Shown: positions 1 to 64,000 of the stretch, in pieces
Numbering within the stretch: position 1 is the stretch's first letter
Layout: every line of letters starts with the position of its first letter
Assembly (NCBI GenBank): GCA_028713655.1
Contig: JAQTNW010000005.1
Location: forward strand, 1-64,000
DNA from: Candidatus Methylacidiphilales bacterium
GTDB taxonomy: Bacteria > Verrucomicrobiota > Verrucomicrobiia > Methylacidiphilales > JAAUTS01
Length of the DNA stretch: 64,000 bases
Direction: 5' to 3'
Notes under the pieces: generated by a model
What the model was told of the DNA's origin: nothing
The model's input: the letters and a program-made list of their open reading frames with translations, nothing else
The model's database searches: none
Made by a program: the position numbers and the translations under genes

Positions 1-168
1 TGAAACGCGGGTGCGCGTCGAGCTTTTTGAAACAATCAAGCCGTAGGTCTGGCCCCGCAGCAACTCGGCATGAAACCGGCCCCGCTGCACTTTGAACTGC
101 TTGGCGAGCCGGAATATCTCATAGGCTTCGTCCCGCGAAAAATCATGAACTCTTAAAAAGCTTCTCAT
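1..168 (-). CDS. argF: Ornithine carbamoyltransferase, N-terminal part (cut by window edge)
   Basis: Only the first 56 codons are present and the gene runs off the left edge. ArgF transfers a carbamoyl group to ornithine to give citrulline in cytoplasmic arginine synthesis. The visible N-terminus ends in SKSSTRTRVS, the carbamoyl-phosphate-binding S-T-R-T-R motif of carbamoyltransferases, here at about residues 48-56. The start ATG (168-166) overlaps the argD stop TGA in an ATGA, so translation is probably coupled. It is the last visible gene of argCJBDF. Assignment as ornithine rather than aspartate carbamoyltransferase rests on this context plus the STRTR motif. Confidence 0.87.
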   Translation of the reverse strand, partial: MRSFLRVHDFSRDEAYEIFRLAKQFKVQRGRFHAELLRGQTYGLIVSKSSTRTRVS

Positions 169-1403
169 AATGTCTTTTTGATTATCTCCAGAGCCTCTTC
201 CAAATGCGCCTGCTCCACATTCAGCGGCGGAAGGAAGCGAAGCACATTACCCCCGGCAGGCACCAGAAGCAATCCCGCGGCGGCGAGTTTTCCGGCCGCC
301 TGGATCGGGTCTCCGTCCAGCACCAGCCCGACAATGCCTCCCATGCCCCGCACAGCGATGATTCCATGTCTGCCCACCATCCGGCCAAGCGCGGCCTTCA
401 AAAATTCACCCTGCTTCCAGATGTTTTGGTCGAGTTTCTTTTCCTCAACTTCATCCAGCACCGCATTGGCAACCGAACAGGCCAAAGGTGTGCCGCCAAA
501 GGTTGTCGCGTGTGTGCCCGGCTGCAGAACATCGGCATGCGCCGCCGCGATCCATACCGCGCCGATCGGGAATCCGCCACCCAGGGATTTAGCCATGGAA
601 ATCCCGTCAGGCAGCCAGGGCTCCTTGACGCCCGCATCACCGAGGATCCGTTGAAAACTCTGGAACCGTCCGCTGCGGAAATAACCGCACTGGACGGCGT
701 CCATAAGCAGGAGCAATCCGCGCTCGCGAGTTAATTTCCTGAGACCCAGCAAATACTCCGGTGTTGCGGCGGTGACCCCGCCCTCGCCCTGGATGCCTTC
801 GATCAATACGGCCGTTGTTTTATCCGTGATGGCGGCCTTCACAGCGGACAGATCATTGTAGGGCACATACTTGAATCCCGGCATTGTGGGTTCGAAGCCG
901 ATCTTTACCTTTTCCTGTCCGGTTGCGGCGATGCCCGCGAGGGTCCGTCCGTGAAACGAGTTCAGGGCGGTGATGATTTCATAGCGGCCTTTGTCGTGGC
1001 CGACCTTGCGGGCCAGCTTGTATTGGGCTTCATTGGCTTCCGCGCCGCTGTTGCAGAAAAACATCTTCCCCGGGCCGACCAGGCCCACGAGGCGCGCGGC
1101 GAGCACACCCTGCTGTTCGTTGTAATAAAGATTTGAGGTATGCACCAACTGGGACGCCTGCTTCGCCAATGTTTCGGCAATCCGGGGATGCGCGTGGCCC
1201 AGTGAATTGACCGCAATGCCGCCCCCCATGTCCAGATAGCGTTTGCCGTCGGCATCCCAGACATACATGCCCTGGCCATGCGAAAGCACCAAGGTCTGCT
1301 TGTAGGTCGGCACAACATATCCGGCATAGAGGTTCCGCACCGCTTCGGCGCGGCTTTGCGCCTCCGTCCGCTCCGCTCCCAAAATATGTTCGATCTTTGA
1401 CAT
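165..1403 (-). CDS. argD: Acetylornithine aminotransferase
   Basis: This is a class III PLP-dependent aminotransferase that converts N-acetylglutamate semialdehyde to N-acetylornithine. The protein is 412 residues from the ATG at 1403 (MSKIEHILG). A longer reading from 1451 lacks family similarity and almost touches argB, while the 1403 start has a GGAACAG purine stretch just upstream. Visible marks are the N-terminal VRNLYAGYVVPTY, the substrate region with SGAEANE, and the PLP lysine K272 in AKSLGGGFPIGA. It lies between argB and argF in one operon and overlaps argF by four bases. Confidence 0.95.
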   Translation of the reverse strand: MSKIEHILGAERTEAQSRAEAVRNLYAGYVVPTYKQTLVLSHGQGMYVWDADGKRYLDMGGGIAVNSLGHAHPRIAETLAKQASQLVHTSNLYYNEQQGVLAARLVGLVGPGKMFFCNSGAEANEAQYKLARKVGHDKGRYEIITALNSFHGRTLAGIAATGQEKVKIGFEPTMPGFKYVPYNDLSAVKAAITDKTTAVLIEGIQGEGGVTAATPEYLLGLRKLTRERGLLLLMDAVQCGYFRSGRFQSFQRILGDAGVKEPWLPDGISMAKSLGGGFPIGAVWIAAAHADVLQPGTHATTFGGTPLACSVANAVLDEVEEKKLDQNIWKQGEFLKAALGRMVGRHGIIAVRGMGGIVGLVLDGDPIQAAGKLAAAGLLLVPAGGNVLRFLPPLNVEQAHLEEALEIIKKTL

Positions 1404-1455
1404 GTTTCTGTTCCAGCAAGACAGCACCACAGGCGCCCATTCGCCCGGCAATGCC

Positions 1456-2352
1456 TTATTTTAAAATAATTTCCGTGCCGATGCCCTTGTCGGTAAAAAG
1501 TTCCAGCAGCAGCGCATGCGGAATGCGTCCATCAATCAAGTGCACCTTTTCAACGCCCAAATGCAAGGCCTTCAGGCAGGAATTCACCTTGGGGAGCATT
1601 CCACCGTCGATAATGCCTTCCTTTTTCAAATCCTCCACATCCGATTCCGTAATCGTTGGGATACGGGTTGAAGCATCTGCCGGATCGCGCAAAACACCAT
1701 TCACGTCCGACAGGTAAATGATCTTTTCCGCTTCAAGCGCGATGGCCATCTCGGCGGCGGCGATGTCGGCGTTGATGTTATACACCTGCCGGGATTCATC
1801 CTGCCCAATAGGTGAAATCACCGGCACAATTTCCTGCTGGATGCATTCCAACACCTTCGGCACCTGGCACCCGGTCACATCCCCGACAAAACCAAGATCC
1901 ACGTTTTCGCCCTTGTGTTCAAAGGGCGGCGACTTCCGCGCGCGAAACACATCGGCCCCTGAAAACGACCGGGCCTTGCCTCCCAGCTCATTAAGCTTCG
2001 CGACGATGCCCGGGTTGATTCCGGTATCGAGGACTTCGGACACAATCTGTACCGATGCCAAATCGGTCACACGCAATCCGGCAATGAACCGCGCCTCCAG
2101 CCCCTGTTCCTTCATCCGCCGCGTGATGGCCTTGCCTCCGCCGTGCACAACGACCGGATTGATGCCAACCGCTTCGAGAAAGACAATGTCGCGCAAAACC
2201 AGCGACACGAGCTCAGGGTCTTCCATGGCGCTGCCTCCGTATTTGATGACGATGGTATGCCCGCGGAATTTTTGCAGGTAGGGGAGGGCTTCGACAACCA
2301 CATCGGCCCGCCGGATCTCGGCGGCAAAAGCTGTATCCAAATGAGTGCTCAT
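1456..2352 (-). CDS. argB: Acetylglutamate kinase
   Basis: The enzyme phosphorylates N-acetylglutamate, the second step of arginine synthesis and usually the feedback-controlled one in organisms with ArgJ. At 298 residues it has normal family length. The amino acid kinase fold is marked by IKYGGSAM (K37) near the N-terminus, the glycine loop VVHGGGKAI, and the NINADIAAAEMA nucleotide-binding stretch. The N-terminal extension of about 30 residues before the kinase core resembles that of arginine-sensitive ArgB proteins, so arginine inhibition is likely (inference). The start overlaps the argJ stop in an ATGA. Confidence 0.96.
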   Translation of the reverse strand: MSTHLDTAFAAEIRRADVVVEALPYLQKFRGHTIVIKYGGSAMEDPELVSLVLRDIVFLEAVGINPVVVHGGGKAITRRMKEQGLEARFIAGLRVTDLASVQIVSEVLDTGINPGIVAKLNELGGKARSFSGADVFRARKSPPFEHKGENVDLGFVGDVTGCQVPKVLECIQQEIVPVISPIGQDESRQVYNINADIAAAEMAIALEAEKIIYLSDVNGVLRDPADASTRIPTITESDVEDLKKEGIIDGGMLPKVNSCLKALHLGVEKVHLIDGRIPHALLLELFTDKGIGTEIILK

Positions 2353-3554
2353 TCGCCTTTGTTTAAGGAAACATATTCCTCTGTCAAATCATTCACCAAC
2401 AACCAATAGGACCCCTTGCCAAGATGCAGATCAATGTAGAGGGCAAAACTCGGCTTGCTGGCTACTTTTTTCAGCCGCGCACGCGGCGTCGCCGCAGCCA
2501 GGCCGCCTTTCACCGCGAGCAATCCATTGTAATAAATATCCACCAGTTCCTCACGGAGTTTCACCCCGCTATAACCGAGGACATCCATCAACCTCCCCCA
2601 ATTGGGATCATTCCCGCACCAGGAACATTTCACCAGAGGCGACCGGGCAATGGCTTCGGCGGCCTTCCGCGCATCGGCGTCGTTGTTTGCGCCCTGGACG
2701 GCAAGCTCGACGACCTTTGTAATCCCCTCGCCATCCTCGATGATCAAACGGGCCAGTGCGGACAAAACCTTGTTTAGGGCCTCCTGAAATTTTGAAAATT
2801 CCGGATGGGTACGCCCGATGGGCTCCGCCATCGCCATGCCGTTGCTCAATAAAATAACGGTGTCGTTCGTGCTTGTGTCGCCATCGACGGAAATCCTGTT
2901 GAAAGACTGCTCGACGGCGTCCGCCAGAGCGTGCCGGAGCGCCTTTAATTCGACCGCCGCATCGGTTGTGACGCAACAAAGCATGGTCGCCATGTTGGGA
3001 TGGATCATTCCAGCGCCCTTGGCCATGCCGCCGATCACGACCTCGCGCCCATCGATCATGATCTTGACGGCGCATTCCTTCGCATACGTGTCCGTTGTCA
3101 TGATGGCCTTGGCCGCCACCCGCCCGCCCTGATGGCTGAGTTTTTTGACAAGCTTGCCGATTCCCTTTGTAATTTTGGGCATGGGAAGCGGAATTCCTAT
3201 CCTTCCTGTAGAGCAAACAAGGACTTCCTGCCGCCGACATCCGAGCCTTTTGGCGGTTTCGGCCGAGCTGGCCTTGGCGTCCTTGATTCCCCGGACGCCG
3301 GTGCAGGCGTTGGCATTGCCGCTGTTGAAAATGACGGACCGGACCTTGCCCCGCTTGACGTGCTCCATACTCAGCTTGACGGGCGCCGCTTTGACCTGGT
3401 TGGTGGTAAAAGTTGCTGCAACAGCTGCGGGGCACTCGGACACAACCAGCGCCATGTCCTTTTTTGAGTCGGACTTGATCCCCGCGGCGACGCCAGAGGC
3501 CACAAATCCGCGCGCGGAAGTCACGCCGCCGTTCTTGATCCATTTCGTTTCCAT
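2349..3554 (-). CDS. argJ: Bifunctional glutamate N-acetyltransferase / amino-acid acetyltransferase
   Basis: ArgJ moves the acetyl group from acetylornithine to glutamate, so the pathway recycles acetate. The protein is 401 residues from ATG 3554 (METKWIKNGG); a longer reading to 3602 would run into the end of argC and is rejected. The autocleavage site is clear: GMIHPNMATML, with nucleophile Thr190 that becomes the new N-terminus of the beta chain. The C-terminus contains the family KCSWCGNDPNWGR motif. It starts 7 bases after the argC stop and overlaps argB by four bases. Whether it also makes acetylglutamate from acetyl-CoA cannot be read from sequence. Confidence 0.95.
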   Translation of the reverse strand: METKWIKNGGVTSARGFVASGVAAGIKSDSKKDMALVVSECPAAVAATFTTNQVKAAPVKLSMEHVKRGKVRSVIFNSGNANACTGVRGIKDAKASSAETAKRLGCRRQEVLVCSTGRIGIPLPMPKITKGIGKLVKKLSHQGGRVAAKAIMTTDTYAKECAVKIMIDGREVVIGGMAKGAGMIHPNMATMLCCVTTDAAVELKALRHALADAVEQSFNRISVDGDTSTNDTVILLSNGMAMAEPIGRTHPEFSKFQEALNKVLSALARLIIEDGEGITKVVELAVQGANNDADARKAAEAIARSPLVKCSWCGNDPNWGRLMDVLGYSGVKLREELVDIYYNGLLAVKGGLAAATPRARLKKVASKPSFALYIDLHLGKGSYWLLVNDLTEEYVSLNKGE

Positions 3555-3561
3555 AAAATCC

Positions 3562-4593
3562 TTACACAAGCCCCGTTGCCTCGTTGAATCCAAAACGCAC
3601 ATTGAATGCCTGCAACGCCTGCAGGGCTGCTCCCTTGCCGAGATTGTCCAATGCGCTGAAGCAGAACAACCGGTTTGTCCGGGGATCGCAACGCACCGCC
3701 ACCTCGCAGGCGTTTGTATGCATCACCCGCCTGGTTTCCGGCAGTTGGTCCGAGGGAAGTACGGGAACGAAACGTTCACCCGCATAATCGGTTTCATAAA
3801 TCTTCTGCGCCTGCTCCTGCGTCAACGGGGCCGTCAGCGTCGCGCAGCATGTGGTCAACATGCCCCGCACCACGGGAACAAGATGCGGTGTGAAGGAAAG
3901 AGTGACCGCCCCGCCCGCCACACATGAAAGTTCCTGCTCGATTTCCGGAATATGCCGGTGCCTGGGGACGCTGTAGGGCGCGAGGTTTTCATCCCGTTCG
4001 CAAAATGAATAGAGCGTGTCGGCCTTTTTTCCGGCGCCGGAAATGCCTGACAAAGAGTTGACGATAATAGTCTCATGCCGGACGAGCTTGTGCCGCAGGG
4101 CCGGGGCGAGCGCCAGGATCGCGCTGGTCGGATAACATCCGGGGCAGGCAATCAGCCGCGCCTGTTTCAGTTTCTCCCGGTAAAGCTCGGGCAGGCCGTA
4201 CACAGACTCCTGCAATAAGGCAGGGGCCGGGTGCGCAGCCTTGTAATATTCCTGGTAAAGGGCCGTGCTCTTCAGCCTGAAGTCCGCGCTCAAATCCAGG
4301 ACTGTCTTCCCTGCTTTCAGCAGCGGTACGGCATATTCCGCCGCCACTCCGTGCGGCAGCGCCAGAAAGAACACATCGGCGCAGGCGGCCACAGCGTCGG
4401 GCGCCAGATTTTGAAAAACCAGATCCGTGGGAGGGGCGGAAGGCCCCAGCACGCGGGCCAGGGGCTGCCCGGCCTGCTGCCTGGATGTGATCGCCGTTAT
4501 TGAAATGTTAGGATGCCGCAACAAGGCGCGCAGAAGCTCCTCTCCCGTGTAACCGGAGGCGCCGATCACCGCAACTTTCTGGCTGCCGGACAT
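3562..4593 (-). CDS. argC: N-acetyl-gamma-glutamyl-phosphate reductase
   Basis: ArgC reduces N-acetylglutamyl phosphate to the semialdehyde with NADPH. From ATG 4593 the protein is 343 residues, normal for the family. It begins with the Rossmann motif GASGYTGEELLR (residues 11-22), and the catalytic cysteine is C153 in ACPGCYPTSA. The reading frame extends upstream to a TTG at 4734, but that extension would cross the rpsI terminator at 4688-4719 and has no ArgC similarity, so it is rejected. This is the first gene of argCJBDF. Confidence 0.95.
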   Translation of the reverse strand: MSGSQKVAVIGASGYTGEELLRALLRHPNISITAITSRQQAGQPLARVLGPSAPPTDLVFQNLAPDAVAACADVFFLALPHGVAAEYAVPLLKAGKTVLDLSADFRLKSTALYQEYYKAAHPAPALLQESVYGLPELYREKLKQARLIACPGCYPTSAILALAPALRHKLVRHETIIVNSLSGISGAGKKADTLYSFCERDENLAPYSVPRHRHIPEIEQELSCVAGGAVTLSFTPHLVPVVRGMLTTCCATLTAPLTQEQAQKIYETDYAGERFVPVLPSDQLPETRRVMHTNACEVAVRCDPRTNRLFCFSALDNLGKGAALQALQAFNVRFGFNEATGLV

Positions 4594-4687
4594 AAGAAGA
4601 AAAACATGCAGGAACTCAGCCCGCTTAGCAAGACTGCGCTGACGCCAACACGCGGGATCGGTGAATGATTGTTTGGAGCATAAACAA

Positions 4688-4719
4688 AAAAAGCGTCCCG
4701 GATGAACGGGACGCTTTTT
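4688..4719 (-). terminator. Intrinsic terminator after rpsI
   Basis: There is a perfect 13-bp inverted repeat, aaaaagcgtcccg (4688-4700) against cgggacgcttttt (4707-4719), with a 6-base loop. In the minus direction it lies 15 bases after the rpsI stop and the stem ends in a T-run (TTTTTTTGTTTA). It should end the rplM-rpsI transcript before argC. The symmetric A/T tracts would let it work in the other direction too, but no plus-strand gene ends here. Confidence 0.85.
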
Positions 4720-4734
4720 GAAAACGTTTCGCAA

Positions 4735-5130
4735 TCAACGCTTGGAGAACTGGAAGCGTTTGCGGGCGCCCGGCTGGCCTGACTTTTTACGCTCTTTCAT
4801 GCGCGAATCGCGGGTCAACAAACCTTTGGCCTTGAGCGTGGGGCGCAACGCGGTGTCCACCTGGATCAGCGCCCGTGAAATTGCGAGGCTGGAAGCCCCG
4901 GCCTGGCCCTGAAGTCCGCCGCCTGCGGCGCGGATCTGGACATCAAATTTTTTCTGGTTTTCGGTGAGGATCAGGGGCTGCAACGCCTGCAAGCGCTGTC
5001 CCGCCGTGCGAAAATACTCTTCAAAGGGCAGGCCATTCACAGTGATGGTGCCTTTGCCGGACTTGAGATTGACCCGGACTACCGATGTCTTGCGGCGGCC
5101 AACTGCGTTAATGATTGAAGTGTCTGCCAT
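4735..5130 (-). CDS. rpsI: 30S ribosomal protein S9
   Basis: This small-subunit protein reaches the P-site with its C-terminal tail. It is 131 residues from ATG 5130 (MADTSIINAVGRRKTSV). The core shows NAVGRRKTSVVRV, the KGTITVNG strand, and the basic end RKRFQFSKR, whose final Lys-Arg contacts tRNA in known ribosomes. An upstream extension to 5196 overlaps rplM and is not conserved. It follows rplM by 28 bases in the usual L13-S9 pair and is followed by a terminator. Confidence 0.97.
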   Translation of the reverse strand: MADTSIINAVGRRKTSVVRVNLKSGKGTITVNGLPFEEYFRTAGQRLQALQPLILTENQKKFDVQIRAAGGGLQGQAGASSLAISRALIQVDTALRPTLKAKGLLTRDSRMKERKKSGQPGARKRFQFSKR

Positions 5131-5158
5131 ATATGTAGATATAGAAAAAGGTTGAATA

Positions 5159-5590
5159 TTAACGGACAGTGATTGCCTTGGGTAGCTGGGCTTCATGCGG
5201 GTGCTCGGCGCCCGCGTAAATGTGAAGCTTTTTCAGGACGGTGCGGCCAAGACGGTTGTGCGGCACCATGCCCTTCACAGCGCGCTCGATAATCAATTCG
5301 GGGCGGCGACGGCGCAAATCCTTGGCAAGTTCGTTCTTCTGACCGCCAATGAAGGCCGAATAGGTGCTGTACACCTTCTGGTCTTCCTTTTTGCCGGTAA
5401 AGACCGCCTTGCCCGCGTTGATTACAATGACATGGTCGCCCGTGTCCACATGCGGGGTGAAAATAGCCTTGGTCTTGCCGCGCAACAGGTTTGCTGCTTT
5501 CTCCGCGACACGGCCTATGACTTGGTTTTGTGCGTCAATCACAAACCATTTGCGTTCAAGGGACTCTGCTTTAGCCGAAAAGGTCTTCAT
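5159..5590 (-). CDS. rplM: 50S ribosomal protein L13
   Basis: This is an early-assembling large-subunit protein of 143 residues, a normal length. Recognised by KWFVIDAQNQVIGRVA near the N-terminus, the TGDHVIVINAGK segment, and VKGMVPHNRLGR in the C-terminal half. First gene of the rplM-rpsI operon, divergent from ilvB across a 174-base spacer that holds promoter-like sequences for both sides. Confidence 0.97.
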   Translation of the reverse strand: MKTFSAKAESLERKWFVIDAQNQVIGRVAEKAANLLRGKTKAIFTPHVDTGDHVIVINAGKAVFTGKKEDQKVYSTYSAFIGGQKNELAKDLRRRRPELIIERAVKGMVPHNRLGRTVLKKLHIYAGAEHPHEAQLPKAITVR

Positions 5591-5604
5591 AAAAAGGAAC
5601 GTAG

Positions 5605-5633
5605 AACTTATTTTCCATAACCCACTCTGTCAA
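5605..5633 (-). promoter_or_regulatory. Putative promoter for rplM-rpsI
   Basis: On the minus strand a perfect -35 TTGACA (5633-5628) is followed after 17 bases by TAAGTT (5610-5605), a poor -10. The start codon lies only 15 bases beyond, so the leader would be very short. The -35 is convincing; the -10 is not. Confidence 0.35.
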
Positions 5634-5642
5634 CGCTTTTTG

Positions 5643-5682
5643 TTGTCAGAATGAAAAATTCTTTTACACTGGATGATCCAGT
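5643..5682 (+). promoter_or_regulatory. Putative ilvB promoter with overlapping palindrome
   Basis: TTGTCA (5643-5648), a 16-base gap and TACACT (5665-5670) form a sigma-70-like promoter pointing to ilvB. A perfect palindrome, ACTGGA-tga-TCCAGT (5668-5682), overlaps the -10 and expected transcription start, a position that would suit a repressor operator. The ilvB start lies about 85 bases downstream. No attenuator-like peptide rich in branched-chain codons was found in that leader. Confidence 0.4.
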
Positions 5683-5764
5683 TTGGCAGTTGCATGACGG
5701 ACCCAGGAGCCCGCCACGCAGAAACAAGCCGGAAAACTGAAGCAGTACTACACAGCGAAAACCT

Positions 5765-7573
5765 ATGAAAAAGGCAAAGACGAAAACGACGGCATCCACC
5801 TCATCCAAACGGGCGCTTGGCTCGGTTATGAATGGCGCTGAAGTCCTCGTCGCCGCTCTTGAGCGTGAAGGCGTGGATACTATTTTCGCCTACCCCGGCG
5901 GTGCCAGCATGATGTTCCACCAGGCGCTCACACGGTCCAAGAAAATCCGCACCATCCTGCCCAGGCACGAACAAGGCGGCGGTTTCATGGCCGAAGGATA
6001 TGCCCGCGCCACCGGCAAGGCCGGCGTGTGCATGGCCACTTCCGGCCCTGGCGCGACCAACCTCGTGACCTGCGTGGCCGATGCCTTCATGGATTCCATT
6101 CCGCTCATCGCCATCACCGGCCAGGTGGCCCGCCCCATGATCGGCAAGGGCGCCTTCCAGGAAACCGATGTGTTCGGCGTGGCCGTGCCGATTGTGAAGC
6201 ACAGCTACCTTGTGATGGATGTGAACGACATCCCGCGCGTGGTGAAGGAAGCTTTTAAAATTGCCACCACCGGACGCCCCGGCCCGGTGTGGATCGATGT
6301 GCCCAAGGACGTTCAAGCCTCCACCACCCAGCCCGTTTTTCCGGATCATGTGGAATTGCGCGGCCTCGGAGAGCCTCCCAAGGCCGATGACCTGGCCTTG
6401 CACGAAATTCTCGGACTGATCGAAAAATCAGAGCGTCCCATGCTTTATGTGGGCGGCGGCATCATCTCGTCCGATGCCACAGCCGAACTCCTCAAGTTCG
6501 CGGAAGCCACGGACATTCCCGTGACCACAACCCTGATGGGAATCGGTTGTTTCCCGGAAACCCATCCCCTGTCCTGCAAATGGCTCGGGATGCATGGCTC
6601 GGTTTACGCCAATTATGCGGTGGATGAATGCGACCTGCTCCTGGCCCTCGGCGTGCGTTTTGACGACCGCGTGACCGGCAAGGTGAGCGAGTTCGCCAAG
6701 AAAGCCACCATCGTGCATGTGGAAGTGGACAATGCCGAGATCAACAAAAACAAGACGGTGAATCTGCCCATTCTCAGCGATGTGAAATACGCGCTGAAAC
6801 GGTTGAACCAGATCATTCAAAAGGAAAACCGCAAGCGGAAGAGATTTCCGGCCTGGCGCCAGAAAATAAACGACTGGAAACGCAAGTATCCCCTCCACTA
6901 CAACGAAGTGCCCGGCCAGATTCTGCCGCAACGCGTGATCGAGGAAGTGTACAACCTCACCAAGGGCGAGGCCATCATCTCCGTGGGCGTGGGCCAGCAC
7001 CAGATGTGGGCGGGACAATTTTACGACTTCGCCAAGCCCCGAAGCTTCCTGAGTTCCTCGGGACTCGGCTCAATGGGCTTCGGTTACCCCGCCGCGCTTG
7101 GCGCCAAGGTGGCGCTGCCCCATCGCCAGGTGATAGACATTGATGGCGACGGCAGTTTCGTGATGAATATCCAGGAACTGGCCACCGCCACCGCCGAAAA
7201 CATCCCGGCCAAGATCATCATCATCAACAACCAGCACCTCGGCATGGTGGTGCAATGGGAAGACCGTTTCTTTGACAGCAACCGCGGGCATACCTACCTC
7301 GGCTTGCCGCACCGTCGCGAGGAAATGTATCCGAACTTCGTGAAAATTTGCGAAGGGTTCGGCGTGCCGGCGGAGCAAGTGGCCAGGCCGGAAGACCTCA
7401 TTCCAGCGCTCAAGCGCATGCTGGCGGCCAAAACCCCTTACCTGCTTGATGTGCTCGTGCCCTACACCGAGCATGTGCTGCCAATGATTCCAGCCGGACG
7501 CACGGTAAAGGAGATCATCATCGAACCGATGGTGAAAGGCTCAACCCGGATCCACGGGGAAATTCCCGGTTGA
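5765..7573 (+). CDS. ilvB: Acetolactate synthase, large (catalytic) subunit
   Basis: This ThDP enzyme condenses pyruvate (or pyruvate and 2-ketobutyrate) in valine, leucine and isoleucine synthesis. It has 602 residues, in the family range, with a basic Ser/Thr/Lys-rich leader of about 20 residues. The catalytic glutamate is E69 in [16 protein letters not shown]. The ThDP-Mg motif begins with GDGSF at about residue 460 and ends with the NN pair before QHLGMV. GxGAFQETD (quinone/FAD-loop region) is also present. The regulatory subunit ilvN is not next to it; ilvD of the same pathway is about 7 kb away on the other strand. Confidence 0.94.
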
Positions 7574-7809
7574 ACTCGGCGGTTGCCAGAAAATCAGCCA
7601 AGCTGCTCCCTATACAGGTCAGAGGCAACTTGCTATACTTCGCGGGTGAACCCCCGGCATGCGTCATGAGGAAACGCCTCATTACCTCAATATGCATCTG
7701 AAGAGGCACTCCGACTTGTGGCGTGCTGCAGAAAGCTTGGGTATCCATGCTTGCCATCACGTTTTTTTGGATATAACTCAAGTATAGGCCCATTTCAAAC
7801 GACATACCC

Positions 7810-9270
7810 ATGAAAGCCCAGACCCTCCAAAAGATCCTGCCCGCCAGCGCACTGCTCATATCGATTCTGATTCATCTGTGCATTTTCGTGGCCATCAGCG
7901 GGATCATCGTAATTGTAGCCTATGCTCCCCCGCAAGCCTTTGAGTCCGACAACATTCAGCCCAGCAGTGGCCCGACGGACCAACCGCCGGAGGCGATTCC
8001 AGAGCAGCAACCGGATCCGATGGCCACTACGCCGGATACCCCGCCAGACCCAACTCCCCAAACTCAAGTTGCCAACGTCAATACAGATGTCATCACATCC
8101 TCCAACCCATCCCAGGAATTTCAAATCGCAGCACCCCCCATCGGGGCCATCGCAACCAACAACCCTGAAAAAAGCAGCTCCGCCAATATTATTAGAAAAA
8201 TCTCATTGGCGCCCACCATGTCGGCACGCAGCGGCGAGCAACGGGCCGAAGCCATGTCAAGATCCGGCGGCAAGGAGGCAAGCGAACAAGCGGTGCTGAA
8301 CGCATTGCGCTGGTTGCAAAAAGTACAGAATCCAAATGGGACCTGGGGTGAAAGGTGGCCAGGCGCAATGACAGGCCTGGCAACCTTGTGTTACCTCGGA
8401 CACGGTGAAACACCCATGACTTCCAGGGAATTTGGGAGTACAGTGGAAAAGGCCATCAACGCCCTACTGGATGCCGGCGCCAAGAATGAAGGAAACATGA
8501 CACTTCGTGGGAAAGACTTCGGAGACAATGAGAGTACCTATGAGCATGCCATAGCCACCTATGCGCTCTGCGAAGCTTATACCATGACCAAGGACGAACG
8601 TCTTGCGCCCGTGGTCACAAAGGCCGTTGGCTACATCCTGAAAGGCCAGGGACCCGATGGCGGCTGGGTGTATCGTTATACAAAAGCCGTACCCAGCGAT
8701 ACCTCCGTAAGCGGCTGGCAAATCCAGGCACTGAAAGCCGCAAAACTGACAGGGCTGCCAATTGATGGCATCCCCGATGCCCTGGACAAGGCCATGAAAA
8801 ATCTGGATCGCGTGTATAACCCCAAGACTGGAGCCTATGGATACCATGTGCCGACGGATCGCGCTTACTCACTTACCGGCGTAGGCGTCCTGTGCAAAGT
8901 ATTCTGGCAGGAGAACATCGACGGCAGCATTCGCCAGTCGATAAAAGAAATTATGGCCGGGCCGCCTGTAAAATACGACCTGCCTACCTGCAATTTATAC
9001 GCGTGGTATTATCATACACAGGCCTGTTTCATGGTCGGTGGCGGCGCTTGGGCAAAATGGAACAGAATGTTCCAGGACGAAATCGACAGAAGCCAGGATG
9101 CGGACGGGAGCTGGCCTCCAAATCCTAAAAGCAAGGAAGGGCTGACCACGGCCGATACCGTGGATGGCTCGCTTTACCGCACCTGTCTTTGCACGTTGAT
9201 GCTGGAAGTCTATTATCGCTATTTGCCCACGGGCAAACTAAGCGGCGAAGTAAAAGAAGACCCGGAGTAG
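7810..9270 (+). CDS. Membrane-anchored prenyltransferase/squalene-oxidase-repeat protein
   Basis: A protein of 486 residues. Residues about 12-38 form one membrane segment, followed by a Pro/Gln/Thr-rich linker (about 40-100), an arrangement like TonB or a periplasmic stalk. From about residue 155 there are alpha/alpha-barrel repeats of the terpene-cyclase/prenyltransferase type, each with a GTWG, GGW or GSW-like core (NPNGTWGERW, GPDGGWVYRY, DADGSWPPN). No squalene-hopene cyclase DxDD motif was seen, so cyclase activity is unlikely. Proteins of this layout are common in Verrucomicrobiota and Planctomycetota and have no known function. It is not in an evident operon. Confidence 0.75.
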   Translation: MKAQTLQKILPASALLISILIHLCIFVAISGIIVIVAYAPPQAFESDNIQPSSGPTDQPPEAIPEQQPDPMATTPDTPPDPTPQTQVANVNTDVITSSNPSQEFQIAAPPIGAIATNNPEKSSSANIIRKISLAPTMSARSGEQRAEAMSRSGGKEASEQAVLNALRWLQKVQNPNGTWGERWPGAMTGLATLCYLGHGETPMTSREFGSTVEKAINALLDAGAKNEGNMTLRGKDFGDNESTYEHAIATYALCEAYTMTKDERLAPVVTKAVGYILKGQGPDGGWVYRYTKAVPSDTSVSGWQIQALKAAKLTGLPIDGIPDALDKAMKNLDRVYNPKTGAYGYHVPTDRAYSLTGVGVLCKVFWQENIDGSIRQSIKEIMAGPPVKYDLPTCNLYAWYYHTQACFMVGGGAWAKWNRMFQDEIDRSQDADGSWPPNPKSKEGLTTADTVDGSLYRTCLCTLMLEVYYRYLPTGKLSGEVKEDPE

Positions 9271-9302
9271 GGCGTAACGAGCCCGGAGGACGGCGCAATC
9301 TG

Positions 9303-11108
9303 TCACTTGCAGGCTTCTCGAATTTGTTCCAACTCCTCCCAACGCTGATAGCCCGTTGAAATGCGCACCTGCAACGCGGCCAGCTCTGCCTCCAACAACT
9401 TCGCTTTCCCGCCTCCGTCCTTATACAATTCCGGATCACAGAGCCTTTTTTGCAACTCTCCCAGCTCCGTTTCCAGCTTTTCCAGCAGCCCCGGGATTTC
9501 TTCCAATTCGCGCTGTTCGCGATTGCTAAACTTCCTGGGCTTGACCGGTTGCGTAGGTTCCTTCTTTGTTTCCACCCTGGTCCTGGCTGCCGCTGTTCCC
9601 GGCCTTTTTGCCGCCTGACTCTGTTTCAGCCAGTCGGCGTAGCCCCCATTATATTCAACGAAACAGCCAGGCCCCTCGTACACCAGTATGCTTGCCACGA
9701 CATTGTCCAGAAAATCGCGGTCGTGCGAAACCAGCAGCAGTGTGCCGTTGTATTCGACTAGCAAGTCCTCAAGCAATTCCAGGCTTTCCGAATCCAGATC
9801 ATTGGTTGGTTCGTCCAGGATCAGCACATTGGTCGGTTGCAGAAACAACCGTGCCAGCATCACACGATTGCGCTCACCGCCTGACAACACCTTCGCAGGC
9901 ATGCGTGCCCGTTCCGGCTCAAATAAAAAGTCCTGCATGTAACTCAAGGCATGGCGCGTCTTGCCCTGAAATGTCACCGACTCAGCCTGGCCCACGACGT
10001 TTTGTGCGACGCTTTTGCTTTCATCAATGGTTCCCCGCATCTGATCCAGATACACAACCTGGAGCCTTGTCCCCAATTTGACCGCTCCCGAATCCGGTTT
10101 GAGATTGCCGAGCAAAAGTTTGATCAGCGTGGTTTTGCCACAGCCATTCGGCCCAATGATGCCGATCTTGTCCCCGCGCCAAACGGTGGTGGTCAAACCA
10201 TCCACCACGGGTGTTGTGTCATAGGCAAACGTCACGGCATCGGCCTCAATGACCTTTTGCCCCGACTGGGAGCCTTCCTGGATTTCCATCTTTGCCGTCC
10301 CGATCCGCTCTCGGCGCTGCTTGCGCTCAGACCTCATCTGTTCGAGAGCGCGTACACGGCCTTCGTTCCGGGTGCGCCTCGCCTTGACGCCCTGCCGGAG
10401 CCAGGCTTCCTCTTGGGCCAGTTTTTTGTCGAAGAGCGCCCTTTGCTTTTCCTCTGCCTCCAATGTGGCCGCTTTGCGTTGTAAAAAGTCGTCGTAGGAA
10501 CAGTTCCAACTGCTGAGATGTCCGCGGTCGAGCTCGACAATGCGCGTGGCCAGTTTGCGCAGGAAACTGCGGTCGTGCGTGACAAAAAACAGGGTCGGCT
10601 TGTGTTCCAAAATCCATTGTTCAAGCCAGAGTATGGATTCAATGTCGAGATGGTTGGTGGGCTCATCCAGCAACAACACATCAGGCTTTCCGGCCAGCGC
10701 CCGTGCCAGCAGTACCCGCCGTTTGAGTCCCCCGGACAATCCTTCAAAATCGGCGGATACCGGCAACGACATTTCCTCGGCCAGCGCATCGAGTCGCACA
10801 TGGGTTTCCCATTCCTCCTCATGCCGTTCCGGGCTCAGGCCGGACTCAATGACCTGCATGACTGTGCCGGAGATATTTTCGGGGATTTCCTGGGTCAGGC
10901 GCGTGAACACGAAACCGGGCGGATGGGCAATCTCGCCCGAATTCGGGCTTTCCTCGCCTGCGATCAGGCGCATGAGGCTGGTTTTGCCGGCGCCGTTGCG
11001 CCCCAGGAGGCAGACACGCTCACCGGCATCGACCTGCAGATCCACCGCGTCAAGGAGCGGAACCGCGCCATAGCGGAGCGTGACTTCTTTGAATTGAAAT
11101 TGCGGCAT
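9303..11108 (-). CDS. uup: ABC-F family ATPase, Uup type
   Basis: ABC-F proteins are soluble ATPases that act on ribosomes; Uup is also linked to genome stability. From ATG 11108 (MPQFQFKEV) the protein is 601 residues. It has two ABC domains: Walker A LLGRNGAGKTS with signature LSGGLKRRV, then GPNGCGKTT with LSGGERNRV, separated by a basic linker rich in Arg and Lys. The C-terminal region after about residue 510 is a predicted coiled coil (NREQRELEEIPGLLEKLE), the DNA-binding tail typical of Uup. No membrane segments are present. The longer reading to 11150 adds a non-conserved leader. Confidence 0.88.
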   Translation of the reverse strand: MPQFQFKEVTLRYGAVPLLDAVDLQVDAGERVCLLGRNGAGKTSLMRLIAGEESPNSGEIAHPPGFVFTRLTQEIPENISGTVMQVIESGLSPERHEEEWETHVRLDALAEEMSLPVSADFEGLSGGLKRRVLLARALAGKPDVLLLDEPTNHLDIESILWLEQWILEHKPTLFFVTHDRSFLRKLATRIVELDRGHLSSWNCSYDDFLQRKAATLEAEEKQRALFDKKLAQEEAWLRQGVKARRTRNEGRVRALEQMRSERKQRRERIGTAKMEIQEGSQSGQKVIEADAVTFAYDTTPVVDGLTTTVWRGDKIGIIGPNGCGKTTLIKLLLGNLKPDSGAVKLGTRLQVVYLDQMRGTIDESKSVAQNVVGQAESVTFQGKTRHALSYMQDFLFEPERARMPAKVLSGGERNRVMLARLFLQPTNVLILDEPTNDLDSESLELLEDLLVEYNGTLLLVSHDRDFLDNVVASILVYEGPGCFVEYNGGYADWLKQSQAAKRPGTAAARTRVETKKEPTQPVKPRKFSNREQRELEEIPGLLEKLETELGELQKRLCDPELYKDGGGKAKLLEAELAALQVRISTGYQRWEELEQIREACK

Positions 11109-11549
11109 GGCGGCGAGTCTGGAGATCCAAGGGCCGCAGAGGAAGGCCAAAACTTACTGAGAGTTGTACTAACGGTTAATCTTGGTACAGTCCTTGCAGC
11201 AGGGGCAAGGGAAAAAAATACATAAGACCAAGCGTCAGGAAAGACAGGAAAGGCGGCGCTTGGAAGGCTGCCTATTATTGGATCAAGGTCACAGCCGGGC
11301 GGAAGTGGCTCGCAAGCTCAAGGCCAGTTGCAGCGGCAACTTGTAAATGGAACCAGCGACGGCAAAAGGGCACAGTCCAAGCCCAATCCTTCTGGAAGCA
11401 ACCAGGTCTCTCCTGACCATAATAGGTTAACTACTTATGGGAAAGTTAGTAAGTTTTAGGAATTCGGCAGCCAAAATCCTCCTCAACGCTCTCCGCAATC
11501 TTTTTGTAAAAGAGTCCTCTTGGGTTGTTCATTATATGGCTTTGCAACC
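11109..11549. other. Gene-poor spacer between uup and midA
   Basis: This 441-base spacer holds no intact gene. Its middle part carries a decayed transposase start (11224-11416). The rest shows no terminator or promoter that I would defend. Confidence 0.6.
11224..11416 (+). pseudogene. Remnant of an IS630-like transposase N-terminus
   Basis: From 11224 the plus strand reads KTKRQERQERRRLEGCLLL then DQGHSRAEVARKLKAS, which looks like the first helix-turn-helix of IS630-family transposases. A stop TAA lies at 11344-11346. In the +1 frame immediately after it, WNQRRQKG (11348-11371) continues the expected pattern before another stop at 11414. So there is a frameshift and then loss of the DDE domain. 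Assignment is by motif memory only; the fragment is short. Confidence 0.4.
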
Positions 11550-12695
11550 TCACAATTCCGCAAGGCGGGCCTCGCCCTTGCTTTGAATCAACACCTTGAA
11601 AAGGCTCCCCATCATCTCGGTATGCATCAACGTTTTAAAATGGCGCAGTTGTTGGCCCAGCCCCGGTTCATTGGGGTTCTGCTTCATGCCCTTTTCGATT
11701 TCCCGCAAAAAGCCCAGCCTGCCGAGTTCGATCAAAAAGTGGTGCTGGTCAGAGTAACGCAACGTTTTCAGCCCTTGGGCTTCCCCTTCCTCCTTCAAAA
11801 GGCTGAAATTGACGTTCGAAGTCAAATCCTGCGCGCCGGGCAGCGACAGCACATCCTCAAACTGCCGGTGCTTGGAATAAGCGCGCAAGGTCCCCTGGGG
11901 CCGCTCTGGCTTATATAAATCTTCCGCAAGGCCCCCATAATCGATTATCACAACAACCCCCTGCCCCAAAGTCCGCGCCACCTGCCGCATCCACTCTGCC
12001 GCCTCAATATGGATTTCCGCAACATACCCTTCGATCTGCGGCAGTTTCCACCGAATAATTTCACTTTGCAGGGATTCATTGCACGCCGCCTCCACCCAAA
12101 CAAAGCGCTGAAGGTCCCCATCCCATCCCACAAGTCGTTCCTTCCAATCCTTGCCACGGAAGCAGACGCAATCCACAGGAAAACTGTCGATCAATTCATT
12201 GCTGAAAAAAACTCCGTTCAGCGAAGCATCCGGAATTTCATCCAAACCGCCATGCCAGACAATTTTACCATCAGCGGCGTACGGTTCGATTGCTTTTTCC
12301 TGCTTGCGGCGCAAGCCTGGCAATGGTTCTATCAAAATATAGGTGCATGCCGAGAAAGCCTCCGGATGCCGTTGGGTAAGCGTGTCAAGAATGTCCCGGC
12401 AAAGTTGTCCGTTGTGGCCCCCCTGCTCCACCAACTGCCAGGACGACGGCCTGCCCATCGACTCCCAGATTGTCGCAAACCCATCCGCAAGCAAACGGCC
12501 AAAAAGAGGTCCGGTTGAAACACTGGTAAAAAAATCACCTCTACGGCCCAGAGCGGCTGTGCCCGAAGCATAGTAGCCCAGCTCCGGTTCGTACAGGCAC
12601 AGGCGCATGAAGCTGGAAAAACGGATCGCGCCGGATTTTTGGATGCGAGCGCGGATACATTCGCCCAATGGCTCCGGATTTTCAGGCATGGGCAT
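11550..12695 (-). CDS. SAM-dependent methyltransferase, MidA/NDUFAF7 family
   Basis: A protein of 381 residues of the DUF185/COG1565 type. The mitochondrial member, NDUFAF7, methylates an arginine of a complex I core subunit and is needed for complex I assembly. Seen here: LCLYEPELGYYASG near the N-terminus, GRRGDFFTSVSTGPLFG, a SAM site at LVEQGGHNGQL (the usual E-x-G-x-G), FFSNELIDSFPVD, and VVVIIDYGG. All are hallmarks of the family. It sits 27 bases downstream of nuoA in the same direction, which supports a complex I link (inference). ATG 12695 or 12689 could be the start. Confidence 0.85.
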   Translation of the reverse strand: MPMPENPEPLGECIRARIQKSGAIRFSSFMRLCLYEPELGYYASGTAALGRRGDFFTSVSTGPLFGRLLADGFATIWESMGRPSSWQLVEQGGHNGQLCRDILDTLTQRHPEAFSACTYILIEPLPGLRRKQEKAIEPYAADGKIVWHGGLDEIPDASLNGVFFSNELIDSFPVDCVCFRGKDWKERLVGWDGDLQRFVWVEAACNESLQSEIIRWKLPQIEGYVAEIHIEAAEWMRQVARTLGQGVVVIIDYGGLAEDLYKPERPQGTLRAYSKHRQFEDVLSLPGAQDLTSNVNFSLLKEEGEAQGLKTLRYSDQHHFLIELGRLGFLREIEKGMKQNPNEPGLGQQLRHFKTLMHTEMMGSLFKVLIQSKGEARLAEL

Positions 12696-12722
12696 GCAGG
12701 CTAAGCCCCCCTGCGGGTCGGG

Positions 12723-13133
12723 TCAGCGTTTGTTCCAGTCAAACACGCCTTTTTTATAGGCGTAAAGATGGCCAACTTCCAGGAGAAGCACAAACGCAAC
12801 CATCGCCTCCAAGACAGACCAGCCCAGGGATTTGACCAGATCGCGGAAACAAACCGCCCACGGGTACATAAAAATCACTTCGATGTCGAAAAGGATGAAA
12901 ATCATGGCGACCAGGTAGAACTTGACCGAAAAGCGGGGCTGGATGGCTCCTAGGGTGTCTTTCCCGCACTCGTAGGCAACGTCCTTGCCCTTCTGGGCGC
13001 GCCCGCGTTTCCCTAGTATGATGGAGGTGGCCACCCCGCCGAGGGCAATCGTCAACGCCACAACCAACTGAAACAAGACCGGTAGATAATTTCGAATCAC
13101 AACCATCAGTTTATTAGATGCCTGCAATGCCAT
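12723..13133 (-). CDS. nuoA: NADH-quinone oxidoreductase subunit A
   Basis: A small membrane subunit of respiratory complex I. The protein is 136 residues with three membrane helices, at about residues 16-40, 73-93 and 100-122. The conserved loop YECGKDTLGAIQPRFSVKFY, followed by FILFDIEVIFMYPW, is diagnostic. The start could be ATG 13133 or ATG 13106 (MVVIRNYLP); neither has a clear ribosome-binding site. No other nuo genes are next to it; its only neighbour on this strand is the MidA-like methyltransferase, so the main nuo cluster must be elsewhere. Confidence 0.92.
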   Translation of the reverse strand: MALQASNKLMVVIRNYLPVLFQLVVALTIALGGVATSIILGKRGRAQKGKDVAYECGKDTLGAIQPRFSVKFYLVAMIFILFDIEVIFMYPWAVCFRDLVKSLGWSVLEAMVAFVLLLEVGHLYAYKKGVFDWNKR

Positions 13134-13427
13134 GACAAGGCTAATTTGCAGGGCTATTGGTCGGCTGTTTTAGCCGTATCATTATTAGAACTTTTGCGCT
13201 CGGCGTTTTGGCAGGAGTTATTCTAATTAACCCCGGTTAAATTTTAACTTTTGCTTGGAACCTGCGCAAAACCCTCACATGTTGCAAAACCTATAAAAGC
13301 GTCACTAACAAACATTTATTGAAATAAATGGCTTCATTTACTGGACAAGCTCCGGAGTTGGACCTAATGTGGTCATAAGTACTTCCATCCACTCTCGAAG
13401 TGCTTAACCAACAAAATATAACTAATT

Positions 13428-13895
13428 ATGGCTAAATCCACCAAGAAAAAATCCGCTCGCCGCAAAGGCGCGCGCTATCCGGGAGTCAGCCGGATTGATC
13501 AACCCGAAAAACACAACCACGGTTTCTATGTGCGCCTGACCCGCAATGGAAAACGTTTCGCCAAGTTCTTTTCCGACCTCGGCTACGGCAGCAAGGAAAA
13601 GGCACTCTCATCCGCCCGCAGATACTATGCGGAGCTTGAGAAAAAGAACCCCCCGATGTCCCGCAAGGCTTTTGCTCAGATCGAGCGCCGGGCCAGCAAA
13701 ACAGGCATCGTCGGTGTCAGCAAAATCACCAAGATCGTGAAAGGCCGCGCTTATAAATTCTGGCAGGCCACTTGGAGCCCCGTTGCAGGCCAAGTCAGGA
13801 AACAGGCGTTCTCCATCAAGAAATATGGTGAAGGAAAAGCCAAGGAACTGGCAATCAAGGCCCGCAAAAAGGGCTTGAGCAGCATGAAGGATTAA
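13428..13895 (+). CDS. AP2-like double-repeat DNA-binding protein
   Basis: A basic protein of 155 residues with a Lys/Arg-rich N-terminus (MAKSTKKKSARRKGARYPG). It appears to hold two AP2-type folds: residues about 17-70 (YPGVSRID, then GFYVRLTRNGKRFAKFFSD, then EKALSSARRYYAEL) and about 91-150 (TGIVGVSKI, then YKFWQATWSP, then the KAKELAIKARKKG helix). AP2 domains bind DNA with a three-stranded sheet; in bacteria they occur in homing nucleases, integrases and stand-alone proteins. No nuclease or integrase domain is present. It is monocistronic, with a 294-base upstream spacer and a strong terminator. Confidence 0.7.
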   Translation: MAKSTKKKSARRKGARYPGVSRIDQPEKHNHGFYVRLTRNGKRFAKFFSDLGYGSKEKALSSARRYYAELEKKNPPMSRKAFAQIERRASKTGIVGVSKITKIVKGRAYKFWQATWSPVAGQVRKQAFSIKKYGEGKAKELAIKARKKGLSSMKD

Positions 13896-13928
13896 TCGAT
13901 CGCACTCCTCGATAACTTATTAAGTCTT

Positions 13929-13962
13929 AAAAGCCGGCCGGGATCATCCCGGCCGGCTTTTT
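13929..13962 (+). terminator. Intrinsic terminator after the AP2-like gene
   Basis: A perfect 15-bp stem, aaaagccggccggga (13929-13943) against tcccggccggctttt (13947-13961), has a 3-base loop and a short T-run, 33 bases after the stop codon. The A-tract on the left arm means it could also terminate the converging minus-strand DUF4230 transcript, whose stop is at 13980. Confidence 0.88.
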
Positions 13963-13979
13963 CAACACGAACGGAGGAT

Positions 13980-14642
13980 CTAGGGTTTTCGGAAGGAAAA
14001 CATCATTTCGGAACGATTGCGGTCCGCCAGTTCCTGGAGGCGACGCAAGGCATCCCTGCCCGCCTCGTCCAACAAACCCGAGTTCACTACTTTTTCACGG
14101 GCCGTGCGCTCAAATTCGTTCAACGCCTGCTGGCGGTCGGCGGGCTGGACGCGGTTCCAAAGTCCGTCTTCATCCTGAAACGTCAGTTGTCCTGTTTGTT
14201 CAATCGATAGAATCCGGACCGGAGGCAAATCCGCAATCACGGCGCCGGTTTGCGGATCCAGCCGGACGACGAACCTCTCCTTCAAATCAAACCCGGCCTT
14301 GCCTTCAAACATGCCTTCTATCGTAATGACCTTCTCACTGCCCAGCCAGCGATGCTTCCAGACATAGCGGTGAAGATACTGTTTCTTCATCACCGCAAAT
14401 TCGGCAATCGGACAACTCTGCTCCTGGATCACTTTTTCGGAAATCCGGATCTCCGGTCGAAGGTTCAGGAGTTCGACAAACACATTTGCGGCGTTGCGAA
14501 CGGAGGCGGCGCTGGCGCGCGATACGCCGTCGATCATCTCGCCTGGGGCTTCCGAGAGATGATGAAAGCAGGAACGAACTGCCAAGCTCGCGACCAGAAT
14601 GCCCGCGGCCAGAATAATCGCGAGAATGGCAAAACGTTTCAC
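13980..14642 (-). CDS. DUF4230 domain protein, membrane-anchored
   Basis: A protein of 220 residues starting with GTG at 14642, which overlaps the ilvD stop in a GTGA. Residues 5-24 form a single N-terminal membrane segment or uncleaved signal. The rest matches the general pattern of DUF4230: an amphipathic segment, then strands around [20 protein letters not shown] and [16 protein letters not shown], then a helical C-terminus. The function of the family is unknown. Coupling to ilvD is probably positional only. Confidence 0.65.
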
Positions 14643-16351
14643 AATTTCAAATCCGCATCGGTCACGGCGCCTTCGGAGGCGGAACTTACATGCGCGGCAT
14701 ATTTGGCCAGTACGCCACGTGTGTAGTTGGGCTTGGGCTGTTTCCAGGCTTTTTTGCGTTTTTTAATCTCTCCCGGAGCGACCAGCATCTGAATCTGGCG
14801 CTTCTCGGCGTCAATCACGATCGTGTCGCCATTCCTGACCAGCGCCAGCGGTCCGCCCAAATAGGCTTCTGGCGTGATGTGTCCCACCACGAACCCATGC
14901 GTTCCTCCGGAGAACCGTCCGTCGGTAATCAATGCCACGTCCTTGCCCAAGCCGCGTCCCATGATTGCCGACGTCGGCGACAACATTTCGCGCATTCCAG
15001 GCCCGCCTTTCGGCCCTTCGTAACGAATGACGATGACATCCCCCTTTTTGATTTTTCCTTCCAGGATGGCGGACATCGCCGCAATTTCGGATCCGTAAAC
15101 CCTGGCCTTGCCTTTAAAAAGCAATCCTTCCTTGCCGCTGATTTTTGCCACGGCACCGCCGGGCGCCAGATTTCCGTGGAGAATAACCAGATGCCCGCTC
15201 TTTTTGATCGGATCGGAAAGCGGACGGATCACCGTCTGGCCCTCGGGATAGGGTTTCACATCCGCTAGATTCTGCGCGACAGTTTTGCCGGTGACGGTCA
15301 TGCAGTCGCCGTGCAGCAGCCCGGCGTCCAGCAGTGTCTTCATCAAAGGAGTCAGGCCCCCGATGGCGACCAGTTCCGACATGAGATGTTTGCCTGAAGG
15401 CTTCAGGTCAGCCAATACCGGCACACGTTTCCCGATTCGCGTAAAATCTTCCAGGGCCAGCTTGACTTTGCAGGCATGTGCGATGGCCAGCAAATGCAGC
15501 ACGGCATTGGTGGAGCCGCCCAGTGCCATTACAACGGTGATGGCATTTTCAAACGCCTTGCGCGTCATGATGTCCAGGGGTGTGATCCCCTTTTCGATCA
15601 GGTTCAGCACTGCGGCGCCGGCATTGTAACAGTCCGCCTTTTTGGCATCCGAGACGGCGTCCTGGGCCGAGCTGTTCGGCAGGCTCATGCCCATCGCTTC
15701 GATTGCGGAAGCCATGGTATTGGCCGTGTACATTCCACCACAGGATCCCGGGCCCGGGATGGCGCAGGCCTCGATTTTTCCGAGGTCTTCGCGCGTGATT
15801 TTATTGTTGGCGTATTCGCCGACCGCTTCAAACACGGACACGATGTCCACCGAACGGTTGTTAAAGCAACCTGGCAAAATGGTGCCGCCATAAACAAAGA
15901 CCGAAGGCCGGTTGAGCCGGGCCATCGAGATCACGCAGCCCGGCATGTTCTTGTCACAGCCTCCGACGGCCACCAACCCATCCAGGCATTCGCAGCCCAT
16001 GACCGTTTCGATCGAATCGGCGATCACCTCGCGCGATACGAGGGAATATTTCATGCCCTCCGTTCCCATGGAGATGCCGTCGGAAATGGTGATGGTGTTG
16101 AAAATAATGGATTTTCCCCCGTTCGCATCCACGCCCCGTCCCGCTTCGACGGCCAGTTTGTCGATGTGCATGTTGCAGGGCGTCACCATGCTCCAGGTTG
16201 AAGCGATGCCGATCTGGTTTTTTGCAAAGTCTTCGTTCTTGAATCCGACTGCGTGCAGCATGGCCCGGCTTGCGGAGCGTTCAACCGGCTGGACGAGGCC
16301 ACCCGAATGTTTTTGATGAAGGGAGCTTGGAGTTTTGGAATTTTTGGCCAT
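14639..16351 (-). CDS. ilvD: Dihydroxy-acid dehydratase
   Basis: IlvD dehydrates dihydroxyisovalerate and dihydroxymethylvalerate to the 2-keto acids of the branched-chain pathway, using an Fe-S cluster. From ATG 16351 ([10 protein letters not shown]) the protein is 570 residues, the normal length. Cluster ligands are visible in VTPCNMH, in CDKNMPGC, and in [15 protein letters not shown]. The C-terminal [14 protein letters not shown] motif is also present. A longer reading to 16378 is not conserved. It shares four bases with the DUF4230 gene downstream. Confidence 0.95.
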
Positions 16352-16477
16352 TTGGAAATTCCAGCAAAAATCCGGCACGACGCAAGCGTAGCCTGCATGC
16401 TCCCGGGATATTACCTGCCTGCGCAGAAGGCCTCCGTGCGTGAATGCGAGGCAAGGGCATCCACTTTCTTATTCATC

Positions 16478-17473
16478 TCACGGCAGGAGTCTTTTCACAA
16501 ATCTTTTCCATGGGCTTCGGGCGCGCCGGATTGAGGCGCTGATATCCATCATTCCACCGTTGTCAGGCTGGAATTCACGCAGCGTCTCCAAGCCGCTGAC
16601 CCCATATCGTTTCTTTAGCTGCAGGCTGATTCTTTCCAATGTCTTCAAATAGGGCGCATAAATTCCCTCCAATACAACATTTTGTTGCAGCGCTTTTTTG
16701 GGGCAGAAGGTATGCCACCTGTGTCCATCACTGTGCAGAAGGGAGCTGTAATGAAAAAAAATCAGCGGAAGCCCATCGACGCTCACTCCTTTGCCTTTGG
16801 AAAGGAATTCAATGCGATGGGACCCGATATTCCACGGAGCCAAATTGGCTCCGGGATGCCGCAGAATCCTTACCCGTTGATAGCGTTCAGGCCATGTCGT
16901 AAGATAGCCCTGGTTCATGAAGCGTCCATCTTCCGTGGCTTCCAATTGGCACCAGTCCAGGCATTGCTCCGTCCATTCCTCCAAACACTGCCGGCCAGTC
17001 GAATCCTTGCGCCACAGTCCAAAGCCCGCGTTGAATTCACCGTACATGCGCAAATATTCCGTGTCCTTGTTATAGCGGTGCGGACTCACTCCAATCGATG
17101 CCGCTTCAAATTCCTGAAAAAGCGGCTCCGGATCGGAAAAAAACAGGGTGTCGGCATCAATAAATGCAATTGCCTCCCCGTCCGCACAGCGGCTTAACAG
17201 ATGCTTCAACAGAATGGCCTTGTGTGTGGCGTAAAATTCCCAGGGCTGACGCCGCTCACGCAGTGGAGCCAGTCGCGGTTCCCAATTTTCAACCGTTTTC
17301 TGGGGAATAAGTTCCAGACGGGTTTTGAAACGGTCCTCCAGGATGCCCCTCAGTGTCTCATCATAACACACTACGATAATTTGAGCTTCGGGAGAATACT
17401 CCAGCAGGGATTCCAGCATCGCTATGCCTTTGGCGGCATAATTCGTGTCAAAATCAGTAACAAACCGTTGCAT
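16478..17473 (-). CDS. Glycosyltransferase-like protein (copy 1 of 2)
   Basis: A soluble protein of 331 residues. The N-terminus (FVTDFDTNYAAKGIAMLESL) and the D-A-D triad in AIAFIDADTLFFSD at about residues 102-115 look like nucleotide-sugar transferases of the GT-A fold (GT8 or GT24-like); EFNAGFGLWR and HPGANLAPWN are further conserved blocks. A GGTGGA stretch precedes the ATG. It is the last gene of a minus-strand cluster after the RmlC-like cupin and the aldolase (12-base gap), so it may add a sugar made by them (inference). It is roughly three-quarters identical to the copy at 19466-20455. Donor and acceptor are unknown. Confidence 0.75.
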   Translation of the reverse strand: MQRFVTDFDTNYAAKGIAMLESLLEYSPEAQIIVVCYDETLRGILEDRFKTRLELIPQKTVENWEPRLAPLRERRQPWEFYATHKAILLKHLLSRCADGEAIAFIDADTLFFSDPEPLFQEFEAASIGVSPHRYNKDTEYLRMYGEFNAGFGLWRKDSTGRQCLEEWTEQCLDWCQLEATEDGRFMNQGYLTTWPERYQRVRILRHPGANLAPWNIGSHRIEFLSKGKGVSVDGLPLIFFHYSSLLHSDGHRWHTFCPKKALQQNVVLEGIYAPYLKTLERISLQLKKRYGVSGLETLREFQPDNGGMMDISASIRRARSPWKRFVKRLLP

Positions 17474-17485
17474 GATTCCACCCTG

Positions 17486-18298
17486 TCAAAGTTTCCTGAC
17501 GATGGCACGCAATTTTTCTCCGGCTTCCTCCAAAATTTCCGGCGGTTGTTCAAACCAGAATTGCAATCTCGCGCGCAACCGCATAATCGCCTCGCCAAAT
17601 TGTTCCGGCCCCAGTCCGCCCTGGAAAAAAGAGCGCGCAATCCAGGCGCTGCCGGCGCCGAGCCTGGCGTAACCGGCCAGCACCAGATCTGCAGGGACCG
17701 GCAGATCCTCCATTTCCGGCCGGGCCACACCTCCAAAACCGAAACGAATTCCAGCCCCCCGGATTTCCCCGGACAAGCGGCGCATGAGATCCGAGGCTGC
17801 GACCCCCATGGGACCTGCCAGATTCAATTCCAAACTCAAATCATTCATTCCGATCATGATTTCCTCCACTCCCGGCAGGGAAATAAAATCGCGCAACCGA
17901 TCCACTGCCGTCGCGGTTTCCAACAGCAATACCGTTTCAGCCCTGCCATCCACCCATTCGATAAAGCGCGCGGCCTCATCCCTTAGGCGAAAACCCGGAA
18001 GCATGACGCAGCCTGCTCCAAGAGCCAATGCGCGTTCGATTTCATCCCTGGTTTCGGGATGCGGGCGATTCAAGCGCACAAAGGGCCTTGCCTTTCGTAC
18101 CAGAGATGTCACGACCTTCAAATCATCCAATGTGTGGCTTGATATGCGGGCGTTGTGAATATGGCCCTGGCGTTCCAATTTTCCCAGGCGCTCAATATCC
18201 AACCCAATCCGCTCGATTCCGGCCTCGTCCCCGGGCCGAATCCAGTCAGGATCGTTGCTGATCAAGGTGAGAATAAACTCCCGGGGCGCCTGGGTCAT
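17486..18298 (-). CDS. HpcH/HpaI-family aldolase or lyase
   Basis: A protein of 270 residues from ATG 18298 (MTQAPREF); a TTG at 18307 that overlaps the upstream stop is an alternative start. The family performs metal-dependent aldol or lyase reactions on 2-keto acids and citryl-like substrates. Fitting features are the LLLETATAVDRL strand with its acidic metal ligand, EEIMIGMNDLSLEL with a second acidic ligand, and ARPFVRLNRP near the substrate phosphate or carboxylate site. It lies between the RmlC-like epimerase and a glycosyltransferase, so a role in making an unusual sugar acid is possible. The substrate cannot be told. Confidence 0.7.
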   Translation of the reverse strand: MTQAPREFILTLISNDPDWIRPGDEAGIERIGLDIERLGKLERQGHIHNARISSHTLDDLKVVTSLVRKARPFVRLNRPHPETRDEIERALALGAGCVMLPGFRLRDEAARFIEWVDGRAETVLLLETATAVDRLRDFISLPGVEEIMIGMNDLSLELNLAGPMGVAASDLMRRLSGEIRGAGIRFGFGGVARPEMEDLPVPADLVLAGYARLGAGSAWIARSFFQGGLGPEQFGEAIMRLRARLQFWFEQPPEILEEAGEKLRAIVRKL

Positions 18299-18303
18299 GG
18301 CTG

Positions 18304-18840
18304 TCAATCCAACCGGACCGGAATGTCGTCCGAGCCCGCAGGAAGCAGCCAGTCATCCGGCTTTTCGTAATAAAAAGGCTTGTCGTTCAGCACCAGATAG
18401 GACGCCTCATCGACCCCGATATTCCGCAACGCATGCCAGACACCCGGAGGAACAACCACATAACGCGGCCGCAACAAATTGAATGTGGCCACAAGCGATT
18501 TTCCACAGGTCGGGGAATGTTTGCGGGCATCATACAAACCAATGCGCACATAGCCGCGGATCGGGAAAATAATGTCGGATTGTTCATGATGGCAATGCCA
18601 CTGGGACGTATATCCCGGCAAAGCCGAGATATGCACCACGTGCTGGACCTGAAATTCATCCTGAAACCATTCCGGCCGATAGATTTCAGTCAGCGTTCCA
18701 CCACGGATAACCAGATTTTTCACGTCCTTCACGCGGACGCCGTCAATCGGTATAGGCTTAACCGGGTCCCAATCCGGCGTGACGGTCTGGGAAGCCTGCC
18801 TTTCAGGCATCGAAGCGGAAAGATTCTCAGAATCGGTCAT
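18304..18840 (-). CDS. RmlC-like cupin (dTDP-4-dehydrorhamnose 3,5-epimerase family)
   Basis: A protein of 178 residues from ATG 18840 (MTDSENLSASMP). The cupin core shows QHVVHISALPGYTSQWHCHH, RGYVRIGLYDARK and VVVPPGVWHALRNIG, ending with SYLVLNDKPFYYEKPDD, which is close to the RmlC pattern. RmlC epimerises C3 and C5 of dTDP-4-keto-6-deoxyglucose in rhamnose synthesis. No rmlA, rmlB or rmlD is nearby, so a related epimerase or isomerase role is as likely. It is the first gene of a three-gene minus-strand set with the aldolase and a glycosyltransferase. Confidence 0.72.
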   Translation of the reverse strand: MTDSENLSASMPERQASQTVTPDWDPVKPIPIDGVRVKDVKNLVIRGGTLTEIYRPEWFQDEFQVQHVVHISALPGYTSQWHCHHEQSDIIFPIRGYVRIGLYDARKHSPTCGKSLVATFNLLRPRYVVVPPGVWHALRNIGVDEASYLVLNDKPFYYEKPDDWLLPAGSDDIPVRLD

Positions 18841-18978
18841 CTGCGTCCTAGAAATGCAGGAACAATTTTTTATATCAAGGCCAAAGTCCTGCCCCTCTAT
18901 CAAGAGGGGCAACGTGGAAAATCTGCATGTCGGAAAAATACTTGACGCAGCGGGTGACTTCGGGGCTAATTGGGCTCA

Positions 18979-19392
18979 ATGAATAATAAATGTTGCTTGG
19001 CTTGGGTGACATTGAAATCGGTGCTGGCCGCCTTGCTTTTGCTTGTATCGGTATTTATACAAACGGCACAATCGCAATCCGGCGGAGCGGACGCTGGCAC
19101 TAAAGTAATGATAGGTGTCCACCTCTTTCAAAGCCAGCTCGGCGCAGGGGCGTGGAACGAACGCATTGCCTTTGTCAATACGACAAGAACCACACTGCCC
19201 GTGGGGCAGGTTATTTTTTGGTCGTGCGTCAACCGCCCGGGGCCGAAGATAAATCAGTACGCCAGCAACCAGTCCCTGGATCCCGGAAAAGAGAGTTACC
19301 AACTCAACTTGGGACAGACCCTCAGGCCTTCAAAAGAAAGCAATTACACGGCTTGGATAGTGACTCCTTCCCAAACGGCGCCATCCAGGTAG
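18979..19392 (+). CDS. Small secreted protein of unknown function
   Basis: A protein of 137 residues, read from ATG 18979 (MNNKCCLAWVT); an in-frame TTG at 18970 is the alternative. A signal peptide is clear: a hydrophobic stretch VLAALLLLVSVFIQTAQSQS with probable cleavage after about residue 32. The mature part of about 105 residues is rich in Ser, Asn and Thr, with one cysteine. It is the only plus-strand gene in a minus-strand cluster and separates the two glycosyltransferase copies. I do not recognise a family. Confidence 0.55.
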   Translation: MNNKCCLAWVTLKSVLAALLLLVSVFIQTAQSQSGGADAGTKVMIGVHLFQSQLGAGAWNERIAFVNTTRTTLPVGQVIFWSCVNRPGPKINQYASNQSLDPGKESYQLNLGQTLRPSKESNYTAWIVTPSQTAPSR

Positions 19393-19465
19393 TCATTGCG
19401 CCCGGTGTGGTATTGAATCAACTCTTTAAAAGCCCCAAAGGGCCAGAGCAGACCGGCCTCACCTC

Positions 19466-20455
19466 CTAGAGCCGGAGCCATTTCACAAATCTCCTCCTGG
19501 GACTTTGGACACGTCGAATTGCAGCTCCGACATCCACCATGCCATCGTTGTCATGCTGAAGCTCGCGCAAAGTCCCCAATCCGCTGATTCCATGGCGTTG
19601 TTTTAACGCGGCGCTAATAGCCTCCAATCTTTCCAAATAGGGCGCATAAATCCGTTTCAACACAACGGGTTGCAGCAGGGCCTTTTTTGGGCAGATCGTG
19701 TACCAGCCACCTGAGCTGGTGTGCAACAGCGTGCTGTAATGGAAAAAAATCAACGGCTTCCCATCAGCCAGAACTTCCTTGGAATTGGATTTAATGCGAT
19801 GTGACCCAATATTCCAGGGGGCAAGATTAGCTCCGGGATGGGGAAAAATCAGCACCTCTTGGTAGCGTTCAGGCCAGACTGTGAGATACCCCTGGTTCAT
19901 GAAGTGGGCATCCCTGACGCCCTCGAATTCGCAGCGCTCCAGGCATTGCTCGGCCCATTCGTGCAAACACTTTCTGCCTACCAAATCATTACGCCACATT
20001 CCAAAGCCCGCATTGAATTCACCATACATGTGCAAATATTCCGTATCCTTGTTAAACCGGTGCGGACTCAGACCCACCGAGGCCTTCTCAAATTCCTGAA
20101 AAAGCGGCCCGGGATCCGAAAAAAACAGGGTGTCGGCGTCAATAAAAGCAATCACCCCGCCTGCCTCGCAACGGCTTAACAGATGCTTCAGCAGAATGGC
20201 CTTGTGTGTGGCATAAAATTCCCAGGGTCGGCGCTGTTCCCGCAACGGAGCCAGCCGCGGCTCCCAACTTTCAACCGATTTTTGGGAAACGGTTTCCAGG
20301 CGATTTTTAAAACGTTCTTCGAGAATGCCCCTGAGTGTCTCATCAAAACACAGCACGGTAATTTGCGCTTCAGGACAATAAGCCAACAGCGATTCCAGCA
20401 TCGCGATGCCCTTCGCGGCATAATTCACGTCGAAATAAGTGACAAACCGTCGCAT
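19466..20455 (-). CDS. Glycosyltransferase-like protein (copy 2 of 2)
   Basis: Paralogue of the protein at 16478-17473, of nearly the same length (329 residues from ATG 20455, MRRFVTYFD; another ATG lies at 20461). All motif blocks are kept: NYAAKGIAMLESLL, WEFYATHKAILLKHLL, the D-A-D in AFIDADTLFFSDP, EFNAGFGMWR and HPGANLAPWNIGSHR. Differences cluster in the C-terminal third and around the putative acceptor region, which may mean different acceptors. It follows a secreted-protein gene by 26 bases on the same strand. Confidence 0.75.
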   Translation of the reverse strand: MRRFVTYFDVNYAAKGIAMLESLLAYCPEAQITVLCFDETLRGILEERFKNRLETVSQKSVESWEPRLAPLREQRRPWEFYATHKAILLKHLLSRCEAGGVIAFIDADTLFFSDPGPLFQEFEKASVGLSPHRFNKDTEYLHMYGEFNAGFGMWRNDLVGRKCLHEWAEQCLERCEFEGVRDAHFMNQGYLTVWPERYQEVLIFPHPGANLAPWNIGSHRIKSNSKEVLADGKPLIFFHYSTLLHTSSGGWYTICPKKALLQPVVLKRIYAPYLERLEAISAALKQRHGISGLGTLRELQHDNDGMVDVGAAIRRVQSPRRRFVKWLRL

Positions 20456-20481
20456 GAGCATGCTGGCAATGCAGCAACGAT

Positions 20482-21189
20482 TTACGGGTTCTTTTCCGCA
20501 TCAAGCTCCTGTTTGAGCTTATCGTATGCGGCCTTGACTTTGGGATTCAGATTTAATGTTTCGTCTGAAATGTTATCCAGCGGGATGTTAACTATCCCGG
20601 ATTTGTAAATAACAACAACCACATGATCTCTCACCTCAAGGCTGGTAACGCCAGAATACATCTTCCCGTCGCGGGTGCTGACTTTCCTGCCTTCGTCTTC
20701 CCTGGGTGCGCTTTGTCTCTTCAGTTCAATTGCCGCCACATCTGCGGGACTGAGCCATTTGCCATCAATTTTTCTTTTCCCGCCCTTAAAAGATGTGGTC
20801 TCATCCTTTATTTGCTCTATGTACGCGCCAAGATTTTCCGAGTAACGGGGGTATTTCTTTTGCAGGTCACTGAGCTGTTTGATTTTGGAATCAAGTTTGG
20901 TTATATCATCCGCAGTCTGTATATTTTCAGGAAAAATTTCCGGGAGATAATTCACGTCAAAAATGAAATCCTGCTGCACTTTGAGCAGTTGCCCGTCCTT
21001 TGTGGTAATGGGAACGAAAAAGCCTTCCTTTTTATAATCGCCGAAATCTGTAAATTCCAGCATACGTGCCGAAACACCGTAATCCGGGACGTAAAAAAGA
21101 AAACCGGGCTTGGGCCCGGCATGAAGCGCCTGAGCGCAACAAAACACGCCGACCACAAAAAGACATGCCTTATGGGATAAAGTTATCAT
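20482..21189 (-). CDS. Secreted protein of unknown function
   Basis: A protein of 235 residues with an N-terminal signal peptide (LFVVGVFCCAQALHA, cleavage near residue 24). The middle (about 90-130) is helical and charged (DDITKLDSKIKQLSDLQKKY). The C-terminal half has GKMYSGVTSLEVRDHVVVVIYKSGIVNIPLDNIS, which resembles a small beta domain seen in several verrucomicrobial secreted proteins that read a promoter-like 'GxxY..V' strand pattern. I cannot name the family. It is probably co-transcribed with the downstream glycosyltransferase copy. Confidence 0.55.
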   Translation of the reverse strand: MITLSHKACLFVVGVFCCAQALHAGPKPGFLFYVPDYGVSARMLEFTDFGDYKKEGFFVPITTKDGQLLKVQQDFIFDVNYLPEIFPENIQTADDITKLDSKIKQLSDLQKKYPRYSENLGAYIEQIKDETTSFKGGKRKIDGKWLSPADVAAIELKRQSAPREDEGRKVSTRDGKMYSGVTSLEVRDHVVVVIYKSGIVNIPLDNISDETLNLNPKVKAAYDKLKQELDAEKNP

Positions 21190-21223
21190 GCGCCCGCTCT
21201 TCTCAATCTAATCCAATCGGGCA

Positions 21224-21961
21224 CTACTTCAACCCCAGGACGTCAAACATCCCATATACGCCGGCGGGTTTGCCCACCAGCCAGCGCGCGGCGCGCAGGG
21301 CGCCGGAGGCAAAGGTATCGCGGCTGGAAGCTTTGTGAACCAGTTCCACCCGTTCTCCGTCCGACGCGAAAATCACGGTATGATCCCCCACCACGTCCCC
21401 ACCGCGCAACGCATGGACTCCGATCTCATCCGAAGTCCTCGGGCCCGGTTCCCCCACTCTTCCATGCTTGGACAATTCGGCTGCCGTTTTCTTTTTCACC
21501 TCAGCCAAAATTTCCACCAAAGTCCGCGCAGTCCCGCTGGGCGCGTCCTTCTTGTGGCGGTGATGCATCTCAACCACTTCCTGGTCAAATCCACTGTTCA
21601 AAATCTCTGCCGCCTTGCGCGTCAGATAAAACAGCGTGTTGACGCCGACGGAATAATTGGAGGCGAAAATTACCGGGATTTGCTTCCCGTAAGCCAGAAC
21701 CTGTTGTTTCACCGCATCCGAATGTCCGGTCGTACCAATCACCAGGGCCTTCTTGTGTGTCGCAGCCAGCTTCGTCACATCCAGCGTGGCGCTGTGATGG
21801 CTGAAATCGATAATCGCATCCGCCTTGCCGGCCAGGGGCGCGAGCTCGTCGCCCTGATCCACTTCACCGATGATTTCAAAATCAGAGCCGGTCCTGGCCA
21901 GCCGCAAAATAGCCTGGCCCATCCGGCCCTTGGCGCCGACTACTACAATCCTGATCTTCAT
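21224..21961 (-). CDS. dapB: 4-hydroxy-tetrahydrodipicolinate reductase
   Basis: DapB reduces hydroxy-tetrahydrodipicolinate with NAD(P)H in DAP and lysine synthesis. It is 245 residues. The Rossmann motif VVGAKGRMGQAI is at the N-terminus, and the catalytic stretch EVVEMHHRHKKDAPSGTA contains the His pair and substrate-binding Lys. The start ATG overlaps the dapA stop in an ATGA. Last gene of the dapF-dapA-dapB group. Confidence 0.96.
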   Translation of the reverse strand: MKIRIVVVGAKGRMGQAILRLARTGSDFEIIGEVDQGDELAPLAGKADAIIDFSHHSATLDVTKLAATHKKALVIGTTGHSDAVKQQVLAYGKQIPVIFASNYSVGVNTLFYLTRKAAEILNSGFDQEVVEMHHRHKKDAPSGTARTLVEILAEVKKKTAAELSKHGRVGEPGPRTSDEIGVHALRGGDVVGDHTVIFASDGERVELVHKASSRDTFASGALRAARWLVGKPAGVYGMFDVLGLK

Positions 21962-22839
21962 AGAATTCCGACCTTCTTTAATGTTGCCATCAGTTTCTCA
22001 CGGTTGCCGGAACTCATGGCCACCAGAGGAAGCCTGACTTCCTCCTGGATCCAGCCCTTGGCGGCCATGGCGGCTTTGATCGGGCCCGGGTTGGCCTCCA
22101 AAAAGATGTCGGTGTAAACCCCGTAATATTTCCGGTGCAGCGCCTCAGCCCTCGCGTAATCACCCGCCAGGGCGGCGTCGGTCATGGTCTTCACTTCCGC
22201 AGGGATCAAATTCGATGCGACGCTGATTACGCCGCGCGCCCCAACGCTCATAAACGGCACCGTCAAGCTGTCGTCGCCCGACAAAATATCGAATGCATCC
22301 GGCAAAGCCTGGCGCAAACGGCTCACCCGGTCCACCGATCCGCCTGCTTCCTTGATGGCCACGATATTTTTCGCATCCCTCGCAAGCCTGACGACCGTTT
22401 CAACGCTGATCTCGATTCCACAACGTCCCGGGATGGAATACAAAATCAAAGGCAATCCCGTGCTCGATGCAATGGCCATGAAATGCTGATACAAACCCTC
22501 CTGGGTCGGCTTGTTGTAATACGGCGCCACCAGGAGAGCCACATCCACTCCCAGTTCCTCCGCCGCCTGCGTATATTCGATGGCCTCGGCTGTCGAGTTC
22601 GACCCCGTCCCGCCGATCACTTTTGTACGCTTCCGGGCCTGCTTCACAGCCAGTTCAATCACCCGGAGATGTTCTTCGTGGTTCAGCGTGGGCGATTCGC
22701 CCGTGGTTCCCACCGGCACAATGCCGTCGATGCCCGCTTCGATCTGCCGCTCGATCAGGGCATTGAACGCATCCGCATCCACCAGATTGTTTTTAAAGGG
22801 CGTGACCAGCGCCGTGTAGGTTCCTTTATAAGCTGACAT
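21958..22839 (-). CDS. dapA: 4-hydroxy-tetrahydrodipicolinate synthase
   Basis: DapA condenses pyruvate with aspartate semialdehyde. From ATG 22839 (MSAYKGTYTALVTPF) it is 293 residues, the usual length. The Schiff-base lysine lies in VAIKEAGGS and the GTTGESPTL and YYNKPTQEG motifs are intact. A longer reading to 22860 would overlap dapF further. Even with the chosen start, the first 14 bases overlap the end of dapF. Confidence 0.95.
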   Translation of the reverse strand: MSAYKGTYTALVTPFKNNLVDADAFNALIERQIEAGIDGIVPVGTTGESPTLNHEEHLRVIELAVKQARKRTKVIGGTGSNSTAEAIEYTQAAEELGVDVALLVAPYYNKPTQEGLYQHFMAIASSTGLPLILYSIPGRCGIEISVETVVRLARDAKNIVAIKEAGGSVDRVSRLRQALPDAFDILSGDDSLTVPFMSVGARGVISVASNLIPAEVKTMTDAALAGDYARAEALHRKYYGVYTDIFLEANPGPIKAAMAAKGWIQEEVRLPLVAMSSGNREKLMATLKKVGIL

Positions 22840-23641
22840 CGATTTCTCCTTGGAATACAAAGTCCGCCGGGCCGTGCAACTTCACGTCCGTAAACTGTCC
22901 ACCTTCGTTCTTAAAAAAAATCTTCAGGATATCTCCGCCCTGCACAAGAACCGAAACCGGCGACTTGAACCCCTTCACCAGCGAGGCAATCAACGCCACT
23001 GCGGTGACGCCCGTGCCGCAGGCCAAGGTTTCATTCTCCACACCGCGTTCGTAGGTGCGCACCCGGACTTTGTTGGGCCCCAGCACCTGGGCAAAATTGA
23101 TGTTCGACCCCTTCGGCTGAAATGCCGCGTGGAAACGCAATTCGGCGCCAAGCCTGGCAATATCGATCTTTTCGATATCCTCCACAAAAAGCACCGCGTG
23201 CGGCACACCGGTGTTCAAACAATGCACCGTCAATTCACCCTGGGAGCTTGATATCTTTTGGTTCAAAGCCAGCCCGTTCGGCGAAGTCAGCTCGACTCGC
23301 ACTTCGTCGCCCAAAAATTCCGCGCCGACTGGTCCCGCTGCGGTGTCGAAGCGGATTTCCTTTTTGCGCGTGCCTGTCGTCTTCTGCGCAAAGCGCGCAA
23401 AGCAGCGCGCGCCGTTGCCGCACATCTCGGCTTCGCCGCCGTCTGCATTGTAATAGCGCATCCGGAAATCGGTGTCCTTTGAGCCCGGCTCCAGCGCAAG
23501 TAGGCCGTCGGCTCCCACCCCGAACTGGCGATGGCACAGCTTCGCAATCTGCTTGCGGCTCAGCCGCAGGCTTTGCTTCAGGTTGTCGACGCACACAAAG
23601 TCATTGCCCGCGCCGCTCATCTTCCAAAATTTAAGTTTCAT
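22826..23641 (-). CDS. dapF: Diaminopimelate epimerase
   Basis: DapF interconverts LL- and meso-diaminopimelate with two active-site cysteines, without cofactor. The protein is 271 residues. The first cysteine is C74 in GGEAEMCGNGARCFARF and the second lies in ETLACGTGVTA. The N-terminal KMSGAGNDFVCVDN is also typical. It overlaps the start of dapA by 14 bases, and is separated from lysA by a 184-base spacer filled with an inverted repeat. Confidence 0.96.
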   Translation of the reverse strand: MKLKFWKMSGAGNDFVCVDNLKQSLRLSRKQIAKLCHRQFGVGADGLLALEPGSKDTDFRMRYYNADGGEAEMCGNGARCFARFAQKTTGTRKKEIRFDTAAGPVGAEFLGDEVRVELTSPNGLALNQKISSSQGELTVHCLNTGVPHAVLFVEDIEKIDIARLGAELRFHAAFQPKGSNINFAQVLGPNKVRVRTYERGVENETLACGTGVTAVALIASLVKGFKSPVSVLVQGGDILKIFFKNEGGQFTDVKLHGPADFVFQGEIDVSL

Positions 23642-23650
23642 GCTAGGATT

Positions 23651-23828
23651 TCACCGCAGAGACACAGAGCTCGCAGAGTTTTCTGGATTCCAAGCTTTAA
23701 ATATTTAGTTTCAAATCTCAAGGGTTAAGCTGTCTTTTTGCGTCTTTTGTGCCTTTTTGCAGCCAAATCTTATTCCGGTTTTAAGCCTTAAGTTTAAAGT
23801 CTCCGCGTTCTCCGCGACTCTGCGGTTA
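23651..23828. repeat. Inverted-repeat element between lysA and dapF
   Basis: The ends are imperfect inverted copies about 28 bases long. The left end (23651-23678) contains ACCGCAGAG and the right end (23801-23828) contains CTCTGCGGTTA. The interior is AT-richer with phrases that look like worn palindromic repeat. The right end supplies the lysA stop codon (23826-23828). Similar 'CCGCAGAG ... CTCTGCGG' phrases are common in intergenic DNA of this phylum as far as I recall; here the sequence itself shows only one copy of this exact pair. Confidence 0.5.
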
Positions 23829-25109
23829 AGACCTCTTTTCCGTCCGGATCAGGTCCTCCAAGGTTTCGCGCTTCCGGGCCACAAGGGCCTTCTTGCCGTC
23901 CACCAGGATTTCCGCCACCCGGGGCCGGCTGTTGTAATTCGAGGACATGACAAAACCATAGGCTCCCGCGCTGAGAAACGCAACCCGGTCCCCTTGCTTC
24001 AATTGCGGCAGCGGACGCTCCTTGCAAAAGGTGTCGCCCGACTCACAAATCGGCCCCACCACATCCGTCTTGATCCGCCCGCCCTTTGCTTTCCGTAGAG
24101 GCACGATCTCGTGGTACGAATCATAAAACGCCGGCCGGATGAGATCGTTCATGGCCGCATCCACAACCAAAAAATTCTTTCGCTTGGTCTTTTTCACCAC
24201 AACCACTTCGGACAACAAAACTCCCGCATTGCCGGAAATAAAGCGCCCCGGCTCGATCAAAATCTTTAGTCCCAGACCCCGGAGCAACGGAAGCACAGCC
24301 TCGGCGTAGTCGGCGGGAGTCATTGGCCGTGGCGAGCGGCGCTTCCACCAGGATGGCGAACCGCTTTCGAGCGCCGGGTCATAGACAATGCCCAGCCCAC
24401 CGCCAATGTCGAAGAACTCAATGCCATAACGACGCTTCAGATTTGCCACCAGTGGCAGCATCTTTTTAACCGCCGCATGGAACGGCTTGACGGACGTGAT
24501 TTGTGATCCGATGTGCATTTGCACCCCGCGCAGCCAGATATTGCGAAGCTTCGACGCACGGGCGTAGAGGGCCGGAATTTCCTCGATTGGAATGCCAAAC
24601 TTGTTTTCATAGGTGCCGGTGGTAATTTTATGGTGCGTGTCCGCATCCACATTGGGATTCACCCGTACGGCCACCGGCGCTTTTTTCTTCAAACGGCCGG
24701 CGATCTTATTGATCTGATCCAGTTCGGCAGAACTTTCCACCGTGAAGGCATACACCCCTTCCCTGAGCGCAAACTCGATTTCAGCGGCTGTCTTGCCCAC
24801 GCCGGCAAAAACACAGCAGTCGGGGCGGCCCCCGGCCTTGATGACCCGGAACAGCTCCCCGCCACTGACAATATCGAACCCGGCACCTTGCCTGGCCAGC
24901 AAGCGTAACACCGCCAGATTGGAATTGGCCTTCATGGCATAACAAATCCTGTGATCCAAAGGGGCCAGGGCGTGGCTCAGCCTGGTAAAATGATCACGAA
25001 ATGTCTGGGCCGAATAAACGTACAGGGGCGTGCCGTGGCGGCGGGCAAGCCGGTCCAGCTCGATACCCTCGCAATACAGCGATCCCTTTTTCAGATAAAA
25101 ATGGTGCAT
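23826..25109 (-). CDS. lysA: Diaminopimelate decarboxylase
   Basis: LysA decarboxylates meso-DAP to lysine using PLP in an alanine-racemase-like barrel. It has 427 residues. The PLP lysine is in ICYAMKANSN. The barrel also shows MHIGSQI, FDIGGGLGI and the IEPGRFISGNAG block. The C-terminal domain has the CESGDTF motif with the partner active-site cysteine. It lies between argH (54 bases upstream) and dapF. The stop codon falls inside an inverted-repeat element. Confidence 0.95.
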   Translation of the reverse strand: MHHFYLKKGSLYCEGIELDRLARRHGTPLYVYSAQTFRDHFTRLSHALAPLDHRICYAMKANSNLAVLRLLARQGAGFDIVSGGELFRVIKAGGRPDCCVFAGVGKTAAEIEFALREGVYAFTVESSAELDQINKIAGRLKKKAPVAVRVNPNVDADTHHKITTGTYENKFGIPIEEIPALYARASKLRNIWLRGVQMHIGSQITSVKPFHAAVKKMLPLVANLKRRYGIEFFDIGGGLGIVYDPALESGSPSWWKRRSPRPMTPADYAEAVLPLLRGLGLKILIEPGRFISGNAGVLLSEVVVVKKTKRKNFLVVDAAMNDLIRPAFYDSYHEIVPLRKAKGGRIKTDVVGPICESGDTFCKERPLPQLKQGDRVAFLSAGAYGFVMSSNYNSRPRVAEILVDGKKALVARKRETLEDLIRTEKRS

Positions 25110-25163
25110 AATTCAGCCGTGTAAAATGATGAAATTGTAACGAAAAACGGGAATCTGGAAACT

Positions 25164-26552
25164 CTATTTGAGTTTCTTTTTCCAGCGCAACAATTGCGCC
25201 AATACTTGCTTCTGGCCCGGCGCCCCGGTCATCTTCCTGCGCCCCAACGCGGCCCGGACATGGAAGATGCGCGGAATCTTCTCGTCACAGGCCGGATCCA
25301 ATTGTTTCCAGTCCGGCACTTTCAATTCCGACAGCAGGCAGCCTTTCTTTTCGCTCAGAGCCACGGCCTGGCCGACAATCTCATGCGCGCGCCTGAACGG
25401 CACTCCCTTTTGAACCAGCAGATCCGCCACATCCGTCGCCAACAGCAGCGGATCCGAAGCCGCGCATTCGCAGGCAGCCTGGTTCACTTTTACATCCTCC
25501 AGCATGGCGGCAAAAATTTCCAGCGACTCCTGCACGGTATCGACACTGTCAAACAGCCGTTCCTTGTCTTCCTGCAAGTCGCGGTTGTATGTCATCGGCA
25601 GGCCCTTCAACAGCGTCAAAAGCGCCACCAGATTGCCAATCACCCGCCCGCTCTTGCCCCGGACGATCTCCGCCACATCCGGATTTTTCTTTTGCGGCAT
25701 CAGGCTTGAGCCCGTCGTAAACGCATCGCCGATCCGCACAAACCCGAACTCCGATGTGGACCATAGGACAAAATCCTCCGCCAGGCGGGAAAGATGCACG
25801 GCAACGATCGATCCGGCGGCCACATATTCTAGAATGAAATCCCGGTCGCCCACCGCATCCAGCGAGTATTGGGTCACATCCGGAAATCCTAACAATTTGG
25901 CAACCAGCTCCCGGTCAAGCGGAAGGGTGCTGCCCGCCAGCGCTCCCGAACCAAGCGGCAGGACATCCGCACGCGTCCTGGCATCCAGGAGCCGTCCGGC
26001 GTCCCGGTCCAGCATTTCGACATAGGCCAGCAAATGATGCGCAAAATAAACCGGTTGCGCCCGTTGCAAATGCGTATAGCCGGGAATCAGAACGTCCGGA
26101 TATCTGCCAGCCAGATTGACCAGCGCAAACTGCAAGTTGCGGAGCAACTCCATGTCCCGTTCAATCTGGTTCTTGACCCAGAGCCGCATGTCGGTCGCCA
26201 CTTGGTCGTTCCTGCTCCGGCCTGTGTGCAGCTTGGCGCCCGCAGGCGTGATTTCCGTCAGGGCCGACTCGATGTTCATGTGCACGTCCTCGAGCTCTTC
26301 CTTCCAGGGGAAAGCGCCCTCCTGGATTTGCGACAAAATCTGTTTCAGGCCCTTTTCTATCGCGACAAATTCTCCTCTGCTGAGGACGCCGATTTTCAAC
26401 AGCATCTGCGCATGGGCAAGGCTGCCGGCGATGTCTTCCCGGTACAACCGCCAGTCGTAGTGGACCGATTTGGTGAATTTTTGCACCAAACGGTCGGGCC
26501 CGGACGAGAACCGTCCGCTCCAGAGGGCTTTGGATGGAGACTTCTTTTTCAT
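25164..26552 (-). CDS. argH: Argininosuccinate lyase
   Basis: ArgH splits argininosuccinate into arginine and fumarate. From ATG 26552 (MKKKSPSKALWSGRF) the protein is 462 residues. The fumarase/aspartase superfamily signature GSSLMPQKKNPDVAE is intact, together with LHTGRSRNDQVATDMRLW and YTHLQRAQP. A longer reading to 26582 lacks conserved residues. argG is not in the window; argH is separated from argCJBDF by 20 kb and precedes lysA. Confidence 0.96.
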   Translation of the reverse strand: MKKKSPSKALWSGRFSSGPDRLVQKFTKSVHYDWRLYREDIAGSLAHAQMLLKIGVLSRGEFVAIEKGLKQILSQIQEGAFPWKEELEDVHMNIESALTEITPAGAKLHTGRSRNDQVATDMRLWVKNQIERDMELLRNLQFALVNLAGRYPDVLIPGYTHLQRAQPVYFAHHLLAYVEMLDRDAGRLLDARTRADVLPLGSGALAGSTLPLDRELVAKLLGFPDVTQYSLDAVGDRDFILEYVAAGSIVAVHLSRLAEDFVLWSTSEFGFVRIGDAFTTGSSLMPQKKNPDVAEIVRGKSGRVIGNLVALLTLLKGLPMTYNRDLQEDKERLFDSVDTVQESLEIFAAMLEDVKVNQAACECAASDPLLLATDVADLLVQKGVPFRRAHEIVGQAVALSEKKGCLLSELKVPDWKQLDPACDEKIPRIFHVRAALGRRKMTGAPGQKQVLAQLLRWKKKLK

Positions 26553-26639
26553 GTCGTCAGATGTCCTGCTGCATCTACCCACTGTTACTACAGGAGGACG
26601 GGCAAAAAACCAAAATCTAAAATCGGGAAAGTTACAGAA

Positions 26640-27341
26640 TCACTTGCCGGTTTCAGCGGCCAGCGCTTGGAGTTCCTTCGCTTCCAGCAAGCGCCATTCG
26701 CCCGGTTTCATATTATGCAGTTTGAGTGAACCCATCTGCACACGCTGAAGCTTGGTCACTTTATACCCCATTTTCATGAACATCAGCCGGATCTGCCGTT
26801 TCAACCCCTGCGTCAGGGTCACTTTCAACCGGTTGCGGCCAATTTTGAAAATCGATTCCATTTTTGCGTAGCCGAATTCAATCGTCATCCCCTTCAAAAA
26901 ACGCGGCACCAGTGCGAAATCCAGTTCCCGGTCGATCTCCACATGATAAATTTTTTCGAGTTTAAAACGTGGGTGCGTCATTTTTTGCGCCAGATTCCCG
27001 TCATTGGTCATGATAAGCAGGCCTTCACTGTCCAAATCCAGGCGCCCGATATAAAACAGCCGCGCCAAATCGGACGGAACGAGATCGAAAACTGTTTTTC
27101 TCCTGCCTTGTGAGACTCGGGAACAAACAACACCTTTCGGCTTGTTCAGCATCAGGGTGATGGACTCCTCCTGCCGACAACGCACGCCATCGACTTCAAC
27201 CTTGTCGGTCGGGAGGACCTGGGTGGCCAGTTGGACGACTGTTTTTCCGTTGATTTTGACTTTGCCGTCGCGGATGAGGGTGTCGCAAAAACGGCGGGAG
27301 CCATGCCCTGCGGCAGCCAGAAACTTGTTCAGTCTGGTCAT
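26640..27341 (-). CDS. rluB: Pseudouridine synthase, RsuA/RluB family
   Basis: A protein of 233 residues. An S4 RNA-binding domain covers about residues 1-48 (RLNKFLAAAGHGSRRFCDTLI), followed by the catalytic domain with the aspartate in YIGRLDLDSEGLLIMTNDG. This motif defines the RsuA/RluB/RluE/RluF group, which modifies ribosomal RNA. The short size and S4 domain favour RluB (23S) over RluE, but RsuA cannot be excluded. It lies 63 bases after the small-basic-protein gene on the same strand. Confidence 0.82.
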   Translation of the reverse strand: MTRLNKFLAAAGHGSRRFCDTLIRDGKVKINGKTVVQLATQVLPTDKVEVDGVRCRQEESITLMLNKPKGVVCSRVSQGRRKTVFDLVPSDLARLFYIGRLDLDSEGLLIMTNDGNLAQKMTHPRFKLEKIYHVEIDRELDFALVPRFLKGMTIEFGYAKMESIFKIGRNRLKVTLTQGLKRQIRLMFMKMGYKVTKLQRVQMGSLKLHNMKPGEWRLLEAKELQALAAETGK

Positions 27342-27404
27342 AAGCAGGATGATAAGAGTGGGCGAGCCCGGCCAATGCCGGTCAAAGGCTCGTTCCGTCT
27401 TATC

Positions 27405-27560
27405 TTATTCTTCCGGCTTGGTCTTGGGAATTTTATAGACGTTGGCGTCGGTTTTCCACTGAGCGCGTTTTTTAAGCAGTTCTACCCGTTCAAAACGTTT
27501 CAGCACGTTCCGCTTGACCATGATCTGGCTGGAGCCACGGAGGCTTTTGTGTTGCGACAT
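27405..27560 (-). CDS. Chlamydia/Verrucomicrobia-type small basic protein
   Basis: A protein of 51 residues from ATG 27560 (MSQHKSLRGSSQIMVKRNVL). The middle, KRNVLKRFERVELLKKRAQW, and the end PKTKP match the short basic protein family (TIGR04137 as I recall it) that is found only in Chlamydiae and Verrucomicrobia and is thought to associate with the ribosome. It has no cysteines. An upstream extension to 27614 is not conserved. This is the best lineage marker in the window. Confidence 0.82.
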   Translation of the reverse strand: MSQHKSLRGSSQIMVKRNVLKRFERVELLKKRAQWKTDANVYKIPKTKPEE

Positions 27561-27886
27561 AGAGTGGACAAGGTAGCGATCCGCCCCCGGTCGGCAAGAG
27601 TAAAATATCAGCACATTTTAACGCAAAACAAAGGGCGAAAGTCGGATTTCTCACGTCCGCCAAAGTCCGCCGCGGCGGACAGTGTGCAACAAAAAGGCTT
27701 GTTGAACCACAGATGGACACGGATAGACGCAGATATGAAGCTTGAAACTTACGACCTTAAATTTGAACCTGGCGTAAGCTGATCCATCCCCCTGATAAGG
27801 GAAAACAAGGGGGTTTTGTTAAATCCGCCGTCGCAGTCTTGTATTTATGATTTATCATTCGGGAATCATCCCCCATACTCGAAGTC

Positions 27887-29146
27887 ATGCTGCAGGACCT
27901 GCTCAAAAACCTGATTGTCAGCGCCAGCCTGGGCGGCCTGATCGGGCTGCAACGCCAGTGGGATGACCAGCACTTCCATCCGGAACGCAGAAACATCGCG
28001 GGCCTGCGCACGTTTACGCTTTGGGCCGCTCTGGGCACCCTCTGCGCCACGGTGGACCTGCAACGCCCCCTGTTTTATCTCGCCGGCTTCCTCGTAATTG
28101 CCGTCTTTATCGCCATCTTCATCCATCAAAAACTGGAGACCGCAGACGAGGGATTTGGCCTGACCACCGGGCTTGCCGGACTGATCACGTATCTCATCGG
28201 CGGATTGGTGGTCTGGGACCAGTGGAAAATCGCTTTGGTGCTGGCGGTCTCCTTGATTATTTTGCTGGCCTCAAAGCGGCGCGTGCGGGATGTCACCCAG
28301 CGCTTTACACCCCAGGACGTCAAACAGGCCCTGCAATTTGCAGCCATTTCGGGAGTAATTTTGCAGCTTGTGCCAAATCGCGAATACGGGCCCTTCCAGG
28401 CCTTTAATCCGCACATCCTCTGGCTGATGGTGGTGTTGGTTTCAGGCCTGGGCTTTTGCGGCTACGTCGCCGTACGACTGCTGGGCGAGAAAGGTGGCAT
28501 CATCCTGACCGGGGTGCTCGGCGGCATGGCTTCGAGTACGGCCACCACACTGGCCATGAGCCGGCAGAGCAAATCCCAGCCCAAACTGAGCAGCGCCTGC
28601 GCCCTGGCCATTATTCTGGCCTGCACGATCATGCTGGGCCGCGTCGCCTTCATCACGCTCGCTGTCGAACACAGCGTTTTCTTCAAAGTGCTCCCCGGAT
28701 TGGCTCTACTGGCTTTACCCGGGTTGGGGTTCGCGGCATGGTTCTGGTTTTCAAAAAATAAAGATAGTGCGACAAAAAAGAGCCCTAATTTCATCAACCC
28801 GCTCGGCCTGAAAGTCGCCCTGCAATTTGCCGTCATTTACATGGTGATTGTGTTCATCGCCCGCGCCGCAACCCAGTATTACGGCAATGCGGGGCTGTAT
28901 TGGGCCAGCTTTATCTCCGGACTGACCGATCTCGACGCCATCACAGTCTCCGTCAGCCAGATGGCGGGCAAAGGCACCATCACACCGGACATCTCAGCCA
29001 ATGCCATCGTTCTGGGCTGCCTTGCCAATACGATCCTCAAAGGAACAATGGCGTGCGTGCTGGGCGACGCGGGCCTTCGCAAGCCGATTATCATGATATT
29101 CGGATCCACCCTTGCCGTGGGCAGTGCGTATCTTTTATTCATCTGA
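27887..29146 (+). CDS. MgtC/SapB and DUF4010 integral membrane protein
   Basis: A protein of 419 residues with about 11-13 membrane helices. The N-terminal part (about 1-140) is MgtC/SapB-like: SASLGGLIGLQRQW, then NIAGLRTFTLWAALGT, then the GLTTGLAGLITYLIGG helix. The C-terminal part (about 180-419) matches DUF4010, with LTGVLGGMASSTATTLAMS and ISGLTDLDAITVSVSQMA. The fused family is widespread and probably transports or senses ions; its substrate is unknown. Divergent from the small basic protein gene. Confidence 0.8.
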   Translation: MLQDLLKNLIVSASLGGLIGLQRQWDDQHFHPERRNIAGLRTFTLWAALGTLCATVDLQRPLFYLAGFLVIAVFIAIFIHQKLETADEGFGLTTGLAGLITYLIGGLVVWDQWKIALVLAVSLIILLASKRRVRDVTQRFTPQDVKQALQFAAISGVILQLVPNREYGPFQAFNPHILWLMVVLVSGLGFCGYVAVRLLGEKGGIILTGVLGGMASSTATTLAMSRQSKSQPKLSSACALAIILACTIMLGRVAFITLAVEHSVFFKVLPGLALLALPGLGFAAWFWFSKNKDSATKKSPNFINPLGLKVALQFAVIYMVIVFIARAATQYYGNAGLYWASFISGLTDLDAITVSVSQMAGKGTITPDISANAIVLGCLANTILKGTMACVLGDAGLRKPIIMIFGSTLAVGSAYLLFI

Positions 29147-29199
29147 TTTTAAATTTTCAAGAAGTTGCCACTTCGCAACCCGGCCTCTAGGCTGATTCC

Positions 29200-29622
29200 A
29201 TGTCCCAATCGCACTGGCTCGTCAAACAGGAACCCGAAACGTATCCCTTTGATCAACTGTTGCGGGATCAAAAAACCAGATGGGACGGTGTCCGGAATTT
29301 TCAGGCGCGCAATAATCTTCGTTCCATGAAGAAGGGCGATCTCGTTCTCTACTACCACAGCGGAGAGGAACGCGCCGTGGTCGGACTTTGTGAGGTCATC
29401 ACGGAGGCATACCCCGATCCGACCGCCACCGAGGGCGATTGGTCGGCGGTTGATTTGAAGCCGTTGAAAAAATTGCCCCGCTCAGTCCCCCTCGCCAACA
29501 TCAAATCAAAAAAGGCTCTGGCCAACATGGCGCTGGTACGGCAATCCCGGCTTTCCGTCATGACCGTAACTGCGGCGGAATTTTCTGAAATCCTAAGCTT
29601 GAGCGGTACGTCCTTAAAATAA
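29200..29622 (+). CDS. EVE domain protein
   Basis: A protein of 140 residues made of one EVE domain (PUA-like fold). It starts SHWLVKQEPETYPFDQL and has WDGVRNFQARNNLRSMKKGD, where the aromatic and Asn residues form the base-binding pocket in homologues that recognise modified bases in DNA or RNA, then VLYYHSGEERAVVGLCEV. Bacterial EVE proteins often sit near restriction or RNA-modification genes; here the neighbour is a HAD phosphatase 7 bases downstream. Confidence 0.85.
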   Translation: MSQSHWLVKQEPETYPFDQLLRDQKTRWDGVRNFQARNNLRSMKKGDLVLYYHSGEERAVVGLCEVITEAYPDPTATEGDWSAVDLKPLKKLPRSVPLANIKSKKALANMALVRQSRLSVMTVTAAEFSEILSLSGTSLK

Positions 29623-29629
29623 ATTCAAT

Positions 29630-30415
29630 ATGCATCTGCCCACTGCCAAACCTGCACTCCTGATTTCCACCGATTTCGACGGTACACTTATCATGGATTA
29701 TGATGAAAAGCCCCTGGCTCCTGCTTTCTTTTCAAGGCTCGAAAAGCTCCGTCAAAATTACCACGTCGCATGGGTCATCAATACCGGTCGCGACTGGGCT
29801 TCGCTGGCTGAACTTCTGATCGAGAAAAAAGCGCCAGTCTTCCCGGACTGGGTTGTGCTGGTCGAACGCGAGGTTCACCGCGTTGAAAGGGGCGAACGCG
29901 TCGCCTTGAAACACTGGAACAAGCGCTGTGAAAAGGTCCATCTGGACTTGTTTCATCGAGCCGGGCCGGTTCTTGAACAAATGCGGCAAAAACTGCGGGG
30001 CTTCAAAAACCTCTCCGTTATTCAGGACATTGCTTCACCCCTCGGGCTGATTGCGGAATCGGAGGAACAGGCGGACGAAATCCAACGGGTGCTGGCACCC
30101 CTGTTCGATGAGTTCCCGGAAATTCACGCCGTGCGCAACACGGTCTATTTTCGTTTTGCCCATATTGACTTTCACAAAGGCAGTTGCCTGGCCGCCATCG
30201 CGGTTGAAGAAGGAGTCAGTTCGGATAATTGTTTTGCCATCGGCGATCATTTGAATGATCTCTCGATGCTGGATCCGCGTTACGCGCGACACATTGCATG
30301 CCCCTCCAACGCCATCCCGGACGTCAAATCAAAGGTTCGCCGACATGGCGGCTTTGTCGCCAGCAAAGAAGGCCCCGAAGGCGTCGGCCAGGCCTTGGAT
30401 CATTTTTTTGGGTGA
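29630..30415 (+). CDS. HAD-superfamily hydrolase (type IIB)
   Basis: A protein of 261 residues. HAD motif I is LLISTDFDGTLI (nucleophile D14 or nearby), motif II the Thr in WVINTGRD, the lysine lies in HIDFHKGSCLAAI, and motif IV is CFAIGDHLNDLSML with its acid pair. The C2 cap between motifs II and III indicates subclass IIB (Cof or sucrose-phosphatase-like). The substrate is likely a sugar phosphate but cannot be set. It probably forms an operon with the EVE gene. Confidence 0.82.
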   Translation: MHLPTAKPALLISTDFDGTLIMDYDEKPLAPAFFSRLEKLRQNYHVAWVINTGRDWASLAELLIEKKAPVFPDWVVLVEREVHRVERGERVALKHWNKRCEKVHLDLFHRAGPVLEQMRQKLRGFKNLSVIQDIASPLGLIAESEEQADEIQRVLAPLFDEFPEIHAVRNTVYFRFAHIDFHKGSCLAAIAVEEGVSSDNCFAIGDHLNDLSMLDPRYARHIACPSNAIPDVKSKVRRHGGFVASKEGPEGVGQALDHFFG

Positions 30416-30866
30416 GCGAGGCGATATGGAATGCGGCGGCAAGATGCCGCTTTTCACTGCGGGCATCGCTCGTCGTTGCGAAGAGTCCGGCAGAGCCGGA
30501 CGACGCGGCAATCCATCAAAATATCTGGATCGCCACGGCCCAACTCCGACATGCGTCGCGAGTGTTCCAGATGGGCCTCCTAATGAACACTTGTGGCAAC
30601 ATGTTAAAATGCAGAATCTTATAACGAAAATCATTTTTGACCATGAGGCGATATGGAGTGCGGTGGCAAGTCCGGCAGCATCTGGACGCGACACCGCTTT
30701 GGATTTTCCGCAAAAGTGCAACTCCGACATGGGTCGTGAGTAAAAAGCGTCCGCCGTGGCGGACGCACTCCAAAATTTCCCGTTCATTCCCGCTCAAAAC
30801 ACCTTCTTTGAAGGTTTGGATTCTCGCAATGACGAAAAACTCGTCTATGCTTGCAGATGAAAAAAT
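30416..30866. repeat. Gene-free stretch packed with dispersed repeats
   Basis: No credible gene lies in these 451 bases. It holds a GCGG-CAAGATG-CCGC palindrome (about 30435-30450), a 45-base unit (30471-30515) that recurs at 47311-47355, a 33-base unit (30541-30573) that recurs inverted at 34386-34418 with one mismatch, and a perfect 9-bp hairpin GCGTCCGCC/GGCGGACGC with a 2-base loop (30747-30766). The opening phrase gaggcgatatgga occurs again near 30643. Shared pieces suggest layered insertion and decay. Confidence 0.75.
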
Positions 30867-31547
30867 ATGTCCGAAATACGCACAGCAGCCGCAGAACTCA
30901 AGGCACTATTACCACATTACATCTCGACGGATTCAAAGGATGAACGCGCAAGTTACTTCCGCGGACTCATGGCAAAGACCGCGGATTCACTCACTGCAAT
31001 AGATATGTTAATGACAAGCGGTGCGATCTGGCCGTTGCACTGCCGTTGGATTGTCGAGGCTTTTGGATACGCGGCTGCCTTGAACAATGACGCAAAGGTA
31101 ATCGATCAGATCAAAAAAGCAGGTTTAAACACATACCTTCTGATAACCGATGTAGATGATGCCCAAAGAAAAAATATCCTCGGCTCGTTAAACTTGCCAT
31201 CTCTACCTAAGATCGAAACTCTGCTAAACAATTTTGATAGGGAAATGGGAGCAAAAGAAGGGCGTCTCTACAAAATCTATCGCCTCTTATGCGAATACGC
31301 TCATTTTGAGTTTTATCGGACGGTCGCATATCCAGCCCTCGGGGTTGAAGCCCCAGATGTTTTGGAGAAAGGAAAGGAGTTGTTTCTGAAAACAACCATT
31401 GCTTGTGCTTTATCACTTCCCGCCTTTGCACATTGCCCTCCATACTGCGGATTTGATAACAAATACTTTCGTAAAATAACCAACCTACAGGAGAAGTCTT
31501 GGAAGGGAGTGGCTGAATATGCCGCAAAAAAGGATAGCTCTTACTGA
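30867..31547 (+). CDS. Hypothetical protein, AT-richer than its surroundings
   Basis: A soluble protein of 226 residues and mostly helical pattern. Blocks that look structural are MSEIRTAAAELKALLPHY, IWPLHCRWIVEAFGYAAAL, and RLYKIYRLLCEYAHFEFYRTV. The repeated R/H-rich helix ends (LCEYAHFEF) recall HEPN-like or DUF5677-like proteins, but I cannot confirm either. Base composition is visibly AT-richer than flanking housekeeping genes, and repeats lie just upstream, so it may have been acquired. It converges on the Sel1-protease gene 13 bases away. Confidence 0.6.
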   Translation: MSEIRTAAAELKALLPHYISTDSKDERASYFRGLMAKTADSLTAIDMLMTSGAIWPLHCRWIVEAFGYAAALNNDAKVIDQIKKAGLNTYLLITDVDDAQRKNILGSLNLPSLPKIETLLNNFDREMGAKEGRLYKIYRLLCEYAHFEFYRTVAYPALGVEAPDVLEKGKELFLKTTIACALSLPAFAHCPPYCGFDNKYFRKITNLQEKSWKGVAEYAAKKDSSY

Positions 31548-31560
31548 AAAGACAACTATT

Positions 31561-32781
31561 TCAGTAAATCAGGATTAGCGCCACACTTTTCTCTGTTTGC
31601 TCAACCACGTCCTCTAGCTTACCTGATTTCGAGGGCTTTATATTTTCCTGAGGCAAACTGTTCGAATAGTTTTCAAGCATGGATAGGATGTACGAACTTT
31701 TGACCGCATAATTTACATTTTCGGGGATATCACCAGTAACTTTGGCGATTTTGATGGCATCGAGCTTAGCCACCACAATCCCCACCAAATTGCCGTTTTC
31801 ATCAAATAAACCACCACCCGAGTTTCCAGGCTGAAGCGGTACGCTGATTTGCCATTGGCGCGGATCGTCTTGAATACCGGAAAGGCTGCTGATTTCGCCA
31901 CGGGTCATTTTAGGGCTAAACCCCTGGAGTTGTATGTTTGGAAATCCCAATGTAAAAACCGTCTGACCCAGCTTCATGCTTTTAGAAGGCCTGACAGGCG
32001 CGGGCGTAAAAACCCCGTCGCACTTCAAGATGGCAACATCATTCGCAGTATCAATTTGTATTAACTGGGCTTTTTTAAGGCCTACGGTTGTCACTACACT
32101 GATTCGAATGGCATCACGCACAACATGCGCAGCCGTGATGAGCAGGCCATCAGTAGAAACAAAGACGGCTGAGCCGCTTGCCTTTGGCATATCCGCATTC
32201 GATTTTTCGTTCTGCAAACTGGATTCACTTGACTTTGCTTGCTTATTTTTTTCGATTTGTGCCAGTATTCGTTTGCTGCGTTGTTGTGCGAGTATTACCA
32301 AACTATGTCCAAGTTTATTCTCCAGCTTGTTTCTTTGACTAACAAATATATCTTCACCAGTAGAAGCAGCCAAGTTATACCATGCCAACGCCTCAATTTC
32401 ATCTCGTGGAACGCCTTCGCCACTCTCGTACATGCCCCCGAGATTGAATTGGGCATTGTCATCTCCATGTCCAGCGGCCTTTTGAAACCATTTCACGGCT
32501 TCAACTAAATCTTTTGGAACTCCCGTACGCCCCTGGTAGATACATCCGAGATTGTTTTGAGCATCAACATTTCCTTGCTCAGCAGCTTTTCGATACCATT
32601 TTGCAGCCTCCGCAAAATCCTTGGGAACAGCCTTGCCTGTCACGTACATGCCTCCGAGTCTGCATTGAGCCTCGACATCCCCCTTTTCTGCTTTGGAACG
32701 CAGTTCATCAATTAGGGCTGCGGTTGCATTGTGGCAATACAGGGACAAACCAATCACTAGAAGCAGGAGTAGATTCTTCAT
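31561..32781 (-). CDS. Secreted Sel1-repeat plus trypsin-like serine protease
   Basis: A protein of 406 residues from ATG 32781 (MKNLLLLLVIGLSLYC). A signal peptide is followed by three Sel1 (TPR-like) repeats, at about residues 28-135, each with an A-x-LG-x-MY or NLG-x-Y pattern. After a Lys/Gln/Ser-rich linker comes a chymotrypsin-fold domain (about 195-350). The triad is visible: His in LLITAAHVV, Asp in DTANDVAILKCDG, Ser in LQPGNSGGGLFDE. This places it with DegP/HtrA-like proteases, but no PDZ domain follows. The Sel1 part probably binds a partner protein in the periplasm. Confidence 0.82.
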   Translation of the reverse strand: MKNLLLLLVIGLSLYCHNATAALIDELRSKAEKGDVEAQCRLGGMYVTGKAVPKDFAEAAKWYRKAAEQGNVDAQNNLGCIYQGRTGVPKDLVEAVKWFQKAAGHGDDNAQFNLGGMYESGEGVPRDEIEALAWYNLAASTGEDIFVSQRNKLENKLGHSLVILAQQRSKRILAQIEKNKQAKSSESSLQNEKSNADMPKASGSAVFVSTDGLLITAAHVVRDAIRISVVTTVGLKKAQLIQIDTANDVAILKCDGVFTPAPVRPSKSMKLGQTVFTLGFPNIQLQGFSPKMTRGEISSLSGIQDDPRQWQISVPLQPGNSGGGLFDENGNLVGIVVAKLDAIKIAKVTGDIPENVNYAVKSSYILSMLENYSNSLPQENIKPSKSGKLEDVVEQTEKSVALILIY

Positions 32782-32899
32782 TAGATCAATCCAAAAACCT
32801 GCCAATACCTATGCATTTTGTTTGTTTTGGAACGCTGAGTCCTTCCGGCAAGAGAATACTCTACTGACGCCAAATATTTTCCATAACTCGATTGCATTG

Positions 32900-33262
32900 T
32901 TAAGGATTTAAATTCTCTATTTTACCATCCACACTAAATCCTATAAATGATCTTTGTTTCTCATACTGGAGCGCTTCTAAATAAATAGTAATGGAGAACC
33001 TTTCTGGGGAGTAAAATGAAATTCTATTTCCTTCATCCCCATATATTCCAAAAAGAATATTTTTACCGAGATACCCAATCATTAATAATTGTTCTCTTGT
33101 ATTGTTATCAACAACAAAGACTTCTCTGCCTTCTTTGCATTTATTTGCTTCCCTTATGATCAATTGAAGGCGTCCAAATATATCGCGAGCTTCTTCACAT
33201 CCTGCGTCCACTGCTGCAAAATCGATTGACTTGATGATAGTTGAAAAGCTTGGCTTTTTCAT
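32900..33262 (-). CDS. Hypothetical protein
   Basis: A soluble protein of 120 residues (MKKPSFSTIIKSIDFAAVDA). It has no signal peptide and no recognised domain. Strand-like segments VFVVDNNTREQLLMIGYLG and FSITIYLEALQYEKQ suggest a small alpha/beta fold. Coding sequence is AT-rich like its two neighbours. It lies upstream of the Sel1 protease on the same strand with a 118-base gap. Confidence 0.5.
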   Translation of the reverse strand: MKKPSFSTIIKSIDFAAVDAGCEEARDIFGRLQLIIREANKCKEGREVFVVDNNTREQLLMIGYLGKNILFGIYGDEGNRISFYSPERFSITIYLEALQYEKQRSFIGFSVDGKIENLNP

Positions 33263-33677
33263 TTTTCCTGTGCCTAACGCATATTAGTTTTAATTCCAGC
33301 TATCTCGGTAGGTAAAATCCAGATTGAAGCGGAGTGTTTTAAAAAAAACACCCTACGCACATCAACAGCATGCATGGATCCGGGCTTCAGACAAGTCGCG
33401 ATTTGGTGACAGCGGGCGGACAATCGCGAGGAGTTTCAGGTTTCCTGCCTTCGTCGGTGGGTGCCGACTATGGCGAGCAGGCAAGTTTTCAGTTTCAAGC
33501 CTGTTTCTGATTTTTCTCCGCGCCGCTGCAGATACATCCTGCGTTGATATTTGTTTGCTTACAGGAGCGCGACCGTCCCGGTCGCACCGTTCGGCATCTT
33601 GCCGAACGGAAGGCAATGTCGCAGGCGGGACGCCTACGACTGCGGACAAGATGTCCGCGCTCCCTTAAATCAAAAAA
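33263..33677. other. Non-coding stretch upstream of the PIN-toxin end
   Basis: This 415-base interval has no supported gene. A hairpin made of A/T and ACACCC-like letters lies near 33336-33354 (gtgttttaaaaaaaacac). The right quarter is the modular repeat element at 33564-33663. Short open frames here run through the repeat and are not conserved in style. Confidence 0.55.
33564..33663. repeat. Modular palindromic repeat element, copy A
   Basis: Bounded by inverted GGAGCGC (33564-33570) and GCGCTCC (33657-33663). Inside are four hairpins in a row. Hairpin 1: core CGTCCCG with arms GCGAC/GTCGC (33569-33585). Hairpin 2: core CATCTTG with arms CCGTTCGG/CCGAACGG (33587-33609). Hairpin 3: core CGGGACG with arms AGG/CCT (33623-33635). 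Hairpin 4: core CAAGATG with arms GCGGA/TCCGC (33642-33658). Cores 3 and 4 are the reverse complements of cores 1 and 2. Other copies at 34377-34463 and 54808-54854 keep the cores but change the arms. Confidence 0.8.
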
Positions 33678-34091
33678 TCAACCACGCTGGGATGGATCAA
33701 GAATCACAAGTCCTTTGAAGTATTTCCGGTAAAACCCGCGGTCGCGGGTAACCAAACAGCCGGCGCGGCTCTGCGCGTGACCTCCTATCAAAAAATCGGT
33801 GATGATCCTTTCTCGTTTGCCTCCCGCCTTGCGGTAGGCCTTGAACGCCTGCCCAGCCAAAAACGCGCCGCTCCGACCCACGGATTCCACCTCAATCCCA
33901 ATTTCTTCCAGCACGGAATCGAACCTGGATGCCGAGGAAAATTGCGATGCCAGCTCCGCATAAACAGGCTCGCAAATGACAAGTTGCCCGTCCAAGGCCG
34001 CCTCTTCAATCGCCTGCCGGGAGTTTTGAAGAAACAAGGGGTCGGGCAAAAAAACATCCAGCAAAACCGAGGTGTCCAAGGCGCTGATCAT
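33678..34091 (-). CDS. PIN-domain ribonuclease toxin (VapC-like)
   Basis: A protein of 137 residues. PIN acidic residues are visible: D6 in MISALDTSVLLDVFL, Glu in VICEPVYAELAS, Asp in IITDFLIGGHA, and Asp in LVTRDRGFYRKYF. Such toxins cleave RNA, often initiator tRNA or rRNA, and are held silent by the partner antitoxin. The ATG overlaps the stop of the upstream AbrB-type gene in an ATGA, the classic antitoxin-first order. It lies just downstream of gyrA on the same strand. Confidence 0.82.
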   Translation of the reverse strand: MISALDTSVLLDVFLPDPLFLQNSRQAIEEAALDGQLVICEPVYAELASQFSSASRFDSVLEEIGIEVESVGRSGAFLAGQAFKAYRKAGGKRERIITDFLIGGHAQSRAGCLVTRDRGFYRKYFKGLVILDPSQRG

Positions 34092-34303
34092 CTTCCACGC
34101 AGATCCTCGATCAGGCTATTGGTCCGCTTCCCCCCGCCCTTCAGGATGCCCTCAAACCGTTCAATCCCGCAGCCGGAACGCTTTTTACGCAACACCAGGC
34201 GGTGGTTTTCCTCCACCACCTCCACTTCCGTGAGGGGTTTGAGCCCGTGACGCTGGCGCAGCTCGATGGGAATCGTAATCTGACCACGTTCTCCTACTTT
34301 CAT
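34088..34303 (-). CDS. AbrB-type antitoxin (VapB-like)
   Basis: A protein of 71 residues. The SpoVT/AbrB swapped-hairpin DNA-binding domain covers about residues 1-45: KVGERGQITIPIELRQRHGL, then VEVVEENHRLVLRKK. The C-terminal tail (about 50-71) would bind the PIN toxin. Its stop overlaps the toxin start. The pair probably represses its own promoter, which would lie in the 167-base repeat-containing gap to gyrA. Confidence 0.8.
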   Translation of the reverse strand: MKVGERGQITIPIELRQRHGLKPLTEVEVVEENHRLVLRKKRSGCGIERFEGILKGGGKRTNSLIEDLRGR

Positions 34304-34376
34304 ACCTTAAAATATGAATCAAACCCATGCGTCTGTCGAGAATTGTTTGTTTATCGATTGCGAGCAGGACAATCAA

Positions 34377-34463
34377 ACCGTTCGGCATCTGGAACACTCG
34401 CGACACATGTCGGAGTTGCCGAACGGAAAACAATGTCGCAGGCAAGATGCCCGCGCTCCTGTA
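34377..34463. repeat. Modular palindromic repeat element, copy B (interrupted)
   Basis: Arms CCGTTCGG and CCGAACGG are the same as in hairpin 2 of copy A, but the loop is opened by a 33-base unit (34386-34418) that also occurs at 30541-30573. Further right, GCAGG-CAAGATG-CCCGC (about 34439-34455) uses the left arm of copy A hairpin 3 with a different core. The outer GCGCTCC (34454-34460) matches the right end of copy A. The sequence between the two hairpins, CAATGTCGCAGG, is shared with copy A. Confidence 0.7.
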
Positions 34464-34470
34464 AAACAAA

Positions 34471-37071
34471 TCACAATTCTGCCTCCGGCTCCGCATCCTC
34501 CGAAACCACGACCGGGGCAATGGCAACGAGCTTGTCTCCGCGGTCAAATGTAACCAGCTTCACTCCCTGGGTGTTGCGTCCGCATTCGCGGATGTCTTTC
34601 ACAGGAGTCCGGACCATCTGGCCCTTGGCGGTGATCAACATGATTTCATCGGAGTCCGTCACGGTCAAGGCGCCCACGACACGGCCCGTCTTTTCACCGG
34701 TCTTCATCGTGATGATGCCTTTGCCGCCACGCGATTGCTGGCGGTACTCGTCAAAAGCCGTCCGCTTGCCGATGCCCTGTTCGCCGGCCACCAGCAAGGT
34801 CGCCTTCGCGTCCACGATGGATAGCGCCACCACTTCGTCCTTCTTTTCAAGTGTTATGCCACGGACGCCGCCGGCCGGACGGCCCATACTGCGGACATCT
34901 TCCTCATTGAAGCGAATGCTCATGCCGTCACTCGTGATCAACACAGCCTCGTCATGGCCTGAGGTCAGCTTTACGGATATCAGCGCGTCGCCCGACTCGA
35001 TCCCGATCGCGATAATGCCGCCCTTGCGGAAATTGGCATATTGATCCAGCGGTGTCTTCTTGACCGTGCCGAGTTTCGTCGCGAAAAACACAAATTGCTC
35101 GCCGGAACTCCAGGTCACATCGTCGCCGTTCGCACCGCGCTTGGATTCCACACGCAACAGTGCCACAACTTTTTCGGTGCTTTGCAATTGGAGCACATTG
35201 GCAATATTGCGCCCTTTCGCCGATCTCGAGCCCTCGGGGATCTCGTGCACTCGCTCGACATACACCCTGCCTGAGTTCGTGAAAAACATCAGGTAATCGT
35301 GCGTGCTGGCGGTAAACAAATGCTCCACAAAGTCGCTGTCTTCCTCCGCTTCCACAGTGCGGGTTGTCTGCCCGATGACGCCCTTGCCGCCCCGCCGCTG
35401 GGCGCGATAGCTGGAAATCGCCGTGCGTTTGACCAAGCCGCTGTGCGTTAGTGTGATGATCACGCCTTCATTGGCGATCAGGTCCTCAATCGCCATTTCA
35501 CCTTCATCCGGCACGATCTGCGTACGACGCGGGGTCGCATGCTTATCCCGAATGGCTTTCAGCTCCGCCTTGATGATGGTAAGCACCCGTTTTTCGCTTT
35601 TCAGAATGTCCACCAGATCTTCGATCTTTTTGAGCAGCTCGGCATATTCCTGCTTGATCTTTTCACGTTCCAACCCGACCAATTGATAGAGGCGCAGCTC
35701 GAGGATCGCGTCAATCTGCTGCTCACTGAACAGATAGCGTCCATTGACCAGGCGCGCTTCGCTGCGGATCATGATGCCGAATTTTTCGACATTCTTGCGC
35801 GTGAACTCATAGCCCATCAATTTCAGGCGGGCTTCGTCGCGCGTTTTGGACTCGCGGATCAGTCGGATGAACTCATCCATGTTCGCCATCGCGATCAGGA
35901 AGCCTTCCAGCACCTCGGCGCGCTTCTCCGCGTTCAACAGCTCAAACCTGGTCCTGCGAATGATCACCTCACGCCGGTGCTCAATGTAGCAAACGATCAA
36001 TTCCTTGAGGTTGAGAACCTTGGGCCGGCGCTGGTCAATCGCCAGCATGTTGGATGAAAAGCTCGATTCCAACGACGTCAGCTTGAACAGATTGTTGATG
36101 ACAACCTTGACGGCCGCATCGCGTTTTAACTCGATAACCACGCGCGTGTTTTCATCCGACTCATCGCGGATCGCCGTGATGTCGCCCAGCGTTTTTTCAT
36201 TTACGAGTTCGGCGATGCGTTCCACCAGGGTGGCGCGGTTGACGTTGAACGGGATTTCATCCAGGACGATGATTTCCTTGCCGCCCTTCATTTCCTCGGT
36301 GTGCAGTTTGCCCCGGATTTTGACCGTCCCGCGGCCGGTCTTGAAATAGGACTTGATGCCGTCCATGCCGAGAATCGAGCAGCCGGTCGGAAAATCAGGG
36401 CCCTTGATATATTTGATCAACGCTTCCTGCTTCATCTCCGGGTTGTCGATCACCGCGCAAATGCCATCGATCACCTCGCCCAGGTTGTGTGGCGGGATGT
36501 TGGTCGCCATGCCAACCGCGATGCCGGTTCCGCCGTTGACCAACAGATTGGGGAACGCGGCGGGAAACACCACTGGCTCGGTCAAACGCTCGTCATAGTT
36601 CGGGACGAAATCGACCGTGTCCTTGTCCATGTCCTCCATCAGGCTGCCGCCCAGCGCGGTCAAACGGGCCTCGGTATAACGCATGGCTGCCGGAGGATCG
36701 CCTTCCACGGAGCCGAAGTTCCCCTGCGGGTCGATCAACGGATCGCGCATCGCCCAGGGCTGGGCCATGTGCACGAGAGTCGGATAAATCACGGCCTCGC
36801 CGTGCGGATGGTAGTTGCCCGAGGTGTCACCGCAAATCTTGGCGCACTTCATGTGCTTGCGGCCCGGGTACAAATTCAATTCATGCATCGCGTACAAGAT
36901 GCGGCGCTGGGAAGGCTTCAAACCGTCCCGCACATCCGGCAACGCGCGGGAAATGATGACCGACATCGAGTAGTCCAGGAACGAGTCCTTGATCTCGTCT
37001 GCCACATTGATCTTTTCCACCTTCTCGTTCTGCGCAAAAAGCGAGCCGGACATTCTGATTTCATCTGCCAT
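34471..37071 (-). CDS. gyrA: DNA gyrase subunit A
   Basis: GyrA breaks and rejoins DNA in the A2B2 gyrase. It has 866 residues from ATG 37071 ([11 protein letters not shown]), preceded by a GGAAAA site; a TTG four codons upstream is an alternative. The winged-helix region has [19 protein letters not shown], and the active tyrosine lies in [10 protein letters not shown]. The GyrA-box is QRRGGKG, which separates it from ParC. The C-terminal beta-pinwheel ends in an acidic tail ([12 protein letters not shown]). In the quinolone region, positions after YHPHGE read AVIYPTL. It is 17 bases downstream of a PIN toxin gene, not directly after gyrB. Confidence 0.96.
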
Positions 37072-37088
37072 AATTTTTTCCAATTAAC

Positions 37089-37514
37089 CTATAAAACGGG
37101 TATTCCAAGCCGCTGGGCGGCCGCCATCATCCGCGCATCGTTGGTGACGAGCGGAAAATCCTGTGCCAAATCGCAAGCCGCCAGGTGAAGCGCATCCAGC
37201 GAACGCAGCGGAACGGCTGGATGGCAACTTTGCATCATCTGCTGTGCTTTGCGAAAAGATGTGCTGTCTGCGGGCAGTAGTTTTAGTTCAGCCGAGTTCA
37301 CCTGCCTCGTGAACCCTGTCCATGCGGCTTGCCGCGCTTCAAATGTTATTCTCCCGTTCCGTTCCTTGGCAAGCAGCGCGCTGAACACCTCGGTGTAGGC
37401 CAGTTCCAAACTGGCCGAGGGCTGGCCATCCACCAAGGCGATGTAATGTTCGCTATCCGGTTCCGGCGTCAATAGTTTGACAATGATGCTGCTATCCAAA
37501 TACATGTGGGTCAC
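37089..37514 (-). CDS. PIN-domain toxin (VapC-like) between gyrB and gyrA
   Basis: A protein of 141 residues starting with GTG 37514, which overlaps the antitoxin stop in a GTGA (ATG 37505 is also possible). PIN residues: Asp in MYLDSSIIVKLL, Glu in LELAYTEVFSALL, Asp in RSLDALHLAACD, and Asp in LVTNDARMMAAA. This is a ribonuclease toxin family. It is inserted between gyrB and gyrA and ends 17 bases before gyrA, so gyrA may be transcribed through it. It is unlike the PIN protein at 33678 in sequence. Confidence 0.82.
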   Translation of the reverse strand: MTHMYLDSSIIVKLLTPEPDSEHYIALVDGQPSASLELAYTEVFSALLAKERNGRITFEARQAAWTGFTRQVNSAELKLLPADSTSFRKAQQMMQSCHPAVPLRSLDALHLAACDLAQDFPLVTNDARMMAAAQRLGIPVL

Positions 37515-37846
37515 CAGCGTTCGTCACGTTCCGCCCGGATCAACTCGGTTGAGAAGGGGCCTGCTGTTTGCATGGGCATGGAAGCCAGCAACTCACGATC
37601 CACCCGGAAAGGCTTGCGTTTCGGAGCAGAATCCACCGGCACCAAGCGGGCTTTGGGCTTGCCGTCACTGGTAATAACAACCTCCTTGCCCCCCGCCACC
37701 AGTTCCAACAAAGCTGACAAGTGTGCCTTGGCGGAACGGATGTTGATCGAAGGCCCGAAGGACGGAAGCACCATGACAGCGTCCCTGACCCGCGCCGATG
37801 AAGACCCAGTGGGGAGCTTGTATTTTATGACCTTCTGCTTTTTCAT
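37511..37846 (-). CDS. Phd/YefM-type antitoxin
   Basis: A protein of 111 residues. The Phd/YefM core is at about residues 33-75: INIRSAKAHLSALLELVAGG, then EVVITSDGKPKARLVPVD. The N-terminal 30 residues (MKKQKVIKYKLPTGSSSARV) extend beyond the usual start and may be unstructured, or the true start may be further in. The C-terminal tail would wrap the toxin. Gap to gyrB is 57 bases. It would repress its own promoter. Confidence 0.78.
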   Translation of the reverse strand: MKKQKVIKYKLPTGSSSARVRDAVMVLPSFGPSINIRSAKAHLSALLELVAGGKEVVITSDGKPKARLVPVDSAPKRKPFRVDRELLASMPMQTAGPFSTELIRAERDERW

Positions 37847-37903
37847 ACTCTAAATGTAGTCACAAGTGGTCTCAATGTCAATATATTTCGAATCCTCACG
37901 TGA

Positions 37904-40414
<2,511 letters not shown>

Positions 40415-40504
40415 TCAGCAACCTAATTCTGGAGAAAAATCGCATCACAACCCATTAATTTTGAATGGGTTATGCGGCTTGCAAACATGCGCTGTGCGGA
40501 AGGA

Positions 40505-40544
40505 AAATGAAAGGCCCCGGAACCGCTTCGACAGCTCCGGGGCC
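40505..40544 (-). terminator. Intrinsic terminator after nrdJ
   Basis: Stem ggccccgga (40513-40521) pairs with tccggggcc (40536-40544) over a 14-base loop. On the minus strand it is followed by TTTCATTTT, a usable T-rich tail. It lies 25 bases after the nrdJ stop and before gyrB. Confidence 0.65.
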
Positions 40545-40568
40545 AGCTTACTAACAAGGGAAACTGGA

Positions 40569-43565
40569 TCAACTGCAACCGAGAGAAGATCCGCAATTCA
40601 AACAAGTGGCGCATGAGCCCGTATGCTTGATCTTGCTGCTGCCGCATTCCGGACAAGCCATCCCATCGCGGTAGCGTACCGTCAGCCCATCGCTCTCTTT
40701 TTCTCCGGAATGGCGTATCGCCATCTTGTGGACATTGGCTGTGGGCGAGTCATGCTCCACCGCCAATTCGGGCACCGGCCTATTTAACGTTTTTTTTTCA
40801 GCCTCCCGCACTTCCTTCATCGGGAATTCGGGCTGGTTGAAGTTCGGCGAATTGGCCTCGCGGTAACCCTCGATAAACTGGCAGCCCAGCCAGCGGAAAA
40901 TGTAATCCGTGATCGACTTCGCAATCGGGATGTCGGGATTCTTTGTAAACCCGCTGGGTTCATACCGCGTATGGGCGAACTTCTTGACCAATGCCTCCAA
41001 CGGAACGCCATACTGGAGCGAGAGCGAAACCATCGTGCCCAACGCATCCATCAGGCCGCCGATTGTGCTGCCTTCCTTGGCCATCGTGATGAAAACCTCA
41101 CCCGGCTGCTTGTCATCAAACAAGCCCACTGTGATGTATCCTTCATGGCCTGCGATATCGAACTTGTGCGTGATGGAAATACGTGTGTCGCTCATACGGC
41201 GGCGCACGGGCCGGGGCATTTCGGCAACCACGGGCGCCGGAGCTTCATCCTTGCCGCCCATGTCCTTCGTCTTTTTCGTGTTCAGCGGGGCCGAACGCTT
41301 CGATCCGTCGCGGTAAATGGCGATGGCTTTCAAGCCCAGTTTCCACCCTTCGATGTAGGTGTTCATGATGTCCTCGACCGTGGCCGTGCTCGGCAGGTTC
41401 ACCGTCTTGGAAATGGCGCCGCTCAGGAACGGCTGCGCCGCGGCCATCATGCGAATATGCCCTTTATAGTGGAGGGACCGGGTTCCATTGGCCGGTTTGA
41501 AGGCGCAATCGAAAACCGCAAGGTGTTCTTCCTTCAACGCCGGGGCTCCTTCGATGGTGTCATTTTTGTCAATATACTCAACCATGGCAGCGGTCTGTTC
41601 GTCCGAATACCCCAGGTTTTTCAACGCCTGCGGGACCATCTGGTTGACAATCTTCAGCATGCCGCCGCCCGCGAGAAGCTTGTACTTCACCAGCGCAATG
41701 TCAGGCTCGATGCCGGTCGTGTCGCAGTCCATCAGGAAACCGATGGTCCCGGTCGGGGCCAGTACGGTCACCTGCGCGTTGCGGTACCCGTGTTCATGCC
41801 CCTTTTCAAGGGCTTCATCCCAGGCGTTGCGCGCCGCTTCCTGCAGGTAGGCCGGGCAGCTCGGGTCGATATGATCCACGCTCTGGCGGTGCAACCGGAT
41901 GACCTCCAGCATGGACTCCACATTGTCCTTGGACAAGGGCTTATCGATGTTGAAACAGCGCGCATCCCGGTAGCCCGGGAACGGGCCGACATGCGACGCC
42001 AGCTCGGCGCTGACTTCGTAGGCATGGCCGGTCATGATGGCGGTCAGGGCGCCCGCCAGCCCGCGGGCCTCGTCGGAATCATAACCATATCCATAACTCA
42101 TGATAAGCGAACCAAGATTCGCGTAGCCCAGGCCCAAGGTGCGATAAATATGGGAGTTGACCGTGATGGCCGCCGTCGGATAACAGGCGTTGTCCACCAG
42201 GATTTCCTGAGCGGTAATGAAGATGCGCACCGCCGCCTTGTAGCGTTCCACATCGAAGGTTCCATCCTCCTTTTTGAATTTGACGAGGTTCAGCGATGCC
42301 AGATTGCAGGCCGTGTCGTTGAGGAAGAGGTATTCCGAGCACGGGTTGGTGGAATGCTGGCGGTCGGTGCCCTTGCAGGTGTGCCACTTGTGGATCGTGT
42401 CGTCAAATTGCATGCCCGGGTCCCCGCAGGTCCAGGTGCCTTCGGCGATTTTTCTTAACAACTCTCTGGCGCTCTTTTTCTCCACCTTGCGGTTGCCCAT
42501 CACGGTGCGCGTCCACCACTCCCCGTCCTTCATGGCTGCTTCGACAAAGCTGTCACTGGCGCGGACGGTCAGATTTTCGTTCTGATACATCACGGAACCG
42601 TAGGCGTCGCCGTTGAAATTGCCGTCGTACCCCTGCTCAATGAGCGCCCAGGCCTTTTTCTCTTCCTTCATCTTGCACTCGATGAATTCCTCAATGTCCG
42701 GGTGCCAGTCCTTGAGCGTGTTCATCTTGGCCGCGCGGCGGGTTTTGCCGCCCGATTTCACCACATTGGCGATCTGGTCATAGACCTTTAAAAACGACAA
42801 CGGCCCGCTGGGGCGCCCGCCGCCGCTCATTTTTTCGCGGGTGGAACGGATGGTTGAAAGGTCCGTGCCCGTGCCCGAACCAAACTTGAACAGCATGGCC
42901 TCGCTGCGCGCCAGTTCCATGATGGATTCCATGTTGTCATCCACGCTCTGGATGAAACACGCGCTGCACTGCGGCTTTTCATATTGGGTCGCCGCGCGCT
43001 CAGCCTTGCCGGATTCGCGATTGTAGAAAAAATTGCCGCGGCCGCTGGTTTTGCCGGTGCCATACTGGTGGTGCAAGCCCACGTTGAACCAGACCGGCGA
43101 ATTAAACGCGCCGAACTGGTTGACGCAAAGCCAGGTCAGCTCTTCATAAAAAATCTCAGCGTCTTCCTTCGAGGCAAAATAGCCGTCGGCGATTCCCCAA
43201 TCCGCGACCGTCCGCGTCACGCGATGGATCAACTGCTTGATGGAGTTTTCCCGGCCGCCCTTCGCCGGGTCAGTGCCATGCGAGATGTCGCCATAAAAAT
43301 ATTTTGAAACCGCTATCTTCGTGGCCAGAAGGCTCCAGGATTTCGGGACCTCAACATTCTCCTGCTTGAAAATAATTTTGCCGCCGTCATCCGCGATTTC
43401 AGCGGTTCGGAGCTCCCACTCGATCTCATCATACGGATGCACGCCGTCCCGGCTAAACACACGTTTAAAACTCATGCCTGTGCCTGTGGGAGCGGTTTGG
43501 CGTCTCCCCAATTTACCGGTTGCAGGCTCGTTTGTGCGTGAAATTTTGCTGGAAGCTTGGATCAT
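40569..43565 (-). CDS. nrdJ: Adenosylcobalamin-dependent (class II) ribonucleotide reductase
   Basis: The enzyme makes deoxyribonucleotides using coenzyme B12 and needs no oxygen. It has 998 residues. Visible motifs: QCSACFIQSV near the first half with one active-site Cys, KFGSGTGTDLSTIR, NPCSEYLFLNDTACNLASLNL with the central Cys-x-Glu site, and APTGTIGFLMDCDTTGIEPD. The end is a Cys-rich zinc ribbon (CPECGSSKIKHTGSC, then CLNCGSSLGCS), as in NrdJ of this subclass. The start may be 43565 or ATG 43475. No class I subunits are in the window. Confidence 0.94.
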   Translation of the reverse strand: MIQASSKISRTNEPATGKLGRRQTAPTGTGMSFKRVFSRDGVHPYDEIEWELRTAEIADDGGKIIFKQENVEVPKSWSLLATKIAVSKYFYGDISHGTDPAKGGRENSIKQLIHRVTRTVADWGIADGYFASKEDAEIFYEELTWLCVNQFGAFNSPVWFNVGLHHQYGTGKTSGRGNFFYNRESGKAERAATQYEKPQCSACFIQSVDDNMESIMELARSEAMLFKFGSGTGTDLSTIRSTREKMSGGGRPSGPLSFLKVYDQIANVVKSGGKTRRAAKMNTLKDWHPDIEEFIECKMKEEKKAWALIEQGYDGNFNGDAYGSVMYQNENLTVRASDSFVEAAMKDGEWWTRTVMGNRKVEKKSARELLRKIAEGTWTCGDPGMQFDDTIHKWHTCKGTDRQHSTNPCSEYLFLNDTACNLASLNLVKFKKEDGTFDVERYKAAVRIFITAQEILVDNACYPTAAITVNSHIYRTLGLGYANLGSLIMSYGYGYDSDEARGLAGALTAIMTGHAYEVSAELASHVGPFPGYRDARCFNIDKPLSKDNVESMLEVIRLHRQSVDHIDPSCPAYLQEAARNAWDEALEKGHEHGYRNAQVTVLAPTGTIGFLMDCDTTGIEPDIALVKYKLLAGGGMLKIVNQMVPQALKNLGYSDEQTAAMVEYIDKNDTIEGAPALKEEHLAVFDCAFKPANGTRSLHYKGHIRMMAAAQPFLSGAISKTVNLPSTATVEDIMNTYIEGWKLGLKAIAIYRDGSKRSAPLNTKKTKDMGGKDEAPAPVVAEMPRPVRRRMSDTRISITHKFDIAGHEGYITVGLFDDKQPGEVFITMAKEGSTIGGLMDALGTMVSLSLQYGVPLEALVKKFAHTRYEPSGFTKNPDIPIAKSITDYIFRWLGCQFIEGYREANSPNFNQPEFPMKEVREAEKKTLNRPVPELAVEHDSPTANVHKMAIRHSGEKESDGLTVRYRDGMACPECGSSKIKHTGSCATCLNCGSSLGCS

Positions 43566-43700
43566 ACTTTTCCCTCAGATATCTAATTTAGCTTAACTAT
43601 TCAAATGTTCTATGTACTTGTCGTGAAATCTACTCAAAATCCGACGATGAATTGCGAAAGTAACTCTACTAATTGTAGTGTCAAACCAAAATCTCGTCAA

Positions 43701-43743
43701 ATATCCACAATATGTGGATAGAATGCGAATATCCTGTGGATAT
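43701..43743. promoter_or_regulatory. Cluster of DnaA-box-like sites upstream of nrdJ
   Basis: Three 9-mers, each one mismatch from TTATCCACA, lie within 43 bases: ATATCCACA (43701-43709), and on the other strand CTATCCACA (43721-43713) and ATATCCACA (43743-43735). The first two form a perfect 8-bp inverted repeat, TATCCACA-ata-TGTGGATA. They lie about 140-180 bases before the nrdJ start and next to the der stop. They could bind DnaA or another repressor (NrdR boxes are similar in type but read differently). Confidence 0.4.
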
Positions 43744-45119
43744 CAGGATTGGGGCGACATTTGGGCTTCGCTCTTGCCTTTCACAACCCATTGCAGCGGG
43801 CAACCTTCCAGATCAAACTCGGCCCGGACCTGGCGTTCCAGGTAACGCTGGTAGTCCGGCGTCCATAATTTCTTGTCGTTTATAAAGGCCACAAGCGTGG
43901 GAATTTCAACCCCCTCTTTCTTCGGGGAAACATAGTAAATCTTCATGGATTTACCCAGATTCGAGGCCGGATTCTGCAGGCTGAGCGCCTTTTGGATCAC
44001 TCGATTCAAAATACCCGTCGGCAAAGCCTGCAATTTGAGTGCCCTGATTTTTTTCATCGCCTGCAGCCAAAGCTCCAGGCCCTTGCCTGACTCAGCGCTA
44101 ATAAACAACACTGGCGCATAGCTGACAAAAAACAGCTCCCGGCGCACGGCTTCCTCATATTCCTTGCGGAACTCCTGGTCGTTCGTGGCTTTTGCCTGCT
44201 TCAACGCTTCCTTCGACACCAAATCCCATTTGTTCACCAAAATGACGCAGGGCTTGGCCGCGTCCTGGATCAATCCCGCGATCTTCTTTTCCTGTACACT
44301 GACACCTTGCAAAGCGTCAACAACCAGCACGCAAAGATGCGACCGGTTGATCGTGTGGGCCGTCCGCCCGGTCATGGCCTGCTCCAGTTCATCCTTGATG
44401 CGGCCCTTCTTCCGCATGCCGGCCGTATCCACAAAGCAATACGACTGCCCGTAGTGCGTGAACTCCACATCCACCGCATCACGCGTCGTGCCGGCAATCG
44501 GGCTGACAATGACACGGTCCTCTTTCAACAGCGCGTTGATCAGGGAGGATTTCCCCACATTAGGCCGCCCCACCATGGCCACCCGGAATTGCGTCTCGGA
44601 TCTATCGGGCGGCGCCTCCCCGGCAGTCCAGTTTTCAGCCAGGGCCGACATGAGTTCGTCCATTCCCAGCCCGTGCGCCGCCGAAATCGGAAACACCTTG
44701 GAAAATCCAAGCCGGTAAAACTCGGATGCGGCATCCGCCTGCTTTCCGGAATCAACCTTGTTCACCACCAAAAAAATGCGCTTCTTCTGCGCCCTGCGAA
44801 GCTTGGAAGCCACCGCGGCATCCAGCGGATTCAGCCCGTCCCGCCCGTCCACCACCAGCAAGATGTCCGAAGCCGTTTCCATGGCAATATCGACCTCGCG
44901 CTGGATGGCCTCTTCAAAACCTGACTGGTCCTCGAGACCTATCCCACCGGTATCCACCAATGTGAACGGATGCCCCTGCCAGACGCAATCATGGCTGACC
45001 CGGTCCCGCGTCACCCCCGGGAAATCATAAACCAGGGAAATCTGCTTTCGCGCAATCCGGTTGAACAGCGCCGATTTGCCGACATTCGGCCTCCCCACAA
45101 TTGCAACGATCGGACTCAT
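43743..45119 (-). CDS. der: Ribosome-assembly GTPase Der (EngA)
   Basis: Der helps 50S subunit assembly. From ATG 45119 (MSPIVAIVGRPNVGKS) it is 458 residues with two GTPase domains. The first has G1 GRPNVGKSALFNR, G3 DTGGIG and G4 NKVD. The second has GRPNVGKSSLINALLK, DTAGMRKKGRIKDELEQ and NKWDL. The KH-like C-terminal domain ends in QWVVKGKSEAQ. The upstream reading to 45203 overlaps pgsA and is not conserved. It is 10 bases after pgsA. Confidence 0.96.
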   Translation of the reverse strand: MSPIVAIVGRPNVGKSALFNRIARKQISLVYDFPGVTRDRVSHDCVWQGHPFTLVDTGGIGLEDQSGFEEAIQREVDIAMETASDILLVVDGRDGLNPLDAAVASKLRRAQKKRIFLVVNKVDSGKQADAASEFYRLGFSKVFPISAAHGLGMDELMSALAENWTAGEAPPDRSETQFRVAMVGRPNVGKSSLINALLKEDRVIVSPIAGTTRDAVDVEFTHYGQSYCFVDTAGMRKKGRIKDELEQAMTGRTAHTINRSHLCVLVVDALQGVSVQEKKIAGLIQDAAKPCVILVNKWDLVSKEALKQAKATNDQEFRKEYEEAVRRELFFVSYAPVLFISAESGKGLELWLQAMKKIRALKLQALPTGILNRVIQKALSLQNPASNLGKSMKIYYVSPKKEGVEIPTLVAFINDKKLWTPDYQRYLERQVRAEFDLEGCPLQWVVKGKSEAQMSPQS

Positions 45120-45129
45120 GTAAAAAGCC

Positions 45130-45717
45130 TCAATGGCGCGACCCGCCGGACACGGTCGCGGCGCTGCCATTGGCCAGTTGGATGCCGCGCGACATATAGA
45201 CAACCAGTGAAATAAAGGTGAAAAGCCCGGCCAACCACACCATCTGGCGGATGGGCAAAAAACTCAGCTTCAACAAAATGGCTGACACAGTTGCCAGTTG
45301 CAGGCAGGTGGCAACCTTGCCGGTCCAGTGGGGTATGACCTGGATCTTGTGGTTCAGAACATGCAGCACCAAAAACCCCACAAGCTGGATCGCGTCGCGC
45401 CCGAGCACCAGAACCAAAAACCAGAGTGGCAAATGGTTCAATCCCGGCACTTTAATAAAACTCAATGTGACAATCGCCGAAAGCATCAGCGCCTTGTCCG
45501 CAATCGGGTCCAGGAGCGCGCCGATTTCACTCCTCTGTTTGTACTTGCGCGCGATCCAGCCATCCAACGCATCGGAAACGGATGCCGCCAAAAAAGCCCC
45601 GACCGCAATCCACCGGAACAATTCCTGGTGCGACGGCAGGTCGTAGTACAACAACCCCGCGATAAACACGGGGATGAGCAAAATCCGGAAAATGGTGATG
45701 TACGTCGCGAAAGTCAT
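45130..45717 (-). CDS. pgsA: CDP-diacylglycerol-glycerol-3-phosphate 3-phosphatidyltransferase
   Basis: The enzyme makes phosphatidylglycerol phosphate. It is a membrane protein of 195 residues with about five helices. The CDP-alcohol phosphotransferase motif is complete: D-A-L-D-G-W-I-A-R, eight residues, G, three residues, D, three residues, D (residues about 49-75, ending LLDPIADKAL). It lies just upstream of der on the same strand. The product could be another CDP-alcohol transferase, but length and context favour PgsA. Confidence 0.88.
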   Translation of the reverse strand: MTFATYITIFRILLIPVFIAGLLYYDLPSHQELFRWIAVGAFLAASVSDALDGWIARKYKQRSEIGALLDPIADKALMLSAIVTLSFIKVPGLNHLPLWFLVLVLGRDAIQLVGFLVLHVLNHKIQVIPHWTGKVATCLQLATVSAILLKLSFLPIRQMVWLAGLFTFISLVVYMSRGIQLANGSAATVSGGSRH

Positions 45718-45808
45718 GTGCCAGGTTTTCTGAATTCTAAATTCTGCATTCTTCCATTTTCACTGCGCTTCCGCGCTCGCGACGGATGTCGCGAATTGCG
45801 TCTTTGCG

Positions 45809-47155
45809 TTAAATCTTCCCCTCATCCAGCATCCGCAAGGTCCGGTTCAGCCGCGACAGCACGCGTTCCTTGCCCATCACTTCCAGCATGGGATACAACG
45901 AAGGCCCGATCGGGCGCCCGGAAACGCCCAAACGGCACGGATGCACAAACGCGGCCGTTTTCAACCCACCCGCCGTTGCCGATTCCACCAGGGCTGCCTC
46001 CAAAGCCTCAGCCTTCCATGAGGACAGTTGCGTAAATTTTGCGATCAACTCCCGGAGCCGCTCCACCGCCACATCCGCTTTCAATGTCTTGGCCACTGCC
46101 TTGGGATCGTATGCAAATTCCTCATTCAAAAACGGCTCAATCCATTCCGGCAAATCGCGGCCCAGCTTGATTTTTTCCCGAATAACATCCAACGCACCCT
46201 GCAAATAAGCGGCGTCGATTTTCGAAATATCCACTCCCTTGTGCGCCAGATAGTGGCGCGCATATTCATGGTAGGCCTGCGGTGTGAACGCGCGCCAGTA
46301 TTCGCCATTCACCCAATAAAGTTTGTTCAAATCGAAGCGCGCATTGCCCCGGTTGACCTGCGGCAAATCAAACTTTTCGATCACCTCGCCGATGTCGATC
46401 ACCTCGCGGTTGTCCTTCGGCGACCAGCCTAACAGACAGAGATAATTCCGCAGCGCCTCGGGCAGGTAACCCTGTTCGATGTACTCGCCAACCGAGGCTC
46501 CTTCGTCGCGCTTGCTCATCTTCGACCCGTTCGTGTTCAGGATCAGCGGGATGTGCGCGTATTTCGGCGGCTGCGCCCCCAACGCCTCGAACAAGGCGAT
46601 ATGCTTGTGCGTGTTGGACAAATGGTCCTCGCCCCGGATGACGTGGGTGATTTTCATCTCCAGATCATCCACCACATTCACAAAATGAAACACCGGCGAG
46701 CCGTTCTTGCGCACGATCGTCGGATCCGGTTCCGTTGTCCGGTCAAACGTGATCTCGCCGCAAATCAAATCCTTAACGATGCCCGGCGTTTTCGGCAGCC
46801 GGAAGCGGATCGAGCCGTCGGGGTCACTGTAGGCTTTGTCAGCAGCCAATAGTTTTTCGACATACCCCTTATAGAGATCCGAACGCTGGCTTTGATAATA
46901 TGGACCCAGGTCCCCTTTCCCCCCGCCGCCTTCCTGAGCGCCTTCATCCCAGTCCAAGCCCAGCCATTTCAACCCCTTGAAAATAATGGCCACAGCCTCG
47001 GGCGTATTGCGCGCGGCGTCGGTGTCCTCGATGCGCAGGATGAATTTGCCTCCCGTATGACGGGCATACAGCCAGTTGAACAGCGCCGTGCGGGCGCCTC
47101 CAATATGCAGCAAACCCGTCGGCGACGGGGCAAAACGAACACGAACATCACTCAT
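45809..47155 (-). CDS. gltX: Glutamyl-tRNA synthetase
   Basis: A class I aminoacyl-tRNA synthetase of 448 residues. HIGH-like motif: FAPSPTGLLHIGGARTAL; KMSKS-like motif: GSKMSKRDEGASV. HVIRGEDHLSNTHKHI and LCLLGWSPKDNRE are further hallmarks. The C-terminal anticodon-binding domain is slightly short compared with typical 470-500-residue enzymes. With no gatCAB or glnS in the window, it cannot be told whether it also charges tRNA-Gln. It precedes pgsA by 91 bases. Confidence 0.94.
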   Translation of the reverse strand: MSDVRVRFAPSPTGLLHIGGARTALFNWLYARHTGGKFILRIEDTDAARNTPEAVAIIFKGLKWLGLDWDEGAQEGGGGKGDLGPYYQSQRSDLYKGYVEKLLAADKAYSDPDGSIRFRLPKTPGIVKDLICGEITFDRTTEPDPTIVRKNGSPVFHFVNVVDDLEMKITHVIRGEDHLSNTHKHIALFEALGAQPPKYAHIPLILNTNGSKMSKRDEGASVGEYIEQGYLPEALRNYLCLLGWSPKDNREVIDIGEVIEKFDLPQVNRGNARFDLNKLYWVNGEYWRAFTPQAYHEYARHYLAHKGVDISKIDAAYLQGALDVIREKIKLGRDLPEWIEPFLNEEFAYDPKAVAKTLKADVAVERLRELIAKFTQLSSWKAEALEAALVESATAGGLKTAAFVHPCRLGVSGRPIGPSLYPMLEVMGKERVLSRLNRTLRMLDEGKI

Positions 47156-47310
47156 AAATTTATCCAGGGGGATTTGAACCAGCTATTTAACCGCAACCGA
47201 CGCCAGGACGGCAACTACAACATTTATAAAACTCAGCGGACATAAAATGGCCGAACCAGCAGAGGAAAATGAAGAATGTGGAATTCGGAAAACTAGGACC
47301 GCCACGGCCT

Positions 47311-47355
47311 CGTCATTGCGAGGAGCACAGCGCAGCCGGATGACGCGGCAATCCA
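47311..47355 (+). repeat. 45-base dispersed repeat, second copy
   Basis: This unit (cgtcattgcgaggagcacag to acgcggcaatcca) matches 30471-30515 over 45 positions with 8 mismatches and no gaps. The 'cattgcgaggag ... gcggcaatcc' form is typical of short intergenic palindromic repeats in several phyla. It lies in the 263-base gap between gltX and pqqE, where I see no gene. Confidence 0.65.
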
Positions 47356-47418
47356 GGGCAATTAGATGGAGGGATGGGTGCCGCGAGCCCCATCCTGCGT
47401 ATCCCACACGCGTCATAT

Positions 47419-48501
47419 TTATCCCGGGGGATTTTGGCGGTAAACCCAGACGGGTTCTTTCTCTCCAGCGTTGGCCTCCTCGATAAAGCGATCTATGATC
47501 TTGCGGTTGGGTGAAAGCGAGCAAACCGGATCGGTCGCGGCGGGATCACCGACGAGCAAGGCCGCCTGGCAGCGGCAGCCGCCATAGTCAATCTCGCGCT
47601 GGGGGCACTCACGGCAGGGCAACGGCATCCATTCCGTACCGCGGAATCGGTTAAAGCTGGCCGATTCATTCCAAATAGCCGCGAGACTTTGTTCCCGAAC
47701 ATTATCGAAAGAGAGGCCCGCGATGCTGCTCGCATTCGGGCAAGGTAAAACCTGCCCCATCGGATTGACCGTCAAGTAACGGCGGCCCCATCCCTGCATG
47801 CATGGTTTGGGACGATCTTCATAATAATCAGGCAGGACATAAAAAATATCCATTTTTCCCGCCAGCCGCGCTTTGGCAGCACGGCCCACCTCGATTGCTT
47901 CTTGAACCTGCCTGTGTGCGGGCAGCAGTTGGGGTTGGTTCAATTTTCCCCAGCCATAATACTGGACGTTTGCAAGTTCCAACCTCACCGCACCAAGTGA
48001 TTCCGCAAAACGGATAATCTCAGCCAGGCGCCCGATGTTAGCGCGATGCAGTACAACATTCAGACTAAGAGGCAATCCCGCCTCGCGAATACTTTGCACT
48101 GCATTGAGCTTCGAATCATGAGCTTTGCTCCCGGCAATGGCATTGGCCAGTGCCGGCTCATCAGCCTGAAAACTAATCTGCACTGAATCGAGCCCGGCGT
48201 CCTGCAGTTCCCTCGCGCGCGCAGCGGTCAGGCCGATTGCGCTCGTAATAAGGTTTGTATAGATCCCGAAATTGCGCGCCGCCCGAATCAACTCTGCCAG
48301 ATCTTTCCGGCCAAGCGGTTCACCTCCGGAGAGCCCGAGTTGCAGGACGCCCAGGGCGCCGGCTTCGGCGAATACGCGCTTCCACTCCCCGGTGGAAAGT
48401 TCCTGGCCGTCGGGATATTGCGCTGGATTGGAACAATAGGGGCAATGGAGCGGACACCGGTAGGTGAGTTCCGCCAGCAAGGCATAAGGCCGCTCTTTCA
48501 T
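47419..48501 (-). CDS. pqqE: PQQ biosynthesis radical SAM enzyme PqqE
   Basis: PqqE joins the Glu and Tyr side chains of PqqA, the first step of PQQ synthesis, with PqqD as chaperone. It has 360 residues. The radical-SAM cluster is in TYRCPLHCPYCSNP (about residues 13-26), followed by LSGGEPLGRKDL. The C-terminal SPASM region shows CMQGWGRR, CPNAS, CRECPQREIDYGGCRCQ and VCSLSP, giving ligands for auxiliary Fe-S clusters. The ATG overlaps the pqqD stop in an ATGA. Last gene of pqqABCDE. Confidence 0.95.
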   Translation of the reverse strand: MKERPYALLAELTYRCPLHCPYCSNPAQYPDGQELSTGEWKRVFAEAGALGVLQLGLSGGEPLGRKDLAELIRAARNFGIYTNLITSAIGLTAARARELQDAGLDSVQISFQADEPALANAIAGSKAHDSKLNAVQSIREAGLPLSLNVVLHRANIGRLAEIIRFAESLGAVRLELANVQYYGWGKLNQPQLLPAHRQVQEAIEVGRAAKARLAGKMDIFYVLPDYYEDRPKPCMQGWGRRYLTVNPMGQVLPCPNASSIAGLSFDNVREQSLAAIWNESASFNRFRGTEWMPLPCRECPQREIDYGGCRCQAALLVGDPAATDPVCSLSPNRKIIDRFIEEANAGEKEPVWVYRQNPPG

Positions 48502-48782
48502 GACGAAAAGACCATCAGGTTCCGTTGCTTGAGGTCGGCTAACGTTTCCAGCACATCGCGACGGAGCTCCTCTTCAGCCTCGTCATACTCTTCCTGCAGG
48601 CCGCGGATGATGCCTTCAATGGTAAGATCGCCCTGGCAACGACTGACGATCTCATGCGCCGTCTGGTTCAGGATCAGGATTCCTTCAGGATAAAGCAGCA
48701 CCGGGCTCCCGCTCACCTCGTCGATTTGCAAACGCACGCGTGGCGCCAGAGTTGGCCAGCTTTGTGGATCGAGATCATTCAT
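48498..48782 (-). CDS. pqqD: PQQ biosynthesis peptide chaperone PqqD
   Basis: PqqD binds the PqqA peptide and presents it to PqqE. It has 94 residues from ATG 48782 (MNDLDPQSWPTLAPRVRL); the longer reading to 48860 lies inside pqqC. The family pattern is complete: LAPRVRLQIDEVSGSPVLLY, then PEGILILNQTAHEIVSRC, then the ELRRDVLETLADLKQRNLM helix. Overlaps with pqqC and pqqE of four bases each mean coupled translation. Confidence 0.94.
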   Translation of the reverse strand: MNDLDPQSWPTLAPRVRLQIDEVSGSPVLLYPEGILILNQTAHEIVSRCQGDLTIEGIIRGLQEEYDEAEEELRRDVLETLADLKQRNLMVFSS

Positions 48783-49501
48783 GGGACGGAAGGTGTCGTA
48801 ACCGCTCCGGGGCCATATTTCAGGTGAATGCCATCCAGGATGGCCCAAAGCAGATCGCACTTGAAGATCAGCGCGCGCACGGCCTCGCGCTGAAGTTCCG
48901 CAGTATCACAATACTTAAGTGTAAGTGCCAGCGCACCATCGGAATCCTTGCGGGCCTGCGTCAGGCGGCGCTGGAAATAATCGAACCCCCAAGGCTTGAC
49001 CCACTTGTAGTTCACTTGAAAAGCTTCGAGCCTCTTGGCCATGAGATCGGGCGCGAACAACTCCGTCAGCGAGGAGGACATCGAGATGATCCAGGGTTTC
49101 TCGCGGCAAAAGTGGACATAGGCATCAACCGCAAAGCGCACAGATGGCGCCACATGGTCGCCTAACAACATTTCCTCACGTGGAATCCCGCAAGCCGCGC
49201 CCAGGCGGAGCCAAGCCTCGATTCCGCCCTCTTCACCCTGCGCGCCATCGTGCTCCACGATGCGGTACGTCCAGAGTCGGCGGATCTCATGCGAAGGGCA
49301 ATTCGAGAGGATGGCCGCGTCCTTGACTGGAATATTCTTTTGATAATAAAAGCGATTGATCACCCATCCCCGGATCGCTTCCGGCGCAAGCTGGCCGGTG
49401 TTCATCAGCAAATGAAAGGGATGCTTATCGTGGTAAGATCGGACGCCGATTTCCCTCAACTTGTTGATGAACGTATCGTGGTCCCAGAGAGCTTCGCTCA
49501 T
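48779..49501 (-). CDS. pqqC: PQQ synthase PqqC
   Basis: PqqC performs the last oxidation and ring closure to PQQ without metal. It has 240 residues. Family marks include YHDKHPFHLLMNTGQLAPEAI, then WVINRFYYQKNIPVKDAAIL, then GDHVAPSVRFAVDAYVHFCR, and SSLTELFAPDLM. The His and Arg residues of these blocks form the active site. It overlaps pqqB and pqqD in ATGA junctions. Confidence 0.95.
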   Translation of the reverse strand: MSEALWDHDTFINKLREIGVRSYHDKHPFHLLMNTGQLAPEAIRGWVINRFYYQKNIPVKDAAILSNCPSHEIRRLWTYRIVEHDGAQGEEGGIEAWLRLGAACGIPREEMLLGDHVAPSVRFAVDAYVHFCREKPWIISMSSSLTELFAPDLMAKRLEAFQVNYKWVKPWGFDYFQRRLTQARKDSDGALALTLKYCDTAELQREAVRALIFKCDLLWAILDGIHLKYGPGAVTTPSVP

Positions 49502-50406
49502 AAGGTAAACTCCATGCCATCCTGCCCGATTGTGACCCCGGCGGCCTCAACTTCCGCGCGCTCGGTGGAGCCAGGCTGTAAAATCGGATTGGTGTTGTTG
49601 ATGTGAAGAAAAATCTTATAACGCGCGCGCAGATTACGCAAGACATTCAAGCCATGCGTCTGAATGGGAAGATGCCCCATTTCCAGCGCTGTGCGCGATG
49701 TTCCTTTCACTCGTTTTAACTCGTCGTCGCACCAGAATGTGCCATCGAAGAGCACTGCATCCGCCTCCCCCAGCGCGGCAAGCAGGTCCGGCGTCAGGCA
49801 ACCCACATCCGGCGCGACGAGCAGTTTTCCTCCGGTCCGATCGTCCTTGATTTCATACGCAACGCTTTGCGCTCCATCCCCGGCATTTCGGGGAAAATAA
49901 AGGGGTGGCGACTGCGCAAGGGCAATAGCCCGATAGGACAAGCCGCTTGCCCTTCCATTTTTCGATGGTAAAGGCGAAAAATTGTCCCGTGGCGGCTCAT
50001 GCCACTGCAGGCCACAAAAAGCACCCAGCAGCGCCTCGATTCGAAGCCCCTCGACAAGGGTTTCACGCACGGCATGGGTGGCGTGAATCGTCAGGGCATC
50101 CCCTTCCCTCAACAGCAACAAGCCCAGCGCGTGATCGAGATCCGCATTTGTCAGCAGAACCGCTTCAATGGGGTTGAAGCGGAGGGCTGTTCCCTCCGGA
50201 TGAAATTTCGGAAAGGCTTCCACCTGGGCGCGCAAGTCGGGCGAAGCGTTGACAAGATACCAGCGGCCTCCATCGGCGGAAAAGGCGACCCCCGATTGAG
50301 TCAATGGCGGAATGCGCCCCTTTCTTGCCTCCTGGCAATTGGGGCAACGGCAATTCCACTGAGGTAATCCTCCTCCTGCGGCCGCGCCGAGAAGTCGTAC
50401 AAAAAT
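49498..50406 (-). CDS. pqqB: PQQ biosynthesis protein PqqB, predicted ATT start
   Basis: PqqB is a metallo-beta-lactamase-fold protein that oxidises a tyrosine intermediate in PQQ synthesis. The frame is open from just after a TGA at 50418-50416, and reads (ATT)FVRLLGAAAGGGLPQW, then the zinc motif NCRCPNC, then QSGVAFSADGGRWYLVNASP. The N-terminal block aligns with known PqqB starts (MxxRVLGxAAGGG). No ATG, GTG or TTG lies upstream of it in frame, but ATT at 50406 follows GAGGAG with a 5-base gap. With that start it is 302 residues, the family length. A TTG at 50304 would delete the zinc motif. Confidence 0.9.
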   Translation of the reverse strand: MFVRLLGAAAGGGLPQWNCRCPNCQEARKGRIPPLTQSGVAFSADGGRWYLVNASPDLRAQVEAFPKFHPEGTALRFNPIEAVLLTNADLDHALGLLLLREGDALTIHATHAVRETLVEGLRIEALLGAFCGLQWHEPPRDNFSPLPSKNGRASGLSYRAIALAQSPPLYFPRNAGDGAQSVAYEIKDDRTGGKLLVAPDVGCLTPDLLAALGEADAVLFDGTFWCDDELKRVKGTSRTALEMGHLPIQTHGLNVLRNLRARYKIFLHINNTNPILQPGSTERAEVEAAGVTIGQDGMEFTL

Positions 50407-50429
50407 ACTAACTCCTCAAGAAAGCTAAC

Positions 50430-50531
50430 TTAGGCCGTGGCGGAGTACGAGGTGCTCTCGAAAAAGATGGGGACTTCCTTGAGCGCGGGTTTGTTCCACG
50501 ATTTCTTGGTCTTCCTATTCATATTTTTCAT
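50430..50531 (-). CDS. pqqA: PQQ precursor peptide PqqA
   Basis: A peptide of 33 residues from ATG 50531. It reads MKNMNRKTKKSWNKPALKEV then PIFFESTSYSATA. The Glu25-x3-Tyr29 spacing is the conserved pair that becomes PQQ, and the W-x-KP-x(4,5) pattern before it matches PqqA peptides. It ends 23 bases before the pqqB ATT. It is slightly longer than the usual 22-29 residues because of a basic leader; the ATG at 50522 is an alternative start. Confidence 0.88.
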   Translation of the reverse strand: MKNMNRKTKKSWNKPALKEVPIFFESTSYSATA

Positions 50532-50609
50532 AGGTCTATTAGCTAAATATCTTTTGAAAAATAATCAAGGTTTATTACGGCCTTTATTCCCAAAAAAATC
50601 AAAAACACC

Positions 50610-50636
50610 AAAAAACCGGGCTTTTTCCCTTAGCCC
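50610..50636 (-). terminator. Weak terminator or attenuator between receptor gene and pqqA
   Basis: On the minus strand GGGCT (50636-50632 side) pairs with AGCCC over a 9-base loop and is followed by GGTTTTTT. The stem is only 5 bp. It begins a few bases after the TonB-receptor stop and could allow partial read-through into pqqA. Confidence 0.35.
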
Positions 50637-50639
50637 CCC

Positions 50640-52841
50640 TTAAAATTCGTAGGTCAGGCCCGCATAAAAGCCGCGGCGATTGCCATATTTCACCGCCCCT
50701 TCCCCAATGCCAGTACCACTGTTCAGAACATAAACCTGGTCAAAAACATTGAGGACATCAAATCGTACCGTCAAATCTCCCGCACCCCATATCTTTTTGA
50801 ATGTGTGTCCAATGCCAAGATTCACCGGGTAATAGGATTGAAGCTTGTCCTGATTGGCGAATCCCGATCGAATTCCATCCCCATACAGAACGTCGCCGTG
50901 TATCGTGCTGTCCATCCAAGTGTAAGAAGCCCCTGCGGAGGCGGTATAAAACTGTTGCTGGTCAAAACGAACGTTATGGTTGGAAATGTAGGCCAGTTCA
51001 TCGGCACCGAATTCAAACTGGCTGGCAACGATATTCCTTGCCCAGGAATCCATTGCTGCGAAATTTCCGTAGGCGGAAAAGCCTTCATGGGTGTAATTCA
51101 CCGATAATTCCGCGCCATACATCGAGGCCGTGGCGTAATTGTAGGGCGAGCGGATATTGGCCGCGCCGAACTGTCCGTCATCGATCTGGTCTGTCGCCTG
51201 TTTGTAATAGCCGTCAACACCCACTTCCAGGCCGGGTAAAAAATGATGGGTCACCCCGGCATCAACATAGTGGGAGCGCTCGGCTTTGACGGGATTGTCA
51301 GTATCCAGATCGGCGGCATTGGTGGTGTTGTCGAACTGGCTGACCGTACCGGGTGATATATTCATCAATTGAGGCGGATCGAAGTAGCGCGCGTAACCCG
51401 CGTGGAAGGCCGTGTTTTTATCCACTTGGTAAACCGCATTGATGCGGGGACTGAGTTGATTTTCATCTGTGTAGGCTTCAACCTGCTCAAAGCGCAAGCC
51501 AAAATTGATCGTCAGTTGCCCGGTCACTTTCCATTCGTCCTGGATGTAAAAGGCAAAATCGTAGCCGCGTTTGAAATGGTCGTCCGTAATGGCATATGGG
51601 TCGCCCATGGGATTTCCGCTCGGATCCGTGTTATAAACCTGCGTACTATTGTGGGTGCCCGCGCCTTGGGTATCGCCTAGAAAGCCTGCCCGAATCGTAT
51701 GTGAATCACCCGCGTGATAGGTAAAATCGGCTTGGGCGCCATTGGTAAGAATATACTGGCTGACCCGGCCCGCCACTCCGCTGAAATAAAGATCGCCGTT
51801 CATATCGGGATTGAATAAAACCGAGCTGTAACGGTTCACCTGCGAAATTTGGAGGGAAAAATCGTCGATCGTTTGCTGATAAGCGATGAATCCGTAGTAG
51901 GTCTGCTCGTGTTGCGTTTCATTCAGGCTGCTCGAATCAACGGGCGTCGGAGCCGTGGTTGTCCCGCTGAAATCCAAGCTGGTAACCTGCCCAGGCGTAT
52001 TGGGAATCTGGTAATCGGCGGCGGAGCCGCTGAAAACAAAGCTCAAGCGCCCCGCATCCCCGAGCTGCCGGGAAACATAGGCAAAACCTTTATATTGGTT
52101 GGTCTCATCGTGGATGGCCACACTGCTGGAGGTCGGATTTTCCAGGCCAAGGCTGTCGTGTATGTAACTGCCCGTGAAATAAAAATCGGTGCCGCCCGAG
52201 GATCCCCCATAAGAAAAAGTGGGTTTCGCTGTGTCATAACTCCCGCCATAAAAACTGGCAGCTCCCCCATTCAGATTCGTTCCGGTTTTCGTTCGGATAT
52301 CAACGATGCCGTAGTTTCCTTCGGGATAATAAGCTGACAGTGCGCCCACTTTCGTCGTGACGCTCTGGACAAACCGGGTGTCGATGTCCTGGTCGAATCC
52401 GTTAATCCCGGAGGGCAGCAGTGTTCCATTGATATAATAGCGGTAATAGGGGTCCTCCCCGCGGAAATGGATTGATCCGTAGCTGTCATCGGAAACACCG
52501 GGCGTGTGTGCGAGAATCTCGTTGAATTTGGCGCCTTGCCCCTGTCCAATCGTATTGATTTGTTGCTGATCCAGGGTGTACATGCTCGTCCCTGCGCTCA
52601 AATCGATCTGCTGACGATTCGACTCGCCCGGTCCCAGCGCAGTGGCCGTGACAATAATGGGAGGCAATTGGATCGGTTCCCCGGGTGGAACTGTCGAGGC
52701 GCTCGGAGTGGTATCTGTTTCTTTGCTTTTTATTTCGGATTTATTCTGAACCGCCATTGAAGCAGTGTCCGTGATCTGGGCGTTAAGTCCCCTAATGCTG
52801 AGGCCCAGAAAAAGGAGAATGAGCAAAGATATCCCGTTCAT
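50640..52841 (-). CDS. TonB-dependent outer-membrane receptor
   Basis: A protein of 733 residues from ATG 52841 (MNGISLLILLFLGLSIRGLNAQ), with signal peptide. The plug domain (about residues 90-200) shows VTATALGPGES, the ILAHTPGVSDDSYGSIHFRG stretch and PYYRYYINGTLLPSG. The rest is a 22-stranded barrel in pattern (alternating aromatic strands) and ends in the C-terminal aromatic FYAGLTYEF. The substrate is unknown. It lies 108 bases before pqqA on the same strand, so uptake or release of PQQ or of a lanthanide or other cofactor for PQQ enzymes is a reasonable guess (inference). Confidence 0.88.
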   Translation of the reverse strand: MNGISLLILLFLGLSIRGLNAQITDTASMAVQNKSEIKSKETDTTPSASTVPPGEPIQLPPIIVTATALGPGESNRQQIDLSAGTSMYTLDQQQINTIGQGQGAKFNEILAHTPGVSDDSYGSIHFRGEDPYYRYYINGTLLPSGINGFDQDIDTRFVQSVTTKVGALSAYYPEGNYGIVDIRTKTGTNLNGGAASFYGGSYDTAKPTFSYGGSSGGTDFYFTGSYIHDSLGLENPTSSSVAIHDETNQYKGFAYVSRQLGDAGRLSFVFSGSAADYQIPNTPGQVTSLDFSGTTTAPTPVDSSSLNETQHEQTYYGFIAYQQTIDDFSLQISQVNRYSSVLFNPDMNGDLYFSGVAGRVSQYILTNGAQADFTYHAGDSHTIRAGFLGDTQGAGTHNSTQVYNTDPSGNPMGDPYAITDDHFKRGYDFAFYIQDEWKVTGQLTINFGLRFEQVEAYTDENQLSPRINAVYQVDKNTAFHAGYARYFDPPQLMNISPGTVSQFDNTTNAADLDTDNPVKAERSHYVDAGVTHHFLPGLEVGVDGYYKQATDQIDDGQFGAANIRSPYNYATASMYGAELSVNYTHEGFSAYGNFAAMDSWARNIVASQFEFGADELAYISNHNVRFDQQQFYTASAGASYTWMDSTIHGDVLYGDGIRSGFANQDKLQSYYPVNLGIGHTFKKIWGAGDLTVRFDVLNVFDQVYVLNSGTGIGEGAVKYGNRRGFYAGLTYEF

Positions 52842-52912
52842 GATTAATCCCGGTCTATTTTTCTCGTTTTGTGTTAATGATTTGGCCGAATTTGTCCTGC
52901 CAGCAGCACCCG

Positions 52913-53094
52913 TCACGCCGCGTGAAACACCGGATTAAGCGCTTCGGCCAATACATCCAGCTCTTTCAATTCGGGCTCCGTGATCGACTTGAACTTCATG
53001 GCCAGATCCAGCGCAATGGGAAGTGTCATCGGCCAGGGTTGTATTGGAAACTCACGGCCCACGAAAGTCAATCCCTGCCTGATACCCGGGTTTT
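52913..53094 (-). pseudogene. Remnant of a coding sequence (C-terminal piece)
   Basis: Within the 374-base gap between the receptor gene and kdsD, the minus strand holds an open stretch of about 60 codons with no start. It reads GIRQGLTFVGREFPIQPWPM then TLPIALDLAMKFKSITEPEL then KELDVLAEALNPVFHAA and stops at 52913. It looks like the conserved end of an enzyme (amphipathic final helices), perhaps an oxidoreductase, but I cannot name the family. The stop codon before it lies near 53095. The rest of the gap shows nothing clear. Confidence 0.4.
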
Positions 53095-53215
53095 AACAAC
53101 ACTGCGCCGAGTTGAATTTCGCCCTGTTTCACCCTCCGAAACAGGCATATTTTAGTGACGGGAACCCGCATTCAATAAGATTGACGCTTCCATCGTCCTG
53201 CTTAATCCTTAGTAT

Positions 53216-54187
53216 GTGAATTATTTGCAACGCGCCCGGCTTGTGATCGATATCGAGGTCGAAAGCCTACTCAGCTTGAAAAAACGCCTGGACGGCGATT
53301 TCAACAAGGCGGTTGAACTGACCGTCGCGGCCCTCAAGCACCGCAACAAAGTCATCGTCATCGGCGTCGGCAAGTCCGGCCATGTCGGCGACAAAATCGC
53401 CGCCACCCTCACCAGCACCGGGGCGCCTGCCGTTGTTTTGAACGCCCTCAACGCGGTGCATGGCGATTTGGGAATCGTCTCCAAGGGCGACGTTGTGCTC
53501 GCGCTGAGCTACAGCGGCGAAACCGAGGAACTGCTGCGCATCCTCCCGGCCATCAAGCGCGAAGGCATCACCTTGATCGCCTTGAGCGGCAACCCCGCTT
53601 CCACTCTCGCAAAAAATGCCGATGTTTATCTCGATGTCTCCGTCTCGCGCGAGGCTTGCCCACTCAATCTCGCCCCAACCTCCAGCACCACAACCATGCT
53701 GGTCATGGGCGATTGCCTGGCCATGGCGGTACTCGAGGCGCAGGGCGTAAACAAGGATGACTTCGCCCGTTTTCACCCCGGCGGAATCATCGGCCGCAAC
53801 CTTCTGTTGAGCGTGGCCGATGTCATGCGCTCCCTGGACAAGGTCTCCGTCCTCAAAAACACGGACAAAGTCAGCGCCTGCCTGCAGGAAATGACCGCCA
53901 AACGCTGCGGCGCCACCGTGGTCGTCAACTCCAAAGGCCAGTTGGAAGGCATCTACACCCATGGCGATTTTGTCCGCAGTTATCAAAACAACAAGGACAT
54001 CGGAAATATGCCGCTCGGCAAGGTGATGACCCAAAATCCGATTTGCGTACGGGTTGACAAACTCGCGGTCGAAGTCCTCAATATCTTCGAAAATCACCGG
54101 ATCGAGGATCTCATCGTGATCGACAAGAAGCGCAAGCCTGTCGGTTTGATCGACGTCCAGGATTTGACCCGGTTGAAACTTTTGTAA
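53216..54187 (+). CDS. kdsD: D-arabinose-5-phosphate isomerase (KpsF/GutQ/KdsD family)
   Basis: The enzyme isomerises ribulose 5-phosphate to arabinose 5-phosphate, precursor of Kdo in lipopolysaccharide. It has 323 residues with GTG start 53216. The SIS domain (about 30-165) has VIVIGVGKSGHVGDKIAATL and VLALSYSGETEEL, the EACPLNLAPTSSTTTML block, and FARFHPGGIIGRNLL. Two CBS domains follow (about 205-323), ending LIVIDKKRKPVGLIDVQDL. Co-directional with efp 43 bases downstream. Points to an LPS-type outer membrane. Confidence 0.92.
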   Translation: MNYLQRARLVIDIEVESLLSLKKRLDGDFNKAVELTVAALKHRNKVIVIGVGKSGHVGDKIAATLTSTGAPAVVLNALNAVHGDLGIVSKGDVVLALSYSGETEELLRILPAIKREGITLIALSGNPASTLAKNADVYLDVSVSREACPLNLAPTSSTTTMLVMGDCLAMAVLEAQGVNKDDFARFHPGGIIGRNLLLSVADVMRSLDKVSVLKNTDKVSACLQEMTAKRCGATVVVNSKGQLEGIYTHGDFVRSYQNNKDIGNMPLGKVMTQNPICVRVDKLAVEVLNIFENHRIEDLIVIDKKRKPVGLIDVQDLTRLKLL

Positions 54188-54230
54188 TTTACTTTTGTAA
54201 TTTGTAAATCGAACCCAAACTGAAAGAACT

Positions 54231-54785
54231 ATGATAGCCAAAGACTTGAAAAAGGGCGTTGCCATCAAATGGAAAAACGATGTCTGTATTGTACAGGAAA
54301 CCACGCATCGCACGCCGGGAAACCTCCGCGCGTTTGTGCAAGCCACCCTGCGTTCGATTTCCAACGGGCGATCCTTCGACGAGCGCTTCAGCTCGACGGC
54401 CACGGTCGAAACGGTCAACGTTTCAAACGAAAAATGGGATTATTCCTACAAGGATCAGTCGGGCTACAATTTCATCAATCCCGACACCTACGACAACCTG
54501 GCCCTTGCGGAAAATCTGGTGGGCGACGCCAAAAATTACCTGACTGAAAACCTCCAATGCACCATCACGTTTGTGGAAGGCAAGGCCGTGGAAGTGGAAC
54601 TGCCGCCTGTCGTTGAACTCAAGATCAGCGAGTCGGCCGACGGCGTGAAAGGCGATTCCTCCAACAATGTGATGAAACCCGCCACGCTCGAAACCGGCCT
54701 GCAGGTGCAGGTGCCGCTGTTTATCAAGGAAGGCGAAAAAATCCGCATCGACAGCCGTACCGGCAAATACCTGAGCCGCGCGTAA
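54231..54785 (+). CDS. efp: Elongation factor P with an atypical loop tip
   Basis: EF-P helps ribosomes pass polyproline stretches. It has 184 residues and three beta-barrel domains in the usual order. Domain I has GVAIKWKNDVCIVQETTHRT then PGNLRAFVQATLRS, domain III ends in ETGLQVQVPLFIKEGEKI then RIDSRTGKYLSRA. In the loop between strands, Escherichia coli has PG-K34-G-Q-A-F; here the aligned residues are PG-N31-L32-R33-A-F. The modified lysine is therefore replaced by asparagine and an arginine lies two residues on. The gene follows kdsD. Confidence 0.94.
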   Translation: MIAKDLKKGVAIKWKNDVCIVQETTHRTPGNLRAFVQATLRSISNGRSFDERFSSTATVETVNVSNEKWDYSYKDQSGYNFINPDTYDNLALAENLVGDAKNYLTENLQCTITFVEGKAVEVELPPVVELKISESADGVKGDSSNNVMKPATLETGLQVQVPLFIKEGEKIRIDSRTGKYLSRA

Positions 54786-54807
54786 ATCCGCGTTGGATTT
54801 CAGGAGA

Positions 54808-54854
54808 GGGAGCGCGGGCGTCCCGCCTGCACCGAGAGGCATCCTGCCTCTCGG
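54808..54854. repeat. Modular palindromic repeat, copy C (two hairpins)
   Basis: Begins GGAGCGCG like copy A. Hairpin 1: core CGTCCCG with arms GCGGG/CCTGC, one G-T wobble (54814-54830). Hairpin 2: core CATCCTG with arms CCGAGAGG/CCTCTCGG (54832-54854), a perfect stem. Compared with copy A the framework letters are the same, and the arm letters differ on both sides together. It lies 23 bases after efp. There is no T-run, so it is not an obvious terminator. Confidence 0.75.
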
Positions 54855-54885
54855 ATGTATTAGATGTTTCCCAGAAAATCTGTTT

Positions 54886-55323
54886 TTAGTTGCACCGCTG
54901 CAGGATTGTTATGCCGCTGAATCTCAATACAACCTTCCCTGTCTCGTAAACCGTGTGTTCGAACTCCGCCTTCATCTCCTGGGCGTTGTCTGTCTCGTAG
55001 AGCGTAACGGTGAGAGTTTCCTTCTGCTTCTTGTCCGTTGACTCGTACTGATCGGTAAATGGCTTGCCCCACTGGCTTATTTTGACTGCAAGCATATGCT
55101 TGATCACAGCATCTCGGCCTGGTGTACCCGTCCAGATATCGGAAACAATCAGATGCTCACCCTTCTTGTATCCAACCAATACAGTGGAGTCCAGACCTTG
55201 ATGCCACTTGGCCGGTACAGATTTAAAATCGTTCGGGATCTCTGTAGCATGCAAAACGAATGGCAATAAACAGAGCGCGTAAATCTGCATCCAACAAGCC
55301 GCTTTGTCTCCCAACTTCACCAA
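54886..55323 (-). CDS. Small secreted protein of unknown function
   Basis: A protein of 145 residues (MVKLGDKAACWMQIYALCLL). A signal peptide with cleavage after about residue 26 (FVLHATEIP) is likely. The mature part has alternating strands: HQGLDSTVLVGYKKGEHLIV, then KETLTVTLYETDNAQEMKAE, and a last strand VVLRFSGITILQ. No family recognised. It converges with efp on the other side of the repeat element. Confidence 0.55.
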   Translation of the reverse strand: MVKLGDKAACWMQIYALCLLPFVLHATEIPNDFKSVPAKWHQGLDSTVLVGYKKGEHLIVSDIWTGTPGRDAVIKHMLAVKISQWGKPFTDQYESTDKKQKETLTVTLYETDNAQEMKAEFEHTVYETGKVVLRFSGITILQRCN

Positions 55324-55482
55324 GTCATATTACCCTAACGGTTAGAAAATTAGCAATTGGCAATATTGTCCCTTAAAATCCGCGTCCATCCGCGCAATCT
55401 GCGGATAAACCTTTGTTTGGTTGAAGTAGGGACGACAGCAGCGCCCGTGCCTCCATTATTTTTTGCGGCTTGGCGCAAAAAA

Positions 55483-58350
55483 TTAATTCATAGCGCAGGT
55501 ACAAAACAAATTCCGGTCGCCATAGACGTTATCGACCCGTGAAACCGGCGGCCAATATTTGTTTTCCTTGAGCCAGGTCACGGGATAAACCGCCAGCTCG
55601 CGCGAATACGGACGGTCCCAGGCGTCCGACAGCACATCAGCCGCGGGATGCGGCGCGCGTTTCAGCGGATTGTTGACCCGGTCCAGCTTACCCTCTTCAA
55701 TTTGCGAAATCTCCTTCCGGATCGAAATCAGGGCATCGCAAAAACGATCCAGCTCCCCCTTCGACTCGCTTTCGGTCGGCTCAACCATCAACGTTCCGGG
55801 AATCGGCCACGACATCGTCGGCGCGTGAAACCCGTAATCCATCAAGCGTTTCGCCACATCCTCGACTTCCACACCCGAAGCCACCTTCAGCGGACGGAGA
55901 TCCAGAATGCATTCGTGCGCCACATAACCGGCCTTGCCCTTGTAGAGAACCGGATAATAAGGCTCCAATCGCTTGGCAATGTAATTGGCATTCAAAATCG
56001 CCATGGAACTTGCCCGTGCGAGGCCCTGCCCGCCCATCAACGCGATATACACCCATGAAATGGGAAGGATGCAACCGCTGCCCCAGTTCGTGGCAGAAAC
56101 CGCACCCGCTGAATCAGCAGCGGCGGGATCGCCCGGTAAAAACGGTTTCAGGTGCGCTGCCACACAAATCGGGCCCATCCCCGGACCGCCGCCGCCGTGC
56201 GGGATGCAAAACGTTTTGTGGAGGTTCAAGTGGCAAACATCGGCCCCGATGCTGCCGGGACTGCAAAGCCCCACCTGCGCGTTCATGTTGGCGCCGTCCA
56301 TATAGACCTGCCCGCCGTTGTCATGCACGATGCGGCAAATCTCGCGGATGGATTCCTCAAAAACGCCATGTGTGGAAGGATAAGTGACCATCAATGCGGC
56401 AAGATCGTCGCGCATGGCCTCGGCTTTCGACTTCAAATCGCCCAAGTCAATTTCACCCTGCGCATTACACGCCACAACAACAACTTGATAGCCCGCCATC
56501 ACGGCGCTGGCAAAATTGGTCCCGTGGGCCGACTGCGGAATCAGGCAAACATGGCGTTTCCCCTGCCCGATGGATTCATGATAAGCCTTGATGGCCAGCA
56601 ACCCGGCATATTCACCCTGGGAACCGGCATTGGGCTGGAGCGAAACCGCTTCAAAGCCTGTCAACTTTGCCAGCCAAGCCTCCAAATCCAAAATGAGTTG
56701 TTTGTAGCCGGCTGTCTGGTCCACTGGCGCCAAGGGATGTATATTGGCAAACTCCGGCCAGGTAACCGGGTACATTTCGGCCGCCGCATTCAATTTCATT
56801 GTGCAGGAGCCCAGCGGAATCATCGAATATGTGAGGGAAATGTCCTTGTTTTCAAGCTTCTTCATGTAGCGGAGCATCTCGCTTTCGGAGTGATGGCGAT
56901 GAAAAACATCGTGCGGCAAAATCGCTTTGCTCCGTTGGGTCTCCAAAATCGAATCTTCAAGTTCAGCGGCCACTTCCGCGGCTTTCGGCAACGCCTTGCC
57001 CGATTCATTGAAAATGCCCAGAAGCAAATCAACCTCGTCGGGCGTGGACGCCTCATCCAGGGCGATCCCGATGCAGCCGTCATCATGGACGCGCAAGTTA
57101 ATCTGCTGCGACAGGGCTTTTTTCAGGAGAGTCTTTTGCTCTGCTGGCGTTGTTTTTAATGTCAGGGTATCGAAGAACAGCCCATCTTCGAGCTTGTAGC
57201 CCAACTGTTTGAGCCCCGCAACCAGCACGCGCGCCAGCCGGTGGACATGCCCGGCTATTTTCCGCAAGCCGTCCGGACCGTGATAAACCGCGTACATCGA
57301 GGCGACCACAGCCGGCAATACCTGCGCCGTGCAAATATTGCTGGTGGCCTTCTCATGGCGGATGTGTTGTTCGCGTGTCTGAAGTGATAGTCGCATCGCC
57401 TTCCGCCCTGCGCTGTCCTGTGAAACTCCAATCAGGCGTCCGGGCATCTGCCGCTTGAATTCGTCGCGCGTGGCAAAAAACGCCGCATGCGGCCCGCCGA
57501 ATCCCAGCGGCATGCCGAATCGCTGTGTGCTGCCAACCGCCACATCCGCCCCCAGTTCGCCGGGCGGCTTGAGCAGCGTCAAAGCGAGGATGTCAGCCGC
57601 CAGGACGACAAAAGCCCCCGCTTCCTTCGCGCTCTTGATAAACTTTTCGTCAACGGAAACAAGGCCGCGAGTGTTCGGATATTGCAATAAAACACCGAAG
57701 ACATCGCTGCCCACCGTAATGTCGGCGGTACAGCCGACTGCGACCTTCAGCCCCAGCGCGTGGGCGCGGGTTTTCAGCACGGCAAGGGTTTGAGGATGGC
57801 AACCCAGCGAGGCGAAAAAAGTGCCGCGTCCCTCCGCCTTGCCTTTGATCGCGTAGGCCATGGTCATGGCTTCGGCTGCTGCTGTCGCTTCGTCCAGCAA
57901 TGAAGCATTGGCGATATCCAGGCCCGTTAACTCGCAGATCAACGTCTGAAAATTCAGGAGCGCTTCAAGGCGGCCCTGTGAAATTTCGGGTTGATACGGG
58001 GTATAGGCGGTGTACCAGCCGGGATTTTCGAGTATGTTACGCTGGATGACCGGCGGCACAAGGGCGGCTTGGTAACCCTGGCCGATCAGGGAACGGAATA
58101 CCTTGTTTTTGCCCGCCAAACTTTTCAGGCGCGCGAGCACCCGGGCCTCCGATTGTCCGGTCATTTCGGCGAGAGGGGGGGCAATGCGGATGCTTTTCGG
58201 AACAACCTTTGAGATGAAGGATTCCAGGTCCGGCTCGCCGATCTCGGTGAGCATCTCCCCTATTTCCCCGGGATTGGGGCCTATGTGGCGGGAATGAAAT
58301 TCGTCGGGATGGTTCAGAGCCGTTTTCAATGGAGTGTGGGTGGTATGCAT
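55483..58350 (-). CDS. gcvP: Glycine dehydrogenase (decarboxylating), P protein
   Basis: The P protein decarboxylates glycine in the glycine cleavage system. It has 955 residues in one chain, so it is the fused type with N and C halves. The PLP lysine is in [19 protein letters not shown], near residue 700. The N-terminus shows [21 protein letters not shown] and [13 protein letters not shown], the middle [20 protein letters not shown]. The C-terminus has [20 protein letters not shown]. gcvT and gcvH are not next to it. A palindrome TTTTTTGCG-CGCAAAAAA directly follows its stop. Confidence 0.95.
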
Positions 58351-58519
58351 GTGGAAATAAATTCAGACATAACGGCATAGACCCCCGCAGGAAGAAATTC
58401 AAAGAAAATTGTTTTAACCGCGCTGCGAGGATTTAACGCAAAACGCCAATATCAGGGCTGCGTCATGGGATTTTATTTGCGTTTGAGGCCGTTTTGTAGA
58501 TCGTCTAAAATTCGTTTAG

Positions 58520-60541
58520 ATGCGCATCCTGTTCACAAACATTTCCTTTGGCGTCAGATCGGGCACCGAGCTGTTTATTGCGGATCTTGCCCGGCAACTG
58601 GCTTCACGGGGCCATACTTGCGCACTTTACAGCACACTCTTCGGACCGGCTATCAAAGGCTCCCTTCATGGCATCCTGCCCCTGTTCGATGATCTCCGCA
58701 AATTACCCTGGCAGCCTGACATCATCCACGGGCAACATAGCCTCGAAACACTCGCTGCAATCGGGTTCTTTCCGGGTGTCCCCGCAATTTACGTCTGTCA
58801 TGACTCCACAATATGGTTCGACTCACCGCCTCCACCTCCGCTTGTCCAGGCCCATGTCACAGTGGACTGGCACACTCGCAAACGGGTGATGAGGGAAACA
58901 GACCTGGCTGAAAAGGACATTGCGATCATCAACAACACAGTCGACACCTCCGTCTTCATTCCCCCATCCGCCCCTCGGCCGGAGCGTCCCGCACGCGCAC
59001 TCGTGTTCCACAGCCATTCACCTGATGGTTGGAACTATATTGAAATCATTCGGGAGGTGTGCAATCGGCTCGGAATCCCGCTCGATGTGGTAGGGCACCA
59101 ATCGGGACAATCCTCCGAAACTCCTCAGGATCTTTTGCCTCGCTATGATCTCGTGTTTGCCAAAGCACGCTGCGCCATCGAGGCCATGGCCTGCGGCTGT
59201 GGTGTGATTCTTGCCGGAGCGGAAGGCTTCGGCCCCCTGGTGACTTCCACGTTGTTCGATGAACTGCGTAAATACAATTTCGGCCACAGCCTGCTCCAAC
59301 ACCGTACGGGATGGTTGGAGGAACAGATTGCGCGCTTTGATGCCGGCGAGGTTGCAACCGTTTGCCAGATAACCCGCGAGCGCTGCAATACCACTGTCGC
59401 CGCGGAACAATTTGAGCGCCTTTACAGCTCCCTGATTGGCCGACCCTTTTCCAGGGAAATTTCCAGCCAGGCTTTTCTTTCCTATGCCAACGGCCTGTTC
59501 CTTCACCTCAAGAAACCCAACCTCTACCAACACAGCGGTTTTGGGTTGAACGATCACTTGAAGGAATCCCCCGGAACCCCTCCGGAAGAACCTGTCAAGG
59601 CCGCCTCCGGTGGAGGACGGCTCGCCAAGGGCCTGGCGGATTTTTCTGCGCGCGTCCACATCAGCGCCATGAGAAGATCGATTTATCCCGCGCCCCTTCC
59701 CGTCATCGGCGGGGTGCCCCGCTCGGGAACCACCCTGCTGCGCCTCATGCTGGATGCGCATCCGGATCTTGCCATTCCGCCAGAAACCAACTGGCTGGTC
59801 CACTTTTCCCAGGATACGGAGAATCGCCAGTGTGATGCCAGACAGTTTGTTCATTTGCTAAAGAACCATCCCGCCATCCGCTCGAATTGGCCGGATCTGC
59901 ATTTTGAGGAAAATGATCTTCTGGACTTTCTGCCCCGGCGCGGCTCCTTTTCCATTGCCGACGGGATTCGCCTGGCCCTCCTTGCCTATGCCCGGCGGCA
60001 TGGCAAAAAGATCTTTGGGGAAAAATCACCCAGCAACACCTATTGTTTTTCCGCCATCCAATCCCTGCTGCCTGAAGCTCGCTTCATACACATCGTCCGC
60101 GATGGCCGCGCAGTATGTGCTTCATGGAGACACACATGGTTTGCTCCACCGGGCGGCCTGATCGGCTGCATGATGGCCTGGCAAAACTGGGTGATTCGCG
60201 GCAGGGAGGAAGGCAAAAAGTGCCGGCACTACCTTGAAATTCGTTTTGAGGATCTTGTCACGGATCCGGAGGGAACGCTGAAAACGGTTTGCGCGTTTCT
60301 CGATCTGGCATGGGACGCCCGCATGCTGGAATATCATGTGTCGGCCGCCCAGCGTTTGACGGAACACGAAGCGCATTATGACAGTGAAGGCCGCATCCTG
60401 GCCACCCGAAATCAGCGGTTTGCAAACCACAGTTCCGCCATTCGCCCTCCGGAACCTGAAAAACTCGACGAATGGAAAACCTTGCTGTCAGAAGACGAAC
60501 AAAAGATTGTGAATGAACTGATGGGTGCCATGCCCGGGTGA
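58520..60541 (+). CDS. Glycosyltransferase-sulfotransferase fusion
   Basis: A protein of 673 residues with two parts. Residues about 1-330 look like a GT-B glycosyltransferase: MRILFTNISFGVRSGTELFI, IINNTVDTSVFIPP, and the donor-site helix KARCAIEAMACGCGVILAGAE. A Pro/Gly/Glu-rich linker (about 350-385) joins a sulfotransferase domain (about 390-665). Its PAPS 5'-phosphosulfate loop is VIGGVPRSGTTLLRLML (about 395-411) and the 3'-phosphate motif FIHIVRDGRAVCASW (about 522-536). The C-terminal helix ends NELMGAMPG. It probably adds a sugar and a sulfate to the same glycan or lipid in the cytoplasm; the acceptor is unknown. Confidence 0.8.
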   Translation: MRILFTNISFGVRSGTELFIADLARQLASRGHTCALYSTLFGPAIKGSLHGILPLFDDLRKLPWQPDIIHGQHSLETLAAIGFFPGVPAIYVCHDSTIWFDSPPPPPLVQAHVTVDWHTRKRVMRETDLAEKDIAIINNTVDTSVFIPPSAPRPERPARALVFHSHSPDGWNYIEIIREVCNRLGIPLDVVGHQSGQSSETPQDLLPRYDLVFAKARCAIEAMACGCGVILAGAEGFGPLVTSTLFDELRKYNFGHSLLQHRTGWLEEQIARFDAGEVATVCQITRERCNTTVAAEQFERLYSSLIGRPFSREISSQAFLSYANGLFLHLKKPNLYQHSGFGLNDHLKESPGTPPEEPVKAASGGGRLAKGLADFSARVHISAMRRSIYPAPLPVIGGVPRSGTTLLRLMLDAHPDLAIPPETNWLVHFSQDTENRQCDARQFVHLLKNHPAIRSNWPDLHFEENDLLDFLPRRGSFSIADGIRLALLAYARRHGKKIFGEKSPSNTYCFSAIQSLLPEARFIHIVRDGRAVCASWRHTWFAPPGGLIGCMMAWQNWVIRGREEGKKCRHYLEIRFEDLVTDPEGTLKTVCAFLDLAWDARMLEYHVSAAQRLTEHEAHYDSEGRILATRNQRFANHSSAIRPPEPEKLDEWKTLLSEDEQKIVNELMGAMPG

Positions 60542-60614
60542 TGTCCCAGGCTTTTTATCCTGTAAATCCTGTCAAAAAAACTTGCCTTTTCTGCTCTCCG
60601 AATCCCCATGCCCC

Positions 60615-60677
60615 CAATCCCAAAGGGATTGTGATCTTTCAGCCCAGGGTTGGCCGCCTTTGGCGGACTACCCTGGG
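60615..60677. repeat. REP-like palindromes upstream of the transposase remnant
   Basis: Two structures: CAATCCC-aaa-GGGATTG (60615-60631, 7-bp stem) and a two-layer hairpin CCCAGGGT ... ACCCTGGG (60643-60677) with inner CCGCC-ttt-GGCGG. Around them, TCTTTCAG and CTGAAAGA form a further inverted pair. Such palindromes flank RAYT-type transposases and are mobilised by them in known systems. A third CAATCCC-ttc-GGGATTG lies at about 61006-61022 inside the remnant gene. Confidence 0.7.
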
Positions 60678-60745
60678 AAGGTTCACGAATCTCTATCAAC
60701 TCTGAAAGAGTTGAATCGAATCCAAAAATCATCCATTCTCAAGCC

Positions 60746-61033
60746 ATGCCACAATCTCTCGCCAAAATCTTGGTTCATGCTGTATTTTCCACAAAAAACC
60801 GTCTTCCCCTTCTGCACGACCGTGCCTTGCGCGAGGAATTGCATCGTTACCTCGGCGGCATTCTGAGCAACCTGGATTGCCAGCCCATCATCGCGGGCGG
60901 CACGGAAGACCATGTTCATTTTCTGTGCGCACTGTCAAGAACCTGCGAGGCGGCAACGATGATCAAGGAAACAAAACGCGGCTCAACCCTGTGGCTGAAT
61001 GCTTTCAATCCCTTCGGGATTGAGTTGTGTTAA
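60746..61033 (+). pseudogene. Truncated REP-associated tyrosine transposase (RAYT, IS200-like)
   Basis: From ATG 60746 the product reads MPQSLAKILVHAVFSTKNRL then LLHDRALREELHRYLGGILS and carries the HUH motif in GGTEDHVHFLCAL. It ends after FNPFGIELC at 61033, about 95 residues, while intact relatives are about 150 and carry the nucleophile tyrosine in a later helix. That part is missing, so it cannot be active. The premature end falls in a CAATCCC-ttc-GGGATTG palindrome (about 61006-61022), consistent with insertion of, or rearrangement at, a REP copy. Confidence 0.72.
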
Positions 61034-61149
61034 ACATCAAAAACAACCATGTAGAATGGCAAGCATCCAATCCCGGTCCGGAACATCACTTGTGCAAGAG
61101 CCTCTCGACATGGAGTATTCACATTAATAATAACAAATTATTTATGAAC

Positions 61150-61395
61150 CTACAGCTTCTCGTACACACCCTTGTCGCGCTTTTGATAGACTTTAAAGCC
61201 GGCCTTTTTCGCATCCGAGACGGAGAGCGGCTTGGTGAGTTTGGGCGTATGAACAGCCCCGATCAATTTCCGGACCGGCTTGCGGCAAAGGGGGCATTCC
61301 TTGAGCTCGGGCCGGGTCAGCGGACGGCGCAAATCGAAGCAACCGCCGCACACCTTGCACTCGCCGGAAACCAGTTCATAGGTGTAAATCGGCAT
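61150..61395 (-). CDS. FmdB-family zinc-ribbon protein
   Basis: A protein of 81 residues from ATG 61395 (MPIYTYELVSGECKVCGGCF). The four-Cys ribbon is C-x2-C (with an extra C) then CPLCRKPV, the standard FmdB putative regulatory domain, then a short basic tail (KAGFKVYQKRDKGVYEKL). The function of the family is not settled; it was named after a regulator of formamide degradation. The longer reading to 61458 overlaps the next gene. It lies 7 bases after the McsA-like gene. Confidence 0.8.
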   Translation of the reverse strand: MPIYTYELVSGECKVCGGCFDLRRPLTRPELKECPLCRKPVRKLIGAVHTPKLTKPLSVSDAKKAGFKVYQKRDKGVYEKL

Positions 61396-61402
61396 GCCGG
61401 TT

Positions 61403-61948
61403 TCAACCCTCCCGCTCGATCTCCTTGAGCTGGTCGCGAAGCACGGCCGCTTCCTCAAAACGTTCCGAGGAAACGGCGGTGTCCAGCATTTGCTCCAACT
61501 GCTTTTTGCGCAGGCCCTTCATGGAAGCGGGGATCTTCCCCAGATGCTGGACGCCTTTCTGGCAGTCGTTCAGCACTTCAGTAAGCATTTCCATGAAAAC
61601 CGGATAACATTCCGGACAACCCAGCCGCCCGGTTTTGCGCAGGTCTTCGCTGGTGAAACCGCAGGCAGCGCAACGCAGGCTGGGTTCAACTCCACCCTGC
61701 GGAGACATCATCAGGGATTTGGCGGAAATTTCCGGCTGTTCCGGCGGCTCAATGCTTTGCGCGGGATCGGGCATGCCCTTGGCTTTCGCCAGTTTCGATA
61801 CGGCATCCCAAATGTCAAAATCGATGAGGTTCTGGTCCTTGATCTGCGGAATGCACTTTTCGCAAACATGAACCTCGATCACCTTGCCATTGACGATTTT
61901 TGTCAAATGACAGGTGGCCTCGCTTCCAGGGCAAAAGGAACATTCCAT
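61403..61948 (-). CDS. McsA-like protein with UVR motif
   Basis: A protein of 181 residues. Zinc-finger 1: MECSFCPGSEATCHL and HVCEKC. Zinc-finger 2: CAACGFTSEDLRKTGRLGC then PECY. A UvrB/UvrC (UVR) helix pair closes the protein: KKQLEQMLDTAVSSERFEEA then AVLRDQLKEIE. This layout is that of McsA, the activator of the McsB protein-arginine kinase. No mcsB or clpC is in the window. It is followed by the FmdB gene on the same strand. Confidence 0.82.
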   Translation of the reverse strand: MECSFCPGSEATCHLTKIVNGKVIEVHVCEKCIPQIKDQNLIDFDIWDAVSKLAKAKGMPDPAQSIEPPEQPEISAKSLMMSPQGGVEPSLRCAACGFTSEDLRKTGRLGCPECYPVFMEMLTEVLNDCQKGVQHLGKIPASMKGLRKKQLEQMLDTAVSSERFEEAAVLRDQLKEIEREG

Positions 61949-62010
61949 GCCTCATTCTTAACATCCCCGCCCGGAAAATGCAAACGAGGATAGCCTTGTG
62001 CGTTCGCAAT

Positions 62011-62460
62011 TCAGGCTTTCCACCAATCGGGCTGCGGAGGCCGGCCCTCATCCACCTCGATAAAATCAAAGAAGGTCAGGATTTCACCCTTGCGCTTCGA
62101 CAATCCGGCCTCGTTGAGGCGAAATTCCAGCCGCTCGGACGCTTCGTCCCTGCACCCTCTCTTGGCCATGAAATGATTCCAAATTTCAATTTCCTCGGCG
62201 CCTGGGTGCCGTCCCCTGGAAAAACACCACTGAAGAATCTCGTCGTCACTTCCCCCCTGGAGTACCCTCTTTTTCAAATCTTCATACGATATCTTCAAAA
62301 ATGATAGGCAGCGCCCGTCGAAGCCGATGCCCAGATTTTCAATAAAGTCCTGGCCGAGCTTGCCATTGGCATGAAGGCGGATTTTGTCCAGCATTCGGGC
62401 AAAATAAACAATGCCTTTGGTTTTGACATAAGGGCTGACGGGATAGGGAGTCTGGGTCAT
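62011..62460 (-). CDS. DUF5069 domain protein
   Basis: A protein of 149 residues. It matches the DUF5069 pattern: KGIVYFARMLDKIRLHANGK at the start, then GFDGRCLSFLKISYEDLKKR, then WCFSRGRHPGAEEIEIWNHF. The function is unknown; the fold is thought to be helical. It has no signal peptide and probably its own promoter. Common in Verrucomicrobiota. Confidence 0.72.
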   Translation of the reverse strand: MTQTPYPVSPYVKTKGIVYFARMLDKIRLHANGKLGQDFIENLGIGFDGRCLSFLKISYEDLKKRVLQGGSDDEILQWCFSRGRHPGAEEIEIWNHFMAKRGCRDEASERLEFRLNEAGLSKRKGEILTFFDFIEVDEGRPPQPDWWKA

Positions 62461-62806
62461 GCGTTAGAACTTGGCTTAAAACTGCCGCCGGGCAACACGA
62501 TTTTTTACAGGAAGGACGCAAAGCATGCTTAAAACTAAAAGCTTGAACAGGTTTAGCCGTGAAAAAGCGTCCGGCAAAGAGGGACCCGTCCGGCGTGCGA
62601 ACAAGATACGCAAAAATTGATATGCAGGAACTTATAGAAGTAACACATTGACATGAAATAAGTCAGAAGTTTGGAAATTGTGTTTTAAAAGCTGCGCCTG
62701 ACGCACTTGGGCTCTTGGCATGTCGCTTTGCGTTAAAATGTGCCCCTGAGGGTGTCTAAAACCCCTCTTGACTTGAGCGGAGGATATCCGCATTTTATCA
62801 CCCCTT
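62461..62806. other. Spacer before rpmG
   Basis: These 346 bases hold no supported gene. Weak hairpins occur (for example gcgga-ggata-tccgc near 62777-62791) and a TTGACT (62768-62773) could be a -35 for rpmG, but no good -10 follows. A TTGACA at 62648-62653 has no matching -10. I see no tRNA or known RNA here. Confidence 0.5.
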
Positions 62807-62971
62807 ATGAGAGACAAGATTACCTTGGAATGTACGGAAGCCAAAGCCGAAGGCAAACCGGTTTCGCGCTATATTACCACCCGCAACAAAAAGCTGCAGA
62901 CCGAGCGCCTGGAAGTGAAGAAATACAATCCCAACCTTCGCCGCCATACCCTGCACAAAGAGATCAAGTAA
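62807..62971 (+). CDS. rpmG: 50S ribosomal protein L33
   Basis: A small basic protein of 54 residues from ATG 62807. It reads [19 protein letters not shown] then [19 protein letters not shown] and ends [14 protein letters not shown]. The YxTTxNK core and [13 protein letters not shown] end are typical L33. Only one cysteine (C9) is present, so this is the zinc-free type. No ribosome-binding site lies close to the ATG. No tRNA or secE/nusG is next to it, unlike in many genomes. Confidence 0.93.
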
Positions 62972-62981
62972 GGGGTTCGGG

Positions 62982-63650
62982 TTATTTCTTCTTCGCGGCT
63001 GGGGTTTTCTCATCGCCCGGGTAGGACTTGGTGCTGGGCCAGATAAGCCGCCACGGTTCCCTCTTGAGAGTATCGGTCAATTGCTCGCTATTGCTGATCA
63101 CCTGTGGAATCTTGGAATTATTCAGCGTCTCCAAAAACATTTTCGCATTTTTGAGGGCTATGGCCAGATCGGACTCCGGCCCGGTAAGACGTTTCATATT
63201 ATTGGCCACGGCTTCAGACAGATCCGGTACGCGTTCCCCGACAAACTCAGCGTGGTTCTCCGCCAAACCGGTGCTTGCATCTCCGTGAATAAAGTCGATC
63301 ACCTCCTGTCCCATGAGGCCCTGCTGGGTTAAATGCACCGTCACATTGTGATAAATCTGTGCTTTCCTTTCCACCTGCACGTCAATGGAAACTTCGTAAT
63401 CGGCATGTCCGTCAGGCCGCTTTTCCAGCGGCACTGGCGAGGTAAGGAGCGTGACTTTGCCGATCTCCCGCCCCGCCAGAAGCACGGGCGCGCCGGGACG
63501 GATGCCGTTGGCGTTGTCATAATAAATCCGATAGGTATTGAGCGGCGTGATGACGCCGGGCATTCCAATTACGACCAGAATGGTGATCAAAATGCCGAAA
63601 GTCACCAACACCAGGATGCCCGTGCTGATTTCATTTTTGTGAATTTGCAT
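62982..63650 (-). CDS. mlaD: MCE-domain lipid-transport protein (MlaD-like)
   Basis: A protein of 222 residues with an N-terminal membrane anchor (about 9-33, TGILVLVTFGILITILVVIG) and one MCE domain (about 37-125) with YRIYYDNANGIRPGAPVLLA then GREIGKVTLL, and VHLTQQGLMGQEVIDF. A helical tail with Lys-rich end (KTPAAKKK) follows. MlaD-type proteins form periplasmic rings that move phospholipids between membranes. It is 3 bases downstream of the ATPase gene on the same strand. Confidence 0.85.
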   Translation of the reverse strand: MQIHKNEISTGILVLVTFGILITILVVIGMPGVITPLNTYRIYYDNANGIRPGAPVLLAGREIGKVTLLTSPVPLEKRPDGHADYEVSIDVQVERKAQIYHNVTVHLTQQGLMGQEVIDFIHGDASTGLAENHAEFVGERVPDLSEAVANNMKRLTGPESDLAIALKNAKMFLETLNNSKIPQVISNSEQLTDTLKREPWRLIWPSTKSYPGDEKTPAAKKK

Positions 63651-63653
63651 AAG

Positions 63654-64000
63654 TTATTCCCCGGTTTTTTCGTGGTTTGAATAGGACGAAAGAAATTTGC
63701 TGACGATGGGATTGTCCGAATGCCGGAACTCATCCGGCGCCCCTTCCAGAATTATTTTTCCCTCATGCAGGAATGCCATCCGCGTGGCCACGGCAAATGC
63801 GCTGTCCATTTCGTGGGTCACGACAATGGCCGTGGCTTTCTGCTTGTCGCGCAACTGGATGATAAGATCATTGATCAGCTTGCTGTTGATCGGATCAAGG
63901 CCCGCCGAGGGCTCGTCGAAAAGAATCAACTCGGGCTCCAGAGCCAGCGCGCGCGCCAGGCCCACCCGTTTCTCCATGCCGCCGCTGAGCTCGGAGGGAA
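63654..64000 (-). CDS. mlaF: ABC transporter ATPase of an Mla-type system (C-terminal part)
   Basis: The gene enters from the right edge. The visible C-terminal 115 residues show the signature SELSGGMEKRVGLARALAL, Walker B ELILFDEPSAGLDPI, and the H-loop VVTHEMDSAF. The 'S-GGMxKRVGLARA' form is typical of MlaF/Mkl ATPases of MCE transporters. The permease gene is expected just beyond the window (on the right). Confidence 0.85.
   Translation of the reverse strand, partial: PSELSGGMEKRVGLARALALEPELILFDEPSAGLDPINSKLINDLIIQLRDKQKATAIVVTHEMDSAFAVATRMAFLHEGKIILEGAPDEFRHSDNPIVSKFLSSYSNHEKTGE

Follow-up and report, generated by a model that had tools for sequence, protein, structure and literature searches.

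The infC gene is the textbook example of an AUU-initiated gene autoregulated by IF3. Like infC of E. coli, Streptomyces, and S. aureus, which starts at AUU, AUC, or AUA, the pqqB gene described here displays a near-cognate AUH codon behind a Shine–Dalgarno (SD) sequence, conserved across species; the two differ in that infC controls the synthesis of IF3 itself, whereas PqqB is a metabolic enzyme not known to take part in translation. In Streptomyces, sigR possesses a GTC start codon that is repressed by IF3, follows a AGGAGGTG ribosome-binding site, and has a stoichiometric role (PMC5472188). The two genes share a conserved non-standard start with a strong ribosome-binding site, and sigR sets stoichiometry inside its operon; however, the codons are AUU/AUC here versus GTC/GTT, sigR is a regulator gene, and its start was experimentally proven, whereas that of pqqB is deduced from sequence comparison. 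The S. aureus genes cvfC1 (AUU) and ccpN (AUA), with extended SDs, were reported to reach, in poor medium, approximately 10% of the output obtained with AUG (PMC13009471). These conserved AUU/AUA-type starts with an extended SD resemble that of pqqB, although the genes and the phylum differ, the S. aureus starts were mapped by Ribo-Ret, and the output figure belongs to cvfC1 and ccpN. Likewise, the AUU start of E. coli pcnB (Binns and Masters 2002, as cited in PMC13009471) limits an enzyme gene, albeit for a different enzyme in a different phylum. Few bacterial genes are documented to have a conserved near-cognate start, most of them regulators or infC, and no report on pqqB start codons was found in a literature search that was weak on subscription journals. 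The pqqB start is thus an addition to a kind already known, unusually well conserved and lying in a cofactor pathway.

The gene is located in the window, a 64,000-nucleotide stretch of a Candidatus Methylacidiphilales genome, within a pqqABCDE cluster in which pqqC, pqqD, and pqqE were identified by NCBIfam profiles and pqqA by motif (Table 1), the profile search having returned no NCBIfam match for the 33-aa PqqA. The pqqB product matched TIGR02108 over its full length (338.8 bits against a cut-off of 245; profile positions 2–298 of 298). Directly 5′ of pqqA, a TonB-dependent receptor gene was found (50640–52916, minus strand), whose match to PqqU was weak (27.8 bits; cut-off 1200).

Table 1. 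Features of the pqq cluster in the window, and infC of the same genome.
Feature	Position	Strand	Basis or remark
pqqA, substrate peptide gene	50430..50531	-	ORF MKNMNRKTKKSWNKPALKEVPIFFESTSYSATA with E-x3-Y; stop TAA 50432-50430, 23 nt before ATT
In-frame TGA, upstream limit of pqqB frame	50416..50418	-	sequence
SD GAGGAG	50412..50417	-	5-nt spacer 50411-50407 to ATT; anti-SD duplex -8.8 kcal/mol
ATT initiation codon, pqqB (almost certain)	50404..50406	-	Met1 alignment with 3jxp/4z5y; ATT/ATC in 7 other species
pqqB coding sequence from ATT	49498..50406	-	302 aa plus stop; stop TGA 49500-49498
pqqC	48779..49501	-	TIGR02111, 300.7 bits; ATG overlaps pqqB stop (ATGA)
pqqD	48498..48782	-	TIGR03859, 73.8 bits; from ATG overlapping pqqC stop (ATGA)
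pqqE	47419..48501	-	TIGR02109, 494.4 bits; ATG overlaps pqqD stop (ATGA)
infC, this genome	G000:C16:59559-59768; L083/L113	-	ATT behind CAGGAG; CAGGAGATCCGCT-ATT

The sequence-only reading had placed the pqqB start at an ATT following GAGGAG by five bases, in a frame closed by an upstream TGA and encoding a protein of 302 aa, and each of these elements was confirmed. As it had also claimed, no ATG, GTG, or TTG occurs between the TGA and the NCRCPNC zinc motif, the earliest in-frame standard codon being the TTG at 50304, which lies 34 codons past the ATT and behind that motif. The 16S 3′ end GGATCACCTCCTTT found in this genome represents a normal 16S tail. Furthermore, Met1 of the PqqB structures 3jxp and 4z5y aligned with query residue 4, namely the ATT codon. 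A run of approximately 38 codons without a standard start would be expected by chance at about 15% (our own estimate, from 3/61 codons); the missing standard start is thus unremarkable in itself, and the decision falls to the relatives.

PqqB relatives were sought in the order, the class, the phylum, and two further orders; hereafter, G and L codes denote genomes and loci, G000 being this genome, and f and g codes denote families and genus groups. An ATT or ATC codon was retained at the pqqB start behind an SD in eight species, that is, this one and seven others with 48–62% identity, which fall in six families (f1, f9, f56, f53, f44, and f17) and are represented mostly by draft, metagenome-like assemblies. 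The nearest PqqB (62% identity) is that of G033, which belongs to the same order but to a different family; its start region is AGGAGG-TCGAT-ATC and lacks a standard start; ATC is also found in G813, and ATT in G219, G703, G764, G750, and G749, each with a fitting SD. No usable standard start was present in G000, G033, G219, G703, G764, G750, or G749. A sequence error, an indel, and standard codons at this site in relatives had been named beforehand as evidence against an AUU start; the opposite was found, the closest relatives having ATT or ATC, and what raises the case above chance is that ATT/ATC recurs in one alignment column of other species, preceded by an SD. Comparison of the AUU/AUC species further gave pN/pS values of 0.10–0.45 over codons 2–33, indicating purifying selection, and mostly no coding signature in the seven codons 5′ of the ATT. 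The AUU-start reading held against the relatives, the alternative frames, the signs of purifying selection, the spacing of the SD, and the Met1 position, and AUU/AUC is almost certainly the start codon of pqqB. A gene finder that accepts only ATG/GTG/TTG would overlook this start, and such a call here would begin pqqB at TTG 50304 with loss of the zinc motif.

Other start arrangements were observed outside these species. ATG or GTG occupies the pqqB start in the Methylacidiphilaceae-type (f8), Alphaproteobacteria, Planctomycetota, Gemmatimonadota, and Acidobacteriota rows. Genus g153, which belongs to the family of G764, G750, and G749 and was represented by about 25 loci, has a UUG without an SD one codon before the same ATT/ATC, and family f36 shows the order UUG-CUN or GUG-CUG. 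At L039, L048–L069, and L072 (g153; not L052), the start is TTG without exception, never ATG or GTG, followed by the conserved ATT/ATC. In the single-contig genome G029 (f8; L015, L019), pqqB is broken across two frames near query residue 253, and the draft genome G798 carries two pqqB loci (L051/L073), reflecting either two copies or contamination.

In trees of 50 and then 53 PqqB proteins, from which the start residue was excluded, all 21 sampled proteins without ATG/GTG at Met1 formed one clade (support 98/92 and 98/99, respectively), the sisters of which (L038, L044, and L175) all start with ATG. As AUU/AUC is scattered through this clade and UUG is nested within it, AUU/AUC may be ancestral there, a reading of sequences for which the tree gives no proof of direction.

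The pairing energies with the anti-SD were −12.1 to −5.0 kcal/mol for the AUU/AUC pqqB starts (median about −9.6; weakest, G813 at −5.0), compared with a median of about −3.3 kcal/mol for the standard pqqB starts (Mann–Whitney p = 5e-5, which is indicative only because the rows are related) and 0.0 for the class with an NTG upstream. Such strong SDs would also be expected if AUU/AUC were the start in a neutral or tolerated state, for which the SD compensates in full and which has no regulatory meaning; compensation between start codon and SD has been documented for GUG/UUG (PMC5622118), and a strong SD may offset the weak codon here, in which case net pqqB output would not be low. Neutrality appears rather unlikely, however, since a single point change would give AUG and yet AUG was seen in 0 of the 21 clade members across several families, the switch from AUG to AUU was recorded for just 1 in 61,358 ancestral AUG starts (PMC5622118), and the UUG subgroup is likewise weak and without an SD. 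We consider it likely that pqqB both starts at AUU/AUC and is tuned down by this codon, with less assurance than for the codon itself.

Control might instead be exerted mainly by an mRNA hairpin masking the SD, with AUU being secondary. In G000, G033, and G219, a CUUCUC-type sequence located a few codons downstream is able to pair with the SD, whose unpaired probability is 0.14–0.28; however, this pairing is absent from some AUU/AUC species, and the folding z-scores were not significant across the set (median +0.55), on which ground a conserved SD-masking hairpin was rejected and this account is judged improbable.

Slightly less probable again is a pqqB start at a standard codon elsewhere, whether upstream within pqqA, at a TTG inside pqqB, or out of frame with a later frameshift. 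In-frame GTG/TTG codons do occur upstream in G219 and G703, only at 14–22 codons and inside the pqqA region; in G813, a GTG precedes the ATC by two codons, with an SD spacing that suits the ATC and not the GTG; the downstream TTG is available in this genome, and in the g153 sister group, where the UUG directly precedes the same Ile codon, part of the clade has a standard start. Against these candidates, the stretch from the stop to the conserved block is free of in-frame standard starts in G000, G033, G764, G750, and G749. The internal starts, at species-variable codons 13–67, lie downstream of the conserved GxAAxGGG block, and those of G000, G033, G219, G764, and G750 downstream of the zinc motif as well; they were rejected because conserved motifs would be lost. 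The frameshift route was likewise rejected, as no other-frame start within 90 nt that is open through the ATT was found in G000, G033, or G219.

A sequencing or assembly error masking an ATG, or decay of the gene, has a negligible probability: although the genome is a 90-contig draft in which an argF-like gene shows an apparent one-base frame break, the same pattern appears in separate assemblies of eight species, the seven others leading us to reject an error at the pqqB start, and the pqqB frame is unbroken and shows purifying selection. In the same genome, an ornithine-carbamoyltransferase-like gene (L173, bases 80–970; G000:C22) has its sole plausible ATG out of frame with the conserved frame and, shortly after the start, a T6 run, attributable to an assembly indel, slippage, or decay.

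Under the preferred reading, in which pqqB starts at AUU/AUC and is thereby tuned down, ordinary fMet initiation would take place at AUU (AUC in the two relatives), positioned by the strong SD directly after pqqA. IF3 discriminates against starts other than AUG/GUG/UUG (PMC5472188), and because of this selection against near-cognate codons, initiation at pqqB would be inefficient. The weak start would keep PqqB well below PqqA, and since ATGA overlaps link pqqB/C, C/D, and D/E (the pqqB/C overlap being found in six of the eight species with AUU/AUC), coupling would probably carry the lowered output to PqqC, PqqD, and PqqE, such that all four enzymes would be lowered relative to PqqA. PQQ synthesis consumes PqqA as its peptide substrate, and the weak pqqB start probably acts as a gate on all of the enzyme genes, the enzymes being kept under the PqqA level. 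In Methylosinus trichosporium, pqqA mRNA was found at about 40 times the level of pqqB mRNA (PMC3615186), and work cited in PMC10112286 describes PQQ production as driven by pqqB or pqqF, not pqqA, which is consistent with control at the pqqB start.

By analogy with infC and sigR, IF3 may plausibly be linked to pqqB and the PQQ level. That a large Verrucomicrobiota clade holds PQQ synthesis under IF3-dependent translational control, via an AUU/AUC gate on coupled pqqBCDE, is a tentative proposal that we regard as possible rather than probable. If true, cofactor supply would track the initiation-fidelity state of the cell, this control replacing an intercistronic hairpin that possibly limits pqqB in relatives. 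Across f8, G077, and one planctomycete, most relatives with an AUG start have a pqqA–pqqB gap of 68–101 nt with strong hairpins of −30 to −51 kcal/mol, whereas the gap here is 23 nt without a strong hairpin; this contrast between hairpin and weak start tracks phylogeny and is thus only suggestive, not independent evidence. The hairpins at L004–L014 and L042 (f8, G077) are strong and terminator-like, and possibly limit read-through into pqqB. The retention of AUU/AUC by a cofactor-pathway enzyme over several families suggests that selection can keep weak starts to set pathway stoichiometry.

Near-cognate starts were also scanned over half of this genome (AUU/AUC/AUA; 1.66 Mb, 1068 ORFs). The combination of an SD with ATT/ATC/ATA was overall not more frequent than by chance, and the only convincing SD-backed starts were those of infC and pqqB, both at family-correct positions. 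General AUU use in the genome was rejected on this basis, by a weak method; as the scan is insensitive, pqqB itself receiving a negative codon score before its first standard start, infC and pqqB constitute a lower bound. The infC start of this genome resembles that of E. coli infC; it is ATT in G110 too, and probably CTG in the g153 genomes.
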